Shown in pieces: positions 1-33,393 of a stretch of DNA of 33,393 nucleotides. The stretch's first letter is position 1, and each line of letters begins with the position of its first letter. The stretch lies in the IMG/VR virus record IMGVR_UViG_3300019458_000072, positions 1 to 33,393 of that record; one strand, 5' to 3'. The DNA is from a virus. Under the pieces are notes generated by a model. The model did no database searches and was not told where the DNA came from. It saw only the letters and a program-made list of their open reading frames with translations. Both the position numbers and the translations under genes were made by a program.

Positions 1-136
1 CGCGAACTTCAAAGGCGTGCAGGGTGAGCCACAGAAGATCAGCGTCCCGGTGCCTTCTGATATCTCGATCAAGTTTACGCTCCAGCAGCTATTCGGCGTT
101 GGGCGATCCTATCCCTGGAAGGTCATGAGCATTTGA
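1..136 (+). CDS. C-terminal end of a truncated ORF
   Basis: An open frame enters from the left edge (first full codon at 2) and ends at TGA 134-136, giving 44 residues that finish in PWKVMSI. No domain is recognisable in so short a tail. It lies on the same strand as the structural genes that follow, so a virion protein is likely, but this rests only on position. Confidence 0.5.
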   Translation, partial: ANFKGVQGEPQKISVPVPSDISIKFTLQQLFGVGRSYPWKVMSI

Positions 137-249
137 TCGCCACCAAGCACTTCGTCGAGCACCTTCCAACAGCGGCTCCGCCGCCGCCGCCACCGTTTAA
201 TCCACCACTTCTTAAACCTAAGCCGAGAATTTCTATTTTTCAAAAGTAA
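133..249 (+). CDS. Small proline-rich protein (possible)
   Basis: A TTG start overlaps the stop of the previous frame (TTGA) and is preceded by GGAAGG about 10 nt upstream. The 38-residue product has a run of six prolines followed by a Pro/Lys-rich tail. No family is recognised. Similar PPxP and basic stretches occur in the large Pro/Arg protein at 1808, so the two may share a role. The ORF is short and starts with TTG, so it could be chance. Confidence 0.35.
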   Translation: MIATKHFVEHLPTAAPPPPPPFNPPLLKPKPRISIFQK

Positions 250-280
250 CCATGTCGAGAAGTTCTTTTGTCGTTGAGCA

Positions 281-1000
281 ATGGGTAGAAACGCCAATGT
301 TCGTCTTATCGTGGCCTTTGATTCCGATACCTCTCTTCTGGAAGATCTTCCAGACTGGAAAGACCGTGCCATTCTTCCAATGTGGAATTTCTGGACTGCT
401 TCAAAACAATTTGCTGAAGATCGGAGCCAAGGGGAATTCTATATCCGAATGTCTCACACGGGGACTGCGGTATTGAAGCGCTGGTGTGAATTTGATGCCG
501 CTGCTTCCGAAGGAGAGATGGGCGATCTTCTTTATGGGCTTGTTCGGATGTTGAAGCCTGTGTTGGTTTTTGAGTCTGGATGCTACCTTGGTCACGCTAC
601 AAGGTGTCTTGCTCAAGCAGTCAAGCATAACGTCTATGGGCGTGTTGTTTCCTGTGATGTGGACTCAGATAAAGTGAGAAAAACACAAGAAGCGCTTCGT
701 GACCATGCGAATGTAGATCGCGACCTTTCCGCAGTTGTCGAAGTTCGTGAGGGACGTGCCATAGCCCAACCGGAGTTGAAAGAGGCGGATTTTGTCTTCT
801 GCGATTCCAGGTATGACGATCGTGCTGAAGAGATTCATGCAGTCAAATCCGGCTGTATCGTTGTCGTTCATGACACTACGGAAGAATCCTGGCGGCAGTA
901 TACGTCTGCAACGATGCCGAAGCTTGGTCCGCTCGTGCAATCTTTTGGTGGGCTCCTTTTTGAAGTCAGTCGTGGTTTTGGAATTCTCATCAAACCTTGA
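281..1000 (+). CDS. Class I SAM-dependent methyltransferase-like protein
   Basis: A 239-residue protein whose second half reads as a Rossmann methyltransferase. A glycine-rich motif I lies at about 98-104 (ESGCYLG), an acidic strand end at about D126 (VVSCDVD), an FVFCD strand at about 171-175, and a closing VVVHDTT strand at about 194-200. This pattern resembles the Methyltransf_24 / CmcI group, which acts on small molecules or proteins. The frame is closed by TGA just upstream, so ATG 281 is the first usable start; its Shine-Dalgarno is weak. It sits among virion genes, so modification of a structural protein or host metabolite is possible. The substrate cannot be read from the sequence. 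Confidence 0.7.
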   Translation: MGRNANVRLIVAFDSDTSLLEDLPDWKDRAILPMWNFWTASKQFAEDRSQGEFYIRMSHTGTAVLKRWCEFDAAASEGEMGDLLYGLVRMLKPVLVFESGCYLGHATRCLAQAVKHNVYGRVVSCDVDSDKVRKTQEALRDHANVDRDLSAVVEVREGRAIAQPELKEADFVFCDSRYDDRAEEIHAVKSGCIVVVHDTTEESWRQYTSATMPKLGPLVQSFGGLLFEVSRGFGILIKP

Positions 1001-1072
1001 TTTATGCGATCTTGATCGATAGAGTTCTCTTCAGAGCGCACGAGCGATTACCTACCTAACGCCCGATTGCGG

Positions 1073-1095
1073 GTTGCTCACGGATCGCGAGCAAC
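1073..1095 (+). repeat. Degenerate copy of the family promoter core with a 7-bp dyad
   Basis: The upstream half of the dispersed promoter family (GCGGGTTGCTCACGG) is present, but the expected -10 at 1096-1101 reads TCGCAT instead of TACACT. The segment forms a perfect inverted repeat, GTTGCTC at 1073-1079 and GAGCAAC at 1089-1095, with a 9-nt loop. It lies in the 140-nt gap before the gene at 1141. It may be a decayed promoter or an operator. Confidence 0.45.
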
Positions 1096-1140
1096 TCGCA
1101 TCAAGACGCCACGAGTTTATCTCGAAGCGGAGGTTCTTTC

Positions 1141-1608
1141 ATGCGTGGCGTTTATACGGCAACAGTGGTGAATTTTGCCTATACAGCTTCCAAGACCATC
1201 CTCTATATGGATTGCCCGGCTACCGCGGCGATCGAGATTTTGAGGGTCACGGTCACGAACGTCTCAAATGAGACGAACGAGCAACAAGAGGTTCAGCTCG
1301 CACACGTCAACGCGAAAGGCACCCCAGCTGACAGCTCTGTCGTCGTCATCGGAAGGGCAGAACAGTCGGATGCCGCATCACTTCTTGTAGATGCTACGAA
1401 CCTTCTGGGGAATCTTACAACCGAGCCGACCTCCTACTTCGATCCGGTGGTGAAACAGGGCTTCGCAAGCCTCACGGGCTTCCTCTGGGAACCAACTCCT
1501 GAAACACGTATTGTTGTTGGTCCCTCAAAAGCCTTCGGCGTCAAAATGCTTCAGTCGGCCGCATCCTTCAACCTCGATGTCGAGGTAACGTGGCGAGAGT
1601 TTGCGTAA
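1141..1608 (+). CDS. Probable virion protein, unknown family
   Basis: A 155-residue protein preceded by a clear Shine-Dalgarno (GGAGG, about 8 nt before ATG). The sequence alternates short hydrophobic and polar stretches typical of a beta-rich fold, with no signal peptide or membrane segment. Its place before the head-tail connector genes suggests a head decoration or other small structural protein. No named family is recognised. A full promoter and CRISPR-repeat-like element begin 11 nt after its stop, so downstream transcription is at least partly independent. Confidence 0.7.
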   Translation: MRGVYTATVVNFAYTASKTILYMDCPATAAIEILRVTVTNVSNETNEQQEVQLAHVNAKGTPADSSVVVIGRAEQSDAASLLVDATNLLGNLTTEPTSYFDPVVKQGFASLTGFLWEPTPETRIVVGPSKAFGVKMLQSAASFNLDVEVTWREFA

Positions 1609-1619
1609 TCTGATGCGGG

Positions 1620-1647
1620 TTGTTCGCGAATTGCAGTCGATTACACT
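1620..1647 (+). promoter_or_regulatory. Family promoter (TTGTTC, 16 nt, TACACT)
   Basis: TTGTTC at 1620-1625, a 16-nt spacer, then TACACT at 1642-1647. The same layout and spacer wording recur at 27390-27417 (minus), 30662-30689 and 31044-31071. A perfect 8-bp inverted repeat, GTTCGCGA 1622-1629 and TCGCGAAC 1652-1659, brackets the promoter from -35 to about +1 and looks like an operator. Transcription would start near 1654 and run through the two hairpin repeats into the Pro/Arg gene. Confidence 0.6.
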
Positions 1648-1673
1648 GGCGTCGCGAACGGCCGCATTCTGAC

Positions 1674-1702
1674 GTCACCCCGCACGGGGTGTGGATTGAA
1701 AC
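1674..1702 (+). repeat. CRISPR-repeat-like hairpin, copy 1
   Basis: A 29-nt element beginning GTCACCCC and ending GTGTGGATTGAAAC. CACCCC and GGGGTG form a 6-bp stem around a GCAC loop. Length, 5' GTC, central G/C hairpin and 3' ATTGAAAC match the general form of type I-C CRISPR repeats, whose last 8 or so nt become the crRNA 5' handle. No spacer of normal length follows. An (AAAC)x5 run (1699-1718) grows out of the repeat end. Confidence 0.7.
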
Positions 1703-1751
1703 AAACAAACAAACAAACTGACGTGTTGCGGATTGCTCACGGGTTGCAGTC

Positions 1752-1782
1752 GTCGCCCCCGCGCGGGGGTGTGGATTGAAAC
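1752..1782 (+). repeat. CRISPR-repeat-like hairpin, copy 2
   Basis: A 31-nt element beginning GTCGCCCCC and ending GTGTGGATTGAAAC. The stem is one G/C pair longer than in copy 1, and the A-U pair of copy 1 is a G-U pair here, so pairing is kept despite base changes. It is preceded by a promoter core lacking its -10 (TTGCTC 1733-1738), as if the whole unit was duplicated and then lost the region around TACACT. The 49 nt between the two copies are this remnant plus the AAAC run, not a conventional spacer. Both copies are followed by AAACTGACGT. Confidence 0.7.
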
Positions 1783-1807
1783 AAACTGACGTAGGCATCT
1801 CAGCGCC

Positions 1808-2761
1808 ATGCGGGAATACCACCGCTTATCACGGGTTCATCCAAGAACCCATCTGCGAGAAGCATGGAAGCAGAAGAAGCCGCCCAATACGTGGCTTCTT
1901 CTGCCTCCTGCTCCTCCTCCTACCTTTCCGGAGGTCCTTCTTAGACGCAATAGACGACGGCGTATCGTCCTTCGGCGTAAAATTGTGCGTCGTTCCTACG
2001 TAGCGCTTTTTCCACAGCCATTCCCCAACCCGCTTCTTAGGCGGAAGAAGCGTGCGATTCTAAGAAGGGTTATCCTTCCGAAGAAGCCGCTCGCGCGTGT
2101 TCGACCGCTTCTGGTTTCTCCTCCGACGCCGGCGTTCTTTCTTTCTGATATCTTTCGCAGAAGAGCGCCTCCACGAGTATTGCGGCGTCCAAAAGTTCGT
2201 CGATTTCCTGCTGCGCTGCTTATCCCACCAGTACCGGCAGTATTTCCTGATTCTCTTTTCTCTCGTCGGTTCAAACGGCGTATTAAAGTTCGCCGTCCCA
2301 AAGCGAGAAAGCCATCAGTTTTATTTATTTCGGCTCCGATTCCCCCGCCATCTTTCCCTGCGGAGCTGACACGTAAAAGACGACGAAAGCCGCCAGCGTT
2401 GCGGCGAAAGAGATTGAGACGGGATTGGCGGGTTCTCTTCATTCCTAAAGCTCAACCAATCTTTAGGATTGTCGTTCGGCGCAAGGCGAAGGTTTCTTTC
2501 AAACGAGGAAAGCGACTGCGCCGATATCCGGCAACACTGTTCCCGCCTCCGCCGGCACCTACGCCATTCCCGGAAGTGCTTCTTCGTGTACGGCGACGAA
2601 AAGTTTCCATCAAGTCAAGGAGGAGGAGACCATCGCTTTTTGCCCCGTTCCTCGGTATAGTAGCAAGAGAAACTATTATAGCCTTCGACCTGGAGGTCGT
2701 TCGCGACGTGGAGTTCGACCTGGAGGTCGTTCGCGACGTGGAGTTCGACCTGGAGATGTAA
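1808..2761 (+). CDS. Proline/arginine-rich repeat protein
   Basis: A 317-residue, extremely basic, low-complexity protein made of about six to seven irregular modules. Each module is a Pro-rich hydrophobic stretch (such as PPAPPPTFPEVLL), then a run of Arg/Lys (RRNRRRR), then a short LF or LL segment. Codons for the repeated residues differ between modules (CGC, CGT, CGA, CGG, AGA; CCT, CCA, CCG), which argues for selection on the protein. The C-terminus switches to an acidic repeat, FDLEVVRDVE, encoded by a 30-bp tandem repeat. No Shine-Dalgarno is evident before ATG 1808; the leader carries the two CRISPR-like hairpins. No family is recognised. Charge suggests nucleic acid or capsid interior binding, but that is inference. 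Overlapping antisense frames look like shadows. Confidence 0.65.
   Translation: MREYHRLSRVHPRTHLREAWKQKKPPNTWLLLPPAPPPTFPEVLLRRNRRRRIVLRRKIVRRSYVALFPQPFPNPLLRRKKRAILRRVILPKKPLARVRPLLVSPPTPAFFLSDIFRRRAPPRVLRRPKVRRFPAALLIPPVPAVFPDSLFSRRFKRRIKVRRPKARKPSVLFISAPIPPPSFPAELTRKRRRKPPALRRKRLRRDWRVLFIPKAQPIFRIVVRRKAKVSFKRGKRLRRYPATLFPPPPAPTPFPEVLLRVRRRKVSIKSRRRRPSLFAPFLGIVARETIIAFDLEVVRDVEFDLEVVRDVEFDLEM
2684..2758 (+). repeat. 30-bp tandem repeat, 2.5 copies
   Basis: A unit starting TTCGACCTGGAGGTCG occurs at 2684-2713 and 2714-2743, with a half copy at 2744-2758. The copies are identical, unlike the diverged modules upstream, so the duplication is recent. In frame they encode FDLEVVRDVE. The last half copy supplies the GGAG used as Shine-Dalgarno for the next gene at 2763. 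Confidence 0.85.
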
Positions 2762-2762
2762 G

Positions 2763-3089
2763 ATGGCCGCAGTCTTCAGAGCGGTTGCTGGCGATCAGAC
2801 GACAAAAGTAAGGCCGACAATCAAGGATGCCCAGACGAAGGCCGTTGTAAGCCTCACAGGCGTTTCGGCGGTAAAAATCCTCTTCAAGTACCGTCATTCC
2901 TCTACTGTAACTACGAAAGACATGGTTGTTGTGGATCCTGCTGGAGGCATTTGTGAGTACCAATTTGCTTCCAATGAGCTTGTGGCCGGGTACATGGATG
3001 GCGAGGTGGAGATCACGAAGGCATCGAAGATCAATATCACGAGGAAGTTCCATCTTAACGTGGAACCAAGAGTGTCAGCATGGAATTAG
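2763..3089 (+). CDS. BppU N-terminal-like phage structural protein
   Basis: A 108-residue protein preceded by GGAG. The layout (KVRPTIKDAQTKAVVSLTG early, KILFKYR, a VVDPAGG turn, YMDGEVEIT, then a closing beta strand) follows the Ig-like module at the N-terminus of BppU-type and related phage proteins, where a payload of up to about 110 residues forms a beta sandwich. Its last codons overlap the start of the connector gene, implying translational coupling. Exact place in the virion (neck, head or tail) cannot be told. Confidence 0.6.
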   Translation: MAAVFRAVAGDQTTKVRPTIKDAQTKAVVSLTGVSAVKILFKYRHSSTVTTKDMVVVDPAGGICEYQFASNELVAGYMDGEVEITKASKINITRKFHLNVEPRVSAWN

Positions 3090-3661
3090 TGCGCCTGGAG
3101 CAGGTCAAGGCGCTGCTCAAGATCAAGGAGATTGATACCGAGGCGGACGAGACGATTCAGGAAATTGTTGCGGATGTTTCGGCAGAGGTGGAAAGCTTCC
3201 TTGACCGTGACATTCTGATTCAGACCGACAAGGAAGAGACCTTCGATATCGAGCCAGGACAGTACCGCTTCTCTCTCAGGGCATACCCGATTACGACTCT
3301 GACGAGTGTGTGGAATGATTACAATCGTTCCTTTGGCTCTTCGACTCTTCTCAGCGCAAGTGGCTACACTGTAAACAAACGAACAGGCTATCTCACGGTG
3401 GACAGATTCGTTCTAACACCCGGCTATGGGGTTCTGAAGGCGAAGTATACTGGTGGCATGGCGACTGATACGGTGAGCTTCATCTCTGCCTACCCGGCGG
3501 TGGTTTCGGCTGTAACCATGGAGACTGCCTACCGCTATCAGCGGCGCTTCAATCTTGGGCTCATTGCCGCTACAGTTCAAGGTGGTTCTGTGACTCTGGC
3601 CGCAAAAACGCAGTTCCTTCCTGCCGTAGAGGCAGTTCTTTGGAACTTCAAGAGACCTTGA
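3080..3661 (+). CDS. Head-tail connector protein (gp6/gp15-like)
   Basis: A 193-residue protein starting inside the end of the previous gene. The N-terminal helical region (VRLEQVKALLKIKEIDTEADETIQEIVADVSAEVESFLDRD in outline) is the hallmark of the phage connector family (HK97 gp6, SPP1 gp15), in which such helices form a ring under the portal. The middle has the usual beta insertion (FSLRAYPITTLTSV) and a YTGG turn near 122-126, and a C-terminal helix follows. Position just before gp10-like and tail terminator genes fits this role. Confidence 0.75.
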   Translation: MELVRLEQVKALLKIKEIDTEADETIQEIVADVSAEVESFLDRDILIQTDKEETFDIEPGQYRFSLRAYPITTLTSVWNDYNRSFGSSTLLSASGYTVNKRTGYLTVDRFVLTPGYGVLKAKYTGGMATDTVSFISAYPAVVSAVTMETAYRYQRRFNLGLIAATVQGGSVTLAAKTQFLPAVEAVLWNFKRP

Positions 3662-3662
3662 A

Positions 3663-4301
3663 ATGCCAATCGCTCCAGAAGGATCGATGATTCTCCTGTT
3701 GGATACTACGGGAGTCGTGCCCTATGAGAAAGCTTTAAAGCTTAATGAGACTGCCACGCTTCAAGCAGTTATCAACACGCAGAAAAAAGGCGGCAGGGAA
3801 CTCGTCAAGGGAATCAAGAGTCGATTCCTCTCTGGGAACCCAATCAACAGAAGGACAGGCAGGCTTCAGAGAAGCATCTATACAAAGACCTTCTGGAAAC
3901 AACGTGGGGAGCAGGTAGATACAGAGGTGGGTTCCACCTCTCCCTATTTCATCACGCATTTTGAGGGAAGAACGATCGTTCCGAGGCATGATCAATGGCT
4001 TTCCGTTCCGGTTCGTGGAGGTCTTACAGGTTTTGGTAAGAAACGCTTTCAATCACCCCTCAAGGTCTTCCATCCGGGAGAGTTTCATTTCATCCCTCAT
4101 GGGTATAAAGCGTTGCTTCTGCACGTTCCAAGCCAGCAAATTACGCACATGCTTGTCCGGAGTGTTACAGTTCCTGGACGGCTTCGTGTCATCTTGCCGA
4201 AGTACATCGAGAATTTCATGAAGTATCGCCTTATTCCAAAGCTCACCAAAATCATACAGCGTGGGGCAGAAGGAAAATCAGTTCCAAAGGAGGGGTTGTG
4301 A
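3663..4301 (+). CDS. HK97 gp10-like neck/tail completion protein
   Basis: A 212-residue protein. The core reads NRRTGRLQRSI, then a strand EVGSTSPYFITHFEG, which is the recognisable signature of HK97-gp10-like and gpG/Z-type completion proteins that cap the connector and join the tail. It is longer than the usual 110-170 residues because of an extra segment around 120-165. It follows the connector gene by 1 nt and precedes the tail terminator, the standard order. Confidence 0.65.
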   Translation: MPIAPEGSMILLLDTTGVVPYEKALKLNETATLQAVINTQKKGGRELVKGIKSRFLSGNPINRRTGRLQRSIYTKTFWKQRGEQVDTEVGSTSPYFITHFEGRTIVPRHDQWLSVPVRGGLTGFGKKRFQSPLKVFHPGEFHFIPHGYKALLLHVPSQQITHMLVRSVTVPGRLRVILPKYIENFMKYRLIPKLTKIIQRGAEGKSVPKEGL

Positions 4302-4346
4302 CGGATTCCACGCTGCAAGTTCTACCCGTAGCATTGTGGAGAGTCG

Positions 4347-4805
4347 ATGCCAACTTCAATTAGAGAGTTGATTCTTGATGAGATTGTCACGACCTTGAAA
4401 ACTGTGGCACCACCAGCATATGATGTGGCGGAGGATCTGAAGGATGTTCGCCGTGTGACGGCTAATCCATGGGATGAACCAATTTACCCTCTCGTTCATG
4501 TCATCGATCTTGGGGAGGATTCCACAGACGGTCAGCCTGCACAAAGGACAACCTGTCTTCTCCAGGTGGAGATTCAGTTTTGGCATGATCGATGGACACA
4601 AGTCTCCACTGAAGCGGGCCGCTACCTTGCGGCTATCAAGAAAGCGCTCTATGTGGATACCACCAGGGGTGGAAAGGCATATGATACTGATATCGTGCGA
4701 AGCCAACTCATTCTTGCCGAGGAGACCATGCCCTTGAACGGCGGTCAAGTGACTGCTGTGATTCATTACCGGCACATCCTGGGAGATCCATACACCATAG
4801 GATAG
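4347..4805 (+). CDS. Tail terminator / tail completion protein
   Basis: A 152-residue protein with GGAG about 6 nt before ATG. It begins with a helix (IRELILDEIVTTLKTV), then strands with YPLVHVIDLGED and LLQVEIQFWHD, a helix AGRYLAAIKKALYVD, and a final strand TAVIHYRHILGDPYTIG. This alternation and the closing Y-R-Y/H strand are typical of tail terminator proteins of the gpU-like fold. Location between gp10-like and tail tube genes supports it. The 45-nt gap upstream resembles the leader at 9216-9264. Confidence 0.65.
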   Translation: MPTSIRELILDEIVTTLKTVAPPAYDVAEDLKDVRRVTANPWDEPIYPLVHVIDLGEDSTDGQPAQRTTCLLQVEIQFWHDRWTQVSTEAGRYLAAIKKALYVDTTRGGKAYDTDIVRSQLILAEETMPLNGGQVTAVIHYRHILGDPYTIG

Positions 4806-4815
4806 GAGCACAAAC

Positions 4816-5799
4816 ATGCCGCAATTGAGAAAACGATCGATCATTGCCGCCAAGGAGGAGACAACGGACGGAACCTTGGCTGCTCCTGCTGCGGGTGATT
4901 ACAAATTTCTTGTCTACGATGTTGCCTTCAGACCCGAGTTTACCATACTCGAACGAAATCCTATTGGTCCCAGTTTTGCCAGGAAGCTCAGCAAATCCAC
5001 GCTTCGTCTCGGACGAGTGACCTTCTCAACTGAGGTTGTCGGTGCTGGTGATGGCACCCCTGCGCTTGGGACCGAACCGGCTTGGGCAATCCTCCTGAGA
5101 GCTTGTGGCTTCAAACCGACTGCCTCGGTTGGTGTCAACGTCATCTACGACCCGACGACGAATGCCACTTACGGAGCCTCCAACGGCAACTCCTCACTCA
5201 CCATGTACGTGGATGAGGATGGAATCGTCAGGAAGCTGCGTGGCTGCCGTGGTACCTTCCGTCTCATGGGGGATTCTGGAGGAATTGCCCGCTTTGAATG
5301 GGACTTTCTTGGGATCTTTGATTCTTCAGCCGATCAAGCATATTCGGCTTTGGCTGCCGACTATGACAGTCAGCTCCCGCCATTGGTGGAGAGCGCTACC
5401 TTTGCGCTTCAAGGCACATCTCTTATCATCTCGAACTTCTCGATCGACATCGGAAATGCTGTTGCCGCGCGGCTCGATGCGAACTCTCCAGGCGGCTTCA
5501 AGACGACTTTCATCAACGATCGGAAGGTAACAGCTACGGTAGATCCAGAACAGGAGCTTACCACAGTCTTCGATGCCATAGGCAAGATGGTCACGGATGC
5601 TGTTGGCGCTTTCACTATCACGATTGGTACAGCATCGAAGAATCGCCTCAAGATTACAGCTCCTGCTGCGCGTGTTCAGGTGACAGCAGTTGATGAAGGA
5701 GAGCGTGACAACATTCTTACGAACAACTTGACCCTTGATTTCAACGTGCCTGATATTGAAAGCGCTACCAACAAGGAGATCCGGTTTACGCTGGATTGA
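4816..5799 (+). CDS. Major tail tube protein
   Basis: A 327-residue protein with a strong Shine-Dalgarno (AGGAG) before ATG. It lies between tail terminator and tail chaperone genes, the fixed position of the tube protein. Sequence features match: N-terminal RKRSIIAAKEETTDGT followed by a beta-rich body, FSTEVVGAGDGTPALG loop, a central domain, and a late segment GGFKTTFINDRKVTATVDPEQEL typical of the closing sheet of long tube proteins. It would polymerise as rings around the tape measure. The stop is inside TGGATTGAAAC, which leads directly into the next start. Confidence 0.8.
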   Translation: MPQLRKRSIIAAKEETTDGTLAAPAAGDYKFLVYDVAFRPEFTILERNPIGPSFARKLSKSTLRLGRVTFSTEVVGAGDGTPALGTEPAWAILLRACGFKPTASVGVNVIYDPTTNATYGASNGNSSLTMYVDEDGIVRKLRGCRGTFRLMGDSGGIARFEWDFLGIFDSSADQAYSALAADYDSQLPPLVESATFALQGTSLIISNFSIDIGNAVAARLDANSPGGFKTTFINDRKVTATVDPEQELTTVFDAIGKMVTDAVGAFTITIGTASKNRLKITAPAARVQVTAVDEGERDNILTNNLTLDFNVPDIESATNKEIRFTLD

Positions 5800-5801
5800 A
5801 A
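5791..5801 (+). repeat. Short CRISPR-repeat-end match before a start codon
   Basis: TGGATTGAAAC sits at the junction of the tail tube stop and the chaperone ATG at 5805. It matches the last 11 nt of the hairpin repeats, but no hairpin precedes it, so it may be coincidence. It is recorded because three fuller copies also sit directly before start codons. Confidence 0.3.
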
Positions 5802-5804
5802 CTC

Positions 5805-6200
5805 ATGGCGATCGCTGTCGATCCAAAGGATAAGATTCCTGTCATTCTCGAGAGTGATCTCGAACTTCCTGAAGATCAACGCACGACTTTTTACGTTCGT
5901 CCTATGACTCATCGTGAGTACCGTGCTTTACTGCTTCGTTTTGTGGATAAGAAGGGGAAGCCGAAGGATGTAACGTTCGCCTATGAGGAGATCGTGAAGC
6001 TTATCGAGGGATTTGTTGTCGGCTGGGACAACTTCAAGACCTCTTCTGGGGTTCCTGTGGAGCTGAAAACAACTACAAAGAACGGCACTTCGGTGTGGAG
6101 TGATGAAACGTGGCACGCATTCAGTCTCGAATTAACACGAGAGTTGTTCAATAAAGTCTTCAAGATTCAAAACATCGCCAGGGAGACAGCAAAAAACTGA
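5805..6200 (+). CDS. Tail assembly chaperone, short form (gpG-like)
   Basis: A 131-residue protein starting at ATG 5805; a TTG at 5796 in the same frame is less likely. DQRTTFYVRPMTHREYRALLLR near the N-terminus is typical of siphovirus tail chaperones that coat the tape measure during tail assembly. It ends in ARETAKN with the codons A AAA AAC TGA, a canonical slippery site at the stop. No normal Shine-Dalgarno precedes the start; GGATTGAAAC lies just upstream. Confidence 0.8.
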   Translation: MAIAVDPKDKIPVILESDLELPEDQRTTFYVRPMTHREYRALLLRFVDKKGKPKDVTFAYEEIVKLIEGFVVGWDNFKTSSGVPVELKTTTKNGTSVWSDETWHAFSLELTRELFNKVFKIQNIARETAKN

Positions 6201-6541
6201 GGTTGGGGGTTCTGATCTCTTTGGGAAAGATCAAAACCCCCTGTGATCGCTGTGAAAAGATGCCAGAAGAGGAAAGGAAAATGCGCGGTTGTCTTGGTCC
6301 TGCTCCTCAGCCTGTAGTGAAGCTCGATGATGAACCCATCTATGAATGCCCAGGGCGTCTTGTTCAAGAGGATCTGGATGTGAAGTTATTCCTTTCTGTG
6401 TTTTCGGCTATGAAAACACTCCAAGCGATGCCACTATCTGGTGGGATTCTTGACCAGACGAATCATCTTGTGGAGGCGGCTGTAATTGCCGAGGCTGAGA
6501 TTCAAGCAACGCTTGATGCTGAATCGAAGAGTGTGAGGTAA
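5805..6541 (+). CDS. Tail assembly chaperone, frameshifted long form (gpGT-like)
   Basis: A -1 slip on A AAA AAC (6191-6197) moves the ribosome from the frame ending at 6200 into the open frame that runs to 6541, giving roughly 245 residues. The T-like extension begins K-K-L-R-L-G and carries a CDRC...RGC cluster, then a helix-rich end. This G/GT arrangement is conserved in siphoviruses, and the long form bridges tape measure and tube subunits. The second frame could also be opened at TTG 6203, but it has no convincing ribosome site. The slippery site, correct frame and gene position together make the fusion the better reading. Confidence 0.75.
6191..6197 (+). other. Programmed -1 ribosomal frameshift site (A AAA AAC)
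   Basis: Six A then C, in phase as A AAA AAC immediately before TGA 6198-6200. This is the X XXY YYZ heptamer form. The -1 frame is open for more than 340 nt. A G-rich stretch (TTGGGGGTT) follows closely, though I did not find a strong pseudoknot by eye. Confidence 0.8.
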
Positions 6542-6546
6542 ACAGC

Positions 6547-8505
6547 GTGGCTGGTCAGAATCTCGTAGTACGGATGACGCTGCTTCAGAACGTCTCGAAG
6601 GAGCTTGCACGCTTATCGAAAGACTTCTTTAGGTTTCGTGATCGTGTTGCAACATCTCATAGAGTTCTCAACAACATCTTCTTCGTCACCTTCAGGCGGC
6701 TTGCGCGAATCAGGACTGCGATCTTTCTTGTCATCACCGCTCTTGCGATACGTCCAGTCATCAACTTCTTCCAACGTATCATTGAGGATTCCACCACTGC
6801 TTCAAACGCGATGGCAAAACTCGATGAAAAGTGGCTCATCTTCAGAAGGACCGTGGCTACAGCATTCCTTCCGATCTTTCTCAAGCTCAAGGATGAGTTT
6901 CACAAGTTTCAACTTGATCTCATTCTGTTCGCCACAAAGCATCCGACATTCTTCAGTGGCGTCATTTTTGCTGCTGGGGTCTTTCTGGAGGTTATTCAAG
7001 CGATTGGCAAAAGCTTTGTTGTAATGGCGGAGAACTTCAAGGATACTTTGCTGTTGATTCGCGAGGGACTTTATTCTCTGTTTACGGTTGGGCTTGGTGA
7101 ATTGTCCCTTAGGATTTCAGAAGCGCTCGTTCCAGAGAAAGAAATCGATCGTCGCCTTATCGACATGCGTGAAAGATTCAAGCTCTTCTGGCTGAGTGTT
7201 CAGCAAATTTTTGGTTTTGGAGCTGGTAAAGCTGCTGCTGGAATTGGTGTTGGTCCTGGTGGTCGTCGTACACCGTGGGTACAACAAGGAGGTGGGCTAT
7301 CTACTTTATTCCAACAAATGTTGCGTTCTTTCACTGGTTTTGATCCGCTGGATGCGGAATATCAACGGCGTTTTAATACGATGCTCGGAAAGTTTTCCGA
7401 TGATCTCTTCTATAAACTGGTGGAGGCGCTGGACAAAGAATTTGCTGAAAAAAGACAACTTCGAGACCTTATGGAGAACTTTGTACGTGCTGATATCTCC
7501 AGCGGATTCAGACAAGCTATTAATACACTTGATCGTGATAAGGACTTTGTTGCTGGAGCTAAAGACCTCTTTTCTGAAGCTGGACCTTTGCGGCGCGTAT
7601 TTCGGTTCGCTCCTCATGGAGATGTGATAGCAGATTGGGTACAGAAGATGACTGAAAGTTTGGGGCGGACACTTCAAGCTTGGGGACAAGGGAGTGTTGG
7701 GATTCTCAAAGATCTTACAGAAAAAGGACCGCTCAAAGAGGTTCGTGATTTTTGGACTGGGGAAGCGTTGACAAAACGTCCTGGAGAACTCGCTGATACG
7801 GTTAAGAAAACTCTGGGTGATCCCGAGGTTGTATCTGCTTTCACAGAACTTGCGGAGCGTGTCAAAAATGCAAAAAACGCCTATGAGTTAACTGGCAAGG
7901 AGCTTGCCTTTGCCTTCACCTTGGGGCTGAAGGAGGGCCTTGAGAAGGACTTCAAGACTCTCTACCAAGCTGTTTTTGATATGGCGCAGCAGATTCGGCA
8001 AAGTATGGAAAGTGCTGTCTCTGACACTCTTGTTTTGGCCATGCGAGGGCAACTTTCTAAGGTTCGTGATGTCTTTGTTTCCTTTCTTGAGTCGATTCAG
8101 AAGGCTCTTGCTGATTTTGTAGCGCAGCGTCTCGTTCAAGAAACAGTTGTTCGTGCGCTGAATTGGGCGATTAATGCTATTTTAGGGCAAGTTGGACCTA
8201 AAACAAAAGCACCAGCCCCCCCAGCCGCGCAGCACGGTGGGCTTGTTACTCGCCGTACTTTGATGACGGTAGGTGAAGCAGGACCAGAGGCGATCATTCC
8301 TCTCAACCGTTCTGCGCCAGGACTTCGTGGAAATTCTGGCCTTGGTACAACTGTGAATGTTACCTTCGCTCCGCAGGTTATTGATGGTCCGTCGTTTGGA
8401 GCCTGGCTTATTCGTGAGAAGCAAACAATCAAACGGCTTCTCATCTCAGCCGCCACGGGAGAAGATGTCTCTATTCGAAAGGCATTTCGGATTGCCGGAA
8501 GGTAG
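6547..8505 (+). CDS. Tape measure protein
   Basis: A 652-residue protein from GTG 6547, with GAGGT about 8 nt upstream. It is mostly helical, with hydrophobic segments near 58-75 and 131-153, and ends with the characteristic tape measure tail LVTRRTLMTVGEAGPEAIIPLNR. It follows the chaperone pair as in all siphoviruses. At about 1.5 angstrom per residue it predicts a tail near 100 nm, which is a family rule and not a measurement. Hydrophobic parts could insert in the host membrane during DNA delivery. Confidence 0.85.
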   Translation: MAGQNLVVRMTLLQNVSKELARLSKDFFRFRDRVATSHRVLNNIFFVTFRRLARIRTAIFLVITALAIRPVINFFQRIIEDSTTASNAMAKLDEKWLIFRRTVATAFLPIFLKLKDEFHKFQLDLILFATKHPTFFSGVIFAAGVFLEVIQAIGKSFVVMAENFKDTLLLIREGLYSLFTVGLGELSLRISEALVPEKEIDRRLIDMRERFKLFWLSVQQIFGFGAGKAAAGIGVGPGGRRTPWVQQGGGLSTLFQQMLRSFTGFDPLDAEYQRRFNTMLGKFSDDLFYKLVEALDKEFAEKRQLRDLMENFVRADISSGFRQAINTLDRDKDFVAGAKDLFSEAGPLRRVFRFAPHGDVIADWVQKMTESLGRTLQAWGQGSVGILKDLTEKGPLKEVRDFWTGEALTKRPGELADTVKKTLGDPEVVSAFTELAERVKNAKNAYELTGKELAFAFTLGLKEGLEKDFKTLYQAVFDMAQQIRQSMESAVSDTLVLAMRGQLSKVRDVFVSFLESIQKALADFVAQRLVQETVVRALNWAINAILGQVGPKTKAPAPPAAQHGGLVTRRTLMTVGEAGPEAIIPLNRSAPGLRGNSGLGTTVNVTFAPQVIDGPSFGAWLIREKQTIKRLLISAATGEDVSIRKAFRIAGR

Positions 8506-8508
8506 TTC

Positions 8509-9201
8509 TTGGCTCAAGCATGGACTCTGACACCGGAGTTTGAATGGGTCGAGGAAGCGACTTGGAAGACGCAACAGACTCCATTTCTCCTCGGCTATGT
8601 TCAAACCCGTGCCTATTGGCCTCGTCCGAAACGCATTTTTCGTCTGCGCTGGGAAGCAGCTCTCGACGTGGATATCTGGTATGCGCGGAGCTTTTTCAGG
8701 GATTTGAAAGGTCCTGCCGGTTCTTTCGATTACACGCCTGTGGATCCGATCGCCACGCCGCATCGTGCCGGCGATGGGGTGGATGGTCCAAATCAGATAT
8801 CCGCTTCTTACCCCGGTAGAACCTACTACTTTGCAATTTCTTGGCAGACTGCTCTCGGGGAGACGACGCTCTCTCCTGAATCAAGCTTCGTCATTTCGGC
8901 TGGAAAACGTGCACAGATCACCGTACCTGTCTTCTGGTATAGGACGATTACTGGTGCCAGAGTCTACGTAGGAACGGTATCAGGAAGTCTCACGCTTCAA
9001 GCGACGGTGACATCCAGCAATGGCATTTGGACGGAGCCAGATACTGGTGGAGCGAATGGTCTCATTTCTGGGGCTTCTCCGCCATCTACAAACACAGCGA
9101 AGGAAACCGTCACGGTGCATCTCATGGACGATATGATGCCAATTCCGAAAACTACTCCGGTCTCCTACTCGATGGATCTTTCTTTTGAAGAGTTGTTCTG
9201 A
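8509..9201 (+). CDS. Distal tail protein / gpM-like minor tail protein
   Basis: A 230-residue protein from TTG 8509, with GGAAGG upstream; no ATG is available in a suitable place. The early stretch RIFRLRWEAALDVDIWYARS then FFRDLKGPAGSFDYTPVDP follows the pattern of distal tail and lambda gpM-like proteins (a long strand, then a helix, then GP..F.y.p). The middle, about 95-200, looks like an inserted Ig/FN3-like repeat (TYYFAISWQTALGETTLSPE). The C-terminal VSYSMDLSFEELF is the usual closing strand. It sits right after the tape measure, as expected for the tail hub. Confidence 0.7.
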   Translation: MAQAWTLTPEFEWVEEATWKTQQTPFLLGYVQTRAYWPRPKRIFRLRWEAALDVDIWYARSFFRDLKGPAGSFDYTPVDPIATPHRAGDGVDGPNQISASYPGRTYYFAISWQTALGETTLSPESSFVISAGKRAQITVPVFWYRTITGARVYVGTVSGSLTLQATVTSSNGIWTEPDTGGANGLISGASPPSTNTAKETVTVHLMDDMMPIPKTTPVSYSMDLSFEELF

Positions 9202-9235
9202 GAGGTCTGTAGCTAATTCCACTCTGCAACTTGTT

Positions 9236-9264
9236 GTTCCTCATACGTAGATGTGGATTGAAAC
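9236..9264 (+). repeat. CRISPR-repeat-like element, copy 3 (hairpin degenerate)
   Basis: A 29-nt element starting GTTCCTC and ending ATGTGGATTGAAAC, the same length as copy 1. The last 13 nt are identical to copies 1 and 2, but the central stem has decayed to a weak ATACGTA-type dyad. It ends exactly at the TTG start of the next gene. No family promoter core precedes it; the upstream 14 nt ATTCCACTCTGCAA recur in other gaps. Confidence 0.55.
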
Positions 9265-10743
9265 TTGAGAACTCTGGCTTCTGAGATACTTGCCGCTGCT
9301 GATGCGATGCACCAAAAGGGGCGTTGGGCGCATTTGTTTGATATTGTGGTGGATGCCTCCACGACTCTCTACCTTTCGGATTACCCTATCTCGCTTACCT
9401 ATTCGAATCAAACATACACGCCTTACCCGATCTTTATGGGTGAAATCGCACAAACGGTGAAGCCGGAAATGAAGACCCTTCAGATCCAGGTGGCAAATAT
9501 CGATAGAACCATCGCGACTTATCTTGAAGCAGGGAAGGTTCTCGGAAAGAACGTAACCATTACCTGGATCTTCGTGCGTGAGTTGGATGACACTGTGGTT
9601 CAGGCTTTTGGAGAAGTTTACCAGGTTCTCGGTGCCGAGTTATCTGATGATGATGCAACATGGACTTTCGAGGTAGGAAAATTCAACCTCTTCAGGATCC
9701 AGCTTCCAAGGAATCGTTGGATCGATCTTCGCTGTGAGTGGGTCTATAAGCACGCTGGTACTTGTGATTACGGTCGTGATGATTTCGAGGCACTTTCACA
9801 GATCGATTTGAAGCAGGGTGGGGATGGAAACAAGAAAGTTCAAGGATGGCGGGCTCTTAATATGGCACAGGTAGTGAAGGCGGACATCAACATCACTACA
9901 GCAAGCCATCTTACTCTCAGGATTCTTGATACTGTTGATGCTCGCTGGAGTTCATCGCAGAAAGATGGTCCCTTTGTCTATAGGAAGCTTCCTTTATCTG
10001 ATTCAGCAAATGTTTCCGGCGACTTTGATCTGGAAGTGAAATGTGCTGGCAATCCGAATGAACCCGGTGAAGCAGAAGGAATTCTCATCACAACGGATTC
10101 AAGTTCACCTACAAACTGGCTCTATTTGTGTCGGAAGTATTTGCCATTCGCTCAAGCTCCGTGGGTTCTTGCGATGGTGCCGACTAAAAGAAGATCCCGG
10201 CGTCTGTGGAGAACACGCGAAGTTTTCAGCATACAGCCGATGGTGATGCGTCGTCGTCAACGACGGGTTGAGTCTTCGATGTATTCTGCTCATCGCCAGT
10301 CTCTTCTTCTCGCCCCGAAAGAAGATCTTCATGTTGTTGTTTTTTCCAATGCCTCAAATATCGAGACACAAATTGCGGCAGTTCGATCTTCTAATTTCTA
10401 CTTGCGAATTACTAAGATAGGAACGAATTATCGTTTCTACCATCGGGCAAACGAATCAGACGGTTGGAGTGACCTCGTGACGATTGCAAGACCTGAGCTG
10501 AGTGGAGTGGATCTCAGAATTGGTTTCGCTGCTGAGACAGATACGGCACCTCGGGCAAGTGATCTTGTTGCGCGAGCGGATTATTTCCGAATGACTTCTG
10601 GTGGGTATCTCACTTGTGATCGAACGATTGCTGCCTGCAAGATACGTGAGAACTTCAGACGCATCGGTGCTGCACCTGGGATCATTCACGGGCCTCTGAT
10701 TTTTTTCTGGCTTCTATTCATGTTTCTTGGTTTTGTCCAATGA
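9265..10743 (+). CDS. gpL-like minor tail protein with inserted domain
   Basis: A 492-residue protein from TTG 9265. The N-terminal half (YSNQTYTPYPIFMGEI, then a strand with KTLQIQVANID) resembles lambda gpL and DUF2163-like hub proteins. Cysteines are few and paired as in gpL: C157 (RCEW), C167 (TCDY), C451 (TCDR) and C458 (ACK), which could bind the Fe-S cluster known for lambda gpL. Between the second and third lies about 280 residues with a jelly-roll or LamG-like look (GDFDLEVKCAG, FYLRITKIGTNYRFYHR, GVDLRIGFAAETD). The C-terminus is strongly hydrophobic (LIFFWLLFMFLGF). The start has no Shine-Dalgarno, only the repeat end. The stop overlaps the next start. Confidence 0.75.
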   Translation: MRTLASEILAAADAMHQKGRWAHLFDIVVDASTTLYLSDYPISLTYSNQTYTPYPIFMGEIAQTVKPEMKTLQIQVANIDRTIATYLEAGKVLGKNVTITWIFVRELDDTVVQAFGEVYQVLGAELSDDDATWTFEVGKFNLFRIQLPRNRWIDLRCEWVYKHAGTCDYGRDDFEALSQIDLKQGGDGNKKVQGWRALNMAQVVKADINITTASHLTLRILDTVDARWSSSQKDGPFVYRKLPLSDSANVSGDFDLEVKCAGNPNEPGEAEGILITTDSSSPTNWLYLCRKYLPFAQAPWVLAMVPTKRRSRRLWRTREVFSIQPMVMRRRQRRVESSMYSAHRQSLLLAPKEDLHVVVFSNASNIETQIAAVRSSNFYLRITKIGTNYRFYHRANESDGWSDLVTIARPELSGVDLRIGFAAETDTAPRASDLVARADYFRMTSGGYLTCDRTIAACKIRENFRRIGAAPGIIHGPLIFFWLLFMFLGFVQ

Positions 10744-11189
10744 AGGTTCAAATTCCAGTTTCCCAGAAGAGCGTTTCGGATGTGGCACATGCGCTTCTTG
10801 GGATTCCTTACAAGCATCTCGGAAGGAAAATTGAAACCGGTCTTGACTGTTTCGGGCTCGTAGCTGAATTCTACAGGCGGATTGGAGCACCTATCGATGA
10901 TGTTCTTCTCAATCTTGCTTATGTGCATGACTGGTTTGTTCGTGATGATCTCTTCCAACGCTACGTTCCGAAGATCTTCCGCCGTATTGGGGATCTCAAC
11001 AAGCTTAGACTGGCTGATGTAGTGACGATGCAGGTGGAGGCACACGTTGCGAATCATCTTGCAATCTTCATTGGCGATGGATTTCTGCTAAACACCTCCG
11101 AGCGTGTTGGCGTACATCGTCTGCGATTGTTTGTGGTTTGGCAGAAGATTGCCAGCGCCTATCGACATGAAGAGGTAGTGGTAACATGA
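10740..11189 (+). CDS. NlpC/P60-type tail protein (gpK-like)
   Basis: A 149-residue protein with an NlpC/P60 layout: catalytic C37 in GLDCFGLVAEFYRR and H106 in ANHLAIFIGDGFLLNTSE. Such domains cleave peptidoglycan stem peptides, and in siphovirus tail tips they help local wall opening during entry. The N-terminal JAB domain of lambda gpK is missing, giving a single-domain form. ATGA overlap with gpL and GTAACATGA coupling to the tip gene place it in a continuous tail operon. Confidence 0.8.
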   Translation: MKVQIPVSQKSVSDVAHALLGIPYKHLGRKIETGLDCFGLVAEFYRRIGAPIDDVLLNLAYVHDWFVRDDLFQRYVPKIFRRIGDLNKLRLADVVTMQVEAHVANHLAIFIGDGFLLNTSERVGVHRLRLFVVWQKIASAYRHEEVVVT

Positions 11190-14100
11190 TTCTCGTCAGA
11201 GAATGCTACGATCCACTTCTTGGGGATGATATTCGATACCTTGAACCTTCTGAATGGGTGGGAAGAAACGTCATTGATCTTGTGCCAGAACGAGTACGTG
11301 AATCTGAGATTACACTGCAAGCAGTTAGAAATGGAGTGGACCTTACTGATTCCACAATTCTCTCAACACTGATTGAAGATAAAGACAAGATTATCCTGAG
11401 AGTGATACCTGCCGTTGGTCTTGCTCCGCTTACAGGAATCTCTGCATTTTTGTTATCGGCTTGGACTGTTGGCGCTGTTGTTGCTGTTGGCTATGCTCTA
11501 CAGCATCTCATCAACTTGCTTCTTGGTTCTCCTCGAAAACCACGTTCGGATAAAGAATCGGCTTCTTATGATTTCAACACTCCCCAGAATACAACAGCCA
11601 ATGGAACACCGATTTCTGTTGCCTATGGTGAGGTACGCATTGCTGGGCACATTCTCCAAGCCAAAACAACCACCTCCGGATTAAAAGCATTCGAGAAATT
11701 TGAATTGACTGTTTCGTTGCTTATTGGTCTCGGAGAAGGTGGTGATGCTGGGTATGAACGTATTTGTGGAGAGACAGCAGATACAGTAGCGGATGTGACG
11801 CCATCTGATTCTTCTGGTTTGGAAATCAATGGAAATCTCGCCTCAACTTACAGGGGAATAACTTTTGCTGTGCGTATGGGGACAAAGAATCAAGGAATTC
11901 TTCCTGACTTTGAACGACTCGTTCTTCAAGTAAACACATTAGATAGCGTTCTTAAATATGCTTCCCCTGTAACGGTAACAACAGATAATGCAGTAGATAG
12001 TGTAGAGATAAAAGTCAAATTCCCTTTTGGCTTGTATGCTACACGTGGACTGGCTCCACCATCACGATTGGATCTTCAGCCAATGGCAGATTGGGAGCAC
12101 GACTATTTAATTGTATCGTTTAAGATACGCTGGAGACCATTTGGAGAAACTATATGGCGAGATGAGAGAGAGATAATAATTACTGGTACTCGAAAAGAAC
12201 CATTTACTGTTGCACGTAGTTTTACTGGTCTTCATCAAACACGTGTTCAAATACAAGTAGAACGACGCTTCGTTGATGAGCCTTGGCTTTATCCGCTTTT
12301 TCGGCTCTTAAAACCTCCTCCTTCACAATTAGATTTCTTTCATGAGATGCGTCTCATTGAAGTTGCTGAAATTGTAAATGATGAGATTGCCTATGTTGGA
12401 AAAGCGCTTGCATCAGTAAAGGCTGTTGCGACGGAGCAACTTCATGGATCACAGCCGAATGCGACTTTTCTCGTTCGTGGCTTAAAGATGCGTGTGTATA
12501 CAACGCCAACAAACTATACAACGCGATGGACCAGAAATCCCTCCTGGATTCTTCTCGATTTGTTGACGAATGTGCGCTATGGGCTTGGTGATCAAGTGAA
12601 GCACGCAGATTGTCAGATTCAGGACTTCATCGACTTCGCTGCTTACTGTAATGTAGTGGTTTCGGATGGAAGAGGTGGTTCTGAACCGCGTTGTCTATTT
12701 GATGGTGTTATAGATGAACGTCGGGATGCTTGGGAATGGATTCATGAAGTTGCCATGACCTGCCAAGCAATCCTGTTCATTTCCAGCGGTAAGTATAGAG
12801 TCAAAGCTGATGCTGCGTCTTCGCCTGTGATGATGTTCACTCCAGGGAACATGATTAATTTTTCCATGGGTTACACGCAGCCGAACGATCGTGTAAATTA
12901 CATGGAAATCACCTACTGGGACAGAGATCTCGACTTCAGGCGTGAGATCGTCGTCGAGGTAGATCCAGAGGTGCAGGAACTTGATGAATATGTAAAAGAA
13001 TCGATTGAGCTTGTTGGGGTGACACGCAGAAGCCAGGCTCATAGGATTGCTACCTACAGAATCAATTCGAACAAGCTTCTCACACGTTACTTCACTTGGA
13101 TGACGGAAGTTGCTGCTGTTCGATGTGAACCAGGAGATGTGGTGGAGGTAGCGCATGATTCTGTCGGTTGGGGAGTTGCGTGTGGACGGATAGAGTCAGC
13201 TACCGCCACAACCATTACGCTTGATCGCGAAGCAGTCTTGGAATCGGGGAAAAATTACGTAGTGCGTGTATGGCAGTCAGATGGAACTTTTGAAACAAGA
13301 ATAGTTCTCTCTTCAGCAGGAACACACAGAACGCTTGATCTCGGGACTTCCTGGACCTTGATTCCGTCCAAATACCAGCCCTATTCCGTTGGTGAAGTCG
13401 CGACCGTGGTGCGACAGGTAAAGGTTGTGGATATGACAATCAAACCTGAGATGCGTGTCGAGATTTCAGGGACGGAGTACAACGCACTCGTCTATTCGGA
13501 TACGATCATCACCCTTCCAGCAAACCCGACGAATCTTGGCTTCGATGTGAATGAGATCCCGCCAGATGTGACAGATCTCAGGGTGGATCAGAGAGATGAG
13601 CTTCTACCGGATGGTGGAGTGGTTCTTTCAGTCGATGTCAGCTTCACTCCTCCCTCCTCTTATGTGTATGCTGGGGCGTCTATATGGTGGCGTTTAGCTG
13701 CGAATAGTACTACGAATGTTGAATGGCCGGCAGTCCCAGCAATATCGAATTTGAAAGGGAATTTCGCCACTATCCGTGGGTATTTCGCTGTTGGCGACAC
13801 CATCGCGGTGGCAGTAACGGCAGAGAACGTATTCGGAGCGAGAAAAGATCCATTCGATGCACCGATGGTACGAATCACGCTGGTCACTCCAACCTTTGCA
13901 CCTGGAGATGTTCAGAACTTCTCGGTAAACAGGAATGGTGATCTTCTGCGCTTTTCCTGGGATGCTGTATCGTCACCTGGCATCCTCGGGTATGAAATTC
14001 GTCAATCAGGAGCTTCTGTTGATTGGGAAGGTGGGACCATTTTTGAGATGGATATCCCTGGTACCTCTTATGAAACAAACGCTTACTTCGCACAGAAAGT

Positions 14101-15091
14101 GTCTTATACGACGACCTTTCTCATCAAGGCGAAGAATCGCCTCGGAAGGTATTCTTCAAACGCCACCGTTACTACTTTCATCATCGACCCGCGTGTGGAT
14201 CATAATGTCATCGAATCGAGAAACTACAGGGATCTTGATTGGCCCTTAGGGAAGAGAACAAGTCTGGAACTCGGAGTAGGCAGCGCTGGAGATCGGAACC
14301 TGGAGATAGTCGAGCGCATGATGCTCGGGTATGCGCGCTGGAAACCAGTTGCTTCCATCTTTGGTGAAGATCGAGCTGGGCCGACGTTGCTTCCCGTATT
14401 CACAAATCAACCTGCTATTGCTACCAGAAGAAAGCGTATAAAGCGATGGAGTTGGAGAAGACGAGATCTCGCGGTTGCTGCTTTTCATCGACCTCTCGAA
14501 GCCTACTACCGCTCTCCGGAGATAGATCTTGGCGTTTCAATTCGCAGCATTACGGCAGGTCTCGTTCAGGCTTCACAGGTGGATCCTGGACTTGACTGGA
14601 GTACTGCGAGTTTTTCCTGGGACTCTCAAAGCGCTCAAAACCGAACTTGGGCTGGAATCATAGGTGAGAAGCATCTCACAGCGATTCCGGAATGGCGCTT
14701 TGGGGCAGTATCGCCTTTGACGAATCAGTTCAAGACTTTGACTCCAACAGATGCCACCTATCGATACGCTCAGTTTCAAGCGCGTCTTGTTCTGGACGAT
14801 CCTGCCTTCGATGGCTCTCTGGAGGAGTTCAATGTTACAATCGATGTTCCTGATACCATCGATCATGGGACCGGAACAACGGATAGCTCTGGAATACTAA
14901 ATGTTACCTATAATAAGACCTTCTATCAGCTTTCCTCAATCGCGAAAGAGATCACGATAAAGAATGGAGCGACAGGGGAATACATCACAGTTTCGCTTGA
15001 AACCCTGACAAGCTTCCGAGTGACTGTGAAGAATTCCAGCAATAACCCTGTATCCGGGCGCAACATCGAATGGATAGCAAAGGGATACTGA
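11186..15091 (+). CDS. Tail tip protein J with N-terminal gpI-like region
   Basis: A 1301-residue protein. Residues 1-75 look like a beta-grasp segment, followed by a hydrophobic span at about 78-113 (GLAPLTGISAFLL...), as in lambda gpI. A J-like body follows: PQNTTANGTPISVAYGEVRIAGHILQ, then hub domains (WILLDLLTNVRYGLGDQV, the RYG motif region), then two FN3-like domains (PPDVTDLRVDQ... and PGDVQNFSVNRNGD...) and a beta-rich end. J proteins contact the receptor and close the tail tip. Fusing I and J in one chain is less common than separate genes. DNA from about 11430 to 12420 is more AT-rich than its surroundings. Confidence 0.85.
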   Translation: MILVRECYDPLLGDDIRYLEPSEWVGRNVIDLVPERVRESEITLQAVRNGVDLTDSTILSTLIEDKDKIILRVIPAVGLAPLTGISAFLLSAWTVGAVVAVGYALQHLINLLLGSPRKPRSDKESASYDFNTPQNTTANGTPISVAYGEVRIAGHILQAKTTTSGLKAFEKFELTVSLLIGLGEGGDAGYERICGETADTVADVTPSDSSGLEINGNLASTYRGITFAVRMGTKNQGILPDFERLVLQVNTLDSVLKYASPVTVTTDNAVDSVEIKVKFPFGLYATRGLAPPSRLDLQPMADWEHDYLIVSFKIRWRPFGETIWRDEREIIITGTRKEPFTVARSFTGLHQTRVQIQVERRFVDEPWLYPLFRLLKPPPSQLDFFHEMRLIEVAEIVNDEIAYVGKALASVKAVATEQLHGSQPNATFLVRGLKMRVYTTPTNYTTRWTRNPSWILLDLLTNVRYGLGDQVKHADCQIQDFIDFAAYCNVVVSDGRGGSEPRCLFDGVIDERRDAWEWIHEVAMTCQAILFISSGKYRVKADAASSPVMMFTPGNMINFSMGYTQPNDRVNYMEITYWDRDLDFRREIVVEVDPEVQELDEYVKESIELVGVTRRSQAHRIATYRINSNKLLTRYFTWMTEVAAVRCEPGDVVEVAHDSVGWGVACGRIESATATTITLDREAVLESGKNYVVRVWQSDGTFETRIVLSSAGTHRTLDLGTSWTLIPSKYQPYSVGEVATVVRQVKVVDMTIKPEMRVEISGTEYNALVYSDTIITLPANPTNLGFDVNEIPPDVTDLRVDQRDELLPDGGVVLSVDVSFTPPSSYVYAGASIWWRLAANSTTNVEWPAVPAISNLKGNFATIRGYFAVGDTIAVAVTAENVFGARKDPFDAPMVRITLVTPTFAPGDVQNFSVNRNGDLLRFSWDAVSSPGILGYEIRQSGASVDWEGGTIFEMDIPGTSYETNAYFAQKVSYTTTFLIKAKNRLGRYSSNATVTTFIIDPRVDHNVIESRNYRDLDWPLGKRTSLELGVGSAGDRNLEIVERMMLGYARWKPVASIFGEDRAGPTLLPVFTNQPAIATRRKRIKRWSWRRRDLAVAAFHRPLEAYYRSPEIDLGVSIRSITAGLVQASQVDPGLDWSTASFSWDSQSAQNRTWAGIIGEKHLTAIPEWRFGAVSPLTNQFKTLTPTDATYRYAQFQARLVLDDPAFDGSLEEFNVTIDVPDTIDHGTGTTDSSGILNVTYNKTFYQLSSIAKEITIKNGATGEYITVSLETLTSFRVTVKNSSNNPVSGRNIEWIAKGY

Positions 15092-15141
15092 CGAATAAAA
15101 GGTTCACGATGAATTGCAGACTGGAATTCGAGAGGTAAGCC

Positions 15142-16428
15142 ATGTCTCAGGTATGGAATATTCCAATCCCGTCTTCTGAAATTCTCTCAACATCAAGAAC
15201 GAATTTGAATGATGCTTTACAATCACTTCAATCGAACTTTCTTGGAACAGCAGATCCAACTGGTGGAGCGCTCGTTGAGGGTCTGATCTTCATCAACACA
15301 ACTGCGGCAAAGCTTCGTGGAAGAACATCAAGTGCGACATTCGATGTTGGGGATTGGGGAGTTTCAAACCTCGGTCACCTTCGCAAGGATGGAACAATCG
15401 CTCTGACGGCGAATTGGAACATTGGTGGCTTTCTCATTCAGAATCTCGGTGCTCCTGCTGTTGGAACTGACGCGGCGCGAAAGACTGAGGTGGATGCAAA
15501 ACTGGCAAAAGCCGGTGATACCCTGAATTCGGGTGCTTTGCTCTCCTATGCTTCTCCCGCTCCATCTTTAACAGCCGCTGAAAACCTTACCCATAAAGGA
15601 TACTGCGATCTCAAAGCACTCAAAGCGGGTGATACCTTCACAGGTCGTATGAACTTCACTCAAAGCAGTAATGATCGTGCCATCAATGTTAGTAAAACAA
15701 ATACTAACCCCAGCGCTGCTGTCTATATTACAAATGCCTCGGCTGGTACCGGGGGATATGGGCTCAGAATCGATCAGACGGGAGCTGCTCTTGGATTTGC
15801 TCTTGTTCAAACCGGCGCGGACTTAGCTGCCAACATTCAACAAGACACCAACAATACGGCGCTCTTTGTAGACAAGAATGGAACTGGTGGTGGTTTAGCT
15901 CTCGATGTTGAAAATGAAGGCACTGGTCCTTGCATTCGTGGTGTTCAAAATGGAGCTGGTGACGGACTCAGAATTGTTCAAAACGCTAACAACCGTGCGG
16001 TTCAATTTACAAAGCCCGCTACTGGTAGTGGGACTGTTTTGGAAGTTGCAAATGCCGGCACAGGGCTATGGATTGCCACCGATGCCAACGGGACTATGAA
16101 CGGCACTGGAGCGCGTCTTGGATCGAATGGCATTTGGACAGATGGAACGTGCTACAAGAAGGAGAAGACAAATATCCAAGCTATCGATGCGGATGATTTT
16201 CTCTCAAAGATCAAACGAATGTCAATCTCCCGCTATTCGAGGAGAGCGGCAGTAGAACGTGGGCTCAAGGAAGACCCCACAGTTGGCCCATTCATGGAGG
16301 AATTGGTGGAACTCTTCGGACTGCCTGGAAATGGTGTTAGACCTTCAGAACTGGCAAGCGTCGCCCTTGCCGGTGTAAAAGCGCTCCTCAGCCGCTTGGA
16401 GGTTCTTGAGGCAAGAGCTGCTTATTGA
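15142..16428 (+). CDS. Tail fibre with S74-like C-terminal chaperone domain
   Basis: A 428-residue protein with GAGAGG before ATG. The N-terminal region includes KDGTIALTANWNIGGFLIQNLGAP, a tail fibre attachment-like motif. The middle, about 175-330, holds repeats of the form GxGLxI.Q.A.N.A.x.., likely a trimeric beta-prism or beta-helix shaft. The C-terminus (KTNIQAIDADDFLSKIKRM..., then ...VGPFMEELVELFG, then a coiled-coil LLSRLEVLEAR) matches the Peptidase_S74 intramolecular chaperone that trims itself after trimer folding. In place of the usual Ser of the Ser-Lys pair there is C337, five before K342. The stop overlaps the convergent gene by 41 nt. Confidence 0.75.
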   Translation: MSQVWNIPIPSSEILSTSRTNLNDALQSLQSNFLGTADPTGGALVEGLIFINTTAAKLRGRTSSATFDVGDWGVSNLGHLRKDGTIALTANWNIGGFLIQNLGAPAVGTDAARKTEVDAKLAKAGDTLNSGALLSYASPAPSLTAAENLTHKGYCDLKALKAGDTFTGRMNFTQSSNDRAINVSKTNTNPSAAVYITNASAGTGGYGLRIDQTGAALGFALVQTGADLAANIQQDTNNTALFVDKNGTGGGLALDVENEGTGPCIRGVQNGAGDGLRIVQNANNRAVQFTKPATGSGTVLEVANAGTGLWIATDANGTMNGTGARLGSNGIWTDGTCYKKEKTNIQAIDADDFLSKIKRMSISRYSRRAAVERGLKEDPTVGPFMEELVELFGLPGNGVRPSELASVALAGVKALLSRLEVLEARAAY

Positions 16429-16786
16429 TGACAGGAGGCGAGACAATCCTGGAGAAGGCAAGGTCTCTTGCCGCTCTCGCCACTGTCGAACGTCTCGGGA
16501 TCTGAGCAAGAATCGGGGCGATTATTTCAGAGAGAGTCTTCATGATTCCCTCTGTCTCCTGATGGCCTTCAGCAAGAACGATCAGATCTGATACCGCTCG
16601 ATCAAGCCCCTCAAGTTTGAGGAACACCTCGGTAAGACGTTCCTGCCAGTCGGTTTCATCTGTTCTGCCAAGATTTTCTTCTCTCCAATTTTCAAGAACC
16701 GTATAGGCATCTCTTTCAATGAAGAGAGGAAGAGCTTCCGCGATCTTCTGGTTCAATGACTTTGCTTGCTTAATGCTTTTGTCCAT
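16388..16786 (-). CDS. Hypothetical helical protein at end of replication operon
   Basis: A 132-residue protein with GGAAGG upstream of ATG 16786. Helix-rich, with charged heptad-like stretches and no Cys pairs or membrane segment. No family recognised. It overlaps the 3' end of the helicase gene by 34 nt, so it is translated with it, and converges with the tail fibre gene across 41 nt. No terminator is visible between the two opposing operons, so their 3' ends are antisense to each other. Confidence 0.65.
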   Translation of the reverse strand: MDKSIKQAKSLNQKIAEALPLFIERDAYTVLENWREENLGRTDETDWQERLTEVFLKLEGLDRAVSDLIVLAEGHQETEGIMKTLSEIIAPILAQIPRRSTVARAARDLAFSRIVSPPVINKQLLPQEPPSG

Positions 16787-18843
16787 TCATCGCCTTCCAA
16801 GTGTTCCATGACCTTTTCGAAGGTCTTCTCCGGTAGAACCTCTCTGACTGTTTCTCGTTTTTTCAAAAGATCCTTTATTGATTGAATGCCACAGTCTATT
16901 AAAGTCCTGGAGTAAGCGCGACCGATTCCTGGAATCTGACAGAGAATTGCTTGCTCCCATCCAACGCCATAGAGAAGACGCAAGAACGCCATCTTCCAAT
17001 ACTCTGAGGCTTCTTCACGTTGATGGATTCTTGTATCGATTTGAGAGAGGCACCCAGTAAGACGCTCAGCATCTTGGATCAACGACCAAAAAATCGCACG
17101 ATGGGGCTGTGTGAGTGCTGTTTCACCGCGCAGATGAAGATCGAGAATAGTTGCAAGTGCCAGGGCACCATCAGAATAGATTCTCAGCGAGGCATTCCTG
17201 AGTTGCGCGAGATACTCAGATGCCAGGATTTTCAAGTTCTTCGGAATAAACCCATTGACATGAGATGGAACTGAGGCAATTGCCCAGGCAAGTGCAATAT
17301 CCGACTTCTCCAGACGGCGTTCGTGGAGTGCCCAAAGGTTCTTCTTCCAGGCGGCCACATCAAGTGGATCATAGTAGTTTTTCGAAGCGATGACCCCAAG
17401 AGCGGTTGCTTCGAAGGAATGCTCCTCTTCGCCGGCTTCGAGGAAAGAATCCCCATGAATGAGCTTCTCTGATCGATAGAGGTCGAGAATTTCCTCTATA
17501 CCTTTGTCAGGAAGAATTCCCTGCGCTCTGGCGAGAGTTCTTGATGCCCAGTGAAGAGCATCCTCTTTCGTTTTGACTCTTTTCTCGGCAATCTCCCCGA
17601 TCAAATGGAATCCGATGTGCCTTCCAAGAACGCTTTGAACGTTCACTCCTTCTTGAAGGTACTTCTTCCAGTCTGGAAGAGCCTTGTAGGGAAGAACGAT
17701 ATAGGCATCGCCTTCCTTGTCGTAGCGTGGTCTTCCCGCGCGCCCGCACTCTTGAATAACATCCAATGGATCCACTTCTACAAAGCCTCGTGTCACTCCA
17801 AGAATCGCCACACGGCGTGCTGGTAAATTGAGTCCGTAGGCAAGAGTGGATGTCGCCACGAGGACTTGAATTCTTCCATTCTGGAAGCGTTCCTCCATTG
17901 CCGAACGATCCTCGATGCCCAGATCGGCATTATGGAAAGCGGCTGAAATTCCTTGTTGCGAGAGCTTTTCCAGCATCGCCCTTCCGGCGCTTTTTGCGTG
18001 TGCAAAGATGAGCCATTGATCGTACAGGTGTGTTTTTACCAGCTTGAGAACCTCCATCACTTTTGCTTCTTCTTCCGCTGCATAGCGTGCTCCGTATACG
18101 AGTCCTCGCTGAACTTCGTAGGGAACGAAATGGATCGACAGCTGACAAGGGCGGTAGTCGCTTTCAATGACAGTTACTGAAGCAGGTGTGGCTGTGGTGT
18201 AATGCGCTCCATGAGCGTCAAAGGAAGCGATGGCTGGAAGATTTGCTTGCTCGCATTTGAGAAGCTCTTTAAGCCATACGGCAATTTCTTTGGCGTTCTT
18301 CATTGTCGCCGAAAGAAAGACGATGCGAGCAGCCGGATAGAGTTTTGTGAAAAGGATGAGGGCGTGTTCAAGATGGTCACCACGCCCAGAGGAAGAAAGG
18401 AAATGTGCCTCATCCACGATGAGACAAGAGACCGTGCTGAGCCAATTCCCTTCCTCCCCCTGATTTCGGCAGCGGACGGCCATCATCTCATAGGTGGCGA
18501 TGACAACATCGGCCTTTTCCAACTCTTTTGTGCGCTTCTGTGTAAGTCGGTAATCACCAGTGAGGAGAATTTTCCTCAACCCTTGCCACGGATGCTTCGA
18601 ATCTGACCAATCGCGCATCCGCTCTTCGGCAAGAGCCTTCAGTGGGGAAAGGTAGACAATTTTACCAAGTCCCTGAAGAGCGTACCGGCCGGCAACCAAC
18701 TCGGCAGCAATGGTTTTCCCTGATGCTGTAGGGCTCGCCACGATGAGATGCGTGTCTTTATCTACGAGTGGAAGGACCTGACTTTGAACTGGGTTGAACT
18801 CTTTGAATGGGTACTTCCCATATCGGTATGCGCTCGTTTTCAT
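16753..18843 (-). CDS. Ski2/Hel308-like superfamily 2 helicase
   Basis: A 696-residue protein with AGGATG before ATG. Motif I SPTASGKT at 37-44, DEAH at 144-147, SAT at 178-180, and motif VI QECGRAGRPRY are all present, with the Q-motif-like FNPVQ near 16-20. After the two RecA domains come a helical region and a C-terminal helix-hairpin-helix (QIPGIGRAYSRTLIDCGI), which is the Hel308/Ski2-type order. These ATP-driven 3' to 5' helicases unwind forked DNA or RNA duplexes. In a replication operon, a DNA fork or recombination role is the likeliest. Confidence 0.85.
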   Translation of the reverse strand: MKTSAYRYGKYPFKEFNPVQSQVLPLVDKDTHLIVASPTASGKTIAAELVAGRYALQGLGKIVYLSPLKALAEERMRDWSDSKHPWQGLRKILLTGDYRLTQKRTKELEKADVVIATYEMMAVRCRNQGEEGNWLSTVSCLIVDEAHFLSSSGRGDHLEHALILFTKLYPAARIVFLSATMKNAKEIAVWLKELLKCEQANLPAIASFDAHGAHYTTATPASVTVIESDYRPCQLSIHFVPYEVQRGLVYGARYAAEEEAKVMEVLKLVKTHLYDQWLIFAHAKSAGRAMLEKLSQQGISAAFHNADLGIEDRSAMEERFQNGRIQVLVATSTLAYGLNLPARRVAILGVTRGFVEVDPLDVIQECGRAGRPRYDKEGDAYIVLPYKALPDWKKYLQEGVNVQSVLGRHIGFHLIGEIAEKRVKTKEDALHWASRTLARAQGILPDKGIEEILDLYRSEKLIHGDSFLEAGEEEHSFEATALGVIASKNYYDPLDVAAWKKNLWALHERRLEKSDIALAWAIASVPSHVNGFIPKNLKILASEYLAQLRNASLRIYSDGALALATILDLHLRGETALTQPHRAIFWSLIQDAERLTGCLSQIDTRIHQREEASEYWKMAFLRLLYGVGWEQAILCQIPGIGRAYSRTLIDCGIQSIKDLLKKRETVREVLPEKTFEKVMEHLEGDEWTKALSKQSH

Positions 18844-18846
18844 GGC

Positions 18847-19473
18847 TTACATCCTGTTCCAATGATCTGTAGAGATTGATGAAAAATGCGCTCCAAGATG
18901 GTTGTAGCGCAGGTTCCGAATGAATCCTGTCTTGAGATTCTTCTCGTGGACAACCGCACAGAAGGCTGCATCCTCCATTCCAAGACCCGCCTCTGGGATG
19001 ATAGGAACAGTTCCCTTGCGAATGAAGTGGGGGCATCCGACTGAAGATGGTACTTCCCACACCTCATCTATTCCTGGCCCTTCCGGCACTTCATTATTGA
19101 TAGACCAACCAGAAAGGATTCCGTATTCTGGATGCCTGTGGAGGCATTCAATGCCATTCTGCACCCAGTTTTCGCCAATGATGAGCTGATCATCATCGAC
19201 GACGAGATAGATACTGCTCTTGGCGTTATCTTCAGCGTATTGACGTGCTCTGGCTTGAAAATTACCGCCAATAAGCCCAGTTTTCGATGAATAGATAGAA
19301 TGAAAAATCGCGGCATCAAGGAGCGTATCGCCAGCGTCTACATGACCAATAAGAAGATGCAGATTGATGCTTCCCATCGCATTTTCCAATTGCCACCGTG
19401 CGAGTGACACGATAGCGAAGGCACTACGAAGCCAACCACTACCGTAGATTCGCAGGAACACATCCGTATTCAA
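18847..19473 (-). CDS. Family 2-like glycosyltransferase
   Basis: A 208-residue protein from TTG 19473, with GAGGAGG upstream and a TTGA overlap with the preceding gene. A GT-A fold is suggested by ARARQYAEDNAKSSIYLVVDDDQLI, with the DxD metal and sugar-nucleotide site at 93-95, and a later GMEDAAFCAVV segment (ED acidic motif near 170) typical of GT2 enzymes. It has no signal peptide or TM segment, so it acts in the cytoplasm. It may modify phage DNA bases, a host surface precursor or a protein. Acceptor unknown. Confidence 0.7.
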   Translation of the reverse strand: MNTDVFLRIYGSGWLRSAFAIVSLARWQLENAMGSINLHLLIGHVDAGDTLLDAAIFHSIYSSKTGLIGGNFQARARQYAEDNAKSSIYLVVDDDQLIIGENWVQNGIECLHRHPEYGILSGWSINNEVPEGPGIDEVWEVPSSVGCPHFIRKGTVPIIPEAGLGMEDAAFCAVVHEKNLKTGFIRNLRYNHLGAHFSSISTDHWNRM

Positions 19474-19796
19474 GCGGCCTCCTCTGGGTTCGCTTCTATC
19501 TGCTCCACGGCTTCAACAACAAGAAGTCTCGACGCCGGCGTATTGGCTCTGACCTCTTCGGCCGCTGCTTCCCCCATTGCTTGGACGAATTCTTTCTCCC
19601 ATTTTGGCCGCCTTGGACCAAGGTCTATCCGTGCGTGAAAGATTCCTCGTTCTTGTTCTTCTCCACCGTCAATGGCGAAGAGAATTTCATCCTTGATTGC
19701 CTTTTCTTCCTTCTCGATCTGACGTGCCTTGACTTCATAGTCAAGGCGAACCTGACGAAGGTTGTGGTACTGAAGCATCTGATGTTGTGTCAACAT
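19470..19796 (-). CDS. Hypothetical coiled-coil protein
   Basis: A 108-residue protein with GGAG before ATG 19796. The first 45 residues (YHNLRQVRLDYEVKARQIEKEEKAIKDE in outline) form a likely amphipathic helix or coiled coil, and the C-terminal half is Ala/Glu-rich. No family is recognised. It overlaps the CHC2 gene by 56 nt and the glycosyltransferase by 4 nt, so it belongs to the same transcript. Confidence 0.65.
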   Translation of the reverse strand: MLTQHQMLQYHNLRQVRLDYEVKARQIEKEEKAIKDEILFAIDGGEEQERGIFHARIDLGPRRPKWEKEFVQAMGEAAAEEVRANTPASRLLVVEAVEQIEANPEEAA

Positions 19797-20352
19797 CTTT
19801 TCTCCATTCCTTATAGGCTTCTTCGACCATCTGAAGATAGGACCATAGCCGATTCTTCATTTCAGAGACCATCTCCTGGTCTTTGAAGCTCTTGAAGTAA
19901 TTCTCGACAAAAGCATCGCCAGCTTCAGAAAGAATTTCTTTCAACAGCGATGAAGTCTGCGTCTCTGCATAACGCTCAATCGACTCTCGAAATGCCTTCT
20001 CAAAGCCAGCAAGATAGAAAGTATCAAAAATAGTACGTCGTTCTTGGAAATTGATTTCGTCAGTATGCACATGTCCTGAAAGATCGATCATGAAGAGCTT
20101 CGCAACCTCGACAGCACCATCTCGAAGGTTCTTCCCGCGCAGCAACGCCATATATGCTGAAGCCCATCCACCCTTCCCACACTGAAAACAGTGCCAGCCA
20201 CCACGCCCGCCGTTGACTTTGAGACTCGGCCTTGGATCTGGATGGCCAGGGCAGGATATAAAATCTCCCGGTTTGCTAAAATCAGATCCTGAGAGTCGCG
20301 TGAGTAGTCGCTCGATGGGTACTCTATTATCGACGATTGTGACGATGCTCAT
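19741..20352 (-). CDS. CHC2 zinc-finger primase-like protein
   Basis: A protein of about 203 residues. Near the N-terminus it has C-P-G-H (C36 and H39, numbered from TTG 20358) and FQCGKGG preceded by WHC (C57, C60), the CHC2 zinc ribbon of DnaG-type primases with the usual DPRPSLKVN link. The TOPRIM catalytic domain is absent: after about residue 75 it is all helical with no acidic EGxxD motif. It could direct priming by binding template, or modulate a host primase. ATG 20352 is chosen; TTG 20358 overlapping the upstream stop as TTGA is also possible. Confidence 0.75.
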   Translation of the reverse strand: MSIVTIVDNRVPIERLLTRLSGSDFSKPGDFISCPGHPDPRPSLKVNGGRGGWHCFQCGKGGWASAYMALLRGKNLRDGAVEVAKLFMIDLSGHVHTDEINFQERRTIFDTFYLAGFEKAFRESIERYAETQTSSLLKEILSEAGDAFVENYFKSFKDQEMVSEMKNRLWSYLQMVEEAYKEWRKDVDTTSDASVPQPSSGSP

Positions 20353-20354
20353 CT

Positions 20355-21773
20355 TCAAACGTCCGTGAAGTCGAACTCATCATCCGAGTGTCTAAACACC
20401 GGTGTCTTCGAAATGAATCCTGTCTGTGGGTCCAATGCCAGATAGTGAGCTGTTCCTGCGGTACCAGCATCGCGCGCTTTGGCGAGACCGGTTTTCACTT
20501 CCTTCCTGAGCTTCATTGCCTCTGTGGCAAGACTCCAACACACGACACTTGCCGCCTGCCCGGCAAGAAGCGTTTCTGACAACGCGCCAAGATCGTAATA
20601 GCCTTGTTCCTCTGCACGTTTTCTTCCAGCAGTCGAGGTCTGGTAGCCTGTGACGAGCCATACTCCGCGTTTGTCCCTTGCCTCACACGCGAGACGTTGT
20701 GTAGCTTCAAGTGTTTCGTTTCGTTCGTCGCGTCCTTCGTTTCGCCGTCGTAGTGGGGCGAGCTTCTGCACATAATCAAGAACAAGAACTTCATAATCCA
20801 CATCTTTGGAGACGTACTCCAACTCTCGTGCACAGTCGAGGATTGTAACGCCAAGAGGCGGACGCCAGATCGTGAGACGCCCGTAAGCGGGGTTCTTTTG
20901 GAAGTCCAATGCAACTTCCTGCCATACTTTCGGATCACCATTTACCAGATCGTTCAGTGAAAATGGTGCACCGAGTTTTTGAGCGTGTTGGAGAAGAAGC
21001 CGGCGGCGGATGGGTTTTGCTTCACTTTCAGCACCTTCGAGGGCTACGTAGAAGACTGATTTTCCACGTAGGACCTGTTCGTGAGCTATCGAAAGAAGGA
21101 AGGTTGTTTTGTATTCGCTGATATAGGCGGCCCAGATCCAAAATTCTCCAAGACGCCCGCCGCCTGTAGTCTCATCGATTACTTGAATTCCGGTTGGGTA
21201 TCGTGTGCTTGGACTGTCCGGGCTGAGAGTAGCCATGGCTGCACGCGCATCAATAAGACGACTCTGATCGCTTCTGAGCTTTTCCCCAGCGTATGGAACG
21301 TCCTTTAGCAGTGCTTCTGCCTTTTCGAGATTTCCTTCAGCGATTGCGCGCGCCACTGCCTGTACACCGATCATAAGCACGCTTGTACGCGCTTCCTCTT
21401 GAACGGCTGAGAGCGCGTAATCGAACTCGGATCCAAGGATAGGACGAAGACCGAAGATCTTGCCAATCTCCTCGGCGACAAGCTCTACTGTCCTTTGACG
21501 TGTAAGTCGCTTCGAGATGAAGTCTCGAAGGATGTCAGCCGTGATGGGACCATTCGAACCGATTGTGCCGGCAACCTTGAAGAGCCAACGCTGGCGGCGT
21601 TCGACGAAATGTTCCGGTTTAAGAAGGGAGAGCGCTCTTTTCCTCGCTTGTGCATCATCGAAGATCCTTCTCAGAATCATGCGCGCCATTTCTGAAGGGT
21701 AGACGTTCAAGATTTTCTCCAACGAAATATGTCCAAAGGAATTGGTGTGTGTGACACATGAACCGGAAGCCAT
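20355..21773 (-). CDS. DnaB-like replicative helicase with unusual P-loop
   Basis: A 472-residue protein. The N-terminal helical domain spans about 1-170. The RecA-like core starts RYPTGIQVIDETTGGGRLGEFW, as in DnaB. The Walker A position reads AAYISEYKTT (215-224): K222 and T223 are kept, but the Gly before Lys is Tyr and the usual upstream Gly is missing. Walker B is present as VLVLDYVQKL, followed by the Q-rich sensor region. DnaB-like rings unwind the fork 5' to 3'. Start ATG has AGGA upstream. It overlaps the loader-like gene by 67 nt, consistent with a helicase-loader pair. Confidence 0.75.
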   Translation of the reverse strand: MASGSCVTHTNSFGHISLEKILNVYPSEMARMILRRIFDDAQARKRALSLLKPEHFVERRQRWLFKVAGTIGSNGPITADILRDFISKRLTRQRTVELVAEEIGKIFGLRPILGSEFDYALSAVQEEARTSVLMIGVQAVARAIAEGNLEKAEALLKDVPYAGEKLRSDQSRLIDARAAMATLSPDSPSTRYPTGIQVIDETTGGGRLGEFWIWAAYISEYKTTFLLSIAHEQVLRGKSVFYVALEGAESEAKPIRRRLLLQHAQKLGAPFSLNDLVNGDPKVWQEVALDFQKNPAYGRLTIWRPPLGVTILDCARELEYVSKDVDYEVLVLDYVQKLAPLRRRNEGRDERNETLEATQRLACEARDKRGVWLVTGYQTSTAGRKRAEEQGYYDLGALSETLLAGQAASVVCWSLATEAMKLRKEVKTGLAKARDAGTAGTAHYLALDPQTGFISKTPVFRHSDDEFDFTDV

Positions 21774-22267
21774 CGGTCCTGCATAGTGACCACAGTAAAT
21801 TTTTCTACACGCCCTGCCAGAGCATCATTCAATGTGCTTTCATTCCAGGAATGCTTTGCCGGAAAGTCACATCGAATCCATAAGGTGTACGGCACTTTTG
21901 TGTGTTGATGTTCATTCTTTTTTCTTTGATCTCGAAAGCGGTCATCAACCAAAGTGCCAATGGACACAACATCAAGTCTTCGACGCGCTGACATGATTAC
22001 GGAAGTTGCCATGATCAGGCGCATCTGAATGTCCCCACCCCAAAGAAGAATGATCCCACGTGGGTCTCGAGCGAGACTCATCAAGAAATCTCGCACCTCT
22101 TCCGGACCATCCACACGATCCCAGAAATCATCAAGAAAGAGCGCTTGCAGTCCAGATACGTCGAGAACCTGCTGGCGCTCTTTCTGTTCGGCACAAATGC
22201 AAGGAACCCAACGTCCATCATCCATACGGACATGAAGAGTTCCAAAACAGATCGTGCAGTCACTCAC
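21707..22267 (-). CDS. Degenerate DnaC-like helicase loader with zinc cluster (tentative)
   Basis: A 186-residue protein from GTG 22267 (GTGA overlap with the polymerase stop). N-terminal cysteines C4, C7, C23, C25 make a compact CxxC...CxC metal site as in many phage DnaC/DnaI loaders. Next comes RDPRGIILLWGGDIQMRLIMATSV, which aligns in form with the loader P-loop strand and helix (llLyGppGtGKThLa), but the GKT residues are lost. A TFVVTMQDRW-like strand (EKFTVVTMQDR) replaces the usual TTN sensor. Position beside DnaB supports a loader role, probably without ATPase activity. Family assignment is from layout only. Confidence 0.5.
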   Translation of the reverse strand: MSDCTICFGTLHVRMDDGRWVPCICAEQKERQQVLDVSGLQALFLDDFWDRVDGPEEVRDFLMSLARDPRGIILLWGGDIQMRLIMATSVIMSARRRLDVVSIGTLVDDRFRDQRKKNEHQHTKVPYTLWIRCDFPAKHSWNESTLNDALAGRVEKFTVVTMQDRWLPVHVSHTPIPLDIFRWRKS

Positions 22268-24159
22268 TCTTCGACCGCCTTCTTTACTTCTGCTTCAACA
22301 ATTTCAGCGAGATCAAGCTCAGCCTTCTTGGCCCAGTTTTCATGGCAAACAGTAATGTCCACGTCAAGCGGTACCAGGAAAAGTTGTCTTCCTTCCTTCG
22401 AACAAAAGGTAGTCATTGCGTTGATGAGTTCATTGAAAATCGCGCCATCGCGCCAGTCGTAATCAATGACAACTTCATCGTGCACAGGGAAGAGGAGTTT
22501 CGAACGCCTCCCTAAAAGAAATTTGTGAATCCTCACAAGAGCGATTTTCAAAATATCTGCCGCAGTGCCTTGAATGAGAGTGTTCACAGCGCGATATTTG
22601 AGATTCCATGGGATCTCTCGCCATCGGCCAAATAAATTTCGTACTCCTCCCTGTCGCCCGCACCAACGTTCCACCTTTTCCTTGAAGGTCATCACGCCTG
22701 GAAATTCTTCGGTATAACGCTCGCAGTAGGTCTCAGCATCGTCGAGGCCAATCTTGCATTGTTCAGCGAGAGCCGTTGGAGAGGCACCATAGACTTGAGC
22801 AAAGTTGAACTTCTTTCCAATCGCGCGTTGTTCTTTCGATACCTGATTCTCAGAGATCTTGAAGAGCTTCGAAGCTGTGAGCGTGTGAAGATCTGAACCG
22901 CGTTTATACGCTTGGAGAAGCTTTTCTTCCCTGGAGAAGTTCGCGAGGAGTCGGTATTCAACTTGGTTCAAATCCAGAGCCAAGAGTACTGACTCCTTCG
23001 ATAGAGGGAGAACCGCCTTACGAATAGAGAACTCCTTTCGTACCGGGTCCTCTTCATCCTCACGAGGGAGGTTCATCAGGTTCGGCTCAGCCGCACCCAT
23101 TCTTCCGGTCCTGGCGGCTTCTTGACGCAGAGATGTGTGCAAGCGTCCGTCAGCATCGGACCGAGATAACATCCCTTCGACGAATGTCCTGAGAAGAATC
23201 GACACCGTGCGATATCGGAGAATGGAGGAAACCAACGGAAGATGCGTATACTTTTCGAGAACTCGCTTGTCCATAGAAGGAGTTTCAAGGGTTTCTTGCC
23301 CACGTTTCCGCCGGCGCCATTCCGGCTTGACTCCTCTCTCTTGTAGGATCTCTGAGACCTGCCGAACGCTTCGTAGATCAAAAACACGACCGGCAATCTC
23401 GTAGATCTGTACCTCCAGGCGTGTTTGCATCTGTATGAGCTTTTCCTTGATCTCTTCCAAGTAGGGCCGGTCAACTCGAATTCCGGCATCTTCCATGGCG
23501 ATGATTGCCGGAATGAGTGGCATCTCCACAGCTTCATAGAGCTTCAAAAGCTTCGGGTCTTTCTCCAGAAGCGCGCGGTATTTCCTCCAGAGAAGCAGCG
23601 TCCAGTAAACGTCTTCCCCGCAGTACCTGCCAAGAACCTCTGGAGGAACATTGCGATACGCTCCTCTTGGAACGTGCTTGTGAGTCACCCCAAGTTGTGC
23701 CTTACGGCACCAGGCGATCAATATCTCCCAAGTCTTGTGAATTCGTCCAAACTCTTGCTTAATAAGTGCATCAAGACCAACACGTTGATACGTTGTTCTC
23801 AACAATCTGGCAAGAATCTGGATGTCTTCAAGCGGCGAAACCCCAACGCCTCTTGCGGCCATCATGTGCGCATCGAAGCGGATATTGGCACCGATTTTCA
23901 TGATGCTTGGTGATTCAAGCAAATGTACGATCGTCTCAGGGTAGGTAGAATCTCCAAGAGTCGGGAGGTACCAAGTGGAGATTTGTCCATCTTCGATGAC
24001 TCCAATACCGAGACCTACAGGACGGTCTCCATCCCACCAGAAAAGGCCGTCAGTCTCAGTGTCAAAGCCGAGATGTCCGAGTTTGAAGGCCAGCTCAGAC
24101 ACCCGAGCAAGATCCGCCTCTGGATCATGGATAAGCGTATGTAGCCAACGATAGCGCAT
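22264..24159 (-). CDS. polA: Family A DNA polymerase with 3'-5' exonuclease domain
   Basis: A 631-residue polymerase. Exonuclease motifs are intact: FDTETDG (D33, E35), NIRFDAH, and YCGED (DEDDy type), so proofreading is expected. Polymerase motif A reads LDLNQVEYRLLA, motif B RAIGKKFNFAQVYGAS, where the usual NFG is NFA, and motif C FPVHDEV with the catalytic His-Asp-Glu. There is no 5'-3' exonuclease domain, normal for phage replicative enzymes. GTGGAAG precedes ATG. It is the phage's own replicase. Confidence 0.92.
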   Translation of the reverse strand: MRYRWLHTLIHDPEADLARVSELAFKLGHLGFDTETDGLFWWDGDRPVGLGIGVIEDGQISTWYLPTLGDSTYPETIVHLLESPSIMKIGANIRFDAHMMAARGVGVSPLEDIQILARLLRTTYQRVGLDALIKQEFGRIHKTWEILIAWCRKAQLGVTHKHVPRGAYRNVPPEVLGRYCGEDVYWTLLLWRKYRALLEKDPKLLKLYEAVEMPLIPAIIAMEDAGIRVDRPYLEEIKEKLIQMQTRLEVQIYEIAGRVFDLRSVRQVSEILQERGVKPEWRRRKRGQETLETPSMDKRVLEKYTHLPLVSSILRYRTVSILLRTFVEGMLSRSDADGRLHTSLRQEAARTGRMGAAEPNLMNLPREDEEDPVRKEFSIRKAVLPLSKESVLLALDLNQVEYRLLANFSREEKLLQAYKRGSDLHTLTASKLFKISENQVSKEQRAIGKKFNFAQVYGASPTALAEQCKIGLDDAETYCERYTEEFPGVMTFKEKVERWCGRQGGVRNLFGRWREIPWNLKYRAVNTLIQGTAADILKIALVRIHKFLLGRRSKLLFPVHDEVVIDYDWRDGAIFNELINAMTTFCSKEGRQLFLVPLDVDITVCHENWAKKAELDLAEIVEAEVKKAVEE

Positions 24160-24176
24160 CTTCCACTCTGCAATCT

Positions 24177-25856
24177 TCAGTCCTCACCATCTCGCACCAA
24201 CTCCTCAGGTTCGAAGATTGCCTCCACCGCTGGATCGATCTGCCCGTGGAAAAGACGTGAGATATCTCCAAGTTTCCTTCGAACCCTTCGAACGACCTTC
24301 TCTTCGATGGTTCCACGAGCGAGGATATTGATGATCGAGACGGTCCGTTCCTTTCCTCCAAGATATGGCCGTACCCGCCCTACCCGCTGCTGAATTCTCG
24401 CCGGGGACCAAGGAAGATCGAGATTCACCACGAAATCAGCGATCTGAAGGTTGAGCCCAGATTCACCAGCGGATGTGGTGAGAAGCACATTCACGTATTT
24501 GTGGTTGAACGCCGTCTGCTTTCTGGCTCTCCAGGAGGGGCTATCGCGTCCTTGAATGATAATCGCTTTGATTTTGGATCGCTGTAAATCCTGCCAAAGA
24601 CTCTCCAGGTATTCAACAGACTCTGAAAAGACTACAACGGAGCGCCCGCGAAGTGTATTTTCAAGAAGGCCCGCCAGCTCCTGACTTTTTGGGTTCTCTC
24701 CTGGTGGTGCCCCCAAAAGCGTCGCCATGCGTAGATTCACCGTTCTTGCGAGAGGGTTTACGTCTTTTTGGCGCAGCACCTCTTCATACCGTTTGTGCTG
24801 CTCGGAATGAAGATCTACCCAATACCAGGCAACCGTGATCAATGGCCGATCCTGAAGAAGATCCTCCGCAGTTCTCCGGAGGAAATGAGGAGCGATCAGA
24901 TCTCGAATCTCTTGAACTTTCTTGTAGCCGATAAGCTTCGGCCAGACGATCTCCTTTCCCCATTGCGAATTTCTACCGGTTCGCATGAGGCGGATTTCCA
25001 TGTAGCGTATTTGAAAGTTTCTCCAGGAGAGAAAAAGAAGAGGATCGAGAACTGAGAAGACTCCGTAGAGATCTTCGTATCGATTCGTCACTGGGGTGGC
25101 ATTCAGAGCGTAGCGGAGTGGTATTGTGCGTGCGAATTCCGCCACTGTGCGGCAGCCTTTGGTGCGCCAGTTTTTTACCTTCCATGCTTCATCGAGAACA
25201 AGTGCATCAAAAGTTGCGCGTGCAATTCTTTCCTGTTTCTGCCAATCTCTGGCGAAGGATTCGTAGTTTGTGATGTAGATTCCGGCGTCTTCCTCCCATG
25301 CCTGGCGGCGTTCAAGCTTCGTTCCGTCCACAACGGAGATCTTGACTTCCGGTCCCAACACGCGATTCGCTTCTTCATGCCACTGATACTTTACGCTCGC
25401 CGGGCAGAGGATGAGGGTTCTCGGGAAAGATCCGGTATCCATTGCTTTGCGACAAAGCGCAGAAAGCAACGTGAAGCTTTTTCCCAATCCGACATCATCT
25501 GCAAGGTACATTCGTGACGCTGCCGCAAGAACCCTTCCACCGGTGATTTGCCACGGCCACAGTTGAAGGTCTCCGAGCTTGAAGAAAAAATCATCGAGCT
25601 GTTGATATTTCTTCAGTGCGAGAACGCTCTTTGTGTGACAGACAAGAGCTTCAAGATTTTCCCTCCCAAGCGTGATTGGAAGAACCTCAGCCTTGAAGCC
25701 GCGTTTTAAATGTCCAAGCCATCGCCATCCTGTCCAGTACACTTCCGGCTGAGCTTTGATCGGTCGAATGTAGGTGGATGCCGACATATGCGATGCATAT
25801 TCCCCAAGCCCACGTATGAGACATAACCCCGACTCCTTGACCTCCACAGAAATCAT
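24177..25856 (-). CDS. SNF2-type superfamily 2 helicase/translocase
   Basis: A 559-residue protein. Motif I LADDVGLGKS at 119-127, motif II LVLDEAWKV (DEAW rather than DEAH), motif III region LNATPVTNRYEDLYG, SAGESGLNLQ motif V and QRVGRVRPYLGGKERTV motif VI with IINILARGTIEEKV, all SNF2-like. Such phage enzymes remodel or translocate on DNA in recombination and replication, comparable in role to T4 UvsW. ATGA overlap with recA links them. The N-terminal 100 residues are not assigned. Confidence 0.85.
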   Translation of the reverse strand: MISVEVKESGLCLIRGLGEYASHMSASTYIRPIKAQPEVYWTGWRWLGHLKRGFKAEVLPITLGRENLEALVCHTKSVLALKKYQQLDDFFFKLGDLQLWPWQITGGRVLAAASRMYLADDVGLGKSFTLLSALCRKAMDTGSFPRTLILCPASVKYQWHEEANRVLGPEVKISVVDGTKLERRQAWEEDAGIYITNYESFARDWQKQERIARATFDALVLDEAWKVKNWRTKGCRTVAEFARTIPLRYALNATPVTNRYEDLYGVFSVLDPLLFLSWRNFQIRYMEIRLMRTGRNSQWGKEIVWPKLIGYKKVQEIRDLIAPHFLRRTAEDLLQDRPLITVAWYWVDLHSEQHKRYEEVLRQKDVNPLARTVNLRMATLLGAPPGENPKSQELAGLLENTLRGRSVVVFSESVEYLESLWQDLQRSKIKAIIIQGRDSPSWRARKQTAFNHKYVNVLLTTSAGESGLNLQIADFVVNLDLPWSPARIQQRVGRVRPYLGGKERTVSIINILARGTIEEKVVRRVRRKLGDISRLFHGQIDPAVEAIFEPEELVRDGED

Positions 25857-26869
25857 TCTGGGGTCTCCATAGCCTTGAGATAGACCTGACTCAGATCATC
25901 ATGATGTGTTCGAACGAATTCCAAGCACTCGGCGTAGGAACCAATGAACTCCAAGTTATTCACTCCAGAAAACTTGAATCCACTTTCTTCTTCTGAAATG
26001 GCTCCCGTTTCAATAAGAGAGCGAAGAAGATTCTCATTTCGGTCGATGCCGGAATTACCGATGTGAAACTGAGCGACGGCTGTTTGAATGGAGGAGAGCC
26101 GCTGTTTGCGGAGAATCGCACGATGTGTTGAAGATGACTTCTCCTCAGAAGCCGGCGCCACCTTTTTCAACTCTACGCGCACTGAAGCATAGAACTTGAG
26201 AGCGCGCCCGCCAGGCGTTGTCGTCCTGTCGTATGGATTCGGTGTCCAGCCGATTTTGTCTCGAAGTTGGTTCAGAAAGATCGCTGCCGTAGCTGTGCGA
26301 TTGAGAAGCCCTAAAAGACTTCTGAGCGCTCGCCCCATCTGCCGCGCCTGGATGGCAATGGTGGCTTCATCGAGATTGCCGTCCAACTCCACTTGCGGGG
26401 CCATGGCCGCTACGGAATCAACCACCAGCAATGCGATCTTGCCAGTCGCGATGAGCTTCAAAGCAGCAGTCATTCCGGATTCAAGCGAGAATGGCTGATC
26501 GAAAAGCCAGAGTGCATCTGAATCCATTCGCACCCCACATTCCCGCAGGTAGAAGAGGTCTACAGCATGTTCATAGTCAAGGTAGAGAACTCGCTGGTGG
26601 CGCTCCTGAAAAGAACGGGCCGCTAAAGCAGCAATGGTAGTCTTTCCGCTTTGAGGATCTCCGTAAATCTCAAGAATCTTGCCGCGTGGGATGCCACCAC
26701 CAAAAAGACGGTCGAGAGAAGGAACCGCCAACGGAATCCACTCCGGCGGTGGCGGCTCTTGAGTGAATTGCCCAGAGGCTCTTAGGAGCTTGAGAATACG
26801 TTCGATTCGCTTTGGACTTCGGGTCGTTTCGCCGCCTGCCAGCGCTTTCTTCCGTGCTTTCTTATCCAC
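25853..26869 (-). CDS. recA: RecA-like recombinase
   Basis: A 338-residue protein from GTG 26869, with GGAAGA upstream; it overlaps the nuclease gene by 88 nt. Walker A GDPQSGKT is at 70-77, preceded by LDRLFGGGIPRGKILEIYG. Other RecA marks are VLYLDYEHAVD, LLVVDSVAAMAPQ (Walker B), an NQLRDKIG loop and TTPGGRALKFYASVRVEL. It would catalyse strand exchange in phage replication and repair. The C-terminal part beyond about 250 is divergent. Shorter starts are not obvious. Confidence 0.9.
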   Translation of the reverse strand: MDKKARKKALAGGETTRSPKRIERILKLLRASGQFTQEPPPPEWIPLAVPSLDRLFGGGIPRGKILEIYGDPQSGKTTIAALAARSFQERHQRVLYLDYEHAVDLFYLRECGVRMDSDALWLFDQPFSLESGMTAALKLIATGKIALLVVDSVAAMAPQVELDGNLDEATIAIQARQMGRALRSLLGLLNRTATAAIFLNQLRDKIGWTPNPYDRTTTPGGRALKFYASVRVELKKVAPASEEKSSSTHRAILRKQRLSSIQTAVAQFHIGNSGIDRNENLLRSLIETGAISEEESGFKFSGVNNLEFIGSYAECLEFVRTHHDDLSQVYLKAMETPE

Positions 26870-27345
26870 TCTTCCAACCTCTCTGCCTGATCAGCATTCA
26901 CAAGCCCGTAGAATCCTCTCTTTCCATGGACTCTGAAGAGAAGCACTACGCATTCCTTGCCCTCCTTCTCCGCCTTGATCTGTGTGTCGCGAAAGAGCCG
27001 CTCAATGCGCCTTGATCCACGAACGATCACATCCCCCGCTCCAAGTAGTGTCGCCACTTTCTGCTCATAGATCGATGGAAAGTGAAAAGCCACCGCTTCA
27101 GGAAACGGTCGAAATGAGATGCCGGATCTGAGTAAGCCAAGAAGCGTAGTGCCGGCCCGAACCCAAAAGCGTGAGTAGCGCAGATCCCGCTTCACCTCCA
27201 CGTAGATCCAGTAGGGAGTATTCAATAAATCAGCGGAGGTTTGACCGGAATTTGATCCAGAAAGCGGCGTTCTCCGCGATCCTGGGAAGACGCTCGCTGC
27301 CTTTCGTTCGATCTGCTTGTAGTAGCACCAGTTCTTCTTGACCAC
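26782..27345 (-). CDS. PD-(D/E)XK nuclease, resolvase-like
   Basis: A 187-residue protein. The motif set is KQIERKAASVFPGSRRTPLSG (E13, with R and P before SG), then TSADLL (D39) and IYVEVKRD (E50, K52), the pattern of phage and archaeal Holliday-junction-resolvase-like PD-(D/E)XK nucleases. Placement next to recA fits DNA junction or end processing. I chose GTG 27345: a longer frame to 27417 would translate the promoter and hairpin repeat. This start has no Shine-Dalgarno; the repeat end GATCGAAAC lies 4 nt before it. Confidence 0.7.
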   Translation of the reverse strand: MVKKNWCYYKQIERKAASVFPGSRRTPLSGSNSGQTSADLLNTPYWIYVEVKRDLRYSRFWVRAGTTLLGLLRSGISFRPFPEAVAFHFPSIYEQKVATLLGAGDVIVRGSRRIERLFRDTQIKAEKEGKECVVLLFRVHGKRGFYGLVNADQAERLEEWIRKHGRKRWQAAKRPEVQSESNVFSSS

Positions 27346-27349
27346 GTTT

Positions 27350-27382
27350 GTTTCGATCCACACCCCGCGCGGGGCTTGGGTG
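27350..27382 (-). repeat. CRISPR-repeat-like hairpin, copy 4
   Basis: Read on the minus strand, the 33-nt element begins CACCCAAG and ends GTGTGGATCGAAAC. CCCCGCGCGGGG at 27363-27374 is a perfect palindrome, and outer CCAAG/TGTGG pairing extends the stem with one mismatch. Like copy 2 it is followed by a second AAAC. The promoter -10 ends at 27390, so transcription would start near 27383, meaning the mRNA 5' end is the hairpin itself. The nuclease GTG is 4 nt past the repeat. Confidence 0.65.
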
Positions 27383-27389
27383 GCGGGTA

Positions 27390-27417
27390 AGTGTAATCGA
27401 CCGCGACCCGCGAGCAA
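27390..27417 (-). promoter_or_regulatory. Family promoter (TTGCTC, 16 nt, TACACT)
   Basis: Minus-strand TTGCTC at 27412-27417, 16-nt spacer, TACACT at 27390-27395. GCGGGT and ACCCGC (27383-27388 and 27406-27411) form an inverted repeat over the -10. From 27430 to 27371 the sequence matches 31031-31090 at 50 of 60 positions by my hand alignment, from upstream GCGCTGCTGC through CACCCAAGCCCC. It would drive the nuclease-recA-SNF2-polymerase run independently of upstream genes. Confidence 0.6.
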
Positions 27418-27435
27418 CCAGCAGCAGCGCAGCAG

Positions 27436-28287
27436 TTAGAAGGCGGGCTCTTCGGCTGGCGTATCCTTCGTGGCATCATCTGGAGGAAGATCAAGATCGG
27501 CGAGAGGATCGTCACCATCAAAAGGAACATCTGTTGGAGTGGTTTTCTTATCGTTCTTTTCTTCGGGCTTTCCTTTGAGCTTTCCTTTTGCCGGTGCCTT
27601 TCGACTCTCACCGACCTTGGGTTCATCTATCTCCGGCTCGAACTCGCCGCCGAAGCGAAAATCCGCAGCCTCCGATTCTGCCTGCGCCTGTTCTCCAAGC
27701 TGCTCCGGAGTTGGGTGGAAGAGGGCACGTGTGGCGGTGTACTTCTCATTCACCATCTTCTCCAGACGCGCTTTTTCGCCAGGCTTGAGTCTGTCGTAGA
27801 GCGATTGCGGGCTCTGCATGATGATGAGCTTTTGCATCTTCTCCGTGTCTTGTCCATCCATGACAGTCACGGAAAGATCCATCTGGAAGATTCTCCTGCC
27901 AGAAACTTCGTGAACTTCGAGAAGCTGCCGCTTTTTGTCATCCCCGAACCGCCAGGCGAGAAGCTGACCAACGTAGTTCGGCTTCATGCCCTGCGCCTTC
28001 AAACCGCGCGTCAGATGCAGAATCACCGCGGCCCACTGCTTCGAATACTTGTGCGTCGATTGGCTGACAAGCTTATCGCACCAGGGGCAGCGGCCATGAT
28101 CTTCCCGCGAGCAGTGCCTGGTTTGAAACTTTCCCTTGGACTCTTCCCATGTATGGATCGGGATCAGTTCTGGCGGCTGTTTGATCATCCGGATCAGATC
28201 CCTGTACCCGAGCTTGGCTCGATACCAACCGCTCATGAACGCGGTTTCTTGCGCCAGCCTTGGATCATCCCAGCTTTCGAACTCCAT
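27436..28287 (-). CDS. Single-stranded DNA-binding protein, gp32-like
   Basis: A 283-residue protein with AGGAGG before ATG 28287; an in-frame GTG at 28311 lacks such a site. RHCSREDHGRCPWCDK at about 57-72 is a likely zinc site (H58/C59, H64, C67, C70) placed like that of T4 gp32. The middle is beta-rich, and the last 60 residues are a linker (GKLKGKPEEKNDKK) followed by an acidic tail (DPLADLDLPPDDA..EEPAF), the usual partner-binding tail of phage SSBs. Position upstream of recA and polymerase supports the call. Confidence 0.65.
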   Translation of the reverse strand: MEFESWDDPRLAQETAFMSGWYRAKLGYRDLIRMIKQPPELIPIHTWEESKGKFQTRHCSREDHGRCPWCDKLVSQSTHKYSKQWAAVILHLTRGLKAQGMKPNYVGQLLAWRFGDDKKRQLLEVHEVSGRRIFQMDLSVTVMDGQDTEKMQKLIIMQSPQSLYDRLKPGEKARLEKMVNEKYTATRALFHPTPEQLGEQAQAESEAADFRFGGEFEPEIDEPKVGESRKAPAKGKLKGKPEEKNDKKTTPTDVPFDGDDPLADLDLPPDDATKDTPAEEPAF

Positions 28288-28291
28288 AACG

Positions 28292-28750
28292 CTAACCTCC
28301 TGTGATTCCACGCTCGATTTCGAGCGCTTTGAGCCGCTTCGACAGATCCTCGCGGAAATGTTTGGTCAGGGAGAGAAGCCGCTCCACGCAGTCGATGAAT
28401 GTCATGATCTCGTGAACCTCTTCCTGTGACTCCTCCACCTGGTCTTCGTAGCCTTTGAGGGCCTTCCGTCTGTCTTCATACGCTAAAAATTCTTGGCCGT
28501 CGTAGTCTCCCTTCTTGGTCTTCAGGAGCAGTTTTGCATCGGCGAGCTTCCTACGGCCACCAACGAGATATCGAGAAAACCGCGTGTAGAGAATGACGGC
28601 TGCCGACTCCACTCTCCGGGCCTCGTCTACTGCTGTTAGGAAATCCTTGAACCCATCTTTCGGCGGCACCAATCGCCGTTCCAGCTCTTCCAGCCGTGCA
28701 TAACTTTTGCTCCAAGACCAGCTCCGAGTTTTTGGTTGTCCATCAGACAC
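28292..28750 (-). CDS. Hypothetical coiled-coil protein
   Basis: A 152-residue protein from GTG 28750. It is rich in charged helices (DAKLLLKTKKGDYDGQEF, EDQVEESQEEVHEIM) suggesting coiled coil, with a single Cys and no domain I can name. It lies 4 nt before the SSB ATG, so they are co-translated. No Shine-Dalgarno is visible; the start immediately follows a CRISPR-repeat-like element. Confidence 0.65.
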   Translation of the reverse strand: MSDGQPKTRSWSWSKSYARLEELERRLVPPKDGFKDFLTAVDEARRVESAAVILYTRFSRYLVGGRRKLADAKLLLKTKKGDYDGQEFLAYEDRRKALKGYEDQVEESQEEVHEIMTFIDCVERLLSLTKHFREDLSKRLKALEIERGITGG

Positions 28751-28782
28751 GTTTCAATCTACGCCACTGCACGGAGGGCGAC
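28751..28782 (-). repeat. CRISPR-repeat-like element, copy 5 (32 nt)
   Basis: On the minus strand it begins GTCGCCC and ends GGCGTAGATTGAAAC, 32 nt in all, the usual type I-C length. Seven nt at the 5' end and 13 of 14 at the 3' end match the common type I-C form. The stem is only CGCC/GGCG with a degenerate interior. It occupies nearly the whole gap between the ParB-like stop (28785) and the next GTG start (28750). No promoter core precedes it. Confidence 0.55.
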
Positions 28783-28784
28783 AC

Positions 28785-29612
28785 CTACTTCGTCGCTGCC
28801 TCTGGCTTCTTCGTTGCCTCCAGATCGAACATCTCCTTTGCGTAGCTCGAAATCGCCTTGGAGAGATCTTTGTCGCCAATTTTGTGAATCTCTCGAGCGA
28901 GCGCTTTGGCGAGCCCTTCGGTTTTCACGCTTTGAAGGGGGATGGTGATTTGGATGCGGACTTGATTCGGGCTCACCCCGATCTTGACTGGGACGAGCGC
29001 AGCGGAATCAGCCCCGACCAGATTTTCCGGTGGGAGCGGTACAAAGCGCTTGATGCGAAGATCTTCATGGACCTCCGTGGCGCTCATTGCCAGACGGCGC
29101 TTCTTCCCGCCAGCGTAAGTCGTACTTGGAGTGATTTCACCCTTGTCGATTTCCTCCTGAACTTCTGCGGGAAGATCCAAAAATGAAAGCATCCTGGAAA
29201 TCGTCGATTCCGAAACCCCCATTGCCTGCGCGATCTCTTTTTGATTCTTGTAGACTTTCTCATCGAGCAGCGCTTTGAGCATTCGTGCTCGTCGCACCGA
29301 AGGAGTCGGTGCGTGGAAGAAGTTCGCGGTGATCACATCGAGCGTGTCCCCTGAAGGCCGCACAACCGCTGGGGCGGTTTTTTGCTTGAGCAGCTTCAGC
29401 GCAGCGACTCGCCTTTTGCCAGAAATGACGGAGAATGAACCATCTTCCCGCTTGGTGATGACGATTGGAGCGATGATTCCCCGAGCCTTGATCGATTCGG
29501 CGAGGTCTTTGATTCCCTGGCCTTTCAACTGGCTGTCTGGCCGATCCTCGGCGTCACAGACAAGTTTTTCCAGTGGCACCATCGCAGCCGAGATTCCGTC
29601 TGTTTCACTCAT
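28785..29612 (-). CDS. ParB/Spo0J-like DNA-binding protein
   Basis: A 275-residue protein that starts in an ATGA overlap with the XRE gene. The N-terminal ParB/sulfiredoxin-like domain has LVCDAEDRPD, LAESIKARGIIAPIVIT and SVISGKRRVAALKLL; the usual GERR box reads GKRR at 65-68. The helix-turn-helix at about 122-142 is NQKEIAQAMGVSESTISRML, then the LPAEVQEEI sequence. Phage ParB-like proteins act in plasmid-like partition or as regulators. No ParA is in the window, so regulation or replication is likelier. Confidence 0.8.
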   Translation of the reverse strand: MSETDGISAAMVPLEKLVCDAEDRPDSQLKGQGIKDLAESIKARGIIAPIVITKREDGSFSVISGKRRVAALKLLKQKTAPAVVRPSGDTLDVITANFFHAPTPSVRRARMLKALLDEKVYKNQKEIAQAMGVSESTISRMLSFLDLPAEVQEEIDKGEITPSTTYAGGKKRRLAMSATEVHEDLRIKRFVPLPPENLVGADSAALVPVKIGVSPNQVRIQITIPLQSVKTEGLAKALAREIHKIGDKDLSKAISSYAKEMFDLEATKKPEAATK

Positions 29613-29902
29613 CGTGATGCCCTCCTCATAGCAGCATCGATCAGATGCTCCTCAAGAATCACCTTCACCTCCAGCCAATCGAGCCCAAGCGCACCAACCA
29701 GTTTTTGAATGATCCAGGAACGTGGGCAAACCCTGCCACGCTCGAATTCTGAAATCGTCGTTCCGCTGATGCCGATTTCATTTCCAAGAGCCATGACCGC
29801 CCAACCTTTCCTGAGCCTGGCGACTCGAATGATAGACCCGAGTCTCACCAGCGGTGGGAGTTTGTTTTCTTTGGGCTTTTTCTGCTTTACTATCGTCTTC
29901 AT
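29609..29902 (-). CDS. XRE-family transcriptional regulator
   Basis: A 97-residue protein with a Cro/CI helix-turn-helix at about 25-60 (IIRVARLRKGWAVMALGNEIGISGTTISEFERGR in outline). The recognition helix contains SGTTISEFERG, a clear match to the family. It is the first gene after a consensus promoter and lies directly before the ParB-like gene. It probably regulates the early operon, possibly itself. A basic N-terminal tail (KQKKPKENK) precedes the domain. Confidence 0.85.
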   Translation of the reverse strand: MKTIVKQKKPKENKLPPLVRLGSIIRVARLRKGWAVMALGNEIGISGTTISEFERGRVCPRSWIIQKLVGALGLDWLEVKVILEEHLIDAAMRRASR

Positions 29903-29913
29903 GCGTACCCTTC

Positions 29914-29942
29914 ATTAAAACAGATTTTCAAACCGTTGTCAA
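29914..29942 (-). promoter_or_regulatory. Consensus sigma70-type promoter
   Basis: Minus-strand TTGACA at 29937-29942, 17-nt spacer, TTTAAT at 29914-29919. It is the best classical promoter in the window and differs from the TTGCTC/TACACT family. It sits just upstream of the XRE gene ATG (29902) and overlaps the stop of the preceding gene. It would start transcription of XRE, parB-like and the genes beyond, and is likely the immediate-early promoter. Confidence 0.75.
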
Positions 29943-30322
29943 GAACGTAGTTTAAAGGCGAGCACCTCCTTGTCCGGGAAGAATTGCCGCAGCGCGTGCG
30001 CCGTTTTGAGAACTACGACCGCCGGACCAGCATATCCACCGCCGGTGGGGATTGCTTTCACCACTTCACAATCGAGAAGAAGCGTCACCTGATCGCCGGC
30101 GGCAAGATCCGCCCAGGCCACAGACCGGCAGACAGGAGGAGCCTCAGGAGGAGCCGCCAGTGGAAGTGGAACAGGACGCGAGATGTGCTGGACAGCATCG
30201 GAAGAACGCGCCTCTGTAGTAGAGTTGTCCGGCGGCTCCTCCTGAGACTTCGCATCATGGAGAAGATCATCGAGCTGCCCGGAAAGAGTTGGCTTCAATT
30301 TGACTCTGCTCATGCTTCCCAT
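29939..30322 (-). CDS. Hypothetical protein, proline-rich middle
   Basis: A 127-residue protein, start taken at ATG 30322 (another ATG at 30313). N-terminus MGSMSRVKLKPTLSG is basic, the middle is Pro/Ala-rich (VPLPLAAPPEAPP), and the C-terminal half looks like a small beta domain (AGDQVTLLLDCEVVKAI, YAGPAVVVLK). No family is recognised; it may bind DNA or a partner through the C-terminal domain. It is the first minus-strand gene of the replication block. Confidence 0.6.
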   Translation of the reverse strand: MGSMSRVKLKPTLSGQLDDLLHDAKSQEEPPDNSTTEARSSDAVQHISRPVPLPLAAPPEAPPVCRSVAWADLAAGDQVTLLLDCEVVKAIPTGGGYAGPAVVVLKTAHALRQFFPDKEVLAFKLRS

Positions 30323-30333
30323 GGTACCCGATC

Positions 30334-30356
30334 TCCATACCGGATTGCAATATGGA
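30334..30356. promoter_or_regulatory. Operator-like inverted repeat
   Basis: TCCATA at 30334-30339 and TATGGA at 30351-30356, a perfect 6-bp dyad with an 11-nt centre, 11 nt before the ATG at 30322. On the minus strand TTGATT, 16 nt, TATGGA could form a promoter here. Either a regulator site or a chance dyad. Confidence 0.4.
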
Positions 30357-30444
30357 ATCAAGAAATTCTGGCGAGATTCCCGTTGACACTTCAGCGCAAG
30401 TATGGCAAGATGCTCCTTTCTTATTCTCGGGGGTATCCCTGAGA

Positions 30445-30550
30445 GAGAACGAATGAAGACCAGAAGAATGAAGCTACTGGACCAGAAAATAACACTTGGA
30501 GCCCTTTCAGCTCCCGGTGGGCTTCTCCATTCTGGTCTTCATTCGTTCTC
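30445..30550. repeat. Long inverted repeat, 21-nt perfect arms
   Basis: GAGAACGAATGAAGACCAGAA at 30445-30465 is matched by its exact complement at 30530-30550, with a 64-nt centre. The RNA or a cruciform could form a 21-bp stem. No T run follows, so it is not an ordinary terminator. No target-site duplication or transposase is visible. Confidence 0.85.
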
Positions 30551-30661
30551 CTCATGGATCCACCCCGACAGATACAACGCTGGGAGGTGGGAGCCAATCC
30601 AGTCACGAAAGGCGCCTTCTTCAAGCGGTCGTGCGGGTCGAGCGTCAGACACGGTTACGGG

Positions 30662-30689
30662 TTGCTGGCGGGTCGTGATCGATTACACT
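30662..30689 (+). promoter_or_regulatory. Family promoter (TTGCTG, 16 nt, TACACT)
   Basis: TTGCTG at 30662-30667, 16-nt spacer (GCGGGTCGTGATCGAT), TACACT at 30684-30689. The start would be near 30696. Instead of the CRISPR-like hairpin, the leader has CAACC/GGTTG at about 30701-30714. A 7-bp dyad, CGGGTTG 30658-30664 and CAACCCG 30701-30707, encloses the promoter. It points toward the ORF at 30901 and the HNH gene. Confidence 0.55.
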
Positions 30690-30900
30690 TACCCAACCTC
30701 CAACCCGACGGTTGCAGCTCGATCGGCGATGTATTTAGGCGGACTTGTTCTTTGGGGACAGGTAGATAGCCGTCGCAGATCTCGGAACGCCGCGTAGCGC
30801 ATCGCATCGTCCGTCCATCCGTTCACCGGAACTCTCAGCGAATACTGAGGGGGGAGGGGGGGTACACCTGAAGGGGAAGGAAGGAAAGAAAAGAGAAGAG

Positions 30901-31167
30901 ATGTCATCATCTTTTTCATCTTCAAATGCATCTCCAGTCGTAAATGATCTGAAGACCAAGCTGGAGATGTTGTACTTTCGAATGTGCAGCGCCTATCGAA
31001 AGAACATAGAGCATTTGGCGGAGAAGCGATGCGCTGCTGCGGATTGTTCGCAGGTCGCAGTCGAGTGCACTGATCCGTCACCCAAGCCCCTTCGAGAGGA
31101 GGAGCAGCAAACCGTCGCAGCAGCGCAAACAGAATCAAGCTCGTCTTCATCGAAAGATGAAATATAA
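30901..31167 (+). CDS. Small serine-rich ORF (uncertain)
   Basis: An 88-residue frame preceded by a long purine-rich leader that includes AGGAA/GAAGAG-type sites. The N-terminal half (KTKLEMLYFRMCSAYRKNIEHLAE) could be a helix, but the C-terminal half runs through the promoter at 31044 and is low complexity (SSSSSSKDE). Overlap with the promoter and HNH start makes a genuine full-length gene doubtful. Confidence 0.3.
   Translation: MSSSFSSSNASPVVNDLKTKLEMLYFRMCSAYRKNIEHLAEKRCAAADCSQVAVECTDPSPKPLREEEQQTVAAAQTESSSSSSKDEI
31044..31071 (+). promoter_or_regulatory. Family promoter (TTGTTC, 16 nt, TGCACT)
   Basis: TTGTTC at 31044-31049, a 16-nt spacer, TGCACT at 31066-31071. It is the weakest -10 of the four but closely follows the 27390 copy across 60 nt. 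It lies 85 nt before the HNH gene ATG. Confidence 0.5.
31077..31112 (+). repeat. Degenerate CRISPR-repeat-like leader
   Basis: GTCACCCAAGCCCC matches the copy at 27350 on the 5' side; after that the sequence diverges, with CCCCTTCGAGAGG as a weak hairpin and GCAGCAAAC where the others have GATTGAAAC. It is the expected transcript start of the adjacent promoter. Probably a decayed copy. Confidence 0.35.
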
Positions 31168-31498
31168 GACCAATCAGATGCATCGCCTGCGTGTAAATCT
31201 GCGCAATCGCTTGAATGCCGCCATTCGCCATGGATGCAAGACCGGCAATGCTGTTCGCTGTCTTGGCTGCACCATCGATGAGTTTATCACCTACATTGCC
31301 GGTTTGTTCCTTCCCGGTATGTCCTGGAAGAACTGGGGCAAGTGGCATCTCGATCACATCAAGCCTTTAACCTCATTTGATCTAACAGACTATAAGCAAG
31401 TTTTTATAGCCTGTCACTATACAAATATACGGCTGATATGGTCAGCGGACAACCTTCGCAAGGGTGCTCGAATCTCCAGAACAAGACGGCATGGATGA
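31157..31498 (+). CDS. HNH endonuclease
   Basis: A 113-residue protein with CRLGC-like cysteines (C35, C38) before the nuclease core: WHLDHIKP (H64, D66, H67), then HYTNIRLIW and N99 (SADNLRKG). That is the H-N-H metal finger of phage homing-type or packaging-linked nucleases. A weak GAAAG precedes ATG. As a free-standing HNH between control and membrane genes it may be a mobile homing nuclease; packaging HNHs usually sit by terminase, which is not in view. Confidence 0.85.
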   Translation: MKYKTNQMHRLRVNLRNRLNAAIRHGCKTGNAVRCLGCTIDEFITYIAGLFLPGMSWKNWGKWHLDHIKPLTSFDLTDYKQVFIACHYTNIRLIWSADNLRKGARISRTRRHG

Positions 31499-31523
31499 GC
31501 GACAGAATCATCAAGGAGAATCA

Positions 31524-32159
31524 ATGGATTTGGATTGGATAACTCTACCACAGGGATGGTTTCGAGAATCGTCTTCTCCGGTACTGTTCAATCGACTGCG
31601 TGACGCTCGGATGTCAGCGATCTACTACGAGCGGCGTTGTAAGAGGACACACTCTTGGTACTGGAGGTTCGAAATCATCGTCATCATTGGGCTTGTGTCT
31701 GCTCTGCTCTCCTGGCTCGTTCTCCCTGAAGGAGTATGGCGTAGCGTTCTGATCTCAAGTTTTAGTTTTTTTGGCGCGAGTTTTGCACTACTTGTGCTGA
31801 TTCTCAGATTTGCGTTTCGAGATCAGATGCGGATACATCAGATGCTGGCGCAGGACTACATGCTGGTATTCCGCAGCATCAAAATGGTGGTAGACTCCCT
31901 TCGAGTGGGGGAACGACCAGTGAAAGGAGCTGCGGAAATTATCGGAAAGGCCATGTACTGTTTGCGTGAGCTGGCATGGCTTGATGATGTTTCTCCGGAT
32001 ACTGCTCTCCTGGTGGAAGCCTACGATGCGGTTTTGAAGGAACTCCCTTCACATCCTTACACAGAGAGAAAGTTCAAGGCCCTCATAGACGGGCACCTGA
32101 TAAGCGAACTCCAAATCTGTGAGCCGAGAAATGTCGCCTCAAGACGCATTGAAACATAG
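31524..32159 (+). CDS. Two-transmembrane protein, SLATT-like layout
   Basis: A 211-residue protein with AAGGAG before ATG 31524 (a longer frame from 31464 has no such site). The first 45 residues are a basic helix (RLRDARMSAIYYERRCKR), then TM1 at about 50-68 (IIVIIGLVSALLSWLVL), a short loop and TM2 at about 73-96, then a long soluble helical domain. This layout is like SLATT domains (two TM plus helical bundle) found in bacterial defence systems, but is also compatible with an unrelated phage membrane protein. No enzymatic partner is adjacent. Confidence 0.6.
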   Translation: MDLDWITLPQGWFRESSSPVLFNRLRDARMSAIYYERRCKRTHSWYWRFEIIVIIGLVSALLSWLVLPEGVWRSVLISSFSFFGASFALLVLILRFAFRDQMRIHQMLAQDYMLVFRSIKMVVDSLRVGERPVKGAAEIIGKAMYCLRELAWLDDVSPDTALLVEAYDAVLKELPSHPYTERKFKALIDGHLISELQICEPRNVASRRIET

Positions 32160-32367
32160 CGAGCACGACACGGCGGCTATAGCCACAAGGATCGACGCTA
32201 TAGCCCCAAGGTTAAACGCGAAGGCCCTGGATGGTATCTTGGGGTCATCCAAGCCCTCCGCGTTGAATGGTGGGCTATTCTGTGCGTTTGGGAGTGTCCC
32301 AGGCTCTCCCCCTACTCGAAGGAGCTGTCTCCAACGTATCGGAGAACGACTGAAACATTGTAAGTAA
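32131..32367 (+). CDS. Small ORF after the two-TM gene (uncertain)
   Basis: A frame of 78 residues from ATG 32131, overlapping the two-TM stop. It contains a heptad-like duplication AIATRIDAIAPRLN, encoded by a 21-nt repeat with palindromes. The later part crosses an imperfect inverted repeat. No family is recognised and there is no good ribosome site; the region may instead be regulatory DNA. Confidence 0.3.
   Translation: MSPQDALKHSEHDTAAIATRIDAIAPRLNAKALDGILGSSKPSALNGGLFCAFGSVPGSPPTRRSCLQRIGERLKHCK
32176..32211 (+). repeat. Tandem 21-bp palindrome-bearing repeat
   Basis: GCTATAGCC followed by ACAAGG (32176-32190) and by CCAAGG (32197-32211), offset by 21 bp or two helical turns. Each contains the palindrome GCTATAGC; the first extends to GGCTATAGCC. 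A site for a dimeric regulator, or an in-frame protein duplication. Confidence 0.5.
32215..32264. repeat. Imperfect inverted repeat, 19-nt arms
   Basis: AACGCGAAGGCCCTGGATG at 32215-32233 pairs with 32246-32264, with three mismatches and a 12-nt loop. No T run follows, so it is not a standard terminator. Confidence 0.6.
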
Positions 32368-32413
32368 AGCAATCGTCAGTTATTACAAGCTCTTTTCATT
32401 CTTCCTTCAACCA

Positions 32414-32446
32414 GCCCCCGGCAACTCCTCTGCCGGGGGCCTTTTT
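32414..32446 (+). terminator. Rho-independent terminator
   Basis: GCCCCCGGCA, a 7-nt loop ACTCCTC, TGCCGGGGGC, then CTTTTT. A 10-bp perfect G/C stem with a T run; the strongest terminator in the window. It ends transcription of the HNH and two-TM genes just before the gene at 32458. Confidence 0.92.
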
Positions 32447-32457
32447 CAGGCTTGCGG

Positions 32458-32811
32458 ATGAGGAAATTCAGGAAGAGGAAAATCACTCAGACGCATCTCG
32501 ACTATCTCGCCGAGGCGCGTAGAGAGATACCTCCTGAGATTGGCCCCGATCGAGGCGGAAAGTGCATCATGGTGCCTCTCTGGATCAAGATCTTTCCCAC
32601 CGGGATGCCGAATTGGGTCAACGTGTACATCGCCTACAGGAGACGCCAGAAATTCAGAGGTGAATACTCTCGTGTCTGCCTTGCCTTGAAGAAGTACCAC
32701 AAGAACGTTGGGGGGAAGTGGATCGGGCAGCACTCCTACAACGTGAATCACCCAGAGGAGGCGCTGGTGGCGATGGCGGCTCTGAAGGCATGTTTTCCGG
32801 AGGTTTTGTGA
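32458..32811 (+). CDS. Hypothetical basic protein
   Basis: A 117-residue protein from ATG 32458, 12 nt after the terminator; a TTG at 32452 is in frame. The N-terminus is very basic (MRKFRKRKITQTH), then strands MVPLWIKIFPT and WVNVYIAYRRR, with GQHSYNVNHPEEALVAMAAL toward the end. No family known to me. Since no promoter is seen between terminator and ATG, some read-through or a promoter inside the region 32265-32413 must supply mRNA. Confidence 0.6.
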   Translation: MRKFRKRKITQTHLDYLAEARREIPPEIGPDRGGKCIMVPLWIKIFPTGMPNWVNVYIAYRRRQKFRGEYSRVCLALKKYHKNVGGKWIGQHSYNVNHPEEALVAMAALKACFPEVL

Positions 32812-33393
32812 GCGACTTTGAGAATAAGTCCGACGCTTATGTTCGAGCCTACCGTGCATTCGAGCCTGCCTTGGATGACAACCCGGATTGTGTGCCGTAT
32901 TACCGCGCTGCGGCTGGACTCAAAGCTGTTTGGGGGCAGGAATTCTGCACCAAGTACAGCAGTGCGTTCCACCGGGCGTTTTGTGCGGCTGGCAGCGTGC
33001 GGGCTGAAGATGGACTGCGTGCTGCTGAGGCGGCTCTTGAAGAGATGATCAGCCTCTCTCAGGAATACCCTCGAGAAAAGGAACGACCAAGAACGCGGTT
33101 TTTCTATCAGGCAGAGCCGGCTGAAGTGACTGTCGAAAATGTTCGTGCGTTCTTTTGTGAGGAGTATCGGAGAGCTTTTCCTGGACGGCGTTCGAACTCA
33201 CGTCATGCCAAGATGCTCTGGGTCGAAAAAGAGAAAGAGGCTTGGAAGATTCTGTGGGAGCGGCACGCTCGAAAGATGGAGGCCTTTCGAGCTGAAGAAG
33301 CCAAATGCGACAGCGAGAATCGCCGGCGGTATGAAGAGTGGCAGGCTGAATGTGAACGTACTGAGGCTTTTGTTGCTTTTGCTAAAAATCTTA
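32808..33393 (+). CDS. Hypothetical protein, truncated by window edge
   Basis: A frame of 195 codons open to the end, starting at GTG 32808 with GGAGG upstream and a GTGA overlap with the previous stop. The N-terminal half has several Cys and aromatic residues (DCVPYYRAAAGL, EFCTKYSSAFHRAFCAAG); the C-terminal half is strongly helical and charged (EKEKEAWKILWERHARKMEAFRAEEAK in outline). No family recognised. Confidence 0.7.
   Translation, partial: MSDFENKSDAYVRAYRAFEPALDDNPDCVPYYRAAAGLKAVWGQEFCTKYSSAFHRAFCAAGSVRAEDGLRAAEAALEEMISLSQEYPREKERPRTRFFYQAEPAEVTVENVRAFFCEEYRRAFPGRRSNSRHAKMLWVEKEKEAWKILWERHARKMEAFRAEEAKCDSENRRRYEEWQAECERTEAFVAFAKNL

Follow-up and report, generated by a model that had tools for sequence, protein, structure and literature searches.

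In type I-C CRISPR-Cas systems, the repeat hairpin is recognised by Cas5d at its base and its 3' tail. Repeat-like units are also found in viruses without cas genes, in the form of virus-borne mini-CRISPR arrays, and phages of the T4 type carry mobile regulatory cassettes composed of a promoter and a stem-loop (PeSL). Closest to the locus described here are the solitary repeat units (SRUs) of viruses, which have been proven experimentally to act as RNA anti-CRISPRs (Racrs), including the type I-C RacrIC1, and 83% of which match the subtype of their host (Camara-Wilpert et al., PMC10651486). To count as an SRU, a unit should match some known CRISPR repeat with identity and coverage of 90% or more and be intergenic and free of cas genes; such units are further expected directly behind a promoter, with expression as a small RNA. 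The published tool SRUFinder counts a unit as solitary when no second full match lies within 100 bp.

The viral record analysed here, whose whole length of 33,393 bases we refer to as the window, carries head-tail, tail and replication genes (Pfam, PHROGs). A sequence-only reading of this DNA had described two type I-C-like repeat units, and both are indeed present, with lengths of 29 and 31 nt (copies A and B; Table 1); a third strong copy, C, located on the minus strand, had been overlooked. All three are intergenic and oriented along the downstream gene, with A/B and C occupying the space from one stop codon to the start of the ORF that follows, and the GTG codon at 27345, which adjoins copy C and its AAAC, is the probable start of a gene. 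Judging from their sequence and placement, the set is best read as a multi-copy relative of SRUs and Racrs, in which type I-C repeat mimics would lie in mRNA leaders.

Table 1. Repeat-like units, copies of element X and associated motifs in the window.
Feature	Positions	Strand	Properties
F, X-related hairpin without the conserved loop, 5' of the gene at 1141	1070-1098	+	z -3.08
X of copy A, conserved core	1620-1647	+	within strong hairpin 1612-1668, z -3.65
Direct repeat CTGACGT, flanking A and following B	1669-1675, 1718-1724, 1786-1792	+	
Copy A, hairpin and tail resembling a type I-C repeat, GTCACCCCGCACGGGGTGTGGATTGAAAC	1674-1702	+	29 nt; 51.8 bits, E 1e-11
Four further AAAC units 3' of copy A, in total (AAAC)5	1703-1718	+	
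X of copy B, 5' half only	1733-1751	+	
Copy B, GTCGCCCCCGCGCGGGGGTGTGGATTGAAAC, followed by AAAC at 1783-1786	1752-1782	+	31 nt; 41.7 bits, E 4e-9
GTGGATTGAAAC, directly 5' of the ORF start at 9265	9253-9264	+	10.3 bits, E 0.8; not significant alone
Copy C, CCCCGCGCGGGGTGTGGATCGAAAC	27350-27374 (27346-27374 with AAAC)	-	41.9 bits
X of copy C	27390-27417	-	
Possible degenerate repeat, GTCGCCCTCCGTGCAGTGGCGTAGATTGAAAC, adjoining a GTG codon	28751-28782	-	7.6 bits, E 4; not significant alone
D, X without repeat	30662-30689	+	z -2.29
E, X together with the remains of a decayed repeat, where an ORF has its 3' end	31044-31071	+	

We trained a covariance model (R1) on 16 units, A, B and C included, and in the window it gives three strong matches and no more, at these same copies; since they are training sequences, their scores are partly a product of construction, and what they establish is that no other good copy exists in the window, not an independent proof of these three. 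Of the two weak candidates in Table 1, the one in front of the ORF at 9265 forms a poor hairpin, and its sequence, GTGGATTGAAAC, occurs 12 times in the window at up to 2 mismatches, compared with 3.5 occurrences expected.

Independent support for the units comes instead from a permissive gapped alignment to 41 array repeats, the majority of which we obtained by scanning bacterial genomes with a pattern. Copy A matches an array repeat of Clostridiales PH28 at 29 of 32 positions (91%) and copy B a Prevotellaceae array repeat at 30 of 32 (94%), so that the comparison which the sequence-only reading had proposed places both with genuine type I-C array repeats, while the best match of copy C among the collected repeats is 24/28 (86%). 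With type I-C direct repeats (of the Rfam CRISPR-DR9 type, and as found in the arrays of Clostridiales PH28, Prevotellaceae and Nitratidesulfovibrio) the copies share the arrangement GTCRC-stem-loop-stem-GYGTGGATTGAAAC; they differ in being 29-31 rather than about 32 nt long, in the AAAC that follows, and in having no array, spacers or recognised cas genes. At the gathering threshold, Rfam gave no match in the window. None of the scanned window proteins has a convincing match to a Cas family (Pfam, PADLOC, PHROGs, NCBIfam), in agreement with the earlier statement that no cas gene is present; the PADLOC matches are to generic helicase, primase-zinc-finger, polymerase and RecA proteins. The neighbourhood of the copies likewise contains no recognised anti-CRISPR gene.

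Like the described SRUs and Racrs (PMC10651486), the copies are intergenic, have no recognised cas genes beside them and keep their hairpin, and A and B reach an identity of 90% or more to type I-C repeats. Unlike them, they come as three copies in one phage, share an upstream element and an (AAAC)n extension, are positioned as putative leaders in front of genes and lack a promoter consensus and a recognised acr gene. Copies A and B pass the identity threshold but lie 49 nt apart and would be clustered by SRUFinder, whereas C is solitary but falls below the identity cut-off, and we therefore file the set as SRU-like and not as formal SRUs. The earlier Racr-like reading finds partial support, repeat mimicry outside an array being the reading we prefer, and is weakened by the clustering of A and B, the lower identity of C and the want of a recognisable promoter.

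A repeat search revealed that each of A, B and C is preceded by another conserved element, X (TTGYTCRCRRRTYGCRGTCGATTACACT, with the core TTGYTCRCRRRTYGCRGTCGAKTRCACT), which had escaped the sequence-only reading. Allowing up to 3 mismatches, there are four occurrences of X in the window and none in shuffled sequences, and all six of its copies lie on the same strand as the downstream gene; one of them, E, shares 84% identity with copy C along 61 nt. In other viruses the full degenerate X was not found, and the three viral loci that matched a 17-mer did so by mere chance. A search for close relatives of the phage gave a single, distant one, recognised by its DNA polymerase (45% identity), in which no unit was found. 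BLASTN searches with the cassette gave nothing useful against phages and mainly weak matches against plasmids, the best of them to plasmids rich in repeats, Nitratidesulfovibrio plasmids among them.

Element X also bears on whether A and B could form a mini-CRISPR array with a spacer against a competing virus, as their spacing of 49 nt, close enough for clustering by SRUFinder, might suggest. The two units are unequal in length, and the interval between them has no foreign spacer of 33-36 nt and nothing spacer-like, which sets the locus apart from virus-borne mini-arrays; it consists of (AAAC)4 and half of X, and X recurs at C, D and E. We consequently rejected this explanation, which is hardly credible. 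The earlier assertion that there is no array holds in that the interval is not a spacer, and needs to be qualified in that the spacing of A and B falls within the clustering distance of SRUFinder.

Both A and B fold into the expected hairpin. The sequence-only reading had seen pairing kept by base changes between them; these two copies differ by an A-U in place of a G-U pair and by one extra C-G pair, with no double compensatory change, and it is across a larger set that the claim finds support. As stem lengths differ, counts of base pairs on an ungapped alignment are uninformative, and we re-paired the arms of 48 AAAC-bearing units (45 viral and the three of the window) instead: stems of at least 7 bp are formed by 50% of the units with their own arms and by 15% with re-paired arms. 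Viral AAAC units are highly variable in their stem sequence, and their own arms still pair better than re-paired ones.

These properties are compatible with a Racr-like decoy, a function we consider plausible and favour, while holding it somewhat short of probable. In such a scenario, a cassette of X followed by a hairpin with the 3' tail GTGTGGATYGAAAC(AAAC)n would stand at the starts of several transcription units of the phage, and the hairpin, once transcribed, would imitate a type I-C CRISPR repeat in a host that presumably has a type I-C system. Cas5d would bind the hairpin base and the 3' tail and probably cut the hairpin, leaving a message whose 5' end resembles a crRNA handle followed by harmless phage sequence. 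Cas5d, Cas7 and Cas8c would thereby be drawn into useless complexes, and the phage DNA corresponding to this "guide", being flanked by the repeat, should itself escape targeting. We favour a decoy because of the leader position, because the hairpin base and 3' tail that are conserved are the parts recognised by Cas5d, and because viral SRUs are proven to act in this way (PMC10651486). Three features keep our confidence from being higher, namely the AAAC extension, which repeat mimicry does not explain, the chromosomal copies in genomes without detectable Cas5d, described below, and the failure to recognise a promoter. Should the units indeed be decoys, the phage would carry RNA anti-CRISPR hairpins in several of its own transcript leaders, and its counter-defence would rise with gene expression.

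The sequence-only reading had described the units as promoter-driven, for which our scans give no support: a search for consensus sigma-70 promoters between positions 900 and 3100 gave no match (1.3 expected), nor is there such a consensus at copy C; what precedes the units is element X, which loosely resembles TTGCTC-N16-TACACT and agrees with the consensus at 7 of 12 positions. Immediately upstream of viral units in general, promoters show no more than a weak enrichment. X could nevertheless be a phage promoter or operator, with the hairpin and its A/C-rich tail stabilising or regulating the mRNA, so that the cassette would be a regulatory part of the 5' untranslated leader and the likeness to CRISPR repeats would reflect its origin and not its function. 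We regard this as rather unlikely. It is in accord with the strand of the X copies and with the way in which A/B and C take up the stop-to-start intervals, and it would give the locus a parallel in PeSL, which are likewise dispersed intergenic cassettes with a conserved upstream element, a stem-loop and then a gene; here, however, the stem-loop and tail are those of a CRISPR repeat and the upstream element is not a recognisable promoter. A leader function would leave the long conserved tail GTGGATYGAAAC and the identity to type I-C repeats in need of another reason, and X, besides having no recognisable sigma-70 consensus, was not detected in any other virus scanned. The earlier note had itself named a leader that merely resembles a repeat as its alternative: the leader position agrees with it, and the degree of identity of A and B to type I-C repeats speaks against it.

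Directly 3' of each of the copies A, B and C stands an AAAC that CRISPR repeats do not have, and this extension is shared with units in other viruses. Scanning viral contigs for the tail followed by AAAC yielded 56 stretches, a number that includes coding coincidences and near-duplicates and that reduces to 45 unique solitary units; the tail followed by ACAA yielded 3. In a scan that left the sequence 3' of the repeat unspecified, AAAC follows 10 of 70 unique solitary viral units (about 14%, among the matches listed), compared with an expectation of 0.4-1% (binomial P < 1e-8, among the same matches). In several unrelated viruses (at five loci), the terminal AAAC is reiterated at least three times, as it is at positions 1699-1718 of the window. 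The layout seen in the window is not unique to it, since two or three copies are dispersed in each of several other viruses, and in one of them two of three copies share their upstream sequence.

The placement of viral units resembles that in the window. Outside long ORFs lie 34 of the 45 AAAC units (25% of random positions) and, among the matches listed, 36 of 60 other viral units (17% of random positions); starts preceded by a ribosome-binding site (RBS) follow 14 of the 45 (5% of random positions) and, again among the matches listed, 14 of the 60 (4%). In favour of the decoy we count that such solitary type I-C-like units are numerous in viruses, that they avoid long ORFs to this degree and that some viruses have dispersed copies. 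The roughly sixfold enrichment before RBS-preceded starts, together with the diversity of the genes downstream, argues for a function in leaders. Should that hold, a large share of the viral repeat units now in catalogues may have no anti-CRISPR function, and the AAAC extension would offer a simple sequence mark by which to sort decoy from leader units.

Chromosomes provide a further argument of this kind. Hairpin, tail and AAAC are dispersed in the genomes of a member of the Thiotrichales (G013) and a member of the Burkholderiales (G008), where copies lie directly 5' of RBSs or start codons; the genes behind them, as named from reading their translations, appear to be tsf, ddl, rbfA and other housekeeping genes. 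A Cas5d model found no match in either genome and matched in 4 of 16 genomes with such hairpins, all figures being from draft assemblies that may be incomplete. Among 151 genomes of the family of G008, dispersed AAAC units occur in G008 alone, the other three matches being chance AAAC inside real arrays. At the chromosomal loci, Rfam gives no more than CRISPR-DR9 matches to the hairpin that stay below threshold. The occurrence of hairpin and AAAC before housekeeping genes in genomes without detectable Cas5d makes a role as leader or mobile element a serious rival to the decoy. In Clostridiales PH28, which has long type I-C arrays, single repeats are also found in two other intergenic regions, one being identical to the array repeat and located after a ribosomal protein gene, the other followed by AAAC and located before a membrane-protein gene.

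A repeated betaproteobacterial element of about 110 bp, found in Giesbergeria (four loci), Azonexus and one further locus, has this hairpin and tail at its end and is preceded at its start by TTCAT or TTTAT. This, and the abundance of TnpB in the genomes concerned, could indicate that the units are the right (omega-RNA) ends of IS200/IS605-type transposons, with a CRISPR likeness that is only apparent. Several TnpB right ends in the same genomes terminate in GGAGAGGATGTCAA and have no such hairpin, and the window encodes no TnpB domain; we therefore consider this origin unsupported and very improbable.

Finally, the copies might be relics, that is, CRISPR repeats that were inserted into the phage with duplication of the flanks, were later duplicated locally, and have no present function. 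The CTGACGT repeats around A and after B, the degenerate copies (E and those at 28751 and 9253) and the duplicated flanks found at the repeat 3' end of other viral units are in line with such a history; the intact hairpins of A, B and C and their almost exactly conserved tail, as in many viral units, are not, and we think it improbable that the units are without function. Of 134 solitary viral units, 8 (about 6%) have at least 10 nt from the repeat 3' end duplicated just upstream, compared with an expectation of 1 from shifted anchors, and a second version of the test gave 8% against 0-0.3%. Copy B is one of the eight, but there the duplicate reflects that A and B arose by duplication on the spot. 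The duplication is 34 nt long in L340 and 15 nt in L321, where it encloses the repeat alone; five further viral units are flanked in this way, with duplications ranging over all these units from 10 to 34 nt, and a chromosomal case of 16 nt is found in Granulicella rosea.

The fixed 3' end, the variable 5' end and the growth of (AAAC)n would resemble repeats inserted as units, with the (AAAC)n tail sometimes grown from the repeat's own 3' end. It is conceivable, if quite improbable, that single repeats insert independently into intergenic sites of phages and bacteria with target-site duplications of about 8-34 nt, in a manner similar to RNA-primed retroposition, and that the copies in the window are such insertions reused as leader cassettes. 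The flanking duplications would then give an initial hint of the way in which solitary repeats enter phage genomes.

Two other repetitive features were observed in the window. Positions 1808-2761 hold an Arg/Pro-rich ORF of 317 amino acids without a family match, whose 3' end is a tandem duplication of 30 bp (2684-2743), and positions 30445-30550 hold a 30-nt inverted repeat whose arms are 87% complementary and lie 46 nt apart.
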